Assembly (NCBI GenBank): GCA_026709085.1
Contig: JAPOTR010000034.1
Location: 62,001-126,000, forward strand
Direction of reading: 5' to 3'
Origin: Cyanobacteria bacterium MAG CAR3_bin_5
Lineage (GTDB): Bacteria; Cyanobacteriota; Cyanobacteriia; PCC-6307; Cyanobiaceae
Length of the DNA: 64,000 bases
Part shown: positions 1-64,000 of the stretch, in pieces
How the letters are laid out: each line of letters starts with the position of its first letter
Numbering within the stretch: position 1 is the first letter of the stretch
Notes under the pieces: model-generated
Database searches by the model: none
Seen by the model: the letters and a program-made list of their open reading frames with translations, nothing else
What the model was told of the DNA's origin: nothing
Program-made: the position numbers and the translations under genes

Positions 1-156
1 ATCGGCTTCGGCATTGACCACGGCTGGATCTTCAGTGAGATGTTTCCAGCGGGCCACCTGAAGGAGCCCCGGCGGCGCCAGTCGCAAGCCTGTGGCTTCA
101 CCAAGGGTTTCACCAAGCACCGTGGGGGGACGATTGGGGAGAATGTGTTTGTCCAT
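1..156 (-). CDS. N-terminal fragment of an unrecognised protein
   Basis: An open frame on the minus strand begins with ATG at 154-156 and runs without a stop to the window edge, giving the first 52 residues (MDKHILPNRPPTVLGETLGE...). No signal peptide or membrane segment is visible in this part and I do not recognise the family. It is transcribed away from the small gene at 321, so the 160 bp between them may carry divergent promoters. Codon use (GCC, CTG, CCC) matches the genome, which favours a real gene, but the fragment is too short to be sure. Confidence 0.45.
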   Translation of the reverse strand, partial: MDKHILPNRPPTVLGETLGEATGLRLAPPGLLQVARWKHLTEDPAVVNAEAD

Positions 157-320
157 AAAGCCTCCTTGAGAGTCGGGGTATGGTCTCAGCAGACCTACTT
201 CCAAGTTCAGGCCGAGTTCAGGTTTAATTTAGATTCTCCCAGGTTTGTTCACCGACTGTCACAAAGGTTGCCGGGGTGGGAGGCTGGGCCCGCTCAAGCC
301 CTGTCTAAACTGGCTCCGCC

Positions 321-584
321 ATGCCAACGCAAGACGACATGAGTCTGACCAGGACCGGTGTTCCTGACAACCATCAACGCCAGCAAGCTGTGCTTCTGGC
401 CCACCGCTATGGGCTGAATCTTGATGAAGACGAGCAGGAGGAACTGATCTGGATCATTGAGGCCATGGGGCTGGAGGAGGCGGAGGCGGAATGTGCCCGC
501 TCCCGCGCCATGTTGATTCGCTCCGGACGGTTGGATCCCGATGATGGGGCCAATGACGAATCCGCTGAGTGCCCGGAGACCTAG
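321..584 (+). CDS. Small acidic hypothetical protein
   Basis: A protein of up to 87 residues; an internal ATG at 339 is an equally possible start. The core (residues 25-70) is rich in Glu and Leu and looks helical, with no cysteine pair, signal peptide or membrane segment. The stop overlaps by a few bases the stop of the convergent glutamine amidotransferase at 581. I do not recognise the family. It looks more protein-like than the antisense shadows around it because its composition is non-repetitive and it fills the gap between two divergent or convergent neighbours. Confidence 0.5.
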   Translation: MPTQDDMSLTRTGVPDNHQRQQAVLLAHRYGLNLDEDEQEELIWIIEAMGLEEAEAECARSRAMLIRSGRLDPDDGANDESAECPET

Positions 585-1306
585 GCAGCGGCCAATTGCT
601 CTGCTGCCAGAGCCAGCCAGTTCCCGTAGAATCTGCGGCCAATGGGCATCAGGGACTCCAAGCCGGTCCCGTTGAACCGGGCCTGCTGGGCAATGGGAAC
701 CAGGTCGTCGTCCTCGGCAAACCAACGCTCCACCATGGTCTGATCCAGTTCCATGTGGCCTTGCACCCCATAGGCCGCCGGGCCAAGGGCGGCAATCTGA
801 TTGTGGCAGAGGGGGCTGGTGGCCATGGTCTCGACAGAAGGCTCCGGCGCCACCTCTTCCCCATGTAACTGAAACACCGGCAGGGGGTCGGGCAAGCCCC
901 GCAGCAGGGGATGGTTGCGACCGGCAGGGGTTTGATGCAGCGTCCACGGCCGCCCCTGGGGATCCAGCCAACCCAGTTCCCGTTCCTGGGCAGCGCGGAT
1001 CACACACCCCCTGGCCTTGGCCAGCACTTGCAGCCCCAGGCAGATGCCCATGACGGGAATCTGCTGCGCCAGTAAGTGTTGACAGAGACGCACCAGTTCC
1101 GGGATGCGTCCATGGTGGTCATTGGCGCTGGCGGGTCCCCCCAGGAGCAGAAATGCCTGGCCCTGTTGTGGTGTAGGCAGGGGTTGATCAGTCCAGAGTC
1201 GGGTCACGTGAAGTTCCCAACCACGCTTCATGGCCAGGGGCTGAATGAGGCCGGGACCTTCCCGCGGAATGGTCTGCACAACGCAAAGCCGGGGTGTTCC
1301 GGACAT
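581..1306 (-). CDS. Class I glutamine amidotransferase (GMP synthase-type GATase domain)
   Basis: A 241-residue single-domain amidotransferase, expected to hydrolyse glutamine or a gamma-glutamyl compound. The nucleophile elbow is MGICLGLQ, with Cys in the usual GxCxG-like context, and the His-Glu pair of the triad lies in the C-terminal half (GHMELDQ). There is no synthetase domain, so it is a stand-alone member of the GuaA-related group and its substrate cannot be read from sequence. I chose MSGTPRLCVV as start (1306) because the longer frame reaches back into the upstream gene. It lies 13 bp downstream of the DUF3326 gene on the same strand, so the two are probably cotranscribed. Confidence 0.85.
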   Translation of the reverse strand: MSGTPRLCVVQTIPREGPGLIQPLAMKRGWELHVTRLWTDQPLPTPQQGQAFLLLGGPASANDHHGRIPELVRLCQHLLAQQIPVMGICLGLQVLAKARGCVIRAAQERELGWLDPQGRPWTLHQTPAGRNHPLLRGLPDPLPVFQLHGEEVAPEPSVETMATSPLCHNQIAALGPAAYGVQGHMELDQTMVERWFAEDDDLVPIAQQARFNGTGLESLMPIGRRFYGNWLALAAEQLAAA

Positions 1307-1319
1307 CAGCCCCTCCTGA

Positions 1320-2357
1320 TCACTTCCTGGCAGTTTGCCCCAGGGGGCGTTGGAGTGCATCGGGATCCAGGCCCTCCCGCAGGCTCAGCACCATGCCGGC
1401 AGCTTCCTGGTAATTGGCCACGTTCATTACCCCTTCCAAGCCCAGAGCTGCTGCCGTGACCTCCAGCCGGGAGGGATTGTGTACAGCCAGAACAGGGATC
1501 CCCCGCTCGGCTGCCGCCAGCACCGCTGGCCCCCCCAGTGCCCCGTGGGGCGCCACCAGGGCGCCCACCTGCTGGGCCAGCAGATCACCCCCCTGGGCAT
1601 CAGCGGCGGGGACGAGACGGGGGGCCCGACTCAACCCCGCCAACACGGACGGCAGGAAGGTGTACCCCAACTCCTCGGCCGCGGCCCGGGGATCCACGTC
1701 CGCCAACAAGGGCAGGGGGCGGACAGCCGGAGCGTGGGCACAGGGCAGACCCAGTTCCCGCACCAGCAGATGGCTGATCACCGCCTCGGCCCCGGCCAGG
1801 GCGTCCACACCCTGGCCATGGCGGTAGTTCTGCAGCAGTGACGATGTGGGGGATTCATCCGGGAAGCGGGTTACCACAGCCACAGCCGTGGCGCCGCAGC
1901 GCTGGAGTTGACGTCCTGCCGCCAACAGCAGGTCAATACGGTCCAAACCACCCCAACTGATGCCGCTCCCCCCCTGCTCCAGGCGCACCCCGAGGGGCTC
2001 CGGCGTGACCACCTCAGGGCCGATGGGTAGCCCCAGACTGAACCGGGCCGCGGCTGCCGCTTGACGGTGGCGTTCCAGTAGTTCCGGCTCCAGAGCGCCA
2101 TCCAGCAACAGACCCAGACAATGGCGATGATGGGGCCGCAGAGCCGTCTGCCCTCGGCAAAAACGATCCAGCGCCCAACCTTCCGTGTAGTGGATGCGGG
2201 CATCAGGCCAGTACAGGGAAGCGGCGTTCAAGACGTTGGGATGGGTGACCAGGCAGCCACTGGCGGCCGCCAGAAGCCGCGCCACCGGCAGACCATCCCC
2301 GGCAAAACCTCCCTGCTGACAACCAATCCCGGTGGGAATGATCAGCACGGTGGGCAT
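1320..2357 (-). CDS. DUF3326 family protein
   Basis: A 345-residue protein recognised as the cyanobacterial DUF3326 family from its N-terminus, where a Gly-rich stretch (PTGIGCQQGGFAGD) is followed by THPNVLNAASLYWPD and a conserved LDRF. The C-terminal third contains a Gly/Ala-rich fold with APHGALGGPAVLAAAERGIP. No signal peptide or membrane span is seen. Function is unknown; the family is widespread in cyanobacteria and plants. The start at 2357 (MPTVLII) is preferred over upstream ATGs because these overlap the small gene at 2375. It sits between that gene and a glutamine amidotransferase, all on one strand. Confidence 0.8.
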   Translation of the reverse strand: MPTVLIIPTGIGCQQGGFAGDGLPVARLLAAASGCLVTHPNVLNAASLYWPDARIHYTEGWALDRFCRGQTALRPHHRHCLGLLLDGALEPELLERHRQAAAAARFSLGLPIGPEVVTPEPLGVRLEQGGSGISWGGLDRIDLLLAAGRQLQRCGATAVAVVTRFPDESPTSSLLQNYRHGQGVDALAGAEAVISHLLVRELGLPCAHAPAVRPLPLLADVDPRAAAEELGYTFLPSVLAGLSRAPRLVPAADAQGGDLLAQQVGALVAPHGALGGPAVLAAAERGIPVLAVHNPSRLEVTAAALGLEGVMNVANYQEAAGMVLSLREGLDPDALQRPLGQTARK

Positions 2358-2374
2358 GGGGAGCGTGCCCATAT

Positions 2375-2572
2375 CTACGGGGCGCCATGGAGCACCATGG
2401 CCTCCAGCCGGATCCAGCGCTGCCCCTCGGGTAATGACGTGCAGGCGGTAATGGCCCAACGGAGTGGCGCGCCGTGTTGAGCCAGGGCCTTCTCAATTGG
2501 CTCCAGCAAAGGACCGGGTTCCAGAATCAATTCCAGAGATACCCTCTGGAGCCGCACCGGAGCGCTACCCAT
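2375..2572 (-). CDS. Small protein encoded just upstream of DUF3326
   Basis: A 65-residue protein starting MGSAPVRLQRVSLELILEPG. It ends 17 bp before the DUF3326 start and uses a different frame, with genome-like codons. The sequence has an alternating hydrophobic pattern (LQRVSLELILE, LRWAITACTS, RWIRLEAMVL) that suggests a small alpha/beta domain. I do not recognise a named family. It begins close downstream of the ferredoxin gene, so ferredoxin, this gene, DUF3326 and the amidotransferase look like one operon. It could instead be an N-terminal domain of DUF3326 separated by a frameshift, but the clean stop and start argue against that. Confidence 0.6.
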   Translation of the reverse strand: MGSAPVRLQRVSLELILEPGPLLEPIEKALAQHGAPLRWAITACTSLPEGQRWIRLEAMVLHGAP

Positions 2573-2587
2573 TCCCTCCCCCAGCGG

Positions 2588-2908
2588 TCACGTCTGATAT
2601 TGGCCAAACTGGGCTTCATACAAGGCGTCCTCCTGGCCAGCCTCCAGTTGCAGGTCGCTGCGAGGGTGCGCCACACAAAGCAGAGTAAAGCCTTTCTCCT
2701 GCAAATCATCCCGCACCCCCATGGCATCGGGTTGTTCCACTTGGCCCTGCTTGAGCAGGGCGGCGCAGGTGGTGCATAGTCCTGTACAACAGGAGCAGGG
2801 CAGAGCAATCCCGGCTGCTTCCGCTGCGGCCAACACCGTTTCATCCCCACGGCAAGGGAAGGTGTGAACGTCCCCTCGCAGGTGAACAGTGATGGTGAAG
2901 GTGTCCAT
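2588..2908 (-). CDS. Plant-type [2Fe-2S] ferredoxin
   Basis: A 106-residue soluble electron carrier. The cluster ligands are visible as CSCCTGLCTTC around residues 38-48 (C-x4-C-x2-C spacing) and a fourth Cys in FTLLCVAHP near residue 77. This is the beta-grasp ferredoxin of photosynthetic and plant type, which accepts electrons from photosystem I or from reductases in the cytoplasm. It differs from the major PetF by its C-terminal tail (LQLEAGQEDALYEAQFGQYQT). It stops 16 bp before the small gene at 2572 and starts 10 bp past the end of atpG(gamma), on the same strand as both. Confidence 0.9.
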   Translation of the reverse strand: MDTFTITVHLRGDVHTFPCRGDETVLAAAEAAGIALPCSCCTGLCTTCAALLKQGQVEQPDAMGVRDDLQEKGFTLLCVAHPRSDLQLEAGQEDALYEAQFGQYQT

Positions 2909-2917
2909 TGGCCCGGA

Positions 2918-3865
2918 TCAACCCATGGCGGCGGCGCCACCCACCACCTCAAGAATTTCCTGGGTGATGGCCGCCTGTCTGGCTTTGTTGTAATCCAGGG
3001 TGAGGTTTTTGGCCAGGGCCTTGGCATTGTCACTGGCGTTGTTCATGGCGGTCATGCGGCTGGCCAGTTCCGATGCGGCGGCCTCTTGCAGGGAGCGCAA
3101 CACCTGGTTCTGTACATAGAGGGGCAGGAGTGCGTTGAGCAGTTGGGCAGAGGTCTGCTCAAAGACCATGGCGGAGGGAAGCTTGGGCTGGGTGTTGGGG
3201 AGGGAACCACGCTCCACCTCCATCGCCCCTCCTTTGCTGGTGAGACGGAACATCTCGTCGTCCACGGTGGCAATGCCCTGGGGATCCAGAGGCAGGAGGG
3301 TTTGCACAACCGGCCGGGAACTCACCAGGTTGATGAACTTGGTGTAGATCCCTTCCACCCGGTCACTGCTTCGCCCCTGAAACAGGGGCAAAAGACGATT
3401 GGCAATGTGGCCGGCCTCAGCAGAGGTGGGTACCTGCTCCAGGTTCTCGATGCTGTCAACAACGTCGTAGTTGCGGCGGCCGAAGTAGGCATTCACCTTG
3501 CGGCCCACCAACAGGAGATTCACCTTCAGCCCCTTGGCGGTCAATTCCCGGTGGCGTTCCTCGGTGCGCTTGATGACATTGGCGTTGTAGCCGCCGCAGA
3601 GTCCCCGGTCTCCCGCAATGGACACCAGGGTGACGGTGCGCAGTTCACGCTGTTCCAGCAGGGGAGCATCAACGGCTTCAAAAGCCATCTGGGACTGGAG
3701 ATTTTCCAGCACCCGGGCCAGGCGGTCGGAGAAGGGGCGACTGCGCAACACCTGCTCCTGGGCGCGCCGCACCTTGGCGGCTGCAACGAGGCGCATGGCC
3801 TCCGTAATCTTGCGGGTGTTTTTGACCGAATTGATCCGGTCTCTGATTTGCTTGAGATTGGCCAT
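2918..3865 (-). CDS. atpG: ATP synthase F1 gamma subunit
   Basis: The 315-residue central-stalk subunit that rotates inside the alpha3beta3 head and couples proton flow to ATP synthesis at the thylakoid membrane. The N-terminal helix [20 protein letters not shown] and the C-terminal helix with [14 protein letters not shown] are diagnostic. Like other cyanobacterial gamma subunits it is longer than the E. coli protein because of a central insertion (around residues 195-235), but without the plant redox-regulatory cysteine pair. Last gene of the atp run, 32 bp after atpA; beta and epsilon are not in the window, as is normal in cyanobacteria where they form a separate operon. Confidence 0.97.
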
Positions 3866-3897
3866 GGTTCAGCGGAAGTGGTGAGGACCTGGCCGGA

Positions 3898-5418
<1,521 letters not shown>

Positions 5419-5469
5419 TTAGAGCGGAAAGGAGGGCAGTTGGGTTGGGGGGGATGTGACTACCAGAGA

Positions 5470-6027
5470 TCAAGTGGCTTTCGCCAGGCTGCGGCCGAGG
5501 CGACGGACTTGTCCGGCCAGGCTGGCATCCACAACCTGGGAGCCGATACGCACAATCAGGCCACCGATCAGAGAAGGATCAACAGTGATGGAGCAGTCCA
5601 CAGAAGCGCTGCCCGCCATGGCCTGAACTTTTTGTTTGAGTTGTTCTTCCTGGTCCGGGGTGAGTGGCGTCGCGCTGGTTACCTGGGCCAGGGCAATGCC
5701 TTGGTCCTTGCGGTAAAGCTCCAGGAAACGCTCGAACACCGCGCCCATCAAGCTGATGCGCTGGCGGTCGGCCAACAGTTTGAGCAGATTGAGGCTGGCC
5801 GTTTGCCTGAGCACGTCCTTCTCCTGAAACAATGCCGTAATGACGGCTTTCTTGGTTTCCGGTTCAAGGATCGGGGAGCCCAGGGCATCTCGCAAAACGT
5901 CCGAGGTTGTCCAGATCTCAAGTACAGCCTTGGCGTCGGCAGCCAGGTCATCACTGATGCCCTGCTGGCTCCCGATTTGCAACAACGCTTCGGCGTAAGG
6001 CGTGGCGATGGTGTTGAGGAGGGGCAT
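5470..6027 (-). CDS. atpH: ATP synthase F1 delta subunit (OSCP)
   Basis: A 185-residue peripheral-stalk protein that ties the F1 head to subunits b and b'. The sequence begins MPLLNTIATPYAEALLQIG, the characteristic N-terminal helical domain of delta/OSCP, and ends with the conserved beta-strand region DPSLIGGLIVRIGSQVVDAS. Its start lies 3 bp past the end of atpF, giving tight coupling, and it is followed by atpA. Length is normal for the family. Confidence 0.96.
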   Translation of the reverse strand: MPLLNTIATPYAEALLQIGSQQGISDDLAADAKAVLEIWTTSDVLRDALGSPILEPETKKAVITALFQEKDVLRQTASLNLLKLLADRQRISLMGAVFERFLELYRKDQGIALAQVTSATPLTPDQEEQLKQKVQAMAGSASVDCSITVDPSLIGGLIVRIGSQVVDASLAGQVRRLGRSLAKAT

Positions 6028-6030
6028 CGT

Positions 6031-6564
6031 CTAGCCAAGGGAATTGATGGTGGCCTCCAGAAGCTTTTTCTGCTTCTGGCGGGAAAGGGCGGCGGGAAGA
6101 TCCTGGAGGGCCAGGGCAATGGCCTGATCAGCGGTGCTGCTGAGCAACTCGTTGCTGATGCGACGGGCTTCGCTGTCCGTATCGGCCTTCGCTTCCTCTT
6201 GCAGGCGGGCCATCTCGGCGATGGTGCGCTGCTCCCCCTCGGCGCGAATGGCATCGGCCCGGGCTTGGCCGTCCTTAAGGATTGTCCGGGCTGTTTCCTG
6301 GGCAGAAGCCAGTTCGGCCTGAGCCTTCTCAAGCTGGGCTGTGGCTTCAGCCAAGCGGGACTCCGCCTCGTTGAGATCCTGCAGGACTGCCTCACGGCGG
6401 CGAGAAAGGATGCCGCCGAGGAATCCTTTCAAAAACCAGAACAGAACAGGGATAAGGATGGCCAGATTGACCAGGTTGTCGTTGAGGATGTCAAGGTCAA
6501 TGCCAAAACCTTCTGTTGCCAGCAAGAGGGGGGCGGCCATGGCGGCGGGGGGGACAATGGGCAT
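6031..6564 (-). CDS. atpF: ATP synthase Fo subunit b
   Basis: A 177-residue peripheral-stalk subunit. One N-terminal membrane segment (LVNLAILIPVLFWFLKGFLGG, about residues 31-51) is followed by a long charged helix (residues 55-165, rich in Glu, Ala, Gln, Arg) that dimerises with b'. Lies 8 bp downstream of the b' gene and 3 bp upstream of atpH, so it is translated within the operon. Cyanobacteria carry two different b-type subunits, and this is the canonical b. Confidence 0.95.
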   Translation of the reverse strand: MPIVPPAAMAAPLLLATEGFGIDLDILNDNLVNLAILIPVLFWFLKGFLGGILSRRREAVLQDLNEAESRLAEATAQLEKAQAELASAQETARTILKDGQARADAIRAEGEQRTIAEMARLQEEAKADTDSEARRISNELLSSTADQAIALALQDLPAALSRQKQKKLLEATINSLG

Positions 6565-6572
6565 TGGTGGAC

Positions 6573-7040
6573 TCAGACAGCGATCAGACGCTGGATAATC
6601 AGATCGGCCAGTTGCCGGGACTGTTTGGTCAGAGCGGCTGCGGCGGCGGATCGCTGGGCCTCCATGTCGGCCCGCGCCTGCTCCCGCAGCCTGGTTGCAG
6701 AGGACTTGGCTTCCGCCAAGGCGCTTTTGTAAAGCGTGGCCACCTCGTCTTCAGCCGCGGCAATGACGGCCTGGGCGTCTTGACGGGCCTTTTGTAGTTG
6801 GCCCTTGAGATCCTGTTCAAGGCGTTGCACCTGAGCCAGTCGTTCCTTGGCGTCCTTGTGGCTGGTGGTCACGAAACCCTCCCGTTCCTCAACCACCTTG
6901 CCAACGGGCTGGAAGAACAACTTGTTCAGGATGAACGTAAGGACCACCACCTGGATGGCCATCAGGGGCAGGGTGGCGTCAAAGTCAAAGAGACCCCCTT
7001 CAGGGACAGGAGCCTCGGCCAGGGGAAACCAACTGATCAT
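6573..7040 (-). CDS. atpF2: ATP synthase Fo subunit b'
   Basis: A 155-residue second b-type subunit (b'), which pairs with b in the heterodimeric stalk of photosynthetic ATP synthases. It has one membrane helix near the N-terminus ([22 protein letters not shown], about residues 24-45) and then a long coiled-coil stretch. The b' identity follows from the position between c and b and from the sequence [16 protein letters not shown] at the membrane exit. Sometimes annotated atpG in cyanobacteria; I use atpF2 to avoid confusion with gamma. Confidence 0.95.
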
Positions 7041-7125
7041 TGGGGACGGTTGGGGGACGATGGTTCAGGGCAGGCTCAGGTTGCAGTTCAGGCTGAACTG
7101 AGCCGCGACGCCTTACCGGGGCGGT

Positions 7126-7404
<279 letters not shown>

Positions 7405-7510
7405 CTACGCGGGTGTTGGAGGCGCGCCTGGAGCATTCCTCAGGACAGGGAAAGGGCCCGAGGCACTCGGACCGCGCGCAATGATGTGGGACGACGACGG
7501 AGGACCGACG

Positions 7511-8284
7511 TCAGGCGTGCTCTTCGTGAACCGCCTCGCCAATGTAGTAGGCCGCCAGGGTGGCAAAAATCAAGGCCTGAATGGCGCTGGTGAACAGGCC
7601 CAAAAACATCATGGGCAACGGCACAAACAGGGGCAGAAGAAGCACCAGCACGGAGACGGTGAGCTCATCGGCCATGATGTTGCCGAACAGGCGGAAGGAG
7701 AGGGACAGGGGCTTGGTGAAGTCCTCGACGATCTTGAACGGGAGCATGATGGGGGTGGGCTCCACGTAGTACTCGAAGTACCGCAACCCCTTGCGGCTCA
7801 AACCGGCATAGAAGTAGGCCAGGGACACCAGCAAGGCCAGGGCAACGGTTGTATTGATATCCCCGGTGGGGGCCCCCAGCTCACCGGAGGGCAGGCGCAC
7901 CAAGCGCCAGGGCACGAGGGCGCCGCCCCAGTTGCAGAAGAAGATGAACAGGAACAGGGTGCCAATGAAGGGCATCCAGTCCCGGTAGGCTGCTTCGCCG
8001 ATCTGTTCCCGGGAGAGGTTGCGGATGTAGTCCCAGAGGAACTCCAGCAGATTCTGGAGTCCTGCGGGCTTGCGCCCCATCCGGCGCGTCCCCGCCACGA
8101 CAATGGTCAGCAGGGCGCCAATGAGGATCCAGGAACTGAGAAAGATTTGACCGTGAAGGTCCAGTTGACCCAGGCGCCAGTAAAAATGCTGGCCGATCTC
8201 CAAACCATGGGATTCCTCAACCATGAGTTCCGGATCACTGGCCGGGAGAGCTTCGGCAAGGGGAAGAAGGGTCTGCAGCAGCAT
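7511..8284 (-). CDS. atpB: ATP synthase Fo subunit a
   Basis: A 257-residue polytopic subunit that forms the proton half-channels against the c ring. The essential Arg lies in the conserved segment [17 protein letters not shown]. Several hydrophobic helices are visible, ending with [22 protein letters not shown]. The gene starts 4 bp after the Atp1 gene ends, and lies about 140 bp upstream of the c subunit. Cyanobacterial and plastid literature sometimes calls this gene atpI. Confidence 0.96.
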
Positions 8285-8287
8285 GAC

Positions 8288-8863
8288 TCAGGCAAGTGGA
8301 GAACCAGAAACAAAGGTTGTGGGCTCGTCGGAACCCGTCAGATCGCCAAAGGCGATGAGCAAAATCGCTGGCTTGTACAGCAGAAAGCCGAAGAAGGCGG
8401 GTACGCAATCCAACCCTTGAAGACGAAGAGCCAGAATGCCCAGGACAACAGGAACCGCCAGATGCGCCTTGCCAAGGCTGTTGGAGCCCTTGCCCAGCCG
8501 TTCCACTGAACGTGAGAGCAGCAGCAGGTAGAGCATTCCCGCGGCGGCTCCGGCGAGAAGGCTGAAGCACGTCCGCAGATCCCAGACCAGAACCGTCAAC
8601 AGGCCAGCCCCGAGGGTGATGCTCAGCGTCAGGCTGAAAATCCGTTGTCGAAGGCGAAAAAATTCGACCATCGAACCGGGTTTATCTTCCGGGATCTTCG
8701 CAGACGCAGGGGACTGGGCAGCAGATGGGGTGAACCGGGACCAGCCGCCACCCTCTCCAAGGGGAGACGGGGGCAGGCCATGACCAGCAAGGCGATGGAG
8801 CAACTGGTCACGCCAGAGGCTTGCTTGATGGGCCTGAAGCAGGTCTTCAGGGGAGGCTTCCAT
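8288..8863 (-). CDS. atp1: ATP synthase protein I (Atp1), putative Fo assembly factor
   Basis: A roughly 191-residue protein, first gene of the atp operon as in other cyanobacteria. A polar N-terminal half is followed by about four hydrophobic segments (for example FSLTLSITLGAGLLTVLVW and LAVPVVLGILALRL). The family is related to plastid CGL160 and is thought to help assemble the c ring. I chose MEASPEDLLQ (8863) as start; the frame stays open for another 24 codons and a shorter start (MVEFFRL) is possible. The stop is 4 bp before subunit a. Confidence 0.82.
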   Translation of the reverse strand: MEASPEDLLQAHQASLWRDQLLHRLAGHGLPPSPLGEGGGWSRFTPSAAQSPASAKIPEDKPGSMVEFFRLRQRIFSLTLSITLGAGLLTVLVWDLRTCFSLLAGAAAGMLYLLLLSRSVERLGKGSNSLGKAHLAVPVVLGILALRLQGLDCVPAFFGFLLYKPAILLIAFGDLTGSDEPTTFVSGSPLA

Positions 8864-8928
8864 GGTGAACCCGTGGTTCACCTCCGTTCTATCCACAGAG
8901 CTGCTGTACAGGCAAATGCGGAGGAATC

Positions 8929-10137
8929 CTAACATTCAGGATCAGGGGTCGTGGGGTGCAGCAGGATCAATCTGCGCCGCCAGAGTGCCCTGATCCGCTC
9001 CCCCGGTCGCTGTTGACTCCTGCTGCCAGCAGAATCCGACAGATGCTGCAAGGGTTGTGACGGCGCCTCGTCAATGGCCTTCAGCAGGCTCATGTCCTCC
9101 TGGTCGAGATCCACGGGCTCCAGGTCGGGACCCAGCAGTCGGGAACCGGGCCAGCCCCACAAGCAGGGATTACGCTGGGCGGTGGCGGCCCACAGATCCT
9201 CGTCACGGCTCCAGGTGTGGGCCGGCAGGGGCGGCTTGCCGAGGAAAAATTCAAAATGGCTGATGTCCGTGTCCAGGGCCTCAACCAGTTGCCACTGCTG
9301 CCGCTCCGGCAGAGCCTTGGCCCGCTCCAGGGCCTCCCCCTGCAGGAGGGCGTCCAGTTGCCAGATCCGGGGATTGCTGAAACCCAGAAACTCCAGCCCG
9401 CACCCCTCCACCAACGGGAAGAGCCTCTCCAGGGTGTAGCTGGTTTCCTGGGGATGGAGATACATGTCGGCAAAAGCCGCATCATTGACCGTGTCCAGGC
9501 CCCAGCGCTGCCGATGGCGCTGCCGGATCCTGTTGTGCTCAGGCAACCGGGCAAGGAGTTGACGGGCAAATTGCACTCCTGTTCCGTCTGCCTGGATGCC
9601 CAACAACCTCAGAGCGTGCTGGGCCCTGTGAATCTCCCAGCGACCCCCATCCCCGTAGAGAAACAGGTGCAGGATTCCCCCCTCTGCCAAGGCCATGGCC
9701 AGAGACCCAAGGCCGGCGGCGGGATCCGCCATGTGGTGCAGAACACCCACGGAATTGATGAGCTGAAACCGCCCCAGGGAAGGAGCCTCCAGCAAGCTGA
9801 CGCAATGGAAGCGGATGCGCTGCTCGCCACCGGAGCGCCGCAGGCGCTCCTGGGCCACAGTCAGAGCCTGGGGACTGATGTCCAGGGCGGTCACCCGGGC
9901 CGCGGGGTTGAGATGCACCAGGTAGTCGCTGCTCACGCCGGAGCCGCAACCGGCATCCAGAATGTGAAGGGGCTGATGGGGATCGGGGGCCCGACCAGTG
10001 CAGTGGCTATAGGCCGCGGCGTAGCACCAGCGCCAGTTGTAGCCCGGTGGCGGCCCGTCCTGGAGAGGGTCCGGCGGGTAGGGGAACCTGTTGTAGAAAT
10101 CACGCACCCGGGGCGTGGCGCCGTCGGCCGTGGTCAT
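8929..10137 (-). CDS. SAM-dependent methyltransferase, candidate phycobiliprotein asparagine methyltransferase (CpcM-like)
   Basis: A 402-residue class I methyltransferase. The SAM-binding motif I is ILDAGCGSGVSSDYL, followed by VTALDISPQAL and SVGVLHHM. Before it is a distinctive aromatic segment (VRDFYNRFPYPPDP, then PPPGYNWRWCYAAAY), and a C-terminal domain of about 150 residues follows the Rossmann core. It is divergent from apcE with about 170 bp between. Length, the N-terminal segment and position suggest CpcM, which methylates Asn71/72 of beta-type phycobiliproteins; the ApcB encoded here does have Asn71. That assignment is inference; a different protein methyltransferase is possible. 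Start MTTADGATP chosen at 10137. Confidence 0.72.
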   Translation of the reverse strand: MTTADGATPRVRDFYNRFPYPPDPLQDGPPPGYNWRWCYAAAYSHCTGRAPDPHQPLHILDAGCGSGVSSDYLVHLNPAARVTALDISPQALTVAQERLRRSGGEQRIRFHCVSLLEAPSLGRFQLINSVGVLHHMADPAAGLGSLAMALAEGGILHLFLYGDGGRWEIHRAQHALRLLGIQADGTGVQFARQLLARLPEHNRIRQRHRQRWGLDTVNDAAFADMYLHPQETSYTLERLFPLVEGCGLEFLGFSNPRIWQLDALLQGEALERAKALPERQQWQLVEALDTDISHFEFFLGKPPLPAHTWSRDEDLWAATAQRNPCLWGWPGSRLLGPDLEPVDLDQEDMSLLKAIDEAPSQPLQHLSDSAGSRSQQRPGERIRALWRRRLILLHPTTPDPEC

Positions 10138-10308
10138 GGAGGAGAAGATTTGGGCATCAGGTGTCAATAGCGGACCGCCTTCGGAAACCCCCTGGAGCTG
10201 CAAACATTTGTTCACCCACCCCCGATTCCATGGAACCGCAGCGTAGCGTTCTGGACACAGAAGGTCTGAGCCATCAGGCCGCCGTGGCTGCACCGGAGCC
10301 TTTCCTTC

Positions 10309-13300
10309 ATGACCGTGACCGTCAGCAGTGGCAGCAGTAGCGTTTCACCGCAACTGTATGACACCCTGCCGCTTTCCAGCCTGCGTCAGGCTGAGCAGCA
10401 GGATCGCTTCCCCGATCGCACTGAGCTGGATCGGCTGATCAACTTCTTCCAGGGCGGCCAGCAACGGGTTGACGTTGCCCGTCGTCTGGCCGCCAACGCT
10501 GGCTCCATCATTGCCCAGGCGGCCAACCGCATTTTTTCCGGCGGAACCCCCCTGGCCTATCTGGAGGAGCCCCCAAGTCGCACCGCGGCCGTGCCTGGCG
10601 TGGGGGCGGCTTTCCCGGAAGGCCGGTCGGAGCAGAAAGCCTTTGACCGCTCTGTCGAGACGTTTGTCCAACCGGCTGGCCCAAGTCGGGGCTTTTTCAG
10701 TCGACTGCTGGACAACTTCCGCCAGGCGGGGGATGTAGCCGTGGTCACCCCGGCAGGCTTTGCCCCCATTGACATCTCCCGCTACGGCAAGGAGCGCATG
10801 ACCAAGTCCCTGCGGGATTTGGGCTGGTTCCTGCGCTATGTCGGGTATGCCGTTGTGGCCGGCGACCCCAGCATTCTGGTGGTCAATGCCCGTGGGCTGC
10901 GGGAAGTTCTGGAGAAAGGCTGCTCCATCCCGGCAACGCTGCTGGCCCTGCAAGAAATGCGGGCGGCGGCCGCAGCCGTGTTCCAGGACGAGCCGGAGGG
11001 CCGCCAGTTGGTGGTGGACTGTTTCAACGTCCTGCTCAAGGAACTCTCCGAAAGTGGCCCTTCACCCCGCCTTCGCCCCGGCAGCGGGGTGGCCCAGGGA
11101 CTCCAGCTTCCGGCAACCTATGCGGAGGCGGCCGCATCGCCGGGCCGCTACGTGATGCGGCCAGGGCTCTCGGGCCGGGAAAAAGCCGAAGTGATCCGGG
11201 CCGCCTATCGGCAGGTGTTGGAGCGGGACGTGACCAAGGCCTACTCCCTGCGGCTGGCTGCTCCCGAGACCGACGTGCGGAACGGGCGCATTTCCATGCG
11301 GGAGTTCGTGCGCACCATTGGCCGCTCCTCCCTGTACCGTCGCGACTTCTATAGCAACCAGTCCAACAGCCGGGTGGTGGAACTGGCCTTCCGCCACTTC
11401 CTCGGACGCGGTGTGAGCACCCTGGAGGAATTCCGTCAGGCCTTTGCCGTGGTCTCCAGCGGTGGACAAGGGGCCCTTGTGGATTTCCTGGTGGACTCCG
11501 CTGAATACGGCCGTATCTATGGCGAGGAGACGGTCCCCTACCTGCGGGATCTGGGAGAAGAAGCCCAGGAAAGCGCCAACTGGGGTCCCAACCGCAAGCT
11601 TTTTAACTACGCGGCGCGTTTCCAGGGGGCTCCCCAGTACGTGACCAGCTTCTCTGGCCAGCGTCGTCCTCTCCCCGATCAGCATGCCTACGGCGGCGCC
11701 AACGACCCGCTGGCCAATCAGTACGGCGCCATTTTCCCGTCCAGCACCAACGCCCCCAGAACGCTGGCTGCAGGCTTCGGCTACGACAGCCGGCGCCTGT
11801 TCGTGGGCAGTGCTCCCGGACTGAGTGCCCAGATGGGCTCGGGGGCCTTTCGCAAACCCCGTCCCACCGTATCGGGCCCCAAGGTGGTCCGCCTGCAACA
11901 GGTGGCCACGGGTGGAGCATCGGTCCCTCGCCGTGGAGGACAGCCCAGCATCCGCTACACCGAGGCGTCCACCCAAGCCGTGGTGGCAGCCGTCTACCGG
12001 CAGATTCTCGGCACCCTGGGCTATGAGGGAGAGCGCCTCTCCAGTGAGGAAATCAAGCTGGAGAACGGGGACATTACCCTGCGGGACTTTGTGCGGGTGG
12101 TGGCCTGCTCCAACCGATTCCGCAAGCGCTACTGGGACGGCCTGTACGTGGTCAAGGCCATTGAGGTGATCCACCGGCGCCTGCTGGGACGTCCCACCTA
12201 TGGCCGCTGGGAAATTGACCCCTATTTTGACGTGGCCTCCCGGGAAGGCTTCTACGGCATCGTGAATGCCATGCTGGACTCCCAGGAGTACAGCCAGGTC
12301 TTTGGGGACGACACGGTTCCTTACGAGCGCTACATCACCCCGACGGACCGGGTGACGCGCCAGGTTCCACGCCTGCGGCCAGACTACAGGATCCCCTATG
12401 TGGGTGATACGTCCAATCCCCTCCGCGGCGAGCGACGGCCCGAGCGACGGCCAGCCAGGGGATTCCGGTACAGCGGCGCCTTGCCCCGCCGTGGCGTGGA
12501 CCGGGTTCGTCCCTTCCTGGCGGCACGGACCACGGTCACGCCGCCGGTAGGGTCACCCCGCTTCCTGCGGGGGCTGCCGCTTCCCCGCAAAGAGGTGGTG
12601 TCCCTCACCAGCCGTGGCGACATCAGTCAGCTCCAGCAGGTGATCCGCGCCGCCTATTGCCAGGTGCTGGGCAACATCCAGCCCATGGAGTCCGAACGGC
12701 TCACCGGGGCGGAATCCCGACTGGCCCACGGCACCATCACTGTGCGGCAGTTTGCGCGGGAGATTGCCCTGAGCGACCTGTACCGTCGTCGCTATTTCGA
12801 CGTGTGCAGCCCCCAGCAGTTCGTGGCCTTCAACTTCCGCCACCTGCTGGGACGTCCTCCGGCCAATCAACAGGAACTGGCCTTCCATGTCCGCTTGGTA
12901 ACAGAGCAGGGTTTGGTGGCTGAGGTGGACAGCTACCTCTACAGCGACGAGTACCTGCAGCGCTTCGGGGAAGACGGGGTGCCGTATTCTATTGAGGAGA
13001 CTCTCCCACGCACCTACAACACGCCCAGCTTCACAGAGGCGTTTGCTGGGATTCCAGCAGCGGGCGCTCAGCCTGCTGCTGGCACAGTGTCCGCTGTAGA
13101 GCCACCCCTCTGGACAGCCAAGGTGAGTGGCCGGGCCGCCCTGCCGGATTTTCTCAAGGGAGTGCCCATGCGCAATCTCCCGACGAACCTGCTGTTTAGC
13201 CCCGTCACAGGTTTGTTCCCGTCAACCGGTCAACCGAGACGAACGCCAGAACCGGTCAAGTTCCGCCTCTCTCCCAATCCCAGCGAACAGGAGTTGACCG

Positions 13301-13740
13301 CCGTGGTCAATGCCGCCTACCGGCAACTTCTGGGCCGGGTTCCTCTTGCGGAGGAGCGGCTGACCTCGGCTGAATCCCAACTCCGCTCCGGACGCATCAC
13401 GGTGGCTGGCTTCATTGCACAGGTGAGTGCCAGTTCCCTGTTCCAGAACCGCCTGTCTTCCTTCTCGGGATTAAAGATGGCTGATGCGGCATACATGGCC
13501 CTTCAGGGCCGTTCCCCCAGCCAAGTGGAGGCCAGCACGTTCGCTGACCAACAAGCCCGCCTCGGTAAAGCAGCCGCTGTGGCCGCCCTCCTGGATACGC
13601 CCGAGTACAAGGAGCGCTTTGGGGCAAACACCGTGCCCGTGGTGGACGGAACCCGAACGTTCCCCGGTCGCAGTCAGGCCGTGATCACGCGGACGGCGCG
13701 CCTGGACGGGGGGCCTGCGGGCATCACCCCACGGCCTTGA
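10309..13740 (+). CDS. apcE: Phycobilisome core-membrane linker ApcE (LCM), four-repeat type
   Basis: A 1143-residue anchor and terminal energy emitter of the phycobilisome core. Residues 20-240 form an alpha-allophycocyanin-like domain interrupted by the PB-loop (about 85-150), with the chromophore Cys at 205 in EKGCSIPATL. Four linker (REP) repeats follow, each starting with a V/I-x-AAYRQ/CQ-type helix: about residues 285-420, 550-680, 765-905 and 990-1125, separated by basic, Pro/Gly/Arg-rich arms. Three-repeat proteins of about 900-970 residues go with tricylindrical cores and four-repeat proteins of about 1130 with pentacylindrical cores, so this length predicts the larger type. First gene of the core cluster, followed after 530 bp by apcA. 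Confidence 0.97.
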   Translation: MTVTVSSGSSSVSPQLYDTLPLSSLRQAEQQDRFPDRTELDRLINFFQGGQQRVDVARRLAANAGSIIAQAANRIFSGGTPLAYLEEPPSRTAAVPGVGAAFPEGRSEQKAFDRSVETFVQPAGPSRGFFSRLLDNFRQAGDVAVVTPAGFAPIDISRYGKERMTKSLRDLGWFLRYVGYAVVAGDPSILVVNARGLREVLEKGCSIPATLLALQEMRAAAAAVFQDEPEGRQLVVDCFNVLLKELSESGPSPRLRPGSGVAQGLQLPATYAEAAASPGRYVMRPGLSGREKAEVIRAAYRQVLERDVTKAYSLRLAAPETDVRNGRISMREFVRTIGRSSLYRRDFYSNQSNSRVVELAFRHFLGRGVSTLEEFRQAFAVVSSGGQGALVDFLVDSAEYGRIYGEETVPYLRDLGEEAQESANWGPNRKLFNYAARFQGAPQYVTSFSGQRRPLPDQHAYGGANDPLANQYGAIFPSSTNAPRTLAAGFGYDSRRLFVGSAPGLSAQMGSGAFRKPRPTVSGPKVVRLQQVATGGASVPRRGGQPSIRYTEASTQAVVAAVYRQILGTLGYEGERLSSEEIKLENGDITLRDFVRVVACSNRFRKRYWDGLYVVKAIEVIHRRLLGRPTYGRWEIDPYFDVASREGFYGIVNAMLDSQEYSQVFGDDTVPYERYITPTDRVTRQVPRLRPDYRIPYVGDTSNPLRGERRPERRPARGFRYSGALPRRGVDRVRPFLAARTTVTPPVGSPRFLRGLPLPRKEVVSLTSRGDISQLQQVIRAAYCQVLGNIQPMESERLTGAESRLAHGTITVRQFAREIALSDLYRRRYFDVCSPQQFVAFNFRHLLGRPPANQQELAFHVRLVTEQGLVAEVDSYLYSDEYLQRFGEDGVPYSIEETLPRTYNTPSFTEAFAGIPAAGAQPAAGTVSAVEPPLWTAKVSGRAALPDFLKGVPMRNLPTNLLFSPVTGLFPSTGQPRRTPEPVKFRLSPNPSEQELTAVVNAAYRQLLGRVPLAEERLTSAESQLRSGRITVAGFIAQVSASSLFQNRLSSFSGLKMADAAYMALQGRSPSQVEASTFADQQARLGKAAAVAALLDTPEYKERFGANTVPVVDGTRTFPGRSQAVITRTARLDGGPAGITPRP

Positions 13741-14273
13741 GCCGATACCTCCAAACCTGGTCAACCAACCTGGTCCAGGGTGCTGTTTTCATGGTGGAGA
13801 CCCGGAATTCCTCAACAGAGATTTCCACCATCGGGGCGCCCTGGCCCAGGCAAACTTTCTTATAACCAGCAGCAACCGGTAGAGCAGCCCTGTCTTGAAC
13901 TAAAGACAGGGCTAATTTCCTGTGCTGTTCATTGACGCCACTGGTTTGTCTCTAGCCTGTGTGCCGTTACCTTGCAGTGAGGATTTGCCGTGAAGAACCG
14001 TTACGTTTCCTGGGGATTCCTGCCGGGATCGTCAACACGGCAGCCATGCCAACAGCCCCCATGTCCTGCTGGTCATCAAAGTTTACTTGCCTTGTGTTTG
14101 TTACAGAACCGGGAATGTGACCGCTCCAGCCGCTCTGAATCCCCTAATCTCCATGAGGCATTGGCCAAGGCAGCTCTTCTGCTCATCCATGACCGGTTCA
14201 GCTTGCCTAATTCTTCCAATCCCCCTAAACCTGGTCCCCTTCAAAGAGACCGTACGCTTCGAGGCCGAACTGA
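13741..14273 (+). promoter_or_regulatory. apcE-apcA spacer, presumed promoter and leader of apcA
   Basis: A 533-bp stretch without a convincing gene; an open frame of 95 codons at 13990 has unnatural composition and runs into apcA. Such a spacer fits the usual separate, strong promoter and long leader of the apcABC transcript. It contains a perfect 11-bp inverted repeat (listed separately) and a weaker one (ATGGTGGA at 13791-13798 with TCCACCAT at 13824-13831). I cannot place the promoter boxes confidently. Confidence 0.45.
13886..13913 (+). terminator. Perfect 11-bp hairpin between apcE and apcA
   Basis: AGCCCTGTCTT (13886-13896) and its exact complement AAGACAGGGCT (13903-13913) enclose a 6-base loop. 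The stem is followed by AATTTCC rather than a run of T, so it is not a standard intrinsic terminator. It may mark the 3' end of apcE mRNA after processing, attenuate read-through into apcABC, or stabilise a transcript end. Confidence 0.5.
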
Positions 14274-14759
14274 ATGAGCATCGTCTCCAATTCGATCATC
14301 AACGCCGATGCCGAGGCCCGCTACTTGAGCCCCGGTGAGTTGGATCAAATCAAGTCTTTTGTCTCCGGCGGCGCCCAGCGGCTGCGAGTAGCGAATGCTC
14401 TTAGCGAAAATCGCGAGCGCATCGTCAAGCAGGCGGGCAGTCAACTGTTCCAGAAGCGCCCTGACGTCATCTCTCCCGGTGGCAATGCCTATGGAGAAGA
14501 CATGACCGCCTCCTGCCTCCGTGACATGGACTACTATTTGCGTCTGGTCACCTACGGGATCGTCTCCGGCGACGTCACTCCCATCGAGGAGATCGGCATC
14601 ATTGGCGCCCGTGAAATGTACCGCTCTTTGGGCACTCCCCTGGATGCCATCGTGGAGTCGGTGCGTGAAATGAAGTCTGCATCCCTGTCCCTCCTTGGTG
14701 GTCAGGACGCCGATGAGGCATCCTTCTACTTCGACTATGTGATTGGCGCCCTGTCCTGA
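14274..14759 (+). CDS. apcA: Allophycocyanin alpha subunit
   Basis: The 161-residue core phycobiliprotein. The chromophore Cys is residue 81 ([14 protein letters not shown]) and Asn71 precedes it in PGGNAYGED. All-helical globin-like fold, length normal. With ApcB it forms the trimers of the phycobilisome core that pass energy from the rods to ApcE and the photosystems. Followed after 57 bp by apcB and then apcC, forming the standard apcABC operon. Confidence 0.98.
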
Positions 14760-14816
14760 GGCCGCCGCATTTTCTCCCCAGATCCTTCTCCATTCCTCCC
14801 CCACGCTTCTCAGGTC

Positions 14817-15305
14817 ATGCAAGACGCCATCACGTCTGTCATCAATTCTTCCGACGTCCAAGGACTCTACCTGGACGACGGCTCCATGTCCAAGCTGCAA
14901 TCCTACTTCCGCAGTGGCGAGTTGCGGGTGCGGGCAGCGGCGACGATCAGCGCCAATGCTTCCGCCATTGTTCGCGATGCCGTGGCCAAGGCCCTCCTTT
15001 ACTCGGATATCACCCGTCCCGGCGGCAACATGTACACCACCCGCCGCTACGCCGCCTGCATCCGCGATATGGACTACTACCTCAGGTATTCTACATATGC
15101 CATGCTGGCTGGCGATACCTCCATCCTGGATGAGCGGGTTCTGAACGGTCTTCGCGAGACCTACAACTCCCTGGGTGTACCCATCGGCGCCACCGTGCAG
15201 GCCATCCAGGCCATGAAGCAGGTCACTGCCTCCCTGGTGGGCGCCGATGCCGGGAAGGAGATGGGTGTTTACTTTGACTACATCTGCTCTGGACTGGGCG
15301 GCTGA
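14817..15305 (+). CDS. apcB: Allophycocyanin beta subunit
   Basis: The 162-residue partner of ApcA. Cys81 in [18 protein letters not shown] is the bilin attachment site. Asn71 ([10 protein letters not shown]) is the residue that is gamma-N-methylated in this protein family, which links it to the methyltransferase encoded next to apcE. The gene starts with ATG at 14817 and ends 40 bp before apcC. Confidence 0.98.
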
Positions 15306-15345
15306 GCGCCTAGCGGATCGGGATCCCGTCGTGAGGAACGATTTC

Positions 15346-15546
15346 ATGCGTCTTTTCAAGATCACTGCCTGCCTGCCCACCCAACGCAACATCCGTGCCC
15401 AACGGGAACTGCAAAATACCTACTTCACCAAGTGGGTTCCCTATGATAGTTGGTTCGCTGAGCAGCAGCGCATCCAGAAGCAAGGGGGGAAAATCCTCAA
15501 GGTTGAGCTTTGCTCAGGTCGCCAGCAGGACAATGTTGGCCTTTAA
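15346..15546 (+). CDS. apcC: Allophycocyanin small core linker (LC7.8)
   Basis: A 66-residue linker of the CpcD-like family that caps the core cylinders. It starts MRLFKITACLPTQRNIRAQR and retains the family core WVPYDSWFAEQQRI and the C-terminal KILKVEL strand. Length is one residue short of the usual 67. I set the start at the ATG at 15346; upstream codons in the same frame are shadow of apcB. It is the last gene of the operon and is followed after about 30 bp by a strong terminator. Confidence 0.96.
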   Translation: MRLFKITACLPTQRNIRAQRELQNTYFTKWVPYDSWFAEQQRIQKQGGKILKVELCSGRQQDNVGL

Positions 15547-15575
15547 TTAGTCCATCCCCAAAGCCACTCCCAGTC

Positions 15576-15600
15576 AAAGCCTGGTTTTGCCAGGCTTTTT
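15576..15600 (+). terminator. Intrinsic terminator of apcABC
   Basis: AAAGCCTGG (15576-15584), a 5-base loop, and CCAGGCTTT (15590-15598) form a 9-bp stem running into a T tract (15596-15600). It lies 30 bp after the apcC stop and before ftsW, on the same strand. Confidence 0.85.
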
Positions 15601-15630
15601 CCGTACCTGGGATTTGGAGACGGGGCAGCC

Positions 15631-16746
15631 ATGACCAAGCCAAAGCCCAACCCCCGGGGCGATATCTGGCCTGCGGACGCCCGTCTCCTCCTTCTGCTGA
15701 CTGCACTCTGGAGCGTTGTGGGGCTCCTCATCCTTGCGTCTGCCAGTTGGTGGTCTGCACAGCAAGAGCTGGGCGATGGTTTGTATTACGTCAAGCGCCA
15801 GGCTCTCTGGCTGCTCATGGGCTGGTGCCTGCTCCTGATCGTTGTCCGCTGGCCCCTGCGGCAGTGGCTGCGACTGAGCGCCATCGGCATGCTGGCTGGC
15901 CTGGCGCTGCTGGTGCTGACCATCTTCTTCGGGGTGACCATCAACGGCGCATCCCGCTGGCTGCTGATCGGGCCTGTGCAGATACAGCCTTCGGAACTGA
16001 TCAAGCCCCTGGTCGTTCTCCAGGCCGCTGTCCTGTTCTCCAACTGGCATCGCCACCGGATGGTTCAGCGGCTGTTCTGGACTGGGGTTTTCACGGTGGT
16101 CCTGGGTTTGATTCTGAGGCAGCCCAACCTGAGCACGGCAACCTTGCTGGGGCTGCTGCTCTGGCTTATGGCCTTTACCGCCGGCCTCCCCCTGGGCCTG
16201 CTCATGGGGATTGCCGGCTTGGGCTTGGCGGCAGGGGTCGCAAGTCTCGTGGTGAATGCGTATCAGTTCCAGCGAATCATTGCCTTCCTGAACCCGTGGT
16301 CGGACCCGATGGGCAGCGGCTATCAACTGATCCAGAGCATCCTGGCCATTGGATCAGGGGGTATGAGCGGCGCCGGCTTTGCGCTGTCAAGCCAGAAGCT
16401 CCACCATCTCCCTTTCCACACTACAGACTTTATCTTTGCGATCTATGCTGAAGAGTTGGGCTTTATCGGCTGCCTGTTCCTGCTCTGCTTTCTGCTGGTG
16501 TTTGCCTTTCTGGGCCTACGGGTTGCCCACGCCAGCCTGGACCAGAGGTCCCGACTTGTTGCCAGTGGCGCCACCATCCTCCTGGTGGGCCAAGCCATTC
16601 TCAACATGGCCGTTGCCACAGGGGTGATGCCCGCCACAGGTCTGCCCTTCCCCCTGTTCAGCTACGGAGGAAGCGCCGTGCTGAGTTGTCTGATCACAGC
16701 GGGGCTCCTCATCCGCGCCAATCTGGAACGCACGAAAAAAAGCTAG
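15631..16746 (+). CDS. ftsW: SEDS-family cell division/rod-shape protein FtsW
   Basis: A 371-residue polytopic membrane protein with about ten hydrophobic segments from residue 20 onward. SEDS hallmarks are visible: QPSELIKP in the middle, AIGSGGMSGAGF, the motif HHLPFHTTDFIFAIYAEELGF near residues 255-275, and TGLPFPLFSYGGSAVLS near the C-terminus. The family polymerises septal (FtsW) or lateral (RodA) peptidoglycan from lipid II. I favour FtsW since this is the usual picocyanobacterial locus next to the cytochrome c maturation genes, but RodA cannot be excluded by eye. Confidence 0.88.
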   Translation: MTKPKPNPRGDIWPADARLLLLLTALWSVVGLLILASASWWSAQQELGDGLYYVKRQALWLLMGWCLLLIVVRWPLRQWLRLSAIGMLAGLALLVLTIFFGVTINGASRWLLIGPVQIQPSELIKPLVVLQAAVLFSNWHRHRMVQRLFWTGVFTVVLGLILRQPNLSTATLLGLLLWLMAFTAGLPLGLLMGIAGLGLAAGVASLVVNAYQFQRIIAFLNPWSDPMGSGYQLIQSILAIGSGGMSGAGFALSSQKLHHLPFHTTDFIFAIYAEELGFIGCLFLLCFLLVFAFLGLRVAHASLDQRSRLVASGATILLVGQAILNMAVATGVMPATGLPFPLFSYGGSAVLSCLITAGLLIRANLERTKKS

Positions 16747-16765
16747 GCTCTTCATCAGGATCACC

Positions 16766-17521
16766 ATGATTAGGTTCTTGCCTCTGCTCGCCACTGTGGT
16801 GGGTTTTGACCTGGCTGGTGCTTCCCGTTGGGGAGAGCATCTACTGAACCAAAGCCTCACGGCCCCATGGCCTGCCAGCCTGGCTGTGGTCAGCTTACTG
16901 GGTCTACTCACATCCCTGGGTCCCTGCTCCCTGTCCCTCCTGCCCGTCACCATGGCGTTTCTGGCGGGAACCAGTCCCGGCCGGTTACACCCGTGGCAAC
17001 GCAGCAGTGCATTTGCAGCGGGCATTGTTGCCACCTTGACGGTTCTGGGTCTTCTCAGTTCCCTCATGGGACGGATCTATGGTCAGGTCCCTGCCCTGGT
17101 GGTGGCCCTGGTGGCTGTTCTGGCATTGGTCATGGGCCTCAACCTTCTGGGATTGCTGCCCATGGCCTGGCCGGCAGGACCGCCAGGGCAATGGCTCCAC
17201 CGCCGTATTCCGCCGGCCCTTGCCCCCATGGCGGCTGGCCTGGTCTTTGGACTGGCGGCCTCCCCCTGCACCACACCTGTCCTGGCCGTGCTCCTGGCCT
17301 GGATTGGCAGCGCCGGTCGTCCCTTCCTGGGCGCCTTGCTGCTGGCCGGCTTTGGCGTGGGACAAGTGCTGCCCCTTCTCCTGGTGGGAACCGCTGCTGC
17401 GTCCCTGCCCCGGCTGCTGGCGCTCCGCGCTTGGACCCAGTGGATTCCCCGTCTCAGCGGCGCCGCCCTGGTGTCGGTGGGCAGCATCCTTCTGCTTTCG
17501 CGGCTTCCCGTGTTCTCTTAA
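16766..17521 (+). CDS. ccdA: CcdA-type thiol-disulfide transporter for cytochrome c maturation
   Basis: A 251-residue membrane protein with six or more helices. The two reactive cysteines sit in hydrophobic segments in the conserved contexts SLGPCSLSLLPVT (near residue 52) and AASPCTTPVLAV (near residue 170). It passes reducing equivalents across the thylakoid or plasma membrane to keep apocytochrome c haem-binding cysteines reduced (system II). Immediately followed (3 bp) by ccsB, the partner in this pathway. The ATG at 16766 follows ftsW by 20 bp. Confidence 0.9.
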   Translation: MIRFLPLLATVVGFDLAGASRWGEHLLNQSLTAPWPASLAVVSLLGLLTSLGPCSLSLLPVTMAFLAGTSPGRLHPWQRSSAFAAGIVATLTVLGLLSSLMGRIYGQVPALVVALVAVLALVMGLNLLGLLPMAWPAGPPGQWLHRRIPPALAPMAAGLVFGLAASPCTTPVLAVLLAWIGSAGRPFLGALLLAGFGVGQVLPLLLVGTAAASLPRLLALRAWTQWIPRLSGAALVSVGSILLLSRLPVFS

Positions 17522-17524
17522 GCC

Positions 17525-18835
17525 ATGGCGTCCGATGCTGCACAGATCTTCCGCTCCGGTCAACGGCTGCTTGCCCTGCTGGGGGACCTGCGGCTGGCCA
17601 TTGGTCTGCTGCTGCTCATTGCCCTGGCCAGTGCTCTGGGCACAGCCCTACCCCAGAACGAGCTCGCTGACGCCTATCACGACCACTACGACGACCAGCC
17701 ATGGCTGGGGCTGCTGACCGCCGGCCCCATTCTGGCGCTGCAACTGGATCACGTCTATTCCAGTGGGTGGTTTCTCGCCTTGCTGGCGCTGCTGGCCGCC
17801 TCCTTGACCACGTGCAGCATCCGCCGTCAATGGCCTGCCCTGCGGTCAGGATTGCAGTGGATGGACCACCAGCACCCCCATCACCTGAGCAAGTACAGCA
17901 TCGGCGTTACACGGGAGGCAGGTCCCCAAAGCCTCCAGCACCTGGCCCAACTCCTGCGCCAGCGGGGTTGGAAGGTGCAACAGAAGACCGGGCGACTGGC
18001 GGCCAGGCAAGGGGTGATCGCCGGCCGGAGCGGTCCTCTGCTGGTTCATGTGGGTTTGATTGTGCTGATGACCGGCGCCGCCTGGGGCGCATTGGGGGGA
18101 CAGCGGCTGGAGCGTTTCCTGGCGCCGGGCCGGAGCCTGGACCTGGTGGACCGCCAGGGGGAAACCCGGCTGTCGATCCGGTTGCAGGATTTTTCCGTGG
18201 ATCGCGATGCACGGGGACAGGCTCGGCAGTTCCACTCTCAATTGTTGTTCTCCGCCCCTGCCATGGCCACTGCGCGTCATGTGGACGTTAGTGTCAACCA
18301 CCCTGCCCGCATGGATGGGGTGACGGTGTATCAAGCTGACTGGCGGGTGGCGGCGCTGACGGTGCAACTGGGTCGGAGCCCCCAGTTGCAATTTCCGCTC
18401 CAGCCTTTGCCCGCCCTGGGGGAGCAGGTTTGGGGATTGGCCCTGCCAACCCGCCCGGACGGGTCCCACCCCGTACTGCTCACCGTTGCCAGCGAGCAGG
18501 GACCTGTGCTGGTGTACGACAGCAGTGGGGAGAAAATGGGCGCACTGCGGGTTGACGGCCCGCCGCTGGATGTGGATGGACTGCCCATTCGCATCACCCA
18601 CGTGCTGCCGGCCAGTGGCTTGCTGATCAAGCGGGATCCTGGCATTCCTCTGGTCTACACAGGGTTTGCCGTGGCCCTGCTGGGTGGGGGCCTGAGCGTG
18701 CTGGCCAGCCGCAAGCTGTGGGCCGTTGCCACCCAGGGCAAGCTGCATGTGGCGGGCATCAGCAACCGGGACGTGGTGGGGTTTGGCGAGGCGCTGCCCC
18801 GGCTGCTGGACTCCCTCCCCGAGGAGGCTCACTGA
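17525..18835 (+). CDS. ccsB: Cytochrome c biogenesis protein Ccs1/CcsB (ResB-like)
   Basis: A 436-residue ResB-family protein of the system II cytochrome c synthase; it pairs with CcsA (not in this window) to attach haem to c-type cytochromes on the lumenal side. Membrane helices lie at about residues 20-45 ([20 protein letters not shown]), 78-100, 175-195 and near 378-398, with a large soluble domain between the last two. It follows ccdA by 3 bp, so both steps of apocytochrome reduction and haem ligation are cotranscribed. The 3' end overlaps the convergent queF gene by 7 bp. Confidence 0.92.
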
Positions 18836-19224
18836 GGCTGGCCATGGTGAACCGTGATCACCGTATGTACGTTGCCCCGGGGGGAAAAATCCGCCGCCAG
18901 TTCCATCCAGCGGGGTGAGCAGGCCGCGACGCAGTCATCCAGAATCCGGTTGGCCACCTCCTCGTGGGAAATGCAGTGGTCCCGCCAACTGTTGATGTAG
19001 AGCTTGAGGGCCTTGAGCTCCAGAACCTTGGGACCAGGCTGGTAATGAAGACGCAACACGGCAAAGTCGGGATATCCGGAGAAGGGGCACTTGCATGTGA
19101 AGTCCGGCAACTCAATGTCGATGCGGTAGGAGCGGCCGGGGTTGGGATTATCGAAGCAGATCAGTTCAGCAGCGGCAATGGCCCGCTCCCCGTAGCGGGG
19201 CGTGGTGGTTTGGCGCTCTGTCAT
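18829..19224 (-). CDS. queF: NADPH-dependent 7-cyano-7-deazaguanine reductase
   Basis: A 131-residue monodomain QueF of the YkvM type, reducing preQ0 to preQ1 for queuosine in tRNA. The catalytic Cys and substrate-binding motif are seen in [15 protein letters not shown], and the family motif Glu-x-Lys-x-Leu-Lys-x-Tyr in [23 protein letters not shown]-like sequence that follows. The fold is a T-fold; NADPH dependence is family knowledge. Convergent with ccsB, with a 7-bp overlap of stop regions. Confidence 0.95.
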
Positions 19225-19336
19225 GCCGGGTTGATTGATGGTCCAGGAGGGGTGATGGCCTTCACGCTACACGGGGATCAAGTCCTGTCCGGTTCTGAAT
19301 TTTTCCTAAAGATTTGCCAACAGACTCCTGAAATGC

Positions 19337-19366
19337 TTGTCATGAACAGTTCATAAGGCTTATATA
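19337..19366 (+). promoter_or_regulatory. Candidate sigma-70 promoter of the DUF4278 gene
   Basis: TTGTCA at 19337-19342 and TATATA at 19361-19366 are separated by 18 bp, close to the consensus boxes. They lie in the 295-bp spacer between divergent queF and the DUF4278 gene, about 155 bp before the chosen start. The surrounding sequence is locally AT-rich. Assignment is by motif only. Confidence 0.45.
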
Positions 19367-19520
19367 TGAGAGCGAGGACAAAACGTTGGGCGCATCGACG
19401 GCTCCGGCTTCAGGTGCGCTGGAAGTAGCCAAACCGCGACGGTGAAGCAACGCGCCTCTTGAACAAAGCGGATTTCGCCAGTCCATGGCTGGCAGTTCCC
19501 GTTCTGTGGAGGTTTCTCTC

Positions 19521-19727
19521 ATGGTCCAACTCAAGTACCGTGGTGTTGATTACGACACCACCCAGCGCCCTGATCTCAGTGATCAACCGGTAGAACACGT
19601 TTACCGTGGCATCCACTTCAACAAGGCTCCTCGTCACGAGGCCGACACGCTGTCGGACCAGCCTGTGCTCGTGAGCTACCGGGGAGCGGTCTACGAGACC
19701 CGCATCGCCGAAGCGTCGAAGGGTTAA
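19521..19727 (+). CDS. DUF4278 domain protein
   Basis: A small protein of 68 residues from the ATG at 19521 (MVQLKYRGVDYDT). The family pattern Y-R-G-x-x-Y/F recurs three times: YRGVDYD, YRGIHFN and YRGAVYET. DUF4278 proteins are short, cyanobacteria-specific and of unknown function. There is an in-frame upstream ATG at 19485, but the conserved domain begins at the later start. No signal peptide or membrane span. Confidence 0.75.
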   Translation: MVQLKYRGVDYDTTQRPDLSDQPVEHVYRGIHFNKAPRHEADTLSDQPVLVSYRGAVYETRIAEASKG

Positions 19728-19799
19728 TCCCGTAGCTATCGCTACTGAAAACCGGAAGCCACACTCCCCCTAATGGCAAGGGAATCAACACTTTCCTCA

Positions 19800-20461
<662 letters not shown>

Positions 20462-20476
20462 GAGGCCGGTCCTGGT

Positions 20477-21322
20477 TCAACCCCCGCCAGTCCCTTGTCC
20501 GGCAGCGGATTCCTCGTCTTGAACAAGGGCTGCCTGAACTGTGGCCGCCACCTGTCCGGTCTCCACGGTGTCTCGTCCCTTGCGCTGATGGGGGGGCACT
20601 AGGTGAAGCCAGTACTCCTGGTTGCCGGCAGCCCCTTTGATGGGCGAGGGCGCCAATCCCACGGCACACCAGTTGAGGTGGTGTGCCGTGGCCTGAACAG
20701 CCTTGATGGCATTGGCCTGGGCCTGGGCATCCCGCACCACTCCGCCACGGCCCACCAGCGCCCGCCCCACTTCGAACTGGGGCTTGACCAGCACAACCGC
20801 CTCCTGGGGTGGCCTCAGCAGGGCCTTCAGCGTTGGTAAAATCAAGCCCAGGGAAATGAAGGAAAGATCCGCCACCGCCAGATCGGCCCAGACGTCATCA
20901 GGTCCATACAGCACGGCGGGGGTGAGGTAACGCAGGTTGCAGCGTTCCTTGAGCAGCAGGCGCGAATCCTGACGTAGACGCCACGCCACCTGCCCGTAGC
21001 CCACATCCACCCCATAGATACGCCGGCAACCCTGTTGCAGCAGGCAATCTGTAAAGCCACCGGTGGAGATGCCGGCATCCAGGGCTATGCGCCCAGCCAC
21101 CCGCAATCCAAATGCACGGATGGCCCCCAGCAACTTCTCACCCCCACGGGAGACAAACGGGGCCTGCTGTTGCACCTGCAGGGCAAGCCGGCAACTGGTG
21201 GCCTGGCCGGGTTTGTCCAGAATCCGGGCGCCACTGCGCACCCAGCCTGCCCGGATCCAGCGCTGGGCCTGCTGGCGGCTGGGGGCCAAGCCCCGCTCCA
21301 CCAGAAGCTGGTCCAGCCGCAT
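20477..21322 (-). CDS. tlyA: TlyA-family rRNA 2'-O-methyltransferase
   Basis: A 281-residue protein with an N-terminal S4 RNA-binding domain (RLDQLLVERGLAPSRQQAQR) and a C-terminal RrmJ-type Rossmann methyltransferase. The SAM-binding segment is ALDAGISTGGFTDCLLQQG, and the catalytic K-D-K-E set can be seen in part (SRGGEKL, DLSFISLG, VKPQFE). The family methylates ribose in 16S and 23S rRNA; older annotations call it hemolysin A. The start at MRLDQLL is chosen as the beginning of the S4 domain. Convergent with glnB. Confidence 0.9.
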   Translation of the reverse strand: MRLDQLLVERGLAPSRQQAQRWIRAGWVRSGARILDKPGQATSCRLALQVQQQAPFVSRGGEKLLGAIRAFGLRVAGRIALDAGISTGGFTDCLLQQGCRRIYGVDVGYGQVAWRLRQDSRLLLKERCNLRYLTPAVLYGPDDVWADLAVADLSFISLGLILPTLKALLRPPQEAVVLVKPQFEVGRALVGRGGVVRDAQAQANAIKAVQATAHHLNWCAVGLAPSPIKGAAGNQEYWLHLVPPHQRKGRDTVETGQVAATVQAALVQDEESAAGQGTGGG

Positions 21323-21428
21323 GTGTCCCTGTCCCATGGCCAATGTGTTGTGACCGCAATCCTGAATCTGGCCCGGTGGCGCCCCCTCGGTGGGTCGGTA
21401 GGGTTATCCACTGTGTTGTGGCCGGATC

Positions 21429-22724
21429 GTGATTGAACGCTACACCCTCCCGGAAATGGCTGCCATCTGGAGCGATGAAGCCCGCTATCAGCGTTGGCTG
21501 GAGGTGGAACTGGCTGCTTGCGAGGCCAATTGCCAACTGGGGCGGATTCCCCCCGAGGCCATGGCGGAGATCCGGGCCAGGGCCGGCTTCCAGGTGGAGC
21601 GGATCCTCCGGATTGAGGCCCAGGTGCGCCACGACGTCATTGCGTTTCTCACCAACGTGAATGAGCAGGTGGGCAGCGCCGGACGCTACATCCACCTGGG
21701 CATGACCAGCAGCGATGTGCTGGACACCGCTCTGGCGCTGCAAATGAAGGCGACGGTGGCCCTGCTGCGGCAAGAACTCGGCAAGCTGGAGGCCGCCGTC
21801 CGCCAACAGGCGCGCCGCCATAAGCACACAACCATGGTCGGTCGCTCCCACGGCATCCACGGGGAACCCATCACCCTGGGATTCAAGCTGGCCGGCTGGC
21901 TGGCGGAGGTGCAGCGTCACCAGGAGCGCCTGACCCGGCTGGAACAGGTGGTGGCCGTGGGGCAGATCAGCGGGGCCATGGGCACCTACGCCAACATCGA
22001 CCCCCGGGTGGAAGTGCTGGCCTGCACCCAGCTTGGCCTCACGCCGGACACGGTCAGCACCCAGGTGATCAGCCGTGATCGCCATGCCGAGTACGTGCAG
22101 GCCATGGCCCTGGTGGGGTCAACCCTGGACCGTTTTGCGACAGAAATCCGCAACCTGCAACGGACCGACGTGCTGGAGGTGGAAGAGCACTTCGCCAAGG
22201 GGCAGAAGGGCAGCTCCGCCATGCCCCACAAGCGCAACCCCATCCGCAGTGAACGAATCAGCGGCCTGGCGCGGCTCCTGCGGGGCTATGCCATGGCGGC
22301 CCTGGAGAACATGCCCCTGTGGCATGAACGGGACATCAGCCACAGCTCCGCCGAACGGGTGCTCCTGCCCGATTGCTCCATCACCCTCCACTTCATGCTG
22401 CGGGAGATGACCGCCGTGGTGACCGGCCTGGTGGTCTACCCGGAAACCATGCTCCACAACATGACCATCTATGGCGGGGTGATCTTCAGCCAGCAGGTGC
22501 TGCTGGCGCTGGTGGCTGCCGGTCTGAGCCGGGAGGAGTCCTATGCCCTGGTCCAACGCCACGCCCACCAGGCATGGAACCAACCGGGCGGTGATTTCCG
22601 GGCCAGCCTGGCCGCTGACCCGCAGGTAACCACCCACCTGAATGGGGAGGCCCTGGCGGCGTGTTTTTCCCCCCGGCAGCACCAAGTGAACCTGGAGCAG
22701 ATTTGGCAACGGCTGGGGTTGTGA
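21429..22724 (+). CDS. purB: Adenylosuccinate lyase
   Basis: A 431-residue enzyme of the fumarase/aspartase superfamily, catalysing two steps of purine synthesis: SAICAR to AICAR and adenylosuccinate to AMP. The signature loop GSSAMPHKRNPIRSERI (about residues 263-279) carries the catalytic Ser, and TMVGRSHGIHGEP and HLGMTSSDVLDT carry the other conserved His residues. Length is typical of the bacterial form. Divergent from tlyA with about 105 bp between. Confidence 0.97.
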   Translation: MIERYTLPEMAAIWSDEARYQRWLEVELAACEANCQLGRIPPEAMAEIRARAGFQVERILRIEAQVRHDVIAFLTNVNEQVGSAGRYIHLGMTSSDVLDTALALQMKATVALLRQELGKLEAAVRQQARRHKHTTMVGRSHGIHGEPITLGFKLAGWLAEVQRHQERLTRLEQVVAVGQISGAMGTYANIDPRVEVLACTQLGLTPDTVSTQVISRDRHAEYVQAMALVGSTLDRFATEIRNLQRTDVLEVEEHFAKGQKGSSAMPHKRNPIRSERISGLARLLRGYAMAALENMPLWHERDISHSSAERVLLPDCSITLHFMLREMTAVVTGLVVYPETMLHNMTIYGGVIFSQQVLLALVAAGLSREESYALVQRHAHQAWNQPGGDFRASLAADPQVTTHLNGEALAACFSPRQHQVNLEQIWQRLGL

Positions 22725-23567
22725 GGAGGTGTTGTGGTTGTCTGCTGCCGTGGTGAAGTGGGGCATGGCCACGGCATCCAAAAGTCATCCCACCCCGGAA
22801 CCTCTGTTCCCGCAGCCCCGCAGCATTTCTCGTCATTCCCAATCCATCGATTGGCCCGTTAGCAGGAAGATAGGACGCTCTGCCGTGGAGCGCTGGCTGG
22901 TTACTTGGGGACTGTAAGGTGCTGGTTGTGGGGTGTTGGCGCTGGCAATGGATTCCCCCGCTTCTGGTGAGGGGGTGACGGGAAGAGCAAAAAGTTTTCC
23001 TTAGAGAACTATTGAGATTGTTGTGATGGATAGTAGTTGTCACGTCACTGTTTCTGTCATCTTTTTGGCATCTGGAACTCTCAATTCGCCAGAAAGTAAG
23101 TCTGGGCAGCAGCACATTGTGCAAGGCAGCGAGAGTCCGGGGCTCGTGAATTCCGCTGATCAAACAGTCTGTCATACTATGCCCCCTTGCAGACCAGCCC
23201 CTCCCCACCGCATGGTCCGGGAAGCCACAACAGCCGCCACCCGCAACATCACCGGCACAGCGGATACCCTCACCCTTTCTCCCCTTATGCAACCCCCTAT
23301 CGATAACTCGGGTTACGTAAGTGCCAGAAAGGGGTGGGAGCATCTTAAGGACTTGTCGTGTTTCCTGTGAGGGAAAGTTAAGTTGTCCCTGCTCAACACT
23401 CCCTTATTGAGACTGGACGCCGTTGCACCAAGCCTCAATAACTCTTCTGTTGTTGTCTGGCCAGCGGCGGCAACGGTTGGTAGAGGGTTTTATGGAGTCT
23501 ATAGGCGGCTGAGGCACCCACCCAGCGCAGGCGGGACGGAACAAATAGGGCCATCTCCTCCTGAGTC
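22725..23567 (+). other. Intergenic stretch without a supported gene
   Basis: About 840 bp between purB and rpmA. Frames longer than 60 codons on both strands have unnatural composition and no recognisable motif. An inverted repeat TTATTGAG (23404-23411) / CTCAATAA (23434-23441) lies downstream of rpmA on its strand and could end that transcript. A short stretch near 23130 resembles the RNase P P4 core but lacks the rest. The region may be gene remnants or unrecognised RNA; I see nothing I can name. Confidence 0.5.
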
Positions 23568-23831
23568 CTACCCAGGCACCACCTGAATTCGCTTGCGGCT
23601 GGCGCCTTTGCGGCGAATGGTCTGGAAACCCACAATGCCGTCCACCAGGGCGAAAAGGGTATCGTCCCGTCCGCGGCCCACGTTCTCGCCGGGGAGGATG
23701 GCCGTGCCCCGTTGGCGGATCAGGATGGATCCCGCATGAACCCGCTCACCGCCGTAACGCTTGACGCCGAGACGTTTGGAATTGGAATCGCGGCCGTTGC
23801 GGGTGGAGCCGGTGCCTTTCTTGTGGGCCAT
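23568..23831 (-). CDS. rpmA: 50S ribosomal protein L27
   Basis: An 87-residue ribosomal protein at the peptidyl-transferase centre. It starts [20 protein letters not shown], the usual form with a ready N-terminus and no cleavable extension, and contains the core [20 protein letters not shown]. Encoded 41 bp after rplU, in the usual rplU-rpmA order. Confidence 0.98.
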
Positions 23832-23872
23832 GGAACTGCAAGGGGGAAGGGAAAGGTTAGGAGGAAATGGTC

Positions 23873-24292
23873 TCAGGCAAGGGGCTGACCCGCCACGGTG
23901 ATGGAATCCACCCGCACCCGGGTGAGGGCCTGGCGATGGCCCCGCTTGCTGCGGGTTTTCTTCTTGCGGCGCATCTTGTAGACAATGATCTTGGGGCCAC
24001 GGCGATGGGCCAGAACCGTCAGGTTGATCCGTCCCCCTGCCACATAGGGGGTTCCTACGGTGATCCCGGCGCCGGACCGCACCATGAGCACCTGATCCAG
24101 TTCCACCGTCTCGTCCACTGCGGCCTCAAGGCGGTCCAGGTCGTAGTAGCGTCCCGGCTGGAGCCAGAACTGCCTGCCACAGGCTTCGGCAATGGCGTAG
24201 GCGCCAACGGGATCGGCGGCAGGGGCTGGAGAAGGCGCCGTGGCGGTGGGGTTGTCGTTGCCCGACGGAGAAGCTGACGATGATGAAGACAT
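23873..24292 (-). CDS. rplU: 50S ribosomal protein L21
   Basis: About 139 residues. The L21 core starts at [20 protein letters not shown] and ends with the basic [16 protein letters not shown] motif that binds 23S rRNA. A 30-residue Ser/Pro/Ala-rich N-terminal extension precedes the domain, as in some marine Synechococcus. Start chosen at ATG 24290-24292 since the frame upstream is antisense to the kaiA leader. Cotranscribed with rpmA and divergent from kaiA with 154 bp between. Confidence 0.93.
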
Positions 24293-24446
24293 GGACGAAA
24301 ACGGCGCAGCTTGGCTGGACTTGCGAAGAAGCCCCATTGCAAGCCAAACCTGCTGACCGGCAAAACAGGAGTCTACATTCTCATGGCTTGCCCCGTCTCC
24401 GTCAAGGCTTGTCTTGCGGTGGGTTGGCGGGTGTAGCGTTGCAGGG

Positions 24447-24830
24447 ATGGACGAACGGGATCGTCGCAACTTTCTGCGCAACCTGCCCGAGTCGGGCAGA
24501 GAGGAACTGTTGCAGCGCCTCAAGCAGCGCTACCGACTTTTGCTGAGGCGCTATTTTGGCCGGGCAGACGCTGCGGAAGAGGCGCTGGCGGACTATGTCT
24601 CCACAGCCTTCTCGGCGGACGTGCCTGCTCAACGGCTGGTAAAGATCCACATTCAGGTCATGGATCAGTTGGCCAACCAACTGAAAATGGAGGGGCACAG
24701 CACCACCTTCCTGAAGGACTACCGTGTGGCCCTCATTGACGTCATGGCGCGCTTGATGGAGACGTACCGTAAGGCCATGGCCGTGGATCAGCCCGGTCCC
24801 CGGCCAACCAGATCGCCTGAAACCTCTTGA
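24447..24830 (+). CDS. kaiA: KaiA, C-terminal domain only
   Basis: A 127-residue KaiA homologue. From residue 18 onward it matches the four-helix KaiA C-terminal domain that dimerises and stimulates KaiC autophosphorylation: [18 protein letters not shown], then [19 protein letters not shown] and [20 protein letters not shown]. The roughly 180-residue pseudo-receiver domain of full-length KaiA (about 284-300 residues) is missing. Only 154 bp separate the gene from divergent rplU, so there is no room for it and it has been deleted rather than frameshifted. Short KaiA also occurs in Nostoc-type cyanobacteria. The stop TGA overlaps the kaiB ATG. Confidence 0.9.
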
Positions 24831-25168
24831 TGAGCCCTCGCAAAACCTACATTCTCAAGCTTTACGTGGCTGGCAACACGCCCCACTCCATGCGAGCGCT
24901 CAAGACCCTGCGGGACATCCTGGAGACGGAGTTCAAGGGGGTCTATGCGCTCAAGGTGATCGACGTGTTGAAAAACCCCCAGCTTGCCGAAGAGGACAAG
25001 ATCCTGGCCACACCAACCCTGGCAAAAATCCTGCCGCCCCCGGTGCGGCGCATTATCGGTGACCTCTCGGATCGTCAGCGCGTCCTCATCGGCCTGGATC
25101 TTCTCTTCGAGGAGCTGTCCGGCGAAGCAGCCGACATGTTGCATTCTGATCCGGAAGAGGCAGCCTGA
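24830..25168 (+). CDS. kaiB: Circadian clock protein KaiB
   Basis: A 112-residue thioredoxin-like fold-switching protein that binds phosphorylated KaiC at night and sequesters KaiA. Sequence [20 protein letters not shown] is the family N-terminus, and [22 protein letters not shown] the region that rearranges on fold switching. The ATG shares a base with the kaiA stop (TGATG), indicating translational coupling. It ends 4 bp before kaiC. Confidence 0.97.
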
Positions 25169-25172
25169 GGCC

Positions 25173-26726
25173 ATGACCAGTCAGCTTTCCTCCTTGCCGG
25201 ATCCCCGCAGCCAGGGATTCGGCCATGTTCAGAAGGTTCCCACCGGGATTGAGGGTTTTGACGACATCTGCCATGGGGGGCTGCCAACGGGGCGCGCCAC
25301 CCTCATCAGCGGCACCTCCGGTACGGGCAAGACCGTGTTCTCCCTCCACTTCCTCTACAACGGGATCAAGCAGTTTGGCGAGCCGGGAATCTTTGTCACC
25401 TTTGAGGAGTCACCCATTGACATCCTGCGCAATGCCAGCAGCTTCGGCTGGTCGCTCCAGGACCTGGTGCAGCAGGACAAGCTCTTTGTGCTGGATGCCT
25501 CTCCGGACCCGGAAGGGGAGGATATGGCGGGCAGCTTTGACTTGTCCGGACTGATTGAGCGTATCAACTACGCCATCCGCAAGTACAAGGCCAAACGAGT
25601 GGCCATTGATTCCGTGACGGCGGTTTTCCAGCAGTATGAAGACGTCTCGGTGGTGCGTCTTGAGGTGTTCCGCATGATCGCCCGGCTCAAGGAAATCGGG
25701 GTGACCACGGTGATGACCACGGAACGCATTGACGAGTATGGCCCCATTGCCCGCTATGGCGTGGAGGAATTCGTCTCCGACAACGTGGTCATCCTGCGCA
25801 ACGTTCTGGAGGGGGAGCGGCGCCGGCGAACCTGTGAAATCCTCAAGCTGCGGGGCACCAGCCACATGAAGGGGGAGTTCCCCTTCACCATTGGCGTGAA
25901 GGGGATCAACATCTTTGCCCTGGGGGCCATGCGGCTCACCTCCCGCTCCTCCAATACACGCATCAGTTCGGGGATCCAGCGTCTGGACGAGATGTGCGGC
26001 GGCGGCTTCTTCAAGGACTCCATCATCCTGGCCACCGGTCCCACCGGCACAGGCAAAACATTGCTGGTGAGCAAGTTCCTGGAGGAGGCATATCGGATCA
26101 AGGAACGGGCCATCCTCTTTGCCTACGAGGAATCCCGCGCCCAACTGATGCGCAACGCCATCAGTTGGGGCATGGATTTCGAGCAGATGGAGCGGGCGGG
26201 GCTCATCAAAATTATCTGCGCCTATCCGGAGTCCACAGGCCTGGAAGACCACCTTCAGATCATCCAGACCGCCATTGAGCAGTTCAAGCCCACCCGAATC
26301 GCCATTGACTCCCTCTCGGCCCTGGGGCGAGGTGTGAGTCAAAGCGCTTTCCGCCAGTTTGTGATTGGCGTCACCGGCTACGTGAAGCAGGAGGAGATTA
26401 CGGGGCTGTTCACCAACACGTCCGAAGAATTCATGGGCAGCCATTCCATCACCGACTCCCATATCTCCACCATCACCGATTCCATCCTGCTGCTGCAGTA
26501 CGTGGAGATTCGCGGTGAAATGTCCCGATCCATCAACGTGTTCAAGATGCGGGGCTCCTGGCACGACAAAGGCATCCGGGAGTTTCTCATCAGCAAGACC
26601 GGGGCCGAGATCAAAGACTCCTTCAAGGACTTCGAGCGGATCATCAGCGGGATCCCCAGCCGCATCAATGAGGATGAGCGCCAGAGTCTCCGCCGTATCG
26701 TCAGCCGGAGCGACGCCGGGGAGTGA
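25173..26726 (+). CDS. kaiC: Circadian clock ATPase/kinase KaiC
   Basis: A 517-residue double RecA-like protein forming the hexameric clock core. Walker A motifs are GTSGTGKT (residues 47-54, CI) and GPTGTGKT (289-296, CII). The autophosphorylation pair is Ser432-Thr433 in DSHISTITDS, equivalent to S431/T432 of S. elongatus. Catalytic Glu pairs are seen in TFEESP and AYEESR. The C-terminal A-loop/tail for KaiA binding is present but ends early after RRIVSRSDAGE. So KaiC keeps all key sites even though KaiA is short. Its 3' end overlaps the convergent nblS gene by 26 bp. Confidence 0.98.
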   Translation: MTSQLSSLPDPRSQGFGHVQKVPTGIEGFDDICHGGLPTGRATLISGTSGTGKTVFSLHFLYNGIKQFGEPGIFVTFEESPIDILRNASSFGWSLQDLVQQDKLFVLDASPDPEGEDMAGSFDLSGLIERINYAIRKYKAKRVAIDSVTAVFQQYEDVSVVRLEVFRMIARLKEIGVTTVMTTERIDEYGPIARYGVEEFVSDNVVILRNVLEGERRRRTCEILKLRGTSHMKGEFPFTIGVKGINIFALGAMRLTSRSSNTRISSGIQRLDEMCGGGFFKDSIILATGPTGTGKTLLVSKFLEEAYRIKERAILFAYEESRAQLMRNAISWGMDFEQMERAGLIKIICAYPESTGLEDHLQIIQTAIEQFKPTRIAIDSLSALGRGVSQSAFRQFVIGVTGYVKQEEITGLFTNTSEEFMGSHSITDSHISTITDSILLLQYVEIRGEMSRSINVFKMRGSWHDKGIREFLISKTGAEIKDSFKDFERIISGIPSRINEDERQSLRRIVSRSDAGE

Positions 26727-28701
26727 TCACCGTGTCCCCTGCGGTGTCCGTCCGGGTCCGCTCCGCCAGCAGCGCCAGTTCATCGTCATCGCTGCCCTCC
26801 AGAGGTAGTTCAAACCAGAACGTGGTTCCTACGCCGGGCTTGCTCACCAGCTTGGGAACACTGCCCTGCTTCTCCATGATGTTGCGCACAATAGCCAGGC
26901 CAAGGCCGGTTCCCTGTTCCGTGTGGACCGTATTCTCGGCCCGGTAGAACCGCCCGAAGATCTTGGCCTGATCCAGTTCGTTCATGCCGCATCCCGTATC
27001 GGACACCTCCACCCGCAACCGGGGCATCCGGGAGGTGAGGTCGGCGCTGGCGCCCAGGTTGGGGACCGGGCAGGAGTCCGGCCACAGATAGCTCCGGAGG
27101 CAGACCAGACCACCGGACGGGGTAAATTTGAGGGCATTGCCCACCAGGTTGTCCAGCACCTGGAGCAGGAGATCGAAGTTGGCCTGAACCCGGGGCAGGG
27201 TGGGCTCCACTTCGCAGAGCAGCCGTACACCCTTGTCGAACGCATTGAGGCGGTAGTTGCGCAGAGTCTGCTCCAGGGCCGGGCGCAAATCCATGGGTTC
27301 AAACCGAAACTCCTGTCCCGACTCCAGACGGGAAAGATCCAGCACGTCATTGACCAGCCGGGTCAGGCGATCAGTTTCCGCATTGGCCGTGGCCAGAAAT
27401 TCGCTGCGTTCCTCGTCGCTGATTTGTGCCCACAGGTCATGGAGGGTTTCCACGTAGGTCTTGATGTTGAACAGAGGCGTCCGCAACTCGTGGGACACGT
27501 TGCTGATGAAGCGGCTTTGGGCAGCGTTCAACTCCACCTCACGGCTCAGGTCTTGCAGTGTGACGGTGACACCCTTCAGGGCGCTGCTGCTGGGATCCGT
27601 AACCGCCACCAGCACAATGCGCAAGGTGCGGGTGGGGGAGCCGAAGCTGCAGCGGATGTCCCGGGTGGCATGTTCACCCGCCAACACCTGCTGCAGGGCT
27701 TCCCCCACGTCCATCAGCAGGGATTCGGGCAACAGATTCACCAGCGGCTCCCCCACCAGCTTGCGGGCCTCCCAGCGGAACAGCCGTTGGGAGGTGGGGT
27801 TGGCCAGCACCACACGGCCCTGATTATCAAGAAGCATGGCCCCGTCCGCCATGGTGGCAATGAGGGACTGCTGCTGAGCCTGGGCCACCTTCAGTTCCTC
27901 GATGTTGGCGGCCTTGTACACCTCAAGCTGGCCGGCCATGGCATTGAATCCCGCCAGCAACTCCCCCAACTCACCCCCCATGGGCAAGGTAATTCTGGTG
28001 GAAAACTGGCCGGCGGTAATTTTGCGCACCCCGTGGAGCAATGCCTTGATGGGATGGGTGATGGTGAGGGCATTGAAGACGGCCCCCAGAATCACCAGCA
28101 CCCAGATGGCAATAAACACCGCAATGGTCACCTTGCGGGTCAATGCCATGGTATTGAGAACCACCTCATTGGGGTTGAGGCCCAGGGCCACGGAGCCCAG
28201 GTTTTGCCCATTGGCCATCAGGGGCACAAACACGTCGGTGACCTGGCCATCGGGGGACAGGTGCTGACGCACCAGGGGATCGCCGGGATGGTCATAGATG
28301 CTGTCGGGCAACTCCAGGCGGCGCCGCAGCCGCAGCGCGCTGTCTTCATCGACGTTGTCGAGGGGCAGGGTCAGGTAGATCACCCCGTCAGGATCGGCAA
28401 ACAGGATGTAGCGAATGCTGTTGCTTTGCTCCCAGAAGCGGTTGGCCACGGTGACCACTTCGCGATCCTGACCTTCCGCCACCAGGGACGTCACGTTGGC
28501 GGCCAGCAGGAGACCCACGTCCCGGGCATAGCGGGTGTCGCTGAGGCGGGCATCCGCCTGAATAGAGGATAGGGAAAAGAAGGTGAGACCCGTCATGATG
28601 AGGCTCACCACAAGGGTGGACAGGGCCAGCAGTTTGGCTTGGAGGGTGAACTCCGACCACCACTGCCGCAATGCAGTGGGCAGAGCTTTCAGGGTGTCCA
28701 T
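26701..28701 (-). CDS. nblS: Sensor histidine kinase NblS (Hik33/DspA)
   Basis: A 666-residue membrane histidine kinase conserved in cyanobacteria, controlling responses to high light, nutrient and cold stress through RpaB-type regulators. Order: membrane helix about 25-46, extracytoplasmic domain, second helix about 190-212 (VTIAVFIAIWVLVILGAVF), HAMP, PAS (about 270-385), HisKA with His404 in SNVSHELRTPLFN, and HATPase with NALKFTP, DTGCGMN and GTGLGLAIV. The neighbourhood with kaiC and purD is the usual picocyanobacterial one. The 3' ends of nblS and kaiC overlap. Confidence 0.95.
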   Translation of the reverse strand: MDTLKALPTALRQWWSEFTLQAKLLALSTLVVSLIMTGLTFFSLSSIQADARLSDTRYARDVGLLLAANVTSLVAEGQDREVVTVANRFWEQSNSIRYILFADPDGVIYLTLPLDNVDEDSALRLRRRLELPDSIYDHPGDPLVRQHLSPDGQVTDVFVPLMANGQNLGSVALGLNPNEVVLNTMALTRKVTIAVFIAIWVLVILGAVFNALTITHPIKALLHGVRKITAGQFSTRITLPMGGELGELLAGFNAMAGQLEVYKAANIEELKVAQAQQQSLIATMADGAMLLDNQGRVVLANPTSQRLFRWEARKLVGEPLVNLLPESLLMDVGEALQQVLAGEHATRDIRCSFGSPTRTLRIVLVAVTDPSSSALKGVTVTLQDLSREVELNAAQSRFISNVSHELRTPLFNIKTYVETLHDLWAQISDEERSEFLATANAETDRLTRLVNDVLDLSRLESGQEFRFEPMDLRPALEQTLRNYRLNAFDKGVRLLCEVEPTLPRVQANFDLLLQVLDNLVGNALKFTPSGGLVCLRSYLWPDSCPVPNLGASADLTSRMPRLRVEVSDTGCGMNELDQAKIFGRFYRAENTVHTEQGTGLGLAIVRNIMEKQGSVPKLVSKPGVGTTFWFELPLEGSDDDELALLAERTRTDTAGDTVITPRRRSG

Positions 28702-28727
28702 GATGTCCTGCTCTACTGCAGTGCTTC

Positions 28728-30026
28728 TCAGCGCCGACGCACTTGGTGGCCAATATCGGACCGAACCGTTTTGCCAGCGTAGTGAATCTGGCCGAGGCGA
28801 TTGTAAGCCTGTTCAAAAGCTTGGTCAAAGTTGTCACCAAGCCCCACACTGGCCAGGACGCGCCCTCCATCGGTCCGGAGTTGTCCCGTTGCCGTGGACC
28901 CCACGCCGGCGTAGAACACCATCCCCCCGGAACCCGGGCTGCCGGTGTCCGTGATCAGGTCGCCGCGGCGAACGGGGCCGGGATAGCCTGCCGCAGCGGC
29001 CACCACGCAGGCGCTGGCCCTGGAGCCGTGGGTGCTCAACGGTGGGGCTTCCGCCAGTCGGCCCAGGGCGCAGGCCTGGAGTACGGCGGCCAGATTGCCC
29101 TCCAGCAGTGGCAGGACGCACTGACACTCTGGGTCACCAAAGCGACAGTTGAACTCGATCACCGTGGGACCCGTGGCCGTGAGCATCATGCCCCCGTACA
29201 TGACGCCGCGGTAATCAATCCCCCGCTCCCGCAGCGCCGCCAGCACCGGCAGGAAAATGGTGCTGCGCATGTGCTCCAGATCTTTCTGATCCAGGAACGG
29301 GACCGGAGCGTAGGCCCCCATGCCGCCGGTGTTGGCTCCGGTGTCCCCCTCGCCAATGCGCTTGTGGTCCTGGGCAGGGGGGAGCAGCACCAGATCCCGA
29401 CCGTCACAGAGGGCCAGCACCGACACCTCCGGGCCTTCCAGGCGCTCCTCCAGCACAAGCTGCTCCCCTGCACGGCCAAAGGCCCCGGCAAAGACCCGTT
29501 CCACAGCGGCTTCAGCCTCCGCCATGGTGCCGGCCACGGTCACCCCCTTCCCCGCCGCCAGCCCATCGGCTTTCACCACCGGAGGGCGGTCCAGATGTTG
29601 GAGTAACGCCAAGCCCGCCCTCCGGCTGGTCACCACCCAACCGGGGGCCGTGGGCACGCCGGCCTGGTTCATGAGTTGTTTGGCCCAGATTTTGCTGGCC
29701 TCCAGCCTGGCCCCGTCGGCGCCGGGACCAAACACCGTCAGGCCATGGCCCCGCAGATCATCCGCCAGGCCGGCAGCCAGGGGGGCTTCGGGACCAATCA
29801 CCACCAGGGTGACGGCCTTGTCCCGGCAAAGGCGGAGGATTCCCGCGCCGTCGTCTGCGGCCACCGGCGCCACGGCGATGGGCGCCGATCCTTCGGTTGC
29901 AGGACTGACCATGCCCCCGTTGCCCGGCGCCACCCACACCGCCTCCACCCCCGGACTTCCAGCCAGAGCCCAGGCCAGGGAATGTTCACGACCACCGGAG
30001 CCGATCACCAGGATGTTTGCCGTCAT
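28728..30026 (-). CDS. purD: Phosphoribosylamine-glycine ligase
   Basis: A 432-residue ATP-grasp enzyme, second step of purine synthesis (PRA + Gly + ATP to GAR). The N-terminus has ILVIGSGGREHSLAWAL and the ATP-grasp core has PPVVKADGLAAGKGV. The substrate motif GANTGGMGAYAP and metal ligands in EFNCRFGDPE are intact. Located 26 bp upstream of nblS on the same strand and divergent from purC. Confidence 0.97.
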   Translation of the reverse strand: MTANILVIGSGGREHSLAWALAGSPGVEAVWVAPGNGGMVSPATEGSAPIAVAPVAADDGAGILRLCRDKAVTLVVIGPEAPLAAGLADDLRGHGLTVFGPGADGARLEASKIWAKQLMNQAGVPTAPGWVVTSRRAGLALLQHLDRPPVVKADGLAAGKGVTVAGTMAEAEAAVERVFAGAFGRAGEQLVLEERLEGPEVSVLALCDGRDLVLLPPAQDHKRIGEGDTGANTGGMGAYAPVPFLDQKDLEHMRSTIFLPVLAALRERGIDYRGVMYGGMMLTATGPTVIEFNCRFGDPECQCVLPLLEGNLAAVLQACALGRLAEAPPLSTHGSRASACVVAAAAGYPGPVRRGDLITDTGSPGSGGMVFYAGVGSTATGQLRTDGGRVLASVGLGDNFDQAFEQAYNRLGQIHYAGKTVRSDIGHQVRRR

Positions 30027-30096
30027 GGATGTGGAATGTTCGGTGAATGGTGGCGTTTCCCCTTAGCTTGGGCTGTCGGAGTTGGCCTTGCCTGTG

Positions 30097-30888
30097 ATGA
30101 TCACGGATACCCCGGCCCGCGCCCTTGGCCCCCTCCTCCATGAAGGGAAGGCCAAAAGACTGTATGCCACCGCGGATCCCCAGTGGTGCGCTGTGGAGTT
30201 CAAAGACGTGGCCACGGCAGCCAACGGTCGGCGCCAGGTTCAGTTGCCCGGCAAAGGCGGACTCAACTGCCGGATTTCCGGCCGGTTGTTCACCCTTTTG
30301 GAACAGGCGGGGTTGCCCACCCATTTCCGGGAACCGCTGGGGGATGGGTGGATGCTGGTCCGACCCTTGCGCATGATCCCTCTGGAGGTGGTGTTGCGGA
30401 ACCGTGCGGCGGGCTCGCTGCTGCGGCAACTTCCCATCGTGGCAGGGCAACCGTTGGAGCCCCCCCTGTTGGACCTTTACTTTAAGGACGACGCCTTGGG
30501 GGATCCCTTCCTCAGCGAGGCCAGGCTGGCAACCTTGAACATCGTCACGCCGGAGGCCCGGGTTCAACTGGAGACCATGGCCCGTCAGGTAAACAGCACC
30601 CTGCATCAGGCATTGGCCAGGCTGGACCTGGATCTGGTGGATCTCAAGCTGGAATTCGGCTGGGACGCCTCCGGCCAACTGCGGCTGGCCGATGAGCTCA
30701 GCCCTGACAACTGTCGCCTCTGGGATGGGCGACAAAGTCCCGACAGCCCGGGGCGCAGTCTCGACAAAGACAGATTTCGTCAGGGCCTTGGCGGACTGGT
30801 GGCCGCCTACAAGGAGGTTAATCACCGCATCCAGGCCCTTGACCACCTCCAGCCTCGATCCCATGACCCTGGTCAGGGAATCCAGTAG
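30097..30888 (+). CDS. purC: SAICAR synthetase
   Basis: About 263 residues from the ATG at 30097; GTG 30094 or TTG 30082 also lie in frame. It converts CAIR and aspartate to SAICAR in purine synthesis. Motifs: LHEGKAKRLYATAD at the ATP site, LEVVLRNRAAGSLL, VDLKLEFGWDASGQ and ADELSPDNCRLWD. Divergent from purD with about 70 bp between, and about 50 bp upstream of Omp85 on the same strand. Confidence 0.94.
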   Translation: MITDTPARALGPLLHEGKAKRLYATADPQWCAVEFKDVATAANGRRQVQLPGKGGLNCRISGRLFTLLEQAGLPTHFREPLGDGWMLVRPLRMIPLEVVLRNRAAGSLLRQLPIVAGQPLEPPLLDLYFKDDALGDPFLSEARLATLNIVTPEARVQLETMARQVNSTLHQALARLDLDLVDLKLEFGWDASGQLRLADELSPDNCRLWDGRQSPDSPGRSLDKDRFRQGLGGLVAAYKEVNHRIQALDHLQPRSHDPGQGIQ

Positions 30889-30938
30889 GGTGACAGCATC
30901 ACAAAGATGTCTCAAGCCCTGTGGGTGTTTTGCGCTCC

Positions 30939-33806
30939 ATGGCGAATTCTCGCCAGCCCCGGCGTCTCGGCAAGCTGTTTGGTGCCATCTCCACCGCGGG
31001 ACTGTTCACGGTGGCCTCCCACGGCCCGTTGTTGGCCCAAGTGGAGCAGCCCGTTGATGGGCTGCATATGGCGGCGCCCATGGCCGAGGATCCGGGGCTG
31101 ATCCGGCCGGCGGCGCCCATGGCCCTGAACGGGGATGCGGCCCAACGCCAGGTGGCCCAGGCCCTGGATAACCTGAAGCTGGCCCAGGCCGGATCGGAAG
31201 AGGAGGAGGAAGACACCGGGGATCCGTCGGTGCTGCCCCTGGAGGAGGCGCCGGACGACCCTGGACGGGAGCGGATTCTCCCCGAGGAAGCCCCGTCCGG
31301 ATCTGTTCAGGACATTGCCCCTGAACAGGAGGTGCTCATTGCCGAAGTGGTCATCGTGGGGCTGGAGGATCACCCGGAAAGAGAACGGCTGGAGATCGTT
31401 GCCTACGACGCCATGGAGGTGCGGCCGGGTGCAACCACCACCCGCTCCCAAGTGAAAAGAGATCTCACCGCCGTCTACGCCACCGGCTGGTTCAGCCGTG
31501 TGGCGGTCGATTCAACCGACGGGCCGCTGGGGGTGCGCCTGGAGGTGATAGTTACCCCCAACCCTGTTCTGACTGGGGTGGAGTTGGTTGAACCGGAGGA
31601 GAAGGATATCCTGCTGCCCGACCAGGTGGTGCAGGAGGCCTTCGCGGCGGACCTTGGGCAAACCATTAACACGGTGAGCCTGGAGAGGCATTTAATCCGC
31701 TTGGAGGAGTGGTATCGCGAGCGAAACTACATCCTGGCCCAGGTGTCGGGGCCATCGCGAATTACCCCGGAAGGGGTGCTCATCCTCAGGGTTATTGAGG
31801 GCAGGGTGGGAGACATGAAGATTGAGTTCACAAATGAGGAGGGGGAAACCGTCGATGAAGACGGGGAGCCCATCCGCGGAGAGACCAAGCGCTGGGTCAT
31901 CACCCGGGAAATGGCCACCCAGGCGGGGGATCGCGTTAACCGCCGCGTCTTGGACAAGGACCGCGCACGTATTTTCGGCACCGGCTTGTTTTCCGATGTC
32001 ACTGCCTCCCTGGAGCCCATTCTATCCGGCCCTCCTGGTCGTTATACGCTGGTCTGGAAGATCCGTGAAGCCAAAACCGGCTCCCTCTCCGGCGGCCTTG
32101 GCTACAGTGGTACTCAGGGAGTGACAGGTCAGGTTGACTTCAGTGAGGACAACCTGTTTGGCCGCGCCTGGAGAACGACCACCCAGTTCACCTATGGCCG
32201 GACCGGAGTGATAGACCTTGCTTTCTACGATCCCTGGATTAAGGATGATCCTCATCGCACAGCCTTCCGGATGAATATCTCTATAGCCGAAGAATTTCCA
32301 CTGCAGTTTATACGTGAAGATGGAGACAACATTCGGGCAGTTAGATATTATCACGAAGCTGACAATCCCAACCCAGAAACTAAAGACAGGGTCTTTCTGG
32401 CAAAAGATATAGATAATCCTGACCGTTTTGTGGACCACCGTGATGGTGACACCTTCCCGATCCGTGATGGTCAGCCCTTCTTTCCGATCCGTGATAGTGA
32501 GACATTCCAGATCGGTGATGGTGAGACCCTCCAGATTGATGGTGATATCTCTGTGACCCGTGATGGTGAGACCGTAGAGATCCGTAGAGGTGAGACCTTG
32601 CTGGATACCTACGATATCCTTTATAATGGTGATACCTTAGATATCGTCCCGATCTTTGTTCGTCATATCTCTGTGACCCGTGATGGTGAGACCGTAGAGA
32701 CCCGTAGGGGTAGTATCTGGATCGGTGACAATAATAGTAACATCCGTGTGACCCGTGATGGTGAGGATACCCGTCAGATCCGTGATGGTGAGACCATGGA
32801 AACCCCTGCTGATCAGACCTTAAATATCCGTGTTCGTGAGCCCTTTAAGACCGATCCTAATCAGGAACCTAGGTATCAAGAATATAGCGGCAGTTTCATA
32901 AATCGTAAAACCCATAATCTTTTTGACTATAGTGGTGATCGTAACCATAACGTCCGCCTACGACGAACCGGGATTAATTTCCAGTTCGTCCGGCCTCTTA
33001 ACCAAGGCAATCCTCTTGCCGAGGACGTCAAATGGACGGCTTCCGCTGGTCTGACTTTCCAGCAAGTCAACGTTCAGGCTGGTCCTGATCGTGAACCCAG
33101 GGTTTGGGCAACGGGACCCAACGAGCCGGAGGAGAAGACGCCTGACGATTTCTTCTGTGTCGGCCATGATTGCAAATCCGAGAACATCCTGGCCGGATTT
33201 CGTCTTGGCGCCATCTATAATACCCTGGATAACGGAACCAATCCCACCAGCGGCAACTTTGCCAGCTTCTCCACAGAGCAATATATTTCCGTAGGGGAAG
33301 GGTCGCCAACCTTCAACCGCGCCCAGTTCAGCCTGGCCCATTTTATTCCCGTAAATCTGCTCAAAATCCACCCGGGTTGCCGCCCGGCCCCCGGAGAACC
33401 GCAAGAGTGCCCGCAGACCCTGGCTTTCCAGGTAACAGGCGGCGCCCTCCTGGGGGAGGATCCTCCCTATGAATCCTTCTGCCTCGGCGGCTCCACCTCC
33501 ATCCGCGGTTTCTATGAATGCGCCATCGGCCCCGGCTCGGCCTTCACGGAAGTGTCCATGGAGTATCGCTTTCCCATCATCGGCATTCTCAGCGGCGCTT
33601 TGTTCACCGATGCCGGCTCCGTTCTGGGAACCCAGGGGAGTGTCACGGGGAATCCCGGGAAACTCCTGGAGAAGCCGGGCAGCGGCTTCAGCTACGGCGC
33701 CGGCGTGGTGCTCAGCACTCCGTTGGGACCGCTGCGCGGGGAGATGGCCAAAGGCAACCACAACGACGGCTGGCGCTTCAACTTCGGCGTGGGCTGGAAG
33801 TTCTAG
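30939..33806 (+). CDS. Outer membrane assembly protein Omp85/BamA with repeat-expanded loop
   Basis: A 955-residue Omp85 protein that inserts beta-barrels in the outer membrane (related to plastid Toc75). Order: signal peptide (FGAISTAGLFTVASHGPLLA), acidic linker, three POTRA domains (about residues 128-205, 207-280 and 280-375), then a 16-strand barrel from about 380. The loop-6 motif is GGSTSIRGFYE, a variant of the usual VRGF/Y, and the protein ends with aromatic Phe (GVGWKF). About residues 460-675 are an extra segment between barrel strands 5 and 6, a predicted surface loop, made of degenerate 8-residue repeats and of lower G+C; usual cyanobacterial proteins are about 200 residues shorter. 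The start ATG 30939 precedes the signal peptide. Confidence 0.93.
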   Translation: MANSRQPRRLGKLFGAISTAGLFTVASHGPLLAQVEQPVDGLHMAAPMAEDPGLIRPAAPMALNGDAAQRQVAQALDNLKLAQAGSEEEEEDTGDPSVLPLEEAPDDPGRERILPEEAPSGSVQDIAPEQEVLIAEVVIVGLEDHPERERLEIVAYDAMEVRPGATTTRSQVKRDLTAVYATGWFSRVAVDSTDGPLGVRLEVIVTPNPVLTGVELVEPEEKDILLPDQVVQEAFAADLGQTINTVSLERHLIRLEEWYRERNYILAQVSGPSRITPEGVLILRVIEGRVGDMKIEFTNEEGETVDEDGEPIRGETKRWVITREMATQAGDRVNRRVLDKDRARIFGTGLFSDVTASLEPILSGPPGRYTLVWKIREAKTGSLSGGLGYSGTQGVTGQVDFSEDNLFGRAWRTTTQFTYGRTGVIDLAFYDPWIKDDPHRTAFRMNISIAEEFPLQFIREDGDNIRAVRYYHEADNPNPETKDRVFLAKDIDNPDRFVDHRDGDTFPIRDGQPFFPIRDSETFQIGDGETLQIDGDISVTRDGETVEIRRGETLLDTYDILYNGDTLDIVPIFVRHISVTRDGETVETRRGSIWIGDNNSNIRVTRDGEDTRQIRDGETMETPADQTLNIRVREPFKTDPNQEPRYQEYSGSFINRKTHNLFDYSGDRNHNVRLRRTGINFQFVRPLNQGNPLAEDVKWTASAGLTFQQVNVQAGPDREPRVWATGPNEPEEKTPDDFFCVGHDCKSENILAGFRLGAIYNTLDNGTNPTSGNFASFSTEQYISVGEGSPTFNRAQFSLAHFIPVNLLKIHPGCRPAPGEPQECPQTLAFQVTGGALLGEDPPYESFCLGGSTSIRGFYECAIGPGSAFTEVSMEYRFPIIGILSGALFTDAGSVLGTQGSVTGNPGKLLEKPGSGFSYGAGVVLSTPLGPLRGEMAKGNHNDGWRFNFGVGWKF
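32430..32830 (+). repeat. Degenerate 24-bp coding repeats in the Omp85 loop
   Basis: The unit encodes roughly R-D-G-E-T-x-x-I (8 residues, 24 bp). Copies include RDGDTFPI, RDSETFQI, GDGETLQI, RDGETVEI and IRDGETME. A 36-bp segment at 32545-32580 is repeated exactly at 32665-32700, 120 bp away, and the 19-bp TGTGACCCGTGATGGTGAG occurs at 32552, 32672 and 32747. All offsets are multiples of three, so copy change would keep the frame. G+C falls to about 45-50 % and codons shift to CGT, GAT and GGT, against CGC, GAC, GGC in the rest of the gene. Confidence 0.85.
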
Positions 33807-33817
33807 GAGCCGGCGCC

Positions 33818-34678
33818 ATGGTCTGGCCTCCCGACTACAAACACCGGTGGACCGTTGCTTCCGAGACGACCCTTGCCGGCGTGGGTCTCCATAGTGGTCT
33901 CGCCAGCCGCGTCACCCTGGTTCCCAGCCAGTCAGGGGGCCTGACCATGGCCCTCGAAGACGCCGCTCCCGTGTCCCTGCACCCTGGTCTGGCGCGGGAG
34001 CAGCGTCTTTGCACCGCACTGCAACTGCCAACGGGCCTGATCCGCACAGTGGAACACCTCCTGGCGGCTCTGGCGGGGGTGGGCGTCAGCGACGTGGGGA
34101 TTCAGGTGGAGGGTCGGGAAATCCCTCTGCTGGACGGCTCGGCCCTGCCCTGGGTGGAGGCCGTCGCCACGGTGGGCCTCCGTCCCCTGGCGGGTCAACG
34201 GTCCCCACTGGTGGTTCGGGAGACCACCTGCATCCAGGCGGGTGACAGCCATGTTCTGGCCCTGCCCCATGATGGTCTGCGGCTCAGTGTGGCGGTCAAC
34301 TACCCCTCGCAAGCCATTGGCCAGCAATTTTACGAAGTGGATCTCACCCCGGAGCGATTTGTGGACCACGTTGCCCCGGCCCGCACCTTCGGGTTTCAGG
34401 ACCAACTGGACGCCCTGCGCTCGGCCGGCCTGATCCGGGGCGGGAGCCTCCGGAACGCCCTGGTGTGCGATGACCGACACTGGCTCAATCCCCCACTGCG
34501 TTTCACAAACGAGCCCGTGCGCCACAAGCTGCTGGACCTGATCGGCGATCTGGCCTTGCTCGGCTGCTTTCCCCATGGCCACATCAGCGCCTATCGCGCC
34601 GGCCATGCCCTCCACACCCAACTGGCCGCAAAGCTGGCCATGTTCTGTTCCGCTCCCACCACCACACCCAACCGATGA
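33818..34678 (+). CDS. lpxC: UDP-3-O-acyl-N-acetylglucosamine deacetylase
   Basis: A 286-residue zinc enzyme, the committed step of lipid A synthesis. The first zinc His lies in [10 protein letters not shown], the others in [15 protein letters not shown] (His and Asp), and the catalytic His in [13 protein letters not shown]. Start ATG 33818, 12 bp after the Omp85 stop; the stop overlaps fabZ by 4 bp (ATGA). Presence of lpxC, lpxA and lpxB means the cell still makes a lipid A-type outer leaflet. Confidence 0.96.
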
Positions 34679-35157
34679 CCACGTCCGCCACCACGCCCGA
34701 AGCAACCCTGGCCAACACCCTGAGCCAGGAGTTGCGCAGTGAGCAGATCCTCAACCTCCTTCCCCACCGCTATCCCTTTGCCCTGGTGGACCGGGTGGTG
34801 GAGCAGGTGCCGGGCAAGCGGGCCGTTGCCATCAAGAACGTCAGCATCAACGAACCCCAGTTTCAAGGGCACTTCCCCGGACGCCCCCTGATGCCCGGCG
34901 TGCTGATTGTGGAAGCCATGGCCCAGGTGGGGGGGCTGATCATGATGCAGATGCCCAATCTCCCCGAAGGGCTGTTCGTCTTTGCCGGCATTGACGGGGT
35001 GCGCTTCCGCCGGCCGGTGGTGCCCGGGGATCAGCTCCACATCAGTTGCGAACTCATCGGCATCCGGCGCCAGCGCTTCAGTAAGGTGCGGGGCAGGGTA
35101 ACTGTGGACGGGGAAACGGTTTGCGACGGCGAACTGATGTTTTCCCTTCTGGATTGA
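34675..35157 (+). CDS. fabZ: 3-hydroxyacyl-ACP dehydratase
   Basis: A 160-residue hot-dog fold dehydratase of fatty acid synthesis. The catalytic His is in [20 protein letters not shown] (His in HFPG, Glu in VEAMAQ). A 20-residue Thr/Ser/Ala N-terminal extension precedes the domain. Encoded between lpxC and lpxA with a 4-bp overlap upstream and a 1-bp gap downstream; it competes with lipid A synthesis for 3-hydroxyacyl-ACP, which explains the pairing. Confidence 0.96.
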
Positions 35158-35158
35158 G

Positions 35159-35986
35159 ATGCAGACGGACCTGCTCGAACCACAAATCCATCCCACCGCC
35201 GTTGTGGATCCGCAAGCCTCCCTGGCCCCGGGAGTCGTGGTTGGTCCGTACGTGGTGATTGGCGCCAAGGTAACCATCGGTCCCAACTGCCGGATTGGCC
35301 CCCATGCGGTTCTTGAGGGCCGCCTCACCATGGGCCGGGACAACCGGGTGTTCCCGGGCGCCTGTCTGGGGCTGGCTCCCCAGGATCTCAAATACCAGGG
35401 CTCCGATACGGAGGTGCGCATCGGCAACGGCAACACCTTCCGGGAATACGTCACGGTGAACCGCGCCACGGAGGACGGTCAGACGACGCAGGTGGGTGAC
35501 GGCAACCTGGTGATGGCCTACTGTCACGTTGCCCACAACTGCACCCTGGGCAATCGGATCGTCATGTCCAATGCGGTGCAGGTGGCTGGCCACGTGAGCA
35601 TCCACGACAACGCCGTGATCGGCGGCGCCCTGGGGATCCACCAGTTTGTGCAGATCGGCTCCCTGGCCATGGTGGGGGGCATGAGCCGTGTGGACAGGGA
35701 TATCCCCCCCTATTGCCTGGTGGAGGGTCACCCGGCCCGGGTGCGGGGGCTCAACAGGGTGGGCCTGCAGCGCAGTGGCCTTGACACCATCCATGGCGCC
35801 GCCTCCCTGCAGGAACTCCAGCAGGTCTGGAAGCTTTTCTATCGCAGCGAGATGACCATGGCCCAGGCCATGGCCCAGGTGCGCAACAAGCCATGGCGCG
35901 GTCCCACCGCCACCTTTCTGGGGTTCATGGAGGATTCCCTTGCCCCTGGACGTCGTGGCCCCCTCCCCGCCGCCAGCCGTGGCTGA
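35159..35986 (+). CDS. lpxA: UDP-N-acetylglucosamine acyltransferase
   Basis: A 275-residue left-handed beta-helix enzyme, first step of lipid A synthesis. The hexapeptide repeats run from residue 10 (IHPTAVVDPQASLAPGVVVG) to about 190, and the catalytic His is in MAYCHVAHNCTLGN. The C-terminal helical domain (GLDTIHGAASLQELQQVW) is intact. Directly follows fabZ and overlaps the start of lpxB. Confidence 0.96.
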   Translation: MQTDLLEPQIHPTAVVDPQASLAPGVVVGPYVVIGAKVTIGPNCRIGPHAVLEGRLTMGRDNRVFPGACLGLAPQDLKYQGSDTEVRIGNGNTFREYVTVNRATEDGQTTQVGDGNLVMAYCHVAHNCTLGNRIVMSNAVQVAGHVSIHDNAVIGGALGIHQFVQIGSLAMVGGMSRVDRDIPPYCLVEGHPARVRGLNRVGLQRSGLDTIHGAASLQELQQVWKLFYRSEMTMAQAMAQVRNKPWRGPTATFLGFMEDSLAPGRRGPLPAASRG

Positions 35987-37226
35987 CTCCCCTTCCTCCG
36001 CGGCGCCCCTGCGGCTGCTGATCAGCACAGGTGAGGTCTCGGGCGACCTGCAAGGAAGCTGGCTGATCAAGGCCCTGCGGGCAGAAGCTGCCGCCCGCAA
36101 TCTGTCCCTCTCCATCCATGCCGTCGGAGGGACCCTGATGGAGCAGGCGGGCGCCCACCTGCTGGCCAACACCACGTCCTTGAGCGCCATTGGTCTATGG
36201 GAAGCTTTGCCGTTCGTGGCGCCCACCCTGCGGCTGCAGGCCCGGGTCAACGCCTGGATCAGGACGGTGCGCCTGGATGGCGTGGTGCTGATCGACTACA
36301 TGGGTCCCAATGTCAACCTGGGCCTCAAGCTGCGACGGATGAATCCGGACCTGCCCATCAGCTACTACATCGCCCCCCAGGAATGGGCCTTCCGGCTGGG
36401 GGAGGGGGGTGCCACCCGACTGATTGGGTTCAGCAGTCAGATCCTGGCGGTCTTCCCCGAAGAGGCCAGATTCTACAAGGCCCGGGGGGCGGACGTCCAC
36501 TGGGTGGGCCATCCCCTGATGGACATCATCGGCCAGCGGCCCCGGCGCGCTGCCGCCCGGGCCCGCCTCCGTCTCGGGGAGGACAGCAAACTGCTGCTGC
36601 TGCTGCCTGCATCACGCAGCCAGGAAATGCGCTATCTGCTGCCACCCCTGCTGGAAGGGGCGGCCAGACTTCAGCGCCGCCACCCCGCCCTGCAGGTGAT
36701 CATCCCGGCCGGGCGTCAGGCTTTTGCCCCCGCCATTCGCCAGCAGGTGCGGAACCTGGGGCTCATGGCCACGGTGCTGGATGCCCGGGAGACCCACCAG
36801 CACAAGGCTGAACTCTTTGCCGCCGCCGACCTTGCCCTGACCAAATCCGGCACCGTGAACCTGGAACTGGCCCTCCATGGCGTGCCCCAGGTGGTGGGAT
36901 ATCGTCTCAGCCGCCCCACGGCCTGGGTGGCCAACCATGTGTTGAACTTTCAGGCGCCTTTCATTTCTCCCGTCAATCTGGTGCTGGAGGAGCTCCTTGT
37001 GCCCGAACTGCTCCAGAATAGGTTAACCCCCACCGCCATTGCCCACCATGGCGAGGCCCTGCTCACCAGTGACACGGCCCGCCAGCGGGTGTTGGCGGGC
37101 TATGACCGCCTGCGCAGCAAACTGGGTGCGCCGGGCGCCACCCGGCGGGCGGCACAAACCATTCTGGATGCCCTCCCCCTGAACCCACTCCCCCCACCAA
37201 CGCCATCTTCTTCCCCCCCGTCATGA
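35979..37226 (+). CDS. lpxB: Lipid A disaccharide synthase
   Basis: About 415 residues from GTG 35979, which overlaps the lpxA stop by 8 bp; an in-frame TTG at 35940 or GTG at 35955 would add a Pro-rich leader, so the start is uncertain. LpxB is a GT-B glycosyltransferase joining UDP-2,3-diacylglucosamine and lipid X. Motifs: LLISTGEVSGDLQGSWL near the start, SYYIAPQEWAF, and the acceptor/donor loop LTKSGTVNLELALHGVPQVV. Its stop overlaps msrA by 4 bp. Confidence 0.93.
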   Translation: MADSPSSAAPLRLLISTGEVSGDLQGSWLIKALRAEAAARNLSLSIHAVGGTLMEQAGAHLLANTTSLSAIGLWEALPFVAPTLRLQARVNAWIRTVRLDGVVLIDYMGPNVNLGLKLRRMNPDLPISYYIAPQEWAFRLGEGGATRLIGFSSQILAVFPEEARFYKARGADVHWVGHPLMDIIGQRPRRAAARARLRLGEDSKLLLLLPASRSQEMRYLLPPLLEGAARLQRRHPALQVIIPAGRQAFAPAIRQQVRNLGLMATVLDARETHQHKAELFAAADLALTKSGTVNLELALHGVPQVVGYRLSRPTAWVANHVLNFQAPFISPVNLVLEELLVPELLQNRLTPTAIAHHGEALLTSDTARQRVLAGYDRLRSKLGAPGATRRAAQTILDALPLNPLPPPTPSSSPPS

Positions 37227-37888
37227 CCATGCACCGTTCCCTCTCCTGGCTGCTTGGCGCCAGTCTCCTCCTGTTGCTCTTGCCGGCTGGCGCCAACCCG
37301 GCGACCCCCTTGGAGGAGGACAACACAACCCCTGAAGCATCCACCACCACGGAAACCATCGTGCTGGCGGGGGGATGCTTCTGGTGTCTGGAACACGACC
37401 TGGAGAAGCTGGCGGGGGTGGAGGAGGCGGTCAGCGGCTACAGCGGCGGCCATGTGGCCAGCCCCAGCTATGGCCAGGTGTCTTCCGGCAACACGGGGCA
37501 TCTGGAGGTGGTGGAGGTGACCTTTGACAGCCGGATTCTTCCCCTGGAAGAGCTGCTGCAGGCGTTTTGGCGCAACATTGATCCTCTGGACAACGGCGGC
37601 CAGTTCTGTGATCGGGGTGAGCAATACACCAGCGCCATCTTTGTGACCACACCCCAACAGCGGCTGGTGGCGGAGGCGTCTCTGGAGGCGGCCCAAGACC
37701 AGCTTGGCGATCAATCCGTTGTCACCCCCATTCTTGACGCCAGCCCCTTTTATCCCGCCGAAGACTATCATCAGAATTATGCAGAAAACCACTCTCTCCG
37801 TTACAACTATTACCGTTGGAGTTGTGGTCGGGATCGACGGCTGAAGGAGGTGTGGGGCAATGCCAAGGCGGAATCGGGGGAGGCATAG
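37223..37888 (+). CDS. msrA: Peptide methionine sulfoxide reductase MsrA, exported
   Basis: A 221-residue enzyme that reduces Met-S-sulfoxide in proteins. The catalytic motif is AGGCFWCLEHDLEKL near residue 51, and the C-terminal helper Cys lies in RWSCGRD. A clear signal peptide is present at the start (LSWLLGASLLLLLLPAGANPA), followed by a Thr/Glu-rich linker, so it likely works in the periplasm or thylakoid lumen. The ATGA overlap with lpxB puts it in the lipid A/outer-membrane operon. Confidence 0.93.
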   Translation: MTMHRSLSWLLGASLLLLLLPAGANPATPLEEDNTTPEASTTTETIVLAGGCFWCLEHDLEKLAGVEEAVSGYSGGHVASPSYGQVSSGNTGHLEVVEVTFDSRILPLEELLQAFWRNIDPLDNGGQFCDRGEQYTSAIFVTTPQQRLVAEASLEAAQDQLGDQSVVTPILDASPFYPAEDYHQNYAENHSLRYNYYRWSCGRDRRLKEVWGNAKAESGEA

Positions 37889-37894
37889 GTCAAG

Positions 37895-39235
37895 GTGCCT
37901 CTCCCTGCTCCTTCTTCCCCAACGGGGGGCCACCCCCGGCAACCCGGGCAGGTTCCCCACGGCCGTTGGCATCCCCATCTCTGGCACCCCTTCGCCCAGG
38001 AGGCCCGCCATGATCCGCCCCGGATGGTGTGCGCCGGTCACGGCCCCTGGCTGGAGTTGGCGGACGGTCGCCGGGTGCTGGATGCCGTCAGCAGTTGGTG
38101 GGTGACCCTCCATGGGCATGGGGAGCCCACTATTGCCGCGGCCATTGCCCAGCAGGCCCGGACGCTGGAGCAGGTGATCTTTGCCGATTTCAGCCATGAT
38201 CCGGCGGTTACCCTGGCCCAGCGGCTCTGCCGGGCCTGGCCTGGTCTGGATCGGTTGTTTTTCTCGGATAACGGCTCCACGGCGGTGGAAGTGTGCCTCA
38301 AGATGGCGCTGCAGTATTGGCACAACCGGGGGGAGCCGCGGCAACAGTTGGTGGCCTTTGACGGCGCCTATCACGGCGACACCTTCGGCGCCATGGCGCT
38401 GGGGGCCCGCTCCCTGTTTACCGTCCCCTTCGATCCCCTCCTCTTTGCCGTGGCCCGCTGCCCGTGCCCGGCCACGTGGTGGGGGGACGACACCGTGGAA
38501 GACCGGGAGCAATCCGCACTGCGCCACCTGGAGCAACTGCTGGAGACCCCCACCGCCGCGGTGATTATCGAACCGCTGGTGCAAGGGGCCGGGGGCATGG
38601 CCATGGTGCGTCCCGGCTTCCTCCAGCAGGTGGCCCGGCGGGTGCGAGGGGCGGGCGCCCTGCTGGTTGCCGATGAGGTGATGACGGGTTTCGGGCGCAC
38701 GGGGGCGTTGTTCGCCAGCCAGCAGGCCGGCATCGAGCCGGATCTCGTGGCCCTCTCCAAGGGATTGACCGGGGGCTTCCTGCCCATGGCGGTGAGCTTG
38801 GCCCGGGAGAGCATCTATCAGGCCTTCGTGGCGGACAACCCGCAGCACACCTTCTTCCATGGCCATAGCTTCACCGCCAATCCCCTGGGTTGTGCGGCCG
38901 CCAACGCCAGCCTCACCCTGTTGAACGACCACCCGGAGCGCTACCAGGGCTTTGCCGACCGACACCGTCCCCACCTGCAGACCCTGGCGCGGCTGCCCGG
39001 CCTGGAGCACCCCCGCCTCTGCGGCACCGTTGCCGCTGTTGACCTACGGGTGAGCCAACCCGGCTATCTCCACCAGGCGGGCCGGCAGATTCAGCGAGCC
39101 TGTCTGGGAGAAGGGGTCTATGTGCGACCTTTGGGAAACGTGTTGTACCTGCTGCCCCCCCTCTCCATGAACGATGAACAGTTGGAGCAGTGTTATGGCG
39201 CCCTGGGGCGGGCCGTGCAGGGGGTGACGGACTGA
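37895..39235 (+). CDS. bioA: Adenosylmethionine-8-amino-7-oxononanoate aminotransferase
   Basis: A 446-residue class III PLP aminotransferase that makes 7,8-diaminopelargonate with SAM as amino donor. The PLP lysine is in VALSKGLTGGFLP; upstream are the Asp in VADEVMTGFGR and the motif FFSDNGSTAVEVCLKMA. Substrate-side Trp-Trp/His pattern (HLWHPF and SSWWVTLHGHG) supports BioA. The start is GTG 37895, 6 bp after msrA. No other bio gene is in the window. Confidence 0.9.
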   Translation: MPLPAPSSPTGGHPRQPGQVPHGRWHPHLWHPFAQEARHDPPRMVCAGHGPWLELADGRRVLDAVSSWWVTLHGHGEPTIAAAIAQQARTLEQVIFADFSHDPAVTLAQRLCRAWPGLDRLFFSDNGSTAVEVCLKMALQYWHNRGEPRQQLVAFDGAYHGDTFGAMALGARSLFTVPFDPLLFAVARCPCPATWWGDDTVEDREQSALRHLEQLLETPTAAVIIEPLVQGAGGMAMVRPGFLQQVARRVRGAGALLVADEVMTGFGRTGALFASQQAGIEPDLVALSKGLTGGFLPMAVSLARESIYQAFVADNPQHTFFHGHSFTANPLGCAAANASLTLLNDHPERYQGFADRHRPHLQTLARLPGLEHPRLCGTVAAVDLRVSQPGYLHQAGRQIQRACLGEGVYVRPLGNVLYLLPPLSMNDEQLEQCYGALGRAVQGVTD

Positions 39236-39240
39236 GCCGC

Positions 39241-39780
39241 TCATGCCGCCCCCCTCGCGGTTTTCTGCAGCAGGTCTGCCGGGGTGAGTTTTTCGTAGCG
39301 CTCGAACGGTTGGAGAATCCAGGGGCTGGCCGGCAGTTCCATGGCCCAGATATGGGGGCGCAGGGCGCTGTGGCGTTTCAGCCAGAGCACGGCGGTGGTG
39401 AGGGAGTCCGGCTTGACGGCCCGGCGCAGCCATGTGGTTGCCGCCTCCAGGGTGGTGCCCTGATCCGCCAGATCGTCCACCAGCAGCAGGTGGGACCCAA
39501 GCCGGGGACAGGTGTGGGCCAGGCTCTGCCCCACCCGCACACTGCCCTGCTCCCGGCCGTCCGCACCCCCGTAGCTGCTGACCGCCATCACCACCAGGGG
39601 GCGGCTGAAGAGTCGGGAAATCACGTCCCCCACCCGCAGACCGCCACGGGAAAGGGCCACCACTTGGTCGAAGGGGCAGCCGCGGTCATGAATCAGCAGA
39701 GCCAGATACTCGATCAGAGCATGGTATTGCTCCCAACTCACCACCAGTTCCCCGGCGGTGGGGTCAATGAGAGGTTTCAC
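39241..39780 (-). CDS. Phosphoribosyltransferase (type I PRTase)
   Basis: A 179-residue PRPP-using enzyme. The PRPP-binding loop is HLLLVDDLADQGTTLEAA and the substrate region has VVALSRGGLRVGDVIS. Family members include hypoxanthine/xanthine and uracil-type PRTases; the similarity to Gpt/xanthine-type proteins is reasonable but the base is not determined. GTG 39780 is chosen because the uracil-DNA glycosylase stop lies at 39764, giving a 17-bp overlap; upstream ATGs would lie deep inside that gene. The 3' end converges on bioA. Confidence 0.82.
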   Translation of the reverse strand: MKPLIDPTAGELVVSWEQYHALIEYLALLIHDRGCPFDQVVALSRGGLRVGDVISRLFSRPLVVMAVSSYGGADGREQGSVRVGQSLAHTCPRLGSHLLLVDDLADQGTTLEAATTWLRRAVKPDSLTTAVLWLKRHSALRPHIWAMELPASPWILQPFERYEKLTPADLLQKTARGAA

Positions 39781-40486
39781 GGGCTTGGGCGCTTGCCTCC
39801 AGCTTATCCAGGCGGGCGCGGACGGCTTTGAAATCTTCCCAGGTGAGCCATTTGGGGCGCCCTTTCTGCCGTGATGCGTTGCGCAACAGAAACGACGGGT
39901 GGAAGACGGGCATATAGCCCCTGCCGTCCCGTTCAATCCACTGGCCCCGCATCCTGGTGATGCCGGTTTTGATGCCCAGCACCCCCGTCATGGCGGTGGA
40001 TCCCGCCAGCAGCACCACGTCCGGATTCACCAGTTGAATCTGGCGCTGAAGCCATGGGCGACAGTGGGCCGTTTCTTCCGGCGTGGGTTTGCGGTTGCCG
40101 GGGGGGCGGCACTTGACCACGTTGCAGATGTAGACGTCCTGCTCCTGGTCAAGGCCCACGCTGGCGAGGATTTGATCCAGCAGCTTGCCGGCCCGCCCCA
40201 CAAAGGGGAGTCCCGTTTCGTCTTCATGCTGGCCGGGGCCCTCCCCGATGATCATGAGCCGCGCCAGGGGGTTGCCCCGGCTGATGACCACGTGGGTGCG
40301 GGTGGCAGACAGTTCACAGCGGCGGCAGCCCAGACACTCCCTGGTCAAGGCCTCCCAACTGTCTTCCCTCTCCTGCTCCCGGACGGTGGCCGCAGCAAGT
40401 GGTGACGGCGGCGGCTGATGGGGCGGATGTTCAGGGGGGATCGCGCCTGGGGAGAAAAGATCGAGCTGGCTGCGCTGGGTGCCCAT
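39764..40486 (-). CDS. Family 4 uracil-DNA glycosylase (Fe-S)
   Basis: A 240-residue UDG of the family 4/5 type that removes uracil from DNA. Motif A is [20 protein letters not shown] and motif B HPSFLLRN. Four Cys ligands for a [4Fe-4S] cluster are seen: C-x2-C in LGCRRCEL with a second pair CNVVKC and a following Cys in HCRPWL. A 30-residue Pro-rich N-terminal extension precedes the domain. Same strand as the phosphoribosyltransferase with overlapping ends. Confidence 0.92.
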
Positions 40487-40518
40487 GGACCCAATCTAAA
40501 CCGGGCAGCCCCTACGGG

Positions 40519-40905
40519 CTATGGGTCTTCCCACAACAGCACCCGGTTGCCTTCGGGATCCAGCAGCCATTGCTCCCGCCCGAAGGGTTTCTCCCGGAGA
40601 GGCTCCAGCGCCTGGGCCCCCAGGGCCATGGCCCGTTGGCGTGTCTCCTCCAGATGGGTGCAACGGAGGCAGAGAGCCAGACACCCCCCCCCCTGCCGGG
40701 GTTGGGGGCGTTGGGCAGAGGGGCGATACAGCACCATGTCCATCCCTGTGGGCAGACGGACCGTGACGGCTCCGGCAGCAGCAACGGTGACGGCCCCACC
40801 GGGGACAAGCCCCCCGTAGAAGTCAGCCAGGCGCCGGGGGTTCCGGCTGGCCAGCACCAGGCAGCAGCCAGGCGCTACGCCCTCGGGCCGGGCATCCTCA
40901 ACCAT
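40519..40905 (-). CDS. VOC superfamily protein (glyoxalase/bleomycin-resistance fold)
   Basis: A 128-residue protein with the paired beta-alpha-beta-beta-beta modules of the vicinal oxygen chelate fold. Visible elements are LVLASRNPRRLADFYGGL (first helix) and the C-terminal PFGREQWLLDPEGNRVLLWE typical of VOC proteins. Metal ligands are not clear and the substrate is unknown. Lies 32 bp upstream of the uracil-DNA glycosylase on the same strand. Confidence 0.82.
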   Translation of the reverse strand: MVEDARPEGVAPGCCLVLASRNPRRLADFYGGLVPGGAVTVAAAGAVTVRLPTGMDMVLYRPSAQRPQPRQGGGCLALCLRCTHLEETRQRAMALGAQALEPLREKPFGREQWLLDPEGNRVLLWEDP

Positions 40906-40994
40906 GGGCAGTTCGTGGTGGCGGGAACGGCTGGCTTACACTGAAAACGGGTGTCACGAAACCTGATCGCGAAACACATGCAGATTGCAAACGC

Positions 40995-42161
40995 ATGAAG
41001 CCTGCTGAGAGGGCCCAGCAGCTCCAGCCTTCCCTCACTCTGGCCATCAGCGCCAAGGCCCGCCACCTGCAGCAGCAGGGGGAAGACATCTGTAGCCTCA
41101 GCACCGGTGAGCCGGATTTCCCGACTCCCCCCTTCATCTGCCGAGCGGCGGCAGCGGCCATGGAGGCCGGCCACACCCGCTACGGCCCGGCGGCAGGGGA
41201 GCCTTCCCTGCGGGAGGCCATCGCCAGCAAGCTGCAACGGGAGAACAGGCTGACCTACGGCCCGGAGGAAATCATGGTCAGCAACGGGGCCAAGCAGGCG
41301 CTGTACACCCTCTTTCAAGTGCTGCTGGATCCCGGTGACGAAGTCATTCTTCCAGCGCCCTACTGGCTCAGCTACCCCCCCATGGTGAGCCTGGCTGGCG
41401 GCCGCGCCGTGATTGTTCCCACCCGCCGGGATCGCAACCACCAACTCGGCGCCGCGGACCTGGCGGCGGCCATCACGCCCCGCACCCGGCTGCTGGTGAT
41501 CAACAGCCCCGCCAACCCGACGGGCGCGGTCTACCCGGAGCAGGCGCTGGCGGAACTGGCCAGTGTGCTGCGCCAGCATCCCCACGTGGCCGTGGTGAGT
41601 GACGAAATCTATGAATACATCCTCTATGACCAGAACCGCCATGTGAGCTTTGGAGCCGTGGCGCCGGACTTGGCGGCCCGCACCTTTGTGGTCAACGGCT
41701 TTTCCAAGAACTGGGCCATGACCGGGTGGCGGCTGGGCTATCTGGCGGGACCTCGGCCCATCCTGCGCAAGGCCATGGCGCTCCAGAGCCAGAGCACCAG
41801 CAACGTGTGCAGCTTCGTTCAATACGGTGGTCTGGCGGCGCTCCAGGGCTCCCGGGCCTGCGTCCACACCATGGTGGAAGCCTTTGCCCGGCGGCGCCAA
41901 GTGGTGCTCCAGGCCCTGGGATCCATGGGGTATGTCCATGGCCGGGCGCCCCAAGGCGCCTTCTACGCCTTCCTCAACATTGCCGCCACCACGCTGGGTT
42001 CCGTGGTGTTTTGCGAGCGGCTTCTGGCGGAAGCCGGTCTGGCCATCGTGCCCGGCGCCGCCTTTGGGGACGACCACTCCGTCCGCCTCTCCTTCGCCAC
42101 GGATATCTCCACGTTGCAGCGGGGTTTGGAACGGTTGCAGGGGTTTCTGGCCGGGCTTTAG
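40995..42161 (+). CDS. Class I pyridoxal-phosphate aminotransferase (aspartate type)
   Basis: A 388-residue fold type I aminotransferase. The PLP lysine is in VNGFSKNWAMTGWRLGYLAG, the Asp/Tyr motif in VVSDEIYEYILYD and the Asn in INSPANPTG. The subgroup matches prokaryotic aspartate/prephenate aminotransferases (subgroup I-beta, about 390 residues), which supply glutamate-derived nitrogen to aspartate or arogenate. Divergent from the VOC gene with about 90 bp between. Confidence 0.92.
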   Translation: MKPAERAQQLQPSLTLAISAKARHLQQQGEDICSLSTGEPDFPTPPFICRAAAAAMEAGHTRYGPAAGEPSLREAIASKLQRENRLTYGPEEIMVSNGAKQALYTLFQVLLDPGDEVILPAPYWLSYPPMVSLAGGRAVIVPTRRDRNHQLGAADLAAAITPRTRLLVINSPANPTGAVYPEQALAELASVLRQHPHVAVVSDEIYEYILYDQNRHVSFGAVAPDLAARTFVVNGFSKNWAMTGWRLGYLAGPRPILRKAMALQSQSTSNVCSFVQYGGLAALQGSRACVHTMVEAFARRRQVVLQALGSMGYVHGRAPQGAFYAFLNIAATTLGSVVFCERLLAEAGLAIVPGAAFGDDHSVRLSFATDISTLQRGLERLQGFLAGL

Positions 42162-42252
42162 GAATCCACCTTTTGGCGGATGAGTTTTCAGCATTTGGGA
42201 GGATGCTGTTGGCCCGGAATTCGTAGACCGTAAATATGCTTGCATTGCCTGA

Positions 42253-43065
42253 ATGCCATCCTGTGAGACCCGTGACATTGTCACGGAAACACGTCAACTG
42301 TTTACTGTACTGGTCCGCAATCGTCATCAGAATGATGATACATTCGATCTGCGTAATCGCATTGTTGAAATGAACAGCCGCCTGGTGCGACAGGTGGCCA
42401 GTCGCATGGTTCGGCGGTACAGTCTGGACTTTGACGATCTGGTTCAGATTGGCAGTCTGGGGTTGATCAAGGCTGTGGACCGCTTTGATCCACAGGCCGG
42501 CTATGCCTTCAGTTCCTTTGCCGTGCCGCTGATCCGTGGCGAGATTCTTCATCATCTCCGGGACCGGGTAAGTCTTATTCGTGTCTCGCGCCGCTTGTTG
42601 GAACTCCATTCCCGCGGCGCCAGACTCCAGGAGGCCATGGCCAATCGCTCCGGCCGGCGCCCCACGGAGGCGGAACTTTGTGCGGCCCTGGACGTCACCC
42701 CAAGGCGGTGGCAACAGGCCTGTCAGGCGAAGCGTAGTCTGCGGCTCTGCAGCCTGGATCAGTGTATCGTCGGCCTCGACAACGAGGAGGAATACCTACC
42801 CCTGTTGGACCTGCTCTCTGCACCGCCGCCACCCCAGGAGGACGACAACGCCGAACTGTACGCCCATCTGCAACACCTGGTGGCGCGCCTGGGGGCGGAT
42901 GCACAGCGGCTCCTCAAGTGGCGTGTTCTGGATGGGCTGAGTCAGCGGGAACTGGCCCGTCGGGAAGGGGTCAGTGTGCGGGTGGTCAGCCGACGACTCC
43001 ATGCCATTCTGCAGCAGCTTCACCATCAACTCGGACCCATGGTGCGTGACTCTGCCCACCCGTAG
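42253..43065 (+). CDS. Alternative sigma-70 family factor (group 3-like)
   Basis: A 270-residue sigma factor. Region 2 is SRMVRRYSLDFDDLVQIGSL to FSSFAVPLIRGEILHHLRD; region 3 starts at SLIRVSRRLLELHSRGARL; region 4 contains LLKWRVLDGLSQRELARREG and the following helix. There is no region 1.1, and the linker between regions 3 and 4 is Pro-rich and acidic. The arrangement matches type III (group 3) cyanobacterial sigma factors. Its targets are unknown. Preceded by about 90 bp after the aminotransferase; convergent with DUF92. Confidence 0.86.
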   Translation: MPSCETRDIVTETRQLFTVLVRNRHQNDDTFDLRNRIVEMNSRLVRQVASRMVRRYSLDFDDLVQIGSLGLIKAVDRFDPQAGYAFSSFAVPLIRGEILHHLRDRVSLIRVSRRLLELHSRGARLQEAMANRSGRRPTEAELCAALDVTPRRWQQACQAKRSLRLCSLDQCIVGLDNEEEYLPLLDLLSAPPPPQEDDNAELYAHLQHLVARLGADAQRLLKWRVLDGLSQRELARREGVSVRVVSRRLHAILQQLHHQLGPMVRDSAHP

Positions 43066-43077
43066 CCTTGCTGCCCC

Positions 43078-43836
43078 TCAGCGCCACCCCAGCGCCACCG
43101 CGGCGCCCATGGCCAGTAGGGCCGCCACAACGGTGAGGGCAGCGTTGACCAACTCATTGGTCAACCACGCCAGGCGCCCTTGCCATGTGGCCCCGATCCA
43201 GCTTTCCACCATGGTGGCGGTGGTGGCTGCAGCGCCCAGGAGCGCAACCTGCGCCAGGAGACCGGGACCAATGGGCGGCCTCAGCAGGGCCAGAGCAAGG
43301 GCCGTATAGACGGCAATGGCCGCCACGCTGGCCACCGTGCCGGTGAGACTGACGGCCCCCTCCGTGCCTGGGGGCACCGGTTGGAGAGTGGTGACCAGCA
43401 GAGTGCGCCCACCCCAGCGCTTGCCGATTTCACTGCCCCACGTATCCCCCAGCTTGGCGGCAAAACTGGCCACAAAGCCCAGGGTCAGCAGAGGCGCCGC
43501 CCCAGGGATCAGGTGCGTGAGCACCGCCAGGCTCAAACCCGTTGCCGCCGATCCCCAAAGGTTGCCCGGACCACGGCGCCCGCCCCGGGCCTCCGCCAAC
43601 CGGAGCGCCTGCTTGCGCTTGAGGCCGAGGCGGGTCACCGCTGAACCCAACGCCAGGTAGAGCACAACGGTAAGCCAGCCGGACCAGCCCATGGTTCCCC
43701 AAAGCACGGCGCCCAACGCCCCCCCGTGGACCCAGCCCCAGGCGGTGAGCACCGGCAGGCGGTGAACCAGAAGGATGAGCCCCCCGTTCACCAGTAGTCC
43801 CATCCAGAAAGGATTGAGAGATGCAAACCAGACCAT
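43078..43836 (-). CDS. DUF92 integral membrane protein (VTE6-like)
   Basis: A 252-residue protein with about six hydrophobic segments. The family signature is [23 protein letters not shown] (long motif at roughly residues 120-145, Asp and Glu in SKLADT-like context), followed by [15 protein letters not shown]. Plant VTE6 of this family is a phytyl-phosphate kinase used in tocopherol and phylloquinone recycling; the function here is inferred. Start [11 protein letters not shown] at 43836; the frame extends further but would overlap dnaE. The dnaE start is 140 bp away, on the opposite strand. Confidence 0.8.
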
Positions 43837-43976
43837 GGGATCAATGTACAGGTGGCTCTGGGGTACACCGGGATCCTGTGGGACCCATGGGCCTTGGGAC
43901 AGTTTTTGTTGCTGGTGACTGCCGGTGCTCGCCCCCGGAATTGGCCCTACGCTCTCCAGTCCATGCGGCATCTGGT

Positions 43977-46900
43977 GTGAGCTTCGTTGCACTGCACAAC
44001 CACAGTGACTACAGCCTTCTGGATGGAGCCTCCCAGCTCCCCCAACTGGTGACCCATGCCAAGGCGTTACAGATGCCTGCCCTGGCCCTCACCGACCATG
44101 GGGTGATGTATGGCGCCATTGAATTGCTCAAGCTGTGCCGGCAAGCGGGCATCAAACCCATTATCGGCAATGAAATGTACATTATTAACGGCTCCATTAC
44201 AGCGCCACAGCAAAAACGAGAGCGACGCTACCATCTGGTGGTCCTGGCGAAAAACGATCAAGGCTACCGTAATCTGGTGAAGCTGACCAGCATCAGCCAC
44301 CTGCAGGGAATGCGGGGTAGGGGAATCTTCAGCCGACCGTGTATTGATAAAGAATTACTGGAAAAGCATAAAGAAGGCCTTATCATTTCCACGGCTTGCC
44401 TTGGAGGTGAAATCCCCCAGGCGATTTTGCGGGGACGGTTGGACGTGGCCCGCCAGGTGGCCGCATGGTATCAGAATTGCTTTGGGGAGGACTTCTACTT
44501 GGAAATCCAGGACCATGGCTCCCATGAAGATAGGATTGTGAATACAGAAATTGTCAAAATCGCCCATGGGCTTGACATCGACGTCATTGCCACCAACGAT
44601 GCCCATTACCTGAGCAATCAAGACGTGGAAGCCCACGACACCTTGCTTTGTGTGCTCACAGGCAAGATGGTGACAGACGAGAAACGGCTTCGCTATACGG
44701 GAACAGAGTATCTCAAGTCTCCGGAGGAGATGGCCTGCCTGTTTCAGGATCACCTGGAGCCGGAGGTGATCCAACGAGCTATCGCCAACACCCTGGCCGT
44801 GGCCGAGAAGGTGGGGGACTACGACATTCTTGGCAAATGCCGTATGCCCCATTTTCCGGGTTTGCCTGAGCAGACCACCCCCATTGATCATCTGCGCCAC
44901 GTGAGCCGTGACGGTCTGCAACAGCATCTTCAGCAACCGGATTGGGAGGCCGTTATCTCCCGGTGTCCCACCTACGGAGAGCGGCTGGAACGTGAGTTGA
45001 AGATCATTGAACGCATGGGATTTCCCACCTACTTCCTGGTGGTGTGGGACTACATCCGCTTTGCCCGCCTTCAGAAAATCTCCGTGGGCCCAGGTCGCGG
45101 CTCGGCAGCGGGTTCTCTGGTGGCTTTTGCCTTGGGAATTACCAACATTGATCCGGTAGATCACGGCCTTCTCTTTGAGCGTTTTCTGAATCCTGAGCGC
45201 AAGTCCATGCCCGATATTGATACAGATTTCTGTATTGAACGCCGCGGCGAAGTGATTGACTACGTCACCCGGCTCTACGGTGGTGATCGTGTGGCGCAAA
45301 TTATCACCTTCAACCGCATGACGTCGAAAGCCGTCCTCAAAGACGTGGCCCGGGTTCTGGACATACCCTACGGGGAAGCTGACCGGCTGGCGAAGTTGAT
45401 TCCTGTGGTTCGTGGAAAGCCTATAAAGCTTAAGGTGATGCTCAGTGATAAGAGCCCAGCACCAGAGTTTCGGGAAAAATATAAGAAAGATACAAAGGTG
45501 CGCCGCTGGATTGATCTGGCCCTGCGCATTGAGGGAACCAACAAAACCTATGGAGTCCATGCTGCCGGCGTGGTGATTGGCGCCGATCCCCTGGATGAGC
45601 TGGTGCCTCTGCAACGCAGCAACGAGGGGCAGGTGATTACCCAATACCCCATGGACGACGTGGAATCCATGGGACTTCTCAAGATGGATTTTCTGGGCCT
45701 CAAGACCCTGACCATGATTGATAAGGCCTTGGAGTTGATTCAACAAACCCAGAATGAACATCTGGATCCTTATAATCTCCCCCAAGACGACAAGGACACC
45801 TATGGTTTGTTGTCCAAAGGGGATCTGGAGGGCATCTTCCAGTTGGAATCCAGTGGCATGCGGCAGGTTGTGCGGGATCTGCGCCCTTCCTCTTTGGAAG
45901 ATCTTTCATCCATCCTGGCTCTCTACCGACCCGGCCCCCTGGATGCGGGGCTGATTCCCAAATTCATTAACCGCAAACATGGGCGTGAAGACGCCGATGT
46001 GACCCATGTCAAGCTTCAGCCCATTCTGGAGGAGACCTACGGAATCATGGTCTATCAGGAGCAGATCATGCGCATTGCCCAGGATCTGGCGGGGTACTCC
46101 CTGGGACAAGCCGACCTGCTGCGCCGGGCCATGGGTAAAAAGAAAATCGCGGAGATGGAGAAACACCGCACCATCTTCATCAATGGCGCTAAAGATCATG
46201 GTGTGGACAAACGCATTGCCAGTAAATTATTTGATCAGATGGTTTTATTTGCTGAATATTGCTTTAACAAAAGCCACTCAACAGCCTACGGTGCCGTAAC
46301 CTATCAAACAGCATATCTCAAAGCCAATTACCCTGTTGCTTATATGGCGGCCCTGCTGACAGTTAATTCTGGAAGCAGCGACAAGGTACAGCGTTATATT
46401 GGCAACTGCAATGCCATGGGAATTGAAGTGTTGCGGCCTGATGTCAACGAATCGGGTTTGGACTTCACTCCCGTTGGCCAGCAGATTCGCTTTGGTCTGG
46501 GGGCTGTGCGGAATCTGGGGGAAGGGGCCGTCAAGGCAATCCTGGCCAGCCGTGATCAGGACGGACCGTTCCATTCCCTGGCGGATCTCTGTAATCGGTT
46601 GCCCATGGGGTTGCTCAACAAGCGGGCGCTGGAAGCCCTGATCTACAGCGGCGCCCTTGACAGTCTTGAATCCCAGGGCAATCGGGCCCAGTTGATGGCC
46701 GATATGGAGTTGGTGGTCAGTTGGGCCAGCGACCGGGCCAAGGACCGGGCCAGTGGTCAGGGAAGCATCTTTGACCTTGCGGCCACCGCCAGTTCTTCCG
46801 GCGCCCCCCTGGAGAACGCACCCAAAGCCCCGGCCACCAAGGAATACGACCTGCGTCAAAAATTACGGCTGGAGAAGGAGATCGTGGGCTTTTACCTTTC

Positions 46901-47504
46901 GGACCATCCCCTGAAGCCACTGCGCAATCCCGCCCGCTTACTGGCCCCTGTCAGCCTGGCTGATCTGGACCAGTTGCCGGACAAGCACAAGGTGAGCGCC
47001 ATTGTCATGGTGTCGGTGCTCAAGATCGTCACTACCCGCAAAGGAGACCCCATGGGAGTGTTGATCGTGGAAGATCTGAGCGGAAGCTGTGAGGCGGTGG
47101 TGTTCCCCAAGACTTATGCCCACCTCCATCAACACCTGAGCGAGGACACCCGCCTGTTGCTATGGGCCACTGTGGATCGCCGTGATGAGCAGGTGCAACT
47201 GATTATTGACGACTGCTCCGTGGTGGAGGACATCAACCTGGTGCTGGTGACGCTGGAGGCCAGACAGGCCGGTGACCTGGCTTACCAGACCAAGCTGCGC
47301 ACATGCCTCCAAAGCCAGAGCAGTCAGGAGCGGGTTCCAGCCAAAAGTCCGGTGGTGATTGAACTGCGTCACCGGAATGCACGACGCTATGTGCGTGTTG
47401 GCCACCAGTTCCGTGTCTGTGATGTCGATGCAACGGTCAAGGCACTCAACCAGGCACACTTTGAAGCCCGCCGTGAGTCCCTCATGGAGGCTGCCCTGGC
47501 CTAG
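43977..47504 (+). CDS. dnaE: DNA polymerase III alpha subunit
   Basis: A 1175-residue replicative polymerase, one continuous chain without the split intein found in many cyanobacteria. The start is GTG 43977 ([20 protein letters not shown]); the frame upstream overlaps the DUF92 gene. Order: PHP domain (1-280), palm with catalytic Asp residues in [19 protein letters not shown] near residue 420 and thumb, fingers with [10 protein letters not shown], then OB fold (about 975-1090). The segment 44160-46300 has lower G+C than its neighbours, perhaps for expression or mutation-bias reasons. Normal full length. Confidence 0.97.
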
Positions 47505-47757
47505 GCTCAGGACGCAACAACGGACTTCCAATTCAGAACCCCAACCGGGGGTATCAATGTTGCACCCTGGATTCCCGCCCTTCCCTATCTCCTTCGTTGT
47601 CCCCGCCTCTTCTTCGTCATCCTCGAGAAAGCGGGAATGACAGAGTGGAGAAGGCGGGAAGGGGGGCTTATGTAAGCTGAGTTCTAAAGGTGAGAAGGCA
47701 GGGCAACCTGCCAGTGACCATACTGACCCAACCCATGATGTCAAGAGTGCCAAGCAA
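47505..47757 (+). repeat. Palindromic intergenic element after dnaE
   Basis: ATTCCCGC (47571-47578) and GCGGGAAT (47631-47638) enclose 52 bp, and a third related piece AAGGCGGGAAGG lies at 47651-47662. The style (CATTCCCGC...GCGGGAATCCAGG read on the minus strand) resembles the short dispersed palindromes common in several bacterial genomes. A partly similar GGCGGGAA stem stands at 50832-50839 between TIGR03943 and vipp1. Only two related sites are in the window, so this is a candidate family. Confidence 0.45.
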
Positions 47758-47898
47758 CTGTTAGCTATTAAATTTCTGAAGACAATCAGAAATTTCTTTA
47801 CTTCAAACTTCTAACTTTATTCTAATAATCTAATTATAATAATTTTTACTGTCTCGAATTCAATGAGGCTTACTTACCTAAGTGCCAAACCCTGAATC

Positions 47899-47994
47899 AG
47901 GCTACCACTACAGTCTTAGGGTCTCAAATGAGTATTAATTATAGGGCTTGCATACATGAGTACCCAAGACCAAGATAGGCTACCACTAGGGTCT
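47899..47994 (+). repeat. Direct repeat in the AT-rich block
   Basis: AGGCTACCACTA occurs at 47899-47910 and 47977-47988, each followed by GGGTCT after 8 or 0 bases. The 25 bases before each copy are also alike, so this is a decayed tandem duplication with a 78-bp period. It lies near the end of the frameshifted minus-strand gene. Confidence 0.55.
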
Positions 47995-48444
47995 AAGAGA
48001 AAAGGTCGAGACTGATTAGTCAGGTCTTTCACTAAGGAGTCTAAGTATCCTTCGCTGATTAAGTATAAATCTTTCATTAGTTTTTCTGCTGTTTCTTTAG
48101 ATCTTATCTCATCGATTCTATACCACTCAATAATGTATATTCAATAGCCACATAATCTTTAGATTTAATCTCTCCTTTGATGATAACTTTTTCATGCGTG
48201 TATGTTTTAATAATTCCATAAAACCAACCAAAGTCTCCAAAACTTAAACCATAAATATCCTGTTCCTCTTTTCCTTCTAAGTTTTTTCAATTCAGCCCTT
48301 GAGTTGGAAAATGCAATAATCGTCTTAGAATCTAAACCCATATCCAAAGCCAAGTCTTTGGTTGAGTAATAAAACTCACAGTCTGGTATCTTATTAAAGT
48401 CGTCAAAGAGAAAATGGAGTAGGCATGAGAAGGAAAGGTTACAT
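47930..48444 (-). pseudogene. Frameshifted AT-rich gene of foreign origin
   Basis: Three successive minus-strand frames join into one protein-like sequence of about 150 residues. Part A (about 48444-48290) reads PDCEFYYSTKDLALDMGLDS, then KTIIAFSNSRAELK. Part B (48277-48104) reads DIYGLSFGDFGWFYGIIKTY. Part C (48131-47930) reads KETAEKLMKDLYLISEGYLD. Removing one base in the A6 run (T6 at 48282-48287) joins A to B as AELKNLEGKEEQD; one base added near 48125 joins B to C. The gene is about 35 % G+C. Part A looks helix-turn-helix-like, and I do not recognise the family; phage or mobile origin is likely. Confidence 0.6.
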
Positions 48445-48529
48445 TCTGGAAAAATACCATATCAAGATCGCCCATCAAGAATTTGTAAATAACTATAAAG
48501 ATGAACTCTACCAATGCAAGAATTGTGGA
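48425..48529 (+). pseudogene. Possible truncated AT-rich coding start
   Basis: ATG at 48425 opens a protein-like stretch, RRKGYILEKYHIKIAHQEFV followed by a CKNC pair, which ends where the AT-rich block meets G+C-rich sequence at about 48528. After that point the frame reads as unnatural composition. It may be the start of a lost gene cut at the junction, overlapping the front of the minus-strand pseudogene, or just a shadow of it. Confidence 0.3.
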
Positions 48530-49057
48530 CCGGGGGATGATCGGTCCGGCAGCAGGGCAGCCTCGGGAAGAGGGGGGAACGCCTACCGAGGCAGAAGGCG
48601 CCGTCCCTGTTGCTGGTGAGCGATGGGCGCTTCTCGATGGATGGGCTGCTACTGGGCGCCGGGGCATCCCATGGTCGGCAACCGGACATCGCGGCGGTGA
48701 TGCTGCCCGCTCGTGGTGGGGCAAGGCCCATGGCGCCCCATCCGGGCTGTGGTCTACATCACCAGTCCACGGTCCCGGTGGGCTGGCCACCTGGTCGCTG
48801 GAACCGCAAGCAGCCCATAACCATGACAACCCCGTCAATTGAGCGCTTCGACTTGGGCTTGCGCTTTGGCCACTGCCTCTCGCTGCGCATGATGGCGTCA
48901 GGTGTACTTACTGGCCAACGCCTTTTGGGCATTGCTGAGGTGCGTCATGGGGATTCACTGGCCAGATCAGCGAAAGGATTTGACCAAGGTGTGGGGTAGA
49001 TTACTCACCAACGGATCCTGAGCCTAATCTCCCCCCATGCAGTGACGAGCAGAGGTC
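48530..49057 (+). other. G+C-rich non-coding remnant before the permease gene
   Basis: About 530 bp of genome-like base composition. Open frames on both strands (for example 48610-48999 on the plus strand) show no family-like sequence. The block probably holds gene remnants plus the promoter of the permease gene. Nothing specific can be named. Confidence 0.4.
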
Positions 49058-50026
49058 ATGGCGCTTGACCATCTTTCCACCAGTTGGTCCGTGTTTCAGG
49101 CGTTGTTTCTGGAGGCCATGCCGTTTCTGCTCATTGGCGTGGCGTTGGCCACCATGGCCCGCCACTGGCTTCCCACCGGCCCGGTGCTCCAATGCCTGCC
49201 GGATCACCCTCTCCTGGGTCCCCTCACGGGCGCCGCCATGGGGTTTGCCCTGCCGGCCTGTGAGTGCGGTAACGTGCCTGTGGCCCGTCAACTGCTGGCA
49301 TCCGGGAGCCCGCTCCCCACGGCCATGGGGTTTCTTTTTGCCGCCCCCGTGTTGAATCCCATTGTTCTGGCCTCCACCTGGGCTGCATTCCCGGATCAAC
49401 TCTGGTTGCTCTGGGCGCGCCCCGCTGCGGGTCTGGCCATGGCCCTTGTGATGGCCACCCTCCTGCGGTTCCAGCAGGATGCCGCCATCCTGACCCCCAG
49501 TCTGCTGCGGGAGCGGGGCTTTCACCAGCCGGTGGGGGCAGGGTCGCTGCTGGAGCGTTCCGCTGGCCTGATCGGGTCGCAGGGTCCGGCAGCGCTGCCG
49601 CTGCCGTCGGTTGGTGGGGGCAAATCGTGGCGCCTCAGTGTGCTCCATGGCATGGATGAGCTGGTCAAGCTGTCCGCTCTGTTGATTCTGGGTTGCGCAG
49701 TTGCAGCCCTGTTGCAAACCAACCTGCCCCGGGACTGGCTGCTGGCCGTTGGTCAGGCCCCTACCCTCTCGGTGCTGGCCCTCATGGTGCTGGCCGTGGT
49801 GATCTCCGTATGTAGCAGCGTGGACGCCTTTCTGGCGCTGGGCTTTGCGTCCCAGGTTACCCCGGGAGCGTTGCTCGCCTTTCTGGTTCTGGGTCCGGTG
49901 ATTGACTTGAAGTCCCTGGGTCTGTACGGCACGGTGTTTTGCCGCTCGGCCATGGTGTTTGTGGCATTGTCCTGTGGCGTGTTGGCTCTGCTGGCGGGCC
50001 AGTGGACCAATTTCCTCATGCTCTGA
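49058..50026 (+). CDS. Permease of the DUF318/YcgR family
   Basis: A 322-residue polytopic membrane protein of PF03773. The paired motifs are PACECGNVPVARQLL (about residues 67-81) and VCSSVDAFLALGF (about 250-262), with further helices around FLLIGVALATMA and LVFLVLGPVIDLKSLGLYG-like sequence near the end. Relatives include YcgR of Bacillus and ArsP-type exporters; metal or arsenical export is family inference only. Immediately followed (3 bp) by its usual partner, a TIGR03943 protein. Confidence 0.85.
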   Translation: MALDHLSTSWSVFQALFLEAMPFLLIGVALATMARHWLPTGPVLQCLPDHPLLGPLTGAAMGFALPACECGNVPVARQLLASGSPLPTAMGFLFAAPVLNPIVLASTWAAFPDQLWLLWARPAAGLAMALVMATLLRFQQDAAILTPSLLRERGFHQPVGAGSLLERSAGLIGSQGPAALPLPSVGGGKSWRLSVLHGMDELVKLSALLILGCAVAALLQTNLPRDWLLAVGQAPTLSVLALMVLAVVISVCSSVDAFLALGFASQVTPGALLAFLVLGPVIDLKSLGLYGTVFCRSAMVFVALSCGVLALLAGQWTNFLML

Positions 50027-50029
50027 ACC

Positions 50030-50743
50030 ATGAACCAACCTGGCCCTCCATCCCCCTGGTCCGTGGTTCGACGGGCTACGGCCCGTTGGCGCTGGCCGCC
50101 ACTGGCGCTGCTGTGCTGTGGAGTCACGCTGGTGCATAGCTGGTCCAGTGGCCGCCTGCAACTGCTCATGGCGCCGGTGTTCCACGGGCTGGTGATCGGG
50201 GCCGGGTTGGCGCTGCTGGTGTGGAGCGTGACGATGCTGGCGGTGGAGCCGCCGCGCCGCCTGACCCCGTGGCGGGCAGCGGTGCTGGTGGTCTCCACAA
50301 GTCTGTTGATGGTGCTGGCGCCACCCCGTAGCTCATTCAGCACGTTGGCCCGTTATCGCCCTCCCGCCCGGCTGGATGGGCTGGCTGTGGGCTTTGCCTT
50401 GCCGCCGGATCAGCGGGATCTGGTGGACTGGGTGCGTCTGTTGCGGGGAACGGCTCAGCCCCAACTTTTCCGTGGCGAACCTGTGCAGGTGGAGGGTTTT
50501 GTGCTGGTGACCGTCACAGGGGAACGTCACCTGGCCCAACTGCTGGTGCGCTGCTGCCTGGCGGATGCCACGCCGGTGTGGCTGGCGGTGCAGTGGCCGG
50601 CGGATGCCCCGCCGCCACAGGACCAGTGGGTTCGTGTGGAGGGGGAGATGGAACTGCTGGAGACACCCGGTGGGGTGCAGCCCGTGGTGGTGGCCCACGA
50701 GGTGACCGCCATTGCCAAGCCCCGCCAGCCGTTCCGCACGTAA
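50030..50743 (+). CDS. TIGR03943 family membrane-anchored protein (YcgQ-like)
   Basis: A 237-residue protein with two N-terminal membrane helices (about 24-40 and 50-70: MAPVFHGLVIGAGLALLVWS) and a soluble beta-rich C-terminal domain with EGFVLVTVTGERHLAQLLVR and PDAPPPQDQWVRVEGE-like elements. The family always pairs with the DUF318 permease; in Bacillus the pair (YcgR-YcgQ) is zinc-regulated. Three bp separate the genes, so a two-component exporter is a reasonable inference. Confidence 0.82.
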   Translation: MNQPGPPSPWSVVRRATARWRWPPLALLCCGVTLVHSWSSGRLQLLMAPVFHGLVIGAGLALLVWSVTMLAVEPPRRLTPWRAAVLVVSTSLLMVLAPPRSSFSTLARYRPPARLDGLAVGFALPPDQRDLVDWVRLLRGTAQPQLFRGEPVQVEGFVLVTVTGERHLAQLLVRCCLADATPVWLAVQWPADAPPPQDQWVRVEGEMELLETPGGVQPVVVAHEVTAIAKPRQPFRT

Positions 50744-50809
50744 TCCTGTCTTGCGGGGAAGCGCGATTACAAGGGGAAATCTATTAGAAGGGAATTATAT
50801 GACTGGCTC

Positions 50810-50839
50810 TTTCCGTCTTCCATTGGGGGAAGGCGGGAA
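50810..50839 (+). terminator. Hairpin between the convergent TIGR03943 and vipp1 genes
   Basis: TTTCCGTCTTCC (50810-50821) pairs with GGAAGGCGGGAA (50828-50839) using two G-U pairs, with a 6-base loop. It lies between two converging genes and could end both transcripts, though there is no strong T run. It shares the GGCGGGAA end with the element after dnaE. Confidence 0.5.
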
Positions 50840-50857
50840 TGCCGGAGGGTTGCGGAC

Positions 50858-51637
50858 TTAGTTGGGGGGTAAATTCATGGAACGGCGCAGGGCGGCCAGT
50901 TCATCATCCACCTGGACTTGCTCCACCTGGACTTGCCGGGGGTTGGCCGTCTTGCTGTCCGGCAATACGGGTAGCGCCGGGGCAGGGGCCATGGAGGCTT
51001 TCAGGGCGGCCAGTTCATCGTCCACATCACTCCCTTGCAGGGCCTCGAAGCGAGCCTCCAGGTTGTCTCCCGCCAATTCCCCGATTGCTGCGGTTTCCGC
51101 CTCCAGGGACTCCACTTTTTCCTCCATGCGATCAAAGGCCGCCATGGCGGAATCCGTGCTGATGCCGCTGACGGCTCCCTCAAGCTGCTTCTGGGCCTGG
51201 GCCGCCTGGGCACGGGCCTTGAGGGTGTCTTTCCTGGTTTTGGCCTGGGCAATCTGGCCCTCCAGCTTCAGCAAGTTACGCTTCAGAACATCCACTTGGC
51301 CCGCCTGGGATTGCAACTGCCTGCTCAGGGACTGGGCAGTGTCCTCATGGGTCTTGCGCTGGGACAGGGCTTGGCGGGCCAGATCCTCATCCCCCCCCTT
51401 GAGAGCCAACTGGGCGCGGCCATACCAGTGGTCCGCCTGGACACGGGCTTGGCTGGCCTGGCGTTCAATGCGCTTCTGGCTGGCCACCGCCGTGGCCACC
51501 GCCTGGCGTAGTTTGACCAATTCCGCCTGCATGTCCATCAGGGACTGGTCCAGGATCTTGGCGGGATCCTCCGCACGACTCACCAGATCGTTGGCATTGG
51601 CGCGCATCAGTCGCCAAAGTCGTGAGAAGAAAGACAT
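50858..51637 (-). CDS. vipp1: Vipp1/IM30 (PspA family)
   Basis: A 259-residue ESCRT-III-like membrane remodelling protein for thylakoid biogenesis. The amphipathic N-terminal helix is MSFFSRLWRLMRANANDLVS, followed by AEDPAKILDQSLMDMQAELV and long helices through residue 215. The C-terminal extension that separates Vipp1 from PspA is present. Within it the motif VDDELAAL occurs twice (at about residues 205 and 244), joined by a Pro/Ala/Val linker; the second copy ends the protein (ELAALRRSMNLPPN). Convergent with TIGR03943 and about 70 bp upstream of the coiled-coil gene's end. Confidence 0.94.
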   Translation of the reverse strand: MSFFSRLWRLMRANANDLVSRAEDPAKILDQSLMDMQAELVKLRQAVATAVASQKRIERQASQARVQADHWYGRAQLALKGGDEDLARQALSQRKTHEDTAQSLSRQLQSQAGQVDVLKRNLLKLEGQIAQAKTRKDTLKARAQAAQAQKQLEGAVSGISTDSAMAAFDRMEEKVESLEAETAAIGELAGDNLEARFEALQGSDVDDELAALKASMAPAPALPVLPDSKTANPRQVQVEQVQVDDELAALRRSMNLPPN

Positions 51638-51705
51638 GATGGCAGAGGCAACGGGGGATGATATCCAGGGCCAGGATAGCAGGCTTGGCCCGGCGATGGC
51701 AGGAC

Positions 51706-52335
51706 TCAGGTGGGGATTGAGGGCTGTTTGGGTAGCAGAAGTTGGTACACCTGATCAATACGGCTGCTCAGGGTGTCCATGCGGCCACTGAGATTGTCCA
51801 TCCGGGCGCTGAGACTGGCGCTGAGGTCGTCCATCCGGGCGCTGAGGTCATCCATCCAGGCACTGAGGTCATCCATCCGGGCACTGAGAGTAGCCCTGAG
51901 GTCGTCCATCCGGGCGCCGAGACTGGCGCTGAGGTCATCCATCCGGGTGCTGAGGTCATCCATCCGGGTGCTGAGGTCGTCCATCCGGGCGCCGAGGCTG
52001 GCGCTGAGGTCATCGATGCGGGTGTTGACGTCCCGGATATCGGCTTTGAACTCCGCAGTGAACGCATCCATGCGGGCGTTGAGACTGGCGCCCAGGTCGT
52101 CGATGCGGGTTTCCAGGGTGTCCATGCGAGTCCCGAGATCGTCGATACGGGCGCTCATGCCGTAGATCCCCAAAGCGATGGACACCAATAAGCCAATGAT
52201 GGTCACCGCCACGCCAATCGCGGCGATCACAACGGCGGGTTCCACCCATGGGCGGCGACCATCCCTGCTGTGCATAGCGGCGTTTGATGCCTGGGCTGGT
52301 GTCTTAGGGTGGATGGGCGGCGTGTCGGTGGTCAT
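51706..52335 (-). CDS. Single-pass membrane protein with repetitive coiled coil
   Basis: A 209-residue protein from ATG 52333-52335 (MTTDTPPIHPKTPAQASNAA). A polar 38-residue N-terminus is followed by one membrane helix (about residues 39-66, AVVIAAIGVAVTIIGLLVSI). The remainder is a long coiled coil made of heptads such as ARMDDLS, TRMDDLS and SRIDQVY, broken by four-residue ASLG/ASLS/ATLS inserts that give 11-residue steps. The end is QLLLPKQPSIPT. The sequence is of low complexity at DNA level too. No known domain; family and function unknown. It precedes vipp1 on the same strand. Confidence 0.78.
   Translation of the reverse strand: MTTDTPPIHPKTPAQASNAAMHSRDGRRPWVEPAVVIAAIGVAVTIIGLLVSIALGIYGMSARIDDLGTRMDTLETRIDDLGASLNARMDAFTAEFKADIRDVNTRIDDLSASLGARMDDLSTRMDDLSTRMDDLSASLGARMDDLRATLSARMDDLSAWMDDLSARMDDLSASLSARMDNLSGRMDTLSSRIDQVYQLLLPKQPSIPT
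51775..52020 (-). repeat. 21-bp coding repeats of the coiled-coil gene
   Basis: Units of the type GTCATCCATCCGGGTGCTGA recur in 21-bp steps between about 51775 and 52020, encoding heptads with Arg-Met-Asp-Asp-Leu-Ser. Twelve-base ASLG-type inserts add 33-bp steps. Neighbouring copies at 51940-51980 are nearly identical, pointing to slippage or unequal crossing over. All offsets keep the frame. Confidence 0.75.
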
Positions 52336-52502
52336 GGGCCGGCGGCCTCGGTGCTGACTCCAGAGGCTGCCCACAAGTGGCGGCTCCCTCACACTATACT
52401 GCCTTCCGCCACAAGCTGGACATGTGGGGGAGGTATGTGGTGGCGCTTCTGGGCTGGTTGGACTGATAATTGCTTGGGTGGCTGGTGACTGTGGGCATGG
52501 GG

Positions 52503-53057
52503 ATGAAGACGTCTGGACTGCAAGCATCCAGGCCTGGGGATGGCGTGGGGGTGCGGCCGGCACAGGTGCTGAGGCCGAGCCGGCGCGAGGCGCCCCGGAC
52601 ACTGGGCCATTGCCTGCAAACGGTGCAACAGCACTGGACAGGCCCCATGGCCCGGCTCAGCCGGCAGTGGTCCCGCTGGGCCGGCCCCACGCTGGCGGCG
52701 CGCTGCCGTCCCCTCAGCCTCCACGGGCGCACCCTGACGGTGGCCGTGGACCAACCCCATTGGCTCCAGGCGGTTCAGTACAGCCGTCACCAGCTCTTGG
52801 GACGCTTGCAGGCGGCTGGCTTTGCCATCGCGGAATTGCGGCTGCAGCAGCGGTCACCCCGGCCCTCGGCAGACCTGGACCAGCGTCAGCAGCAGCAAAG
52901 CTGGGACCGGCACCCCAGCCGCGGCCCCATGGGGAACCACGTCTGCCCGCGGTGTCACACACCCACGCCCCCAAGGGAGTTGCAGCGTTGGGGGCACTGC
53001 TGCTTCTGCCAGCGGTCATCCCTGCCGCCCCCTCCTCTCCAGCAGGGTCCCGGGTGA
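52503..53057 (+). CDS. DUF721 (DciA-like) protein with C-terminal zinc ribbon
   Basis: About 184 residues from ATG 52503. The DUF721 domain runs from TLGHCLQTVQQHWTGPMARL through LHGRTLTVAVDQPHWLQAVQ to about residue 115; the family includes DciA, the ancestral loader of the replicative helicase DnaB. The C-terminal part has two CxxC knuckles (CPRCHTPTPPRELQRWGHCC then FC) typical of cyanobacterial members, suggesting a zinc-binding tail. Upstream in-frame starts exist. Followed 29 bp later by panE. DciA role here is inference. Confidence 0.75.
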   Translation: MKTSGLQASRPGDGVGVRPAQVLRPSRREAPRTLGHCLQTVQQHWTGPMARLSRQWSRWAGPTLAARCRPLSLHGRTLTVAVDQPHWLQAVQYSRHQLLGRLQAAGFAIAELRLQQRSPRPSADLDQRQQQQSWDRHPSRGPMGNHVCPRCHTPTPPRELQRWGHCCFCQRSSLPPPPLQQGPG

Positions 53058-53085
53058 TAGGTTGTCTCCAGTGCCGCGGCAACAC

Positions 53086-54051
53086 ATGCGCTATGCCGTT
53101 ATCGGAACCGGGGCCATCGGTGGCTTTTACGGGGCAAAACTCCAGCGCTCCGGGCTGGAGGTTCACTTCCTTCTGCACAAAGACTACGACCATGTGCGGC
53201 ATCATGGCTTGAAAATCTATTCCAAAGACGGTGATTTCCACCTGCATCCTGTTCATGCTCACGGGGATCCGGCCACAATTCCCGTATGTGACGTGGTGCT
53301 GATCGCTCTTAAAACAACACAGAATCACCAACTGAAGAATCTCCTGCCCCCATGGGTGGCGGACCAGGGTATTCTCCTGACCCTGCAAAACGGTTTGGGT
53401 GTGGAACCCCAACTTGCTCGGTTGGCGCACCCGGGCCGCGTGGTGCTTGGGGGGCTTTGCTTCATCTGCTCCCATCGGGGTGCAGCGGGTGAAATCCACC
53501 ACCAGGATTACGGTTCCCTCACCATCGGCGCCTATGGAGACGGCTACAAGCCCCAGGGGGTGACTCCCCTGCTGAAGACCATGGCCGGCCACTGGCGTCA
53601 GGCCGGGGTGCAGACCTTCCTCGCTCCGGATCTGGGCTACGCCCGCTGGAAGAAGCTGCTCTGGAACGTGCCGTTCAACGGTCTCTCCGTGGTGCTCTCC
53701 GCCACCACAACGGAGATGGTGGCCGACCCGCAAATCCATGCACTGGCCAGGGAGTTGATGGAAGAGGTCCGGCAGGCCGCCGCCAGCCAGGGGGTGGCCA
53801 TCCCCATCGCGGACCTGGAGCAGATGCTTGGCAGCACAGCCGCCATGGCCCCCTACGTCACCAGCATGAAGCGGGACTACGACCGCAGGATGCCCTTGGA
53901 ACTCGAGGCCATTCTCGGCTATCCCCTCGCCGTAGCCCAGCGCAAGGGGCTGGCGCTGCCCAGGATGACTATGTTGCACCAACTGCTTCAACATCTGGAC
54001 CGGCACAACCGACATCCCGGTGAAGGGGTGCCGGGGAAGGCGCCGGTCTGA
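53086..54051 (+). CDS. panE: 2-Dehydropantoate 2-reductase
   Basis: A 321-residue NADPH-dependent ketopantoate reductase of pantothenate/CoA synthesis. The Rossmann motif AVIGTGAIGGFYGAKL is at the N-terminus. The catalytic Lys lies in the segment around YARWKKLLWNVPFNGLSVV and Glu in the tail (LELEAILGYPLAVAQRKGLA). Start ATG 53086. Converges on nadE with 5 bp between stops. Confidence 0.92.
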   Translation: MRYAVIGTGAIGGFYGAKLQRSGLEVHFLLHKDYDHVRHHGLKIYSKDGDFHLHPVHAHGDPATIPVCDVVLIALKTTQNHQLKNLLPPWVADQGILLTLQNGLGVEPQLARLAHPGRVVLGGLCFICSHRGAAGEIHHQDYGSLTIGAYGDGYKPQGVTPLLKTMAGHWRQAGVQTFLAPDLGYARWKKLLWNVPFNGLSVVLSATTTEMVADPQIHALARELMEEVRQAAASQGVAIPIADLEQMLGSTAAMAPYVTSMKRDYDRRMPLELEAILGYPLAVAQRKGLALPRMTMLHQLLQHLDRHNRHPGEGVPGKAPV

Positions 54052-54056
54052 GGGGC

Positions 54057-55826
54057 TCAGCAGGTGGCAATGGGCATTCGCCAGCCCGTCCCGAATGCCC
54101 GGCCACTCACCTTCAATACGGGCGGCGCCTGGCGCCGCTTGAACTCGGCCCGGCGCAGCAGGGACCAGATGCGCTGCACCAGCGCCGGATCATCCCCCGC
54201 CGCGATCAATTGGTCCGGAGTGTGGTGCTCCTCCACCAGCTTCTTGAGGATGGGGTCGAGAACGGCGTACTCCGGCAGGGAGTCGCTGTCCTTCTGGTTG
54301 GGGCGCAGCTCGGCGCTGGGGGGCTTGCTGAGGATGACCTCCGGAATCAGCGCCCCCTGGGTGGGCAATCCCGCCCCACGGCGCTGCTGCCGGGCCGTAG
54401 GACCGTTGAGCCAGCGGCAGAGACGGTAGACATCGGTTTTATAGAGATCGCCAAGCACCGCCAGCCCACCGTTCATGTCTCCGTAGAGGGTGCAATAGCC
54501 CACCGCCAACTCCGATTTGTTGCCTGTGGACAGGAGCAGATGCCCCTCCTGATTCGCCATGGCCATGAGCAGGGCGCCGCGAATGCGGGACTGAAGGTTT
54601 TCCGCCGTCAATCCGTCCGGGTCTTGCCCCAGGGCAGGGCGCAATGCCTGGGCAAAGGCGTCCACCAGGGGGGTGATGGGCGCCGTGGTGGTGGCCATGC
54701 CCAACACCTGGGCCAGTGCCAGGGCATCGGCAACCGAACCAGGGGAACTGAAAGCCGACGGCATCAGCAGGCCGCGCAACTGCCGGGGGCCAAGGGCGGC
54801 AGCGGCCACACAGGCCACAAGAGCCGAATCAACACCGCCACTGAGCCCCAGCACGGCCGAACGGAAGCCGCACTTGCGGGCATAGTCTCCCAGCCCCAGC
54901 ACCAACATCCTCCAGAGTTCCTCCTGGGGCGAGGCAACAGCCATGGGGAACCCGGCCGAGGGCGCTGCCGGCCCCCCATGGGGCAACCGGTCGGGGGGCA
55001 GTCCCAGACGGACCCAATGGCTGGCGGGCCGGGCTGAGGGCAACTGCAGGACCACGGCGCCCTGGGGATCCACCACAAAGCTGTGGCCGTCAAACACCAG
55101 TTCATCGTTGCCTCCCACCTGGTTCACATACGCCACCGGACAGCCCAGACGGGCCGCAGCAGCGGTGGCCAACTCCCGGCGCAGCGTCTGCTTGCCCACC
55201 GCAAAGGGGGAGGCGGAGAGATTCACCATCACGTCCGGCGCCAGGGGCGCCAACTCGGCGACGGGATCACAGTCGTAGGTGGGCTGAAGGGGAAGCCGAG
55301 GATCCGCCCAGAGGTCTTCGCAGATGGTGACGGCCAGCCGCAGGGACCGCCCCGCCAGGGGGATCTCCACCAGGCAGGGCTGACGACCCGGACGAAAATA
55401 GCGCCGCTCGTCGAACACGTCGTAACTGGGAAGAAGCCGCTTGGCGGCCACCATCCGCCAGCAGCCGTCCCCCACCAGGGCGGCGCTGTTGTGGAGGGGA
55501 CAATCCCCCCCGTCCCCCAAGGGGGTCACCCCACCCACCAACACCCGGAGATTTTCCGGCACGGCCTGGGCCAGGGCATCCAGCACCTGGTGCTGCCGCC
55601 GCAACATGGTGGGCAACAACAGCAGGTCCCGGGGGGGATACCCCCAGAGCGCCAACTCCGGCGTTACCAGCACCTGGACGCCGGCTGCTGCTGCCTGCCG
55701 GGCAGCCGCCAGCACCTGACGGCCGTTGCCCTCCAGGTCCCCCACCAGGGGATTGAGTTGCGCCAGACCGATGCGGATGGACCGGGACAGGGGCTGGTGT
55801 TGAGCATGGTCACTGGTGGGCGGCAT
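54057..55826 (-). CDS. nadE: Glutamine-dependent NAD+ synthetase
   Basis: A roughly 589-residue two-domain enzyme, last step of NAD synthesis. The N-terminal nitrilase-like glutaminase domain has its Glu, Lys and Cys at VTPELALWGYPPRD, AAKRLLPSYDVFDERRYF and TICEDLWADPR. The C-terminal NAD synthetase domain has the PP-loop LGLSGGVDSALVA and LSTGNKSELAVGYCTLYGD. Start chosen as the ATG at 55826, a 17-bp overlap with nadD; ATG 55841 is an alternative. It forms a NAD-synthesis pair with nadD. Confidence 0.93.
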   Translation of the reverse strand: MPPTSDHAQHQPLSRSIRIGLAQLNPLVGDLEGNGRQVLAAARQAAAAGVQVLVTPELALWGYPPRDLLLLPTMLRRQHQVLDALAQAVPENLRVLVGGVTPLGDGGDCPLHNSAALVGDGCWRMVAAKRLLPSYDVFDERRYFRPGRQPCLVEIPLAGRSLRLAVTICEDLWADPRLPLQPTYDCDPVAELAPLAPDVMVNLSASPFAVGKQTLRRELATAAAARLGCPVAYVNQVGGNDELVFDGHSFVVDPQGAVVLQLPSARPASHWVRLGLPPDRLPHGGPAAPSAGFPMAVASPQEELWRMLVLGLGDYARKCGFRSAVLGLSGGVDSALVACVAAAALGPRQLRGLLMPSAFSSPGSVADALALAQVLGMATTTAPITPLVDAFAQALRPALGQDPDGLTAENLQSRIRGALLMAMANQEGHLLLSTGNKSELAVGYCTLYGDMNGGLAVLGDLYKTDVYRLCRWLNGPTARQQRRGAGLPTQGALIPEVILSKPPSAELRPNQKDSDSLPEYAVLDPILKKLVEEHHTPDQLIAAGDDPALVQRIWSLLRRAEFKRRQAPPVLKVSGRAFGTGWRMPIATC

Positions 55827-56445
55827 GGGCCTGGATGTCATGGGCCGTGAACCCGTAGAGCCTGTGGGAGGCCAACAGGGGCAACAACTCCTCCGGCACC
55901 AGGGCGGGATCGGGCCGTTGGCGGATCTGGGAACTGGCCACAGGCGGGATGTGCAGCGGTAGGGCTTCCAGGCGGGCGCCGGCGGCCTGAAGCCGCGCCA
56001 TGGCCTGCTCCTGTCCCGTCCCGTTGTTCCGGGGAACGACAGCCAGACAGCAGCAGCGCAACAACTCGGAGGCCTGATACCAGTTGGGGATCTGGGGCAG
56101 CAGATCCACCCCCACCACAAACAGTAGGCGGGCCGTGGGGAAACAGGCCCGGGCCGCCCGGACACTGTCCAGGGCGCGACGGCTGCTGAAATCCTGCCGC
56201 AGCTCCAGGCGGCATCCCTCCTGGTCCATCATCCGGGTCTTGAGGCCGTCCACAACCACCTGGAGCAACCGGCGACGGACCGCCAGGGGTGCGCCATGGC
56301 GTTTCAAGGGGTTGTCGCTGGCCCAGGTGGCCACCATGGGGTAGCGCCGGGCCAAGCCGGCCAGAATGGCCTGGTGACCAATGGTTGGCGGATCGGCGCT
56401 GGTTCCGAAAAGGGCCATGGCGGGGGGTGAAAACCGGTTGCTCAT
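55810..56445 (-). CDS. nadD: Nicotinate-nucleotide adenylyltransferase, cyanobacterial type
   Basis: A 211-residue nucleotidyltransferase making deamido-NAD. The nucleotide-binding motif is MALFGTSADPPTIGHQAIL (T/H-x-G-H variant), and the C-terminal motif is PPVASSQIRQRPD. Start ATG 56443-56445 overlaps the stop of the upstream GTPase by 4 bp. It precedes nadE, giving both late steps of NAD synthesis in one transcript. Confidence 0.9.
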   Translation of the reverse strand: MSNRFSPPAMALFGTSADPPTIGHQAILAGLARRYPMVATWASDNPLKRHGAPLAVRRRLLQVVVDGLKTRMMDQEGCRLELRQDFSSRRALDSVRAARACFPTARLLFVVGVDLLPQIPNWYQASELLRCCCLAVVPRNNGTGQEQAMARLQAAGARLEALPLHIPPVASSQIRQRPDPALVPEELLPLLASHRLYGFTAHDIQAHAAHQ

Positions 56446-57812
56446 GGCAGCAGGGCGGCATCTTTCCGGGTGAAGGGCTGGCCACGGAACGCTTCGGCCT
56501 GGGTCCAGCACAGCCACGGAGCGCGGGGATCCTGTTGCCGCACCAAGTGACGCGCCATGGTGGCTGACGGGGACAATCGCAAGGCTTCTCCCGCCACCAG
56601 CTTGTGGGCCGTCAACCGCCCCAGGAGGCGGGTGGTATGCACGGCAAGAGTGGCCTGGGCCACGGCCACCGGACCGGCGGGGGCCAGACTGAGACCTGCT
56701 GTGAAGGGCGCTGCCGCCAGCAGCAGGTGTTTCACGAGACCCAGAACCCCCTGCAGACCCAATTGGACCCCACCCACCCACAGCAGGTTGGACCCCAGTT
56801 GCCGCAGCAGGGCCTGGCGCTGGGGACCAGTTCCAGGGAGGGGGATGCCATACAAATCGGCCAGTTGCACGACCAGGCCCGTATCGGCTGTGGCGGCGCC
56901 CGCCAGATCCACCAGCATGACCGGGTTCACGGCCAGGCCCGCCGCCTTGGCGACGGCGTAGCGGCCAATCAACTGCTGGGCCCGGGCGCGGCGCTGCTGG
57001 AGGCGGGAACGCATCAACAGGTGTTGGAGGCGGCTTGCAGCTTGCAGGCTGTTGAGTGCCAGGAGACGGGCGCCGTCGGAGTGCAATAGGTGAAGCAATG
57101 CCTCCCGCAGGGGCTTCACCCGGGGGGGGGCCGCCTCGCTGCGGATCCTGCCGTCAGGGAGTTGTTGCGGTTGACGGGGGGCCGCGGCAATCATCAGGGG
57201 AGCGGTCCGGATTGCCCCGTCCCCCAGCAGTTGCCGCACCCGGCTGCCAATGGCGGCTGCCAACTGGCGGCGTTCCGCCGGTATCCAGGTGTCGGCGCGG
57301 TTCAGCACCAGGAGCACGGGTTTGCCACAACGGCGCAACTCCACCAAGGCCGTGGCTTCGGGGGCGGAGACGTCCCCGCCCAGCACCAGCAGCACCAGGT
57401 CGGCCCCCAGGGCCAGGCGGCGGGCCAGACGCGCCTGGGCTGCCCCCTGGATCTCGTCCAGCCCCGGAGTGTCCACAAGGTCTACGGCTTCCAGGCCGGG
57501 AATGGGAGCAGGGGGAGTCCACACGGCCTGTTGCTGCCGGCGCGTGCAACCATGGGCCACGTCCACGGCAAAGCACGGGGAGGTCAGCAGGGCATTGAGC
57601 ACACTGGATTTGCCCACCCCGACCCGACCGAACACCACCAGACGGGGGCGCCGCCGGGCCAGACGTTGCAGTTGGCGGTCCACCATCCGCAGATGTGGCC
57701 CCAGTTGACTGTGCTCCCGGGGGGAAAGCGTCAGCCGCCGCCGCCAGTGCTCCAGCAGGGCCAGCGTCTGGTCCGCCGCGGCGTCGCCAGCATCCACCAC
57801 CGTCATGGTCAT
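56442..57812 (-). CDS. Era-like GTPase with C-terminal membrane-associated domain (DUF697-like)
   Basis: A 456-residue protein. The G domain is at about residues 55-200 with P-loop GRVGVGKS, G3 DLVDTPGLDE and G4 NRAD. The second half carries hydrophobic segments (LLWVGGVQLGLQGVLGLVKHLL, LAAAPFTAGLSLAPAGPVAVA) of the DUF697 type, suggesting peripheral or integral membrane binding. Relatives in cyanobacteria have been linked to envelope or thylakoid functions, but no substrate is known. Overlaps the CNNM gene by 4 bp and nadD by 4 bp, so all are one transcript. Confidence 0.82.
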   Translation of the reverse strand: MTMTVVDAGDAAADQTLALLEHWRRRLTLSPREHSQLGPHLRMVDRQLQRLARRRPRLVVFGRVGVGKSSVLNALLTSPCFAVDVAHGCTRRQQQAVWTPPAPIPGLEAVDLVDTPGLDEIQGAAQARLARRLALGADLVLLVLGGDVSAPEATALVELRRCGKPVLLVLNRADTWIPAERRQLAAAIGSRVRQLLGDGAIRTAPLMIAAAPRQPQQLPDGRIRSEAAPPRVKPLREALLHLLHSDGARLLALNSLQAASRLQHLLMRSRLQQRRARAQQLIGRYAVAKAAGLAVNPVMLVDLAGAATADTGLVVQLADLYGIPLPGTGPQRQALLRQLGSNLLWVGGVQLGLQGVLGLVKHLLLAAAPFTAGLSLAPAGPVAVAQATLAVHTTRLLGRLTAHKLVAGEALRLSPSATMARHLVRQQDPRAPWLCWTQAEAFRGQPFTRKDAALLP

Positions 57813-58813
57813 GGGGATTGGGGGAGGGGACGCCAGCCGGCCAACCAGGCCAGAACCGCATCGGCGCCGATCACACCGGCAAATCCGCCAAACTCGTCCA
57901 CCACCACCCGCACCCGGTTGCTGTGCTGACGGAAGTCCATCAACAACTGATCAGCGCGGATCATTTCCGGGACAAACACCACCGGCTCGCTGAGTTCCGC
58001 CAGGGATCGCTCCCCCAGGCCCCGGGCCAGGGCCGCCAGCAGCGCCTCCCGGCTGGCCACCCCCAGAACGTGGTCCACCGCTTCCCCCAGAATCACCCAC
58101 CAGGGGTCGTTGCGCTCCAGGAGAAGGGCCTGCACGTTGGCCAACCGTTCCGAACCCGCCAGGGTGGGGGCCGCCACCCGGGGCACCATCAACTCACCGG
58201 CCCGCAGGTCGTTGAGTTGGAACACCTTGCCGATCATGGCCGCCTCGTCGGCTTCAATGCGGCCCTGCTGGTGACCCAGGCGGGTCAGCAGACGGATCTC
58301 CGCCTCATCGGTGACGTGGGTGCTCTGGGCCGTCAGGGCCGGAACCAGGCGCTCAAGGATGAACACCAGTGGCAGCAGCAGCCGGGTCAGTTGCAGGAGC
58401 ACGGGGGCAACCACCAGGGACACTTGCACGTTGAAGCGGGCCCCCAGCGCCTTGGGCAGGATTTCCCCCACCACGATTACCAGCAAGGTGAACAGGGTGG
58501 AAAAGACCGCCACCCACTGGTTCGGCAGGGTCAGTTGCTCCACAATCACCCAGCCGGCAAAGCTTCCCAGCATGATGCTGCCAAAGGTGTTGAACATGTT
58601 GTTGGTGACCACTACAGCCGCCAGCGTCCGCCCCAACTGAAGCCGCAGGCGTTTCAGGCTGTTGGCCCCCGGTACGCCACGGCGGCAGAGGTTCTGCACC
58701 TGGAGGGGGGTGGTGGTCATAATGGCTGCTTCACTGCCGGAGCAGAAGGCAGACCCCAGCAGGAGCGCCACCGCCAACAGGAGAAGTCCGCTCAGGGCGT
58801 TCACCGTCGCCAC
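57809..58813 (-). CDS. CNNM/CorC-type membrane protein
   Basis: A 334-residue protein with an N-terminal DUF21 transmembrane domain (CSGSEAAIMTTTPLQVQNL, then VVVTNNMFNTFGSIMLGSFA and LVIVVGEILPKALGA) and two CBS-like motifs in the C-terminal half (DLRAGELMVPRV, ADQLLMDFRQHSNRVRVVVD). The family includes Mg2+ and Co2+ efflux proteins. It ends with GGFAGVIGADAVLAWLAG and lacks the extra C-terminal CorC/HlyC domain of some members. Start 58813. Divergent from pepP. Confidence 0.87.
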   Translation of the reverse strand: MATVNALSGLLLLAVALLLGSAFCSGSEAAIMTTTPLQVQNLCRRGVPGANSLKRLRLQLGRTLAAVVVTNNMFNTFGSIMLGSFAGWVIVEQLTLPNQWVAVFSTLFTLLVIVVGEILPKALGARFNVQVSLVVAPVLLQLTRLLLPLVFILERLVPALTAQSTHVTDEAEIRLLTRLGHQQGRIEADEAAMIGKVFQLNDLRAGELMVPRVAAPTLAGSERLANVQALLLERNDPWWVILGEAVDHVLGVASREALLAALARGLGERSLAELSEPVVFVPEMIRADQLLMDFRQHSNRVRVVVDEFGGFAGVIGADAVLAWLAGWRPLPQSP

Positions 58814-58925
58814 CTCGGGCTGCTCATCCCTCTCCTGTTCTCGCCGCGGATGAATCGGGTCTGGTCACACACAATACTTGGCGCACACTCTTGTATTTAA
58901 CCGTTTTCATCCCCACCTGCCCACC

Positions 58926-60263
58926 GTGAACTCCCATCCGGATCGTTCCGCCCATGCCCACCGCCGCCAGCGCCTCCTGGCCGGCCTGGAAGATGCAGCC
59001 GTGGTGCTGCCCGCCGCCCACCTGGTGACTCATCACGCCGACGTGCATCATCGCTTCCGACAGGACAGCGATTTCTTCTATCTCTGCGGTCTGGACGAGG
59101 CCAACGCCGTGGCGGTGCTCCGTGGCCACGGCGCCGGCGGCGCCCAGGATCCCCGCTTCGTGTTGTTTGTGGAGCCGCGGGACGCCACCGCCGAAGTGTG
59201 GAACGGCCACCGCTGGGGCATAGAAGGAGCCATGGAGCACTTCGGTGCCGAGGCGGCCCATCCCATCGGCGAGCTTGCCGAACGTCTGGACGGTTATCTC
59301 CACGGCGCCTGCCGTATCGGTTTCCGTGTGGGTCGTCATCCTCACGTGGAGCCGCTGGTGTTGAGGGTGTGGGCGCAACAACTGGAGCGGGGCCAGCGGC
59401 ATGGAGGACCCAGCGCCAGCCTCTTCGACGCCAGCGCCGCCATTCATGCCATGCGCCTCCGCAAGGAGCCCGGGGAACTGGAGCGCATGAGGGAGGCGGC
59501 CCGCATCAGTTGCGCCGCCCATGAACAGGCCCGCCAGGCCGTCCGGGCCGGGATGGGGGAATACCAGATCGAAGCCCTGGTGGAGGGCTGCTTCCGCAAG
59601 GCCGGGGCCCGTCAGCCCGCCTACCCCTCCATCGTGGCGGGAGGAGACAACGGCTGCATCCTCCACTACACCAACAACCAGGATCCGCTACGGGACGGGG
59701 ACCTGCTGCTCATCGATGCCGGTTGCAGCCTCATGGACTACTACAACGCCGACATCACCCGCACCTTCCCCATCAACGGCCGGTTCAGCGGTGAGCAGCG
59801 AGCACTTTATGAACTGGTGCTCACCGCCCAGCGCCAGGCCATCGCCGCCGTGCAGCCGGGGAGCAGTTCCGCCAAGGTGCATAACGCCGCCGTGGAGGTG
59901 CTGGTGGACGGGCTATTGGAACTGGGTCTGCTGCAGGGGGACCGGGAAGCCATCATCACCGGCCATGGTTATCGCCACCTCTATCCCCACCGCACCGGCC
60001 ACTGGCTGGGGCTGGACGTCCACGACGTGGGGGCATCCCGCCTGGGGGATCACCACACCGCCCTGGAGCCCGGCATGGTGCTCACGGTGGAGCCGGGGCT
60101 CTACATCAGCAACCGGCTGCCCGTCCCTGAGGGGCAACCCCCCATCCCCGACCACTGGCAAGGGATCGGCATCCGCATCGAAGACGACGTGGCGGTGACC
60201 GCCACCGGCCATGAGGTGTTGACGGCGGCGGCGCTGAAGGACGTGGGGGATATGGAGGGGTGA
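58926..60263 (+). CDS. pepP: Xaa-Pro aminopeptidase (aminopeptidase P)
   Basis: About 445 residues from GTG 58926 (VNSHPDRSAHAHRRQRLLAG); the frame is open a little further upstream. It removes N-terminal residues before proline. The pita-bread metal ligands are seen in LLIDAGCSLMDYYNADITRT (two Asp), GYRHLYPHRTGHWLGLDVHD (His), VLTVEPGLYI (Glu) and GIGIRIEDDVAV (Glu), so the dinuclear site is complete. An N-terminal creatinase-type domain precedes it. Divergent from CNNM with about 110 bp. Confidence 0.93.
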   Translation: MNSHPDRSAHAHRRQRLLAGLEDAAVVLPAAHLVTHHADVHHRFRQDSDFFYLCGLDEANAVAVLRGHGAGGAQDPRFVLFVEPRDATAEVWNGHRWGIEGAMEHFGAEAAHPIGELAERLDGYLHGACRIGFRVGRHPHVEPLVLRVWAQQLERGQRHGGPSASLFDASAAIHAMRLRKEPGELERMREAARISCAAHEQARQAVRAGMGEYQIEALVEGCFRKAGARQPAYPSIVAGGDNGCILHYTNNQDPLRDGDLLLIDAGCSLMDYYNADITRTFPINGRFSGEQRALYELVLTAQRQAIAAVQPGSSSAKVHNAAVEVLVDGLLELGLLQGDREAIITGHGYRHLYPHRTGHWLGLDVHDVGASRLGDHHTALEPGMVLTVEPGLYISNRLPVPEGQPPIPDHWQGIGIRIEDDVAVTATGHEVLTAAALKDVGDMEG

Positions 60264-60370
60264 GGGAGTCTCTAAATCAAGCTGCTGGAGGGGGCTGGGG
60301 GCCTACATCTGATGCTGACAGCACAGTGGTGTTCCGCCATCCCCCTCTGTGGCAAGGTCAGTGACCTTCC

Positions 60371-60721
60371 TCAGGGCAACGTTGCTAGCTGATACTCCAT
60401 GTCCCGCTGGTTGCACCAAAGCTCCGCTGCTTTACGTTTCCGCTGCACATGGTTAGAGTCCATCTGATTGGAGCCTTTGACTTCAATCAAGGCTTTTCTG
60501 CCGTCTTCGTACTCCACAAGAAAGTCAGGACGGTATTTACGCTGATGATTCTGGGCATCAATCCAGGGAATAGTGATTCCATGCCGCTTCATCCACTTGA
60601 CCACATGGGGATCCTGCTCCAAGCGGTCCATCATGCGTCGCTCCAGGTCGCTGTCGTACTTCTCAAAGCTCCAAGGGCTCTTCTTGGGGGCCGGGTACGT
60701 TCCGCGAAAGCTAATGACCAT
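60371..60721 (-). CDS. TnsA-like PD-(D/E)xK endonuclease
   Basis: A 116-residue protein from ATG 60719-60721, overlapping the Res stop by 11 bp. It begins MVISFRGTYPAPKKSPWSFE and contains the nuclease core RKYRPDFLVEYEDGRKALIE with VKGSN (catalytic D-x-E-x-K pattern), the shape of TnsA N-terminal and restriction nucleases. In usual type III enzymes the nuclease is the C-terminal part of Res, so this may be the cutting subunit on its own gene. A frame exists upstream in the same reading frame but overlaps Res antiparallel coding only. Last gene of the cassette; lower G+C. Confidence 0.75.
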   Translation of the reverse strand: MVISFRGTYPAPKKSPWSFEKYDSDLERRMMDRLEQDPHVVKWMKRHGITIPWIDAQNHQRKYRPDFLVEYEDGRKALIEVKGSNQMDSNHVQRKRKAAELWCNQRDMEYQLATLP

Positions 60722-62723
60722 GTTCAATAATTCCAGCGATAAGACCAGGGACAGCCAAGACTTTTGTCTTGACCTGACCAAGCATCCTGCAAGCATAGTC
60801 TAGATCCACACGTTCTGCCAGACCAAGGGAAGAGCCGTTAAGAAACTTAGCACGTACATGATGCAATAGAGCGGTGTAAACCCGGTCCTTGCGCATGGCA
60901 GCATATCCAGCGACAACGGTTAGATCTTCAGCCATGCAAAGCAAGCCATTCTTCACCGCCTCCCGTATGGTTTCATCCGAGACACGGAGAGACAGGTCGT
61001 CACTAGCTGCCTCGGCAGGCGCGGCATGAACGATTTTCCATCCCTCTCCGCTCAACTCCTGACTGACCACTCCGGCAATGTTCACCGCAGTGATTTCAGT
61101 TGCCACAGGATCATATTCAATTTTAGCCAGCACCTCTTGCCAGTCTTGGCATGGCTCCGGCGAAGGAGGAATGTAGCCCAGGTCAAACTCGCCTTCGTCT
61201 GTGGAGGATGGATCTGGAACATCGATCACCAAGTCTGGCCGCACAAGTTCCTGCTTTGGCGGGGGGGCTGGCAGATCCTCAGTCTCGTCAAATTCATCGT
61301 CAACGGAAACCTGGGTTCGCTTCCTGGCGTCGAAAATAGACCACAGCCAGTCGTGTTCCAGCTTGGGATGATCCACGACAGCGCAGATCTGAGGTTCCTC
61401 GGCCCCAACAGCCTTTTTCCTTACCCGACGCAAACCACGCCCAACCACCTGCTGCCCATAAACTGAGCTACTGAACTTGCGCAGCAGCAAGATGACTCCT
61501 ACTTCTGGAACATCCCAACCCTCCCGTAACATGAGCACACTAATCACGGCTTTGTAGGGTTTCCCAGCTCTTTTCTGTCGTCCCAGTTCACGTGCTTTCT
61601 CACGATCCGCCTCGTCACTGTCTTCGGTGATCAGCAGCGTCTTTATTTGGAAGACAGAGGCTAGCATGAGCCTTGCCTTTTCAGCGTCAGCCTTACACAC
61701 AGCTACAACAAATAGCAATGGTTGATAGTGTCTCTTAGCTCTGCGCTCCTGCTCATCAAGGCGGCGAAGGGCAATGGCCATCTGCTGGCGCATGGGCTTG
61801 TCATCTGTGACCCATTGTGTCGCGTTAAGCCCGAGTCGGTCGACGTCTTCCCAGTCAATCTCTTCCACCTTGCGCTGATCACCAGTACGAGCATCTGTAT
61901 AAGTTAGCTGTACACTTTCAATATCTGGTTGATAGACTACCGGTGTTTTGATAATTTTATCATATAATGCGTCACTGATACCATACTCAAAGATCATGTG
62001 GCTATCTGGCGTTTGCCCATCAGCACGATCTGGTGTTGCTGTTGTATCTACGCGCAGAGCAGTCTTTTCGCGCATTCGAGTGAGAGTTTCTTCATATTCT
62101 GGGGCAGGAGAGTTGTGGGCCTCATCATTAAATAGCGCAAACTCTGGGCCATTCATCAAGGCTGACAAGTTACTCTGACCGCTTTTGTTGCTTTGATAAA
62201 ACTGATGAATGTTTCCTAGGATAACGCGAGCACCAAGCAGGCTAGCCCAGCCACTCTCCCTGCTGCTACCCAGAGTTGTGAGCGCAAAGTCCTCTGGTGC
62301 GTATATGTTGTCTGGTGGTAATAAATGTCTGTCTTTGAAAACCTTCCCATTGGTAAAATCATCTTCCAGGCGATCTCGTACAACCAGATTGGGGCAGAGC
62401 ATAACAAACTTCTGCACATCATGGGCAATACGTAGCCAGGAAATAACTGCAGCAATGATGGCTGTCTTGCCGCCACCCGTGACGATGTTCAGCAACAGTC
62501 CATGGGTGCCAATCGTCTTCTTGCCCAGGATTTCATGGGCATAGATCACCCGCAGGAATGACTCCCACTGGTGGGGCCATAACGTACCCTCCCGTGGCTT
62601 CTGATCGTCTTCTTCGGACGTCAGAAATGCAATGTATTGTGAGGACTCAGGCTTCAGTCCTGGCAGACCGTCCTGCTGCCAGGTGCGAAAGCTCTCCTCA
62701 TGTTTGGCAAACTGATTAAACAT
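60711..62723 (-). CDS. Type III-like restriction enzyme, helicase subunit (Res)
   Basis: A 670-residue SF2 helicase. Walker A is TGGGKTAII near residue 78, motif II DEAH in FNDEAHNSPAPEYEETL, SAT-like motif in VDTTATPDR, and motif VI QQVVGRGLRRVRK. The C-terminal 200 residues are not a recognisable nuclease. The start is ATG 62723, 3 bp after the mod stop, so mod and res are translated together. Codon use and G+C (visibly lower than neighbours) suggest lateral gain. It may translocate DNA while the small nuclease cuts. Confidence 0.87.
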   Translation of the reverse strand: MFNQFAKHEESFRTWQQDGLPGLKPESSQYIAFLTSEEDDQKPREGTLWPHQWESFLRVIYAHEILGKKTIGTHGLLLNIVTGGGKTAIIAAVISWLRIAHDVQKFVMLCPNLVVRDRLEDDFTNGKVFKDRHLLPPDNIYAPEDFALTTLGSSRESGWASLLGARVILGNIHQFYQSNKSGQSNLSALMNGPEFALFNDEAHNSPAPEYEETLTRMREKTALRVDTTATPDRADGQTPDSHMIFEYGISDALYDKIIKTPVVYQPDIESVQLTYTDARTGDQRKVEEIDWEDVDRLGLNATQWVTDDKPMRQQMAIALRRLDEQERRAKRHYQPLLFVVAVCKADAEKARLMLASVFQIKTLLITEDSDEADREKARELGRQKRAGKPYKAVISVLMLREGWDVPEVGVILLLRKFSSSVYGQQVVGRGLRRVRKKAVGAEEPQICAVVDHPKLEHDWLWSIFDARKRTQVSVDDEFDETEDLPAPPPKQELVRPDLVIDVPDPSSTDEGEFDLGYIPPSPEPCQDWQEVLAKIEYDPVATEITAVNIAGVVSQELSGEGWKIVHAAPAEAASDDLSLRVSDETIREAVKNGLLCMAEDLTVVAGYAAMRKDRVYTALLHHVRAKFLNGSSLGLAERVDLDYACRMLGQVKTKVLAVPGLIAGIIEHGH

Positions 62724-62725
62724 GG

Positions 62726-64000
62726 TCAGTTCACCTCAATCTCAATCACCTTGAGCCCATCACCACCCAGATCGTCTTGCACACGGCAAGCAATACGCCT
62801 CTTTCCAGATTGGGAAAACTTAAACTTGACCTGAAATTTTGGCTCCTTTGGCTCCCTATTCTTGTTGGCGGTGAAGGAATATCCCTCGGTACTGCTAAAC
62901 AATCGTTCATGGCTGAAATCCCATTGGACGTTAATGATCTTCGCCCCAGGATTCATGACAGCGGTCTCGCTCACGTCAAAAATGTAGATGAGAGGGGACA
63001 TACGCTTGTAGCCCATTTCTACCCGCGGTGGTTGGATGAAGGTCAGGAAGTTTTCATAATCAGCGTGATTGGTGGAGAGGGCAGTCACATGCTCACGGAA
63101 GCGGGGCGAGTCGATGCGGACCTGCTCAAGCCGAATGAAGTTCACATCCGTTTGCTCCAGAGCGCGGAGCTGCTCTGCTGCGTCACGTGCCCCTGGCGCA
63201 AAGGCCCAGGCCAGCATGAGCCCATCTCGAAGATTATCTTGCTGATAGCGTAGCGTCTTGCGGATGGCGTTGGCAAAAGTCTGGACATCTGCTTCTGTTA
63301 CGGCGGTGTCGATATCTGATCCGCCCACCCATACGGGGACTGAGCCTTTGTAGCCGTGAATGCTCTCGTCTTGTGGTTCAATCCGTGCCCCGAAGCAGCG
63401 CAACACAAAAGCCCGAAATTGATCGGGCGGCGCCTGGACCAATCGCTGTGATTCATAGACACCCCAGTTTTCCACAGTGAAGTCAGGCACGGAAAACACA
63501 TTACCTGTCTGCTGCTCAACCTGCTGTGTCAGCCGGTCACGAGAAACAGCAACAGCCACACGGGACTGGTCACAGGTGATCCAGCGCCGCCCTAACCGCT
63601 GTGCAACAGCGGCTGTCGTGCCGCCACCGCAGAAGAAGTCTCCAACCACTCCTCCCTCTGGGGAGCAACTGGCGATAATTCTTTCAAGGAGCTTTTCTGG
63701 TTTCTGAGTTGGATAGCCGCGCTTTTCTTTTCCGCCAGCGTGGCCTAAAGATATTATATCGTTCCAAACGTCTGGAAGTTGCTTCTTTCGTCCAACGCAT
63801 CCTGTCTCTTTCTCAACAGGAAGGAAATGACGAACTCGCACCTTCCCATTTCTAGTATATTCAACTCTATCTTCTGCTTTAAGACGCTCAATGCTAGCAT
63901 CTGTATAGTCACCTCGCGGAGTCGTATAATAATATCTATTATCTGACAACTTCTTGTACTTAGGTTCAGACAATTCATTAACTGTTAATGCTTTAAACGG
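62726..64000 (-). CDS. DNA adenine methyltransferase (Mod), 5' end outside window
   Basis: 425 codons open to the window edge, so the N-terminus is missing. The AdoMet motif I is GVVGDFFCGGGTTAAVAQRL (FxGxG type) after SLGHAGGKEKRGYPTQKPEKL. Catalytic motif IV (DPPY-type) is not in the visible part; in beta-class methylases such as type III Mod it comes before motif I, so it is expected beyond 64000. The C-terminal about 250 residues form a family-specific region that ends in a beta-rich Ig-like module (last 90 residues). The TTG at 63973 is in-frame but not a likely start. Confidence 0.85.
   Translation of the reverse strand, partial: PFKALTVNELSEPKYKKLSDNRYYYTTPRGDYTDASIERLKAEDRVEYTRNGKVRVRHFLPVEKETGCVGRKKQLPDVWNDIISLGHAGGKEKRGYPTQKPEKLLERIIASCSPEGGVVGDFFCGGGTTAAVAQRLGRRWITCDQSRVAVAVSRDRLTQQVEQQTGNVFSVPDFTVENWGVYESQRLVQAPPDQFRAFVLRCFGARIEPQDESIHGYKGSVPVWVGGSDIDTAVTEADVQTFANAIRKTLRYQQDNLRDGLMLAWAFAPGARDAAEQLRALEQTDVNFIRLEQVRIDSPRFREHVTALSTNHADYENFLTFIQPPRVEMGYKRMSPLIYIFDVSETAVMNPGAKIINVQWDFSHERLFSSTEGYSFTANKNREPKEPKFQVKFKFSQSGKRRIACRVQDDLGGDGLKVIEIEVN

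Follow-up and report, generated by a model that had tools for sequence, protein, structure and literature searches.

Results

The omp85 locus and its genome

The window (the whole 64,000-nucleotide stretch of DNA that was analysed) contains a gene for a cyanobacterial BamA-type Omp85 protein, with purD and purC upstream and lpxC, fabZ and lpxA downstream (neighbors named by reading their open reading frames). The contig that carries the window, C4, belongs to a draft genome of 2.37 Mb, G000, that is ~95% complete. Because Candidatus Synechococcus spongiarum SH4 was the only strong named relative found (74% identity in the best segment), the organism belongs, as judged from sequence similarity, to the Candidatus Synechococcus spongiarum group, a genus of sponge symbionts that is known to be host-associated (PMC5408123). 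The features of the gene are as follows.

30921..33806, + strand: omp85 (cyanobacterial BamA-type), 961-residue open reading frame; Pfam Omp85 at 5.9e-50, plus POTRA and POTRA_2
31323..32060, + strand: three periplasmic POTRA domains (P2 ~31569-31799, P3 ~31800-32060), from Pfam and phmmer
32061..32309, + strand: barrel strands 1-5, ending PLQF, from profile alignment to E. coli BamA 394-490
32310..32951, + strand: extracellular loop 3 (L3), 214 residues, from alignment with nine congeners and 34 family members
32436..32900, + strand: repeat-built expansion of 155 residues, ~14 degenerate 24-bp (8-residue) units with consensus RDGETxxI
32545..32580, + strand: 36-bp exact repeat, copy 1
32665..32700, + strand: 36-bp exact repeat, copy 2, at an offset of 120
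32552, 32672 and 32747, + strand: three copies of the 19-bp block TGTGACCCGTGATGGTGAG (the third at 32747..32765)
32952..33803, + strand: barrel strands 6-16, which contain the SIRGF motif of L6 and end in WKF, from sequence and alignment

Two POTRA matches lie above the Pfam cut-offs (PF07244 at residues 140-213 and PF08479 at 231-294), and the domains match the POTRA structure of Nostoc Alr2269 (3mc8) in phmmer. The (V/I)RG(F/Y) motif of L6 is present as SIRGF at residues 860-864 and the protein ends in an aromatic residue, F961. Together with the Pfam domains, these agree with an earlier sequence-only reading of this DNA, which had described the loop-6 RGF and C-terminal Phe as normal. The single PF01103 locus is the only Omp85 found in the genome. 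This is presumably an ordinary, single-copy and essential BamA-type protein, and its single copy and conservation suggest that it is active in outer membrane protein (OMP) assembly.

Position of the insertion on the barrel

The insertion was placed by aligning short-loop barrels of cyanobacteria and Fusobacterium, combined in a profile, to the solved E. coli BamA. The alignment runs from strand 1 across the NPYF turn on the periplasmic side to strand 5. The insertion comes immediately after it, where BamA has L3; thus, the sequence-only placement between strands 5 and 6 holds. In E. coli BamA, L3 is surface-exposed, since an epitope placed in it was detected on whole cells, and it is the only loop among those tested whose deletion was tolerated (PMC3871556). 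Although L3 could be deleted, a 9-residue HA-tag insertion in it was severe (PMC3871556), indicating that tolerance of insertions is not general and that position within the loop matters. AlphaFold2 gave a pLDDT of 30 for the barrel (from a four-sequence alignment) and 37 for the insert alone, too low for either model to be usable, and the viral contigs scanned held no further barrel relatives with which to deepen the structure alignment. The net charge of the insert is -14 in G000 and -16 in G002, the sister species that also carries it.

A degenerate, in-frame repeat array

The insert contains exact repeats of 36, 19, 19, 16, 16 and 14 bp, among others, all in frame. For all ten repeat pairs of at least 13 bp the offset is divisible by three, as the sequence-only reading had noted of its repeats, whereas shuffling the codons of this stretch 200 times produced at most one such pair (mean 0.02) and a longest repeat of 14 bp. 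The 36-bp block repeated exactly 120 bp away and the 19-bp block in three copies, both described in that reading, were recovered at the positions listed above, both beyond what the shuffles produced. Tandem Repeats Finder (TRF) reported an array of 24-bp period at 32438-32599, and a repeat search found 11 related 42-nt copies across 32438-32845. The 15-mer core of the unit, allowing up to three mismatches, has 14 matches in the window against 2.5 expected. The DNA consensus of the unit is CGTGATGGTGAGACC(TTA/TTC)GAGATC, which encodes RDGETxxI; degenerate units number ~14 in the window gene and ~11 in G002, and the reading frame through the window array is intact.

The array is unlike ON/OFF phase-variable simple repeats in that its period is 24 and its offsets are all multiples of three. 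Because the unit length is a multiple of three, changes in copy number alter the length of the loop without switching the gene off. The array also differs from the RTX nonapeptide (GGxGxDxUx) in its 8-residue period and RDGETxxI consensus, and Pfam gave no RTX match.

The window contains a second coding tandem-repeat array. A gene at 51706-52602 on the minus strand, adjoining a PspA/IM30 gene (50858-51637), encodes a protein of 298 residues; it appears to have a single membrane segment, and its coiled-coil tail consists of tandem repeats of 7 residues, or 21 bp (RMDDLSA).

Loop 3 in relatives

L3 has 214 residues in G000 and 197 in G002, and 50, 58, 58, 58, 58, 60, 61 and 62 residues in eight other members of the genus. 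The extra length is thus ~150-155 residues, fewer than the ~200 given in the sequence-only reading. In 34 other family members, which are best-scoring or split matches and not a random sample, L3 has 16-69 residues (median 59), and among the other family matches listed, single alignments cross L3 with match spans close to the query span. The other loops barely vary: L6 always has 30 residues, L7 has 21-23, L8 has 3-6 and L4 has 31-45. As in hypervariable OMP loops, variation is concentrated in an extracellular loop and the barrel is conserved, by both loop lengths and dN by region. The data comprise one genome per species, so this is variation between species. Close relatives do not share one unvarying length, which would have counted against the sequence-only reading: both the length of L3 and the order of its repeats differ between them. 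Repeat growth on this scale within the barrel of an essential assembly machine is unusual: it occurs in two of the 44 genomes with L3 measured, and these two are sisters.

L3 is just 16-24 residues long in G025 and other genomes of g17, and in G055 and other genomes of g47 (e.g., L092, L105). Thus, loop 3 has both shrunk and grown in this family.

Base composition and codon use

The insert uses CGT for 14 of 17 Arg, GAT for 17 of 19 Asp, GGT for 13 of 14 Gly, ACC for 16 of 17 Thr and ATC for 14 of 16 Ile codons, confirming the use of GAT, CGT and GGT by which the insert differs from the rest of the gene. Codon use is nearly identical and highly one-sided in the inserts of G000 and G002, as would follow from the descent of all units from a single seed. 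The sequence-only reading had also called the insertion low in G+C. Low GC3 is real, but it does not mark the insert specifically: GC3 is 0.32-0.59 in L3 and 0.53-0.73 elsewhere in the gene in all ten genus members, and the short L3 of G009 has a GC3 of 0.32. Because low GC3 is common to L3 throughout the genus, short loops included, it is no evidence of foreign DNA.

Search for the array at other loci

Matches to the unit core within two mismatches cluster in G000 solely at omp85; the others are single, scattered and chance-like. Within the genus, perfect matches to the spaced pattern occur only in the Omp85 of G000 and G002, and the consensus repeat peptide, searched against 299 order genomes, gave strong matches solely in the same two proteins. 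The insert had no relatives in the phages, plasmids and viral contigs searched, no match above thresholds in Pfam, NCBIfam or PDB sequences, and, at other loci, no match beyond weak unrelated ones in 251 genomes of the family and 299 of the order. The weak matches in G008, G084, G109 and G236 are to unrelated proteins, and Cupin matches fell below the Pfam cut-off. Neither cassette switching (of the vls or pilS type) nor a diversity-generating retroelement is suggested by the pattern and insert searches, which found no second copy in the ~95% complete genome. A hairpin in the third POTRA domain, EEGETVDEDGEPIRGE, was considered as the seed of the repeat and rejected: its motif is conserved in distant cyanobacteria and its DNA is unlike the units.

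Two viral contigs, L142 (7186-7203) and L143 (5384-5401), carry the exact 18-mer ATCCGTGATGGTGAGACC, probably by chance.

Origin and rearrangement of the array

G000 and G002 are sisters (support 99/99), and short-loop G009 is their next relative (100/100), so a single origin of the expansion in the ancestor of G000 and G002 is simplest. The two inserts are not collinear in the order or content of their units, and each species has exact duplications of its own: the 36-bp block in G000 and two identical PDGEPVVI units in G002. Mean unit identity is 0.61 within genomes and 0.60 between genomes. This equality suggests that most units diverged before the species split, and fast homogenizing turnover is not evident from it. 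We consider one origin, followed by frame-preserving rearrangement of the array, to be the likeliest history from these comparisons.

Accelerated evolution of the POTRA domains

The POTRA domains, called normal in the sequence-only reading, are all present but evolve unusually fast in the window lineage. Of 141 POTRA sites without variation in the other nine species, 24 carry a unique substitution here, compared with 3 of 210 such sites in the barrel (Fisher p = 7e-8). Changes at residues invariant across the family sample include L251T, G269N, F339V and Y352F. Branch dN/dS in this lineage is 1.09 for P2 and 0.67 for P3, against 0.1-0.4 in the barrel, where strands 6-16 (0.11) are under strong constraint, and 0.12 in purC of the same genome. 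In G002, branch dN/dS is 0.21 (P2) and 0.30 (P3), with 0 unique changes. Because G002 shares the loop without the acceleration, the two are not obviously linked. The synonymous distance of the POTRA region to G002 (dS 0.29) is barrel-like, making import of a diverged allele unlikely.

Discussion

We favor, with a probability of about 0.5, a combined account in which the L3 of a BamA-type Omp85 has grown by the copying of a unit, has been tolerated, and has been kept because it alters surface recognition. The unit would have arisen in the common ancestor of G000 and G002 and multiplied by slippage or unequal recombination, and the product would be a surface domain that is acidic (net charge -14) and probably rich in beta-hairpins. 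We propose that its turnover is tolerated since no loop of BamA is more dispensable than L3; with a unit of 24 bp, loop length can change in frame, and no other type of length change would be survivable in an essential gene. The last step is less certain: the loop may be kept because it alters how phages, competitors or the sponge recognize the cell surface. Recognition is a sensible reason given that BamA loops serve as phage receptors and that OMP loops of symbionts can be hypervariable; L3 may have a role in phage evasion or adhesion, as the sequence-only reading supposed. Phages that use BamA need loops 4, 6 and 7 for infection, and an insertion in loop 4 or loop 7 blocks it (PMC6020778). 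However, the BamA contacts known for phages and CDI lie in loops 4, 6 and 7 and not in L3 (PMC6020778, PMC5371414), which counts against the recognition account. We think it unlikely that L3 is a dedicated, fast-rearranging recognition-evasion domain on an essential protein that cannot be lost, with in-frame 24-bp units changing the surface that the sponge symbiont presents to phages or host phagocytes without turning the gene off.

The strong rival to recognition is neutral growth of a dispensable loop. A chance tandem duplication in L3 of the ancestor could have been kept and scrambled by drift in a host-restricted symbiont, without any function. We regard this as a serious, if tentative, possibility: the length of L3 varies family-wide anyway (16-69), low GC3 is found in the L3 of all congeners, deletion of the loop is tolerated in E. 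coli (PMC3871556), and L3 dN/dS between G000 and G002 is 0.81 on the best available but unreliable alignment, near neutrality. Yet the insert is still open, and its size (155 and 138 residues) and charge have stayed similar since a split at which flank dS is ~0.3; a useless extension this large on an essential protein should also carry a cost. Instead, the repeats might anchor the symbiont in its host by binding a sponge ligand such as matrix or a lectin. The surface position, from the profile alignment and PMC3871556, the acidic and repetitive composition and the host-associated genus (SH4 match; PMC5408123) fit such an adhesin, but eight of the ten species of the genus are without the expansion, and the insert has no similarity to known adhesin families in Pfam, NCBIfam or PDB sequences, so we consider this quite improbable.

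A change in the BAM machine itself, with the loop and the fast POTRA domains as parts of one functional shift in substrate handling, would account for the P2 and P3 rates relative to strands 6-16 and for the unique changes at otherwise invariant POTRA sites. However, G002 has the loop and slow POTRA domains, so the changes are not tied together, and we give this reading very little weight. Least credible is import of the domain, or of a mobile repeat, from another gene, a phage or a plasmid. The distinct codon use of the insert would fit import, but low GC3 is common to the short loops too, and the searches of phages, plasmids, viral contigs and other loci in family and order genomes returned nothing beyond weak unrelated matches.

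Should the loop prove variable within host populations, it would serve as a marker, open to direct reading, of the pressure that phages or the host exert on an uncultured symbiont. It would also show, as a natural example, how extensively the surface loop of a BamA protein can be rebuilt in a machine that still works.

The window protein shares with cyanobacterial Omp85/BamA proteins such as Alr2269 and TLR1789 (PF01103 plus POTRA) the three POTRA domains, the Omp85 barrel profile, the L6 RGF-type motif, the C-terminal Phe and its single copy. It differs from them in an L3 that is at least three times longer than that of any of the 42 other, short-loop relatives measured and is built from 8-residue repeats. 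Like the variable-number coding tandem repeats of Treponema pallidum arp and tp0470 (PMC9531955), the array lies within a coding sequence and changes protein length. Those repeats are in other proteins, whereas the window copies are strongly degenerate and lie inside a barrel loop. The loops of E. coli BamA that serve as receptors for phages and CdiA are extracellular loops of the same protein family, and changes in them alter recognition; they are loops 4, 6 and 7, whereas the expanded loop here is L3 (PMC6020778, PMC5371414). Hypervariable OMP loops have a precedent among symbionts of invertebrates in WSP of Wolbachia (PMC2843615). In both symbionts the variation lies in an extracellular loop of a conserved barrel, but here, unlike in WSP, a single loop of an essential insertase has grown by tandem repeats, and the variation known is between species.
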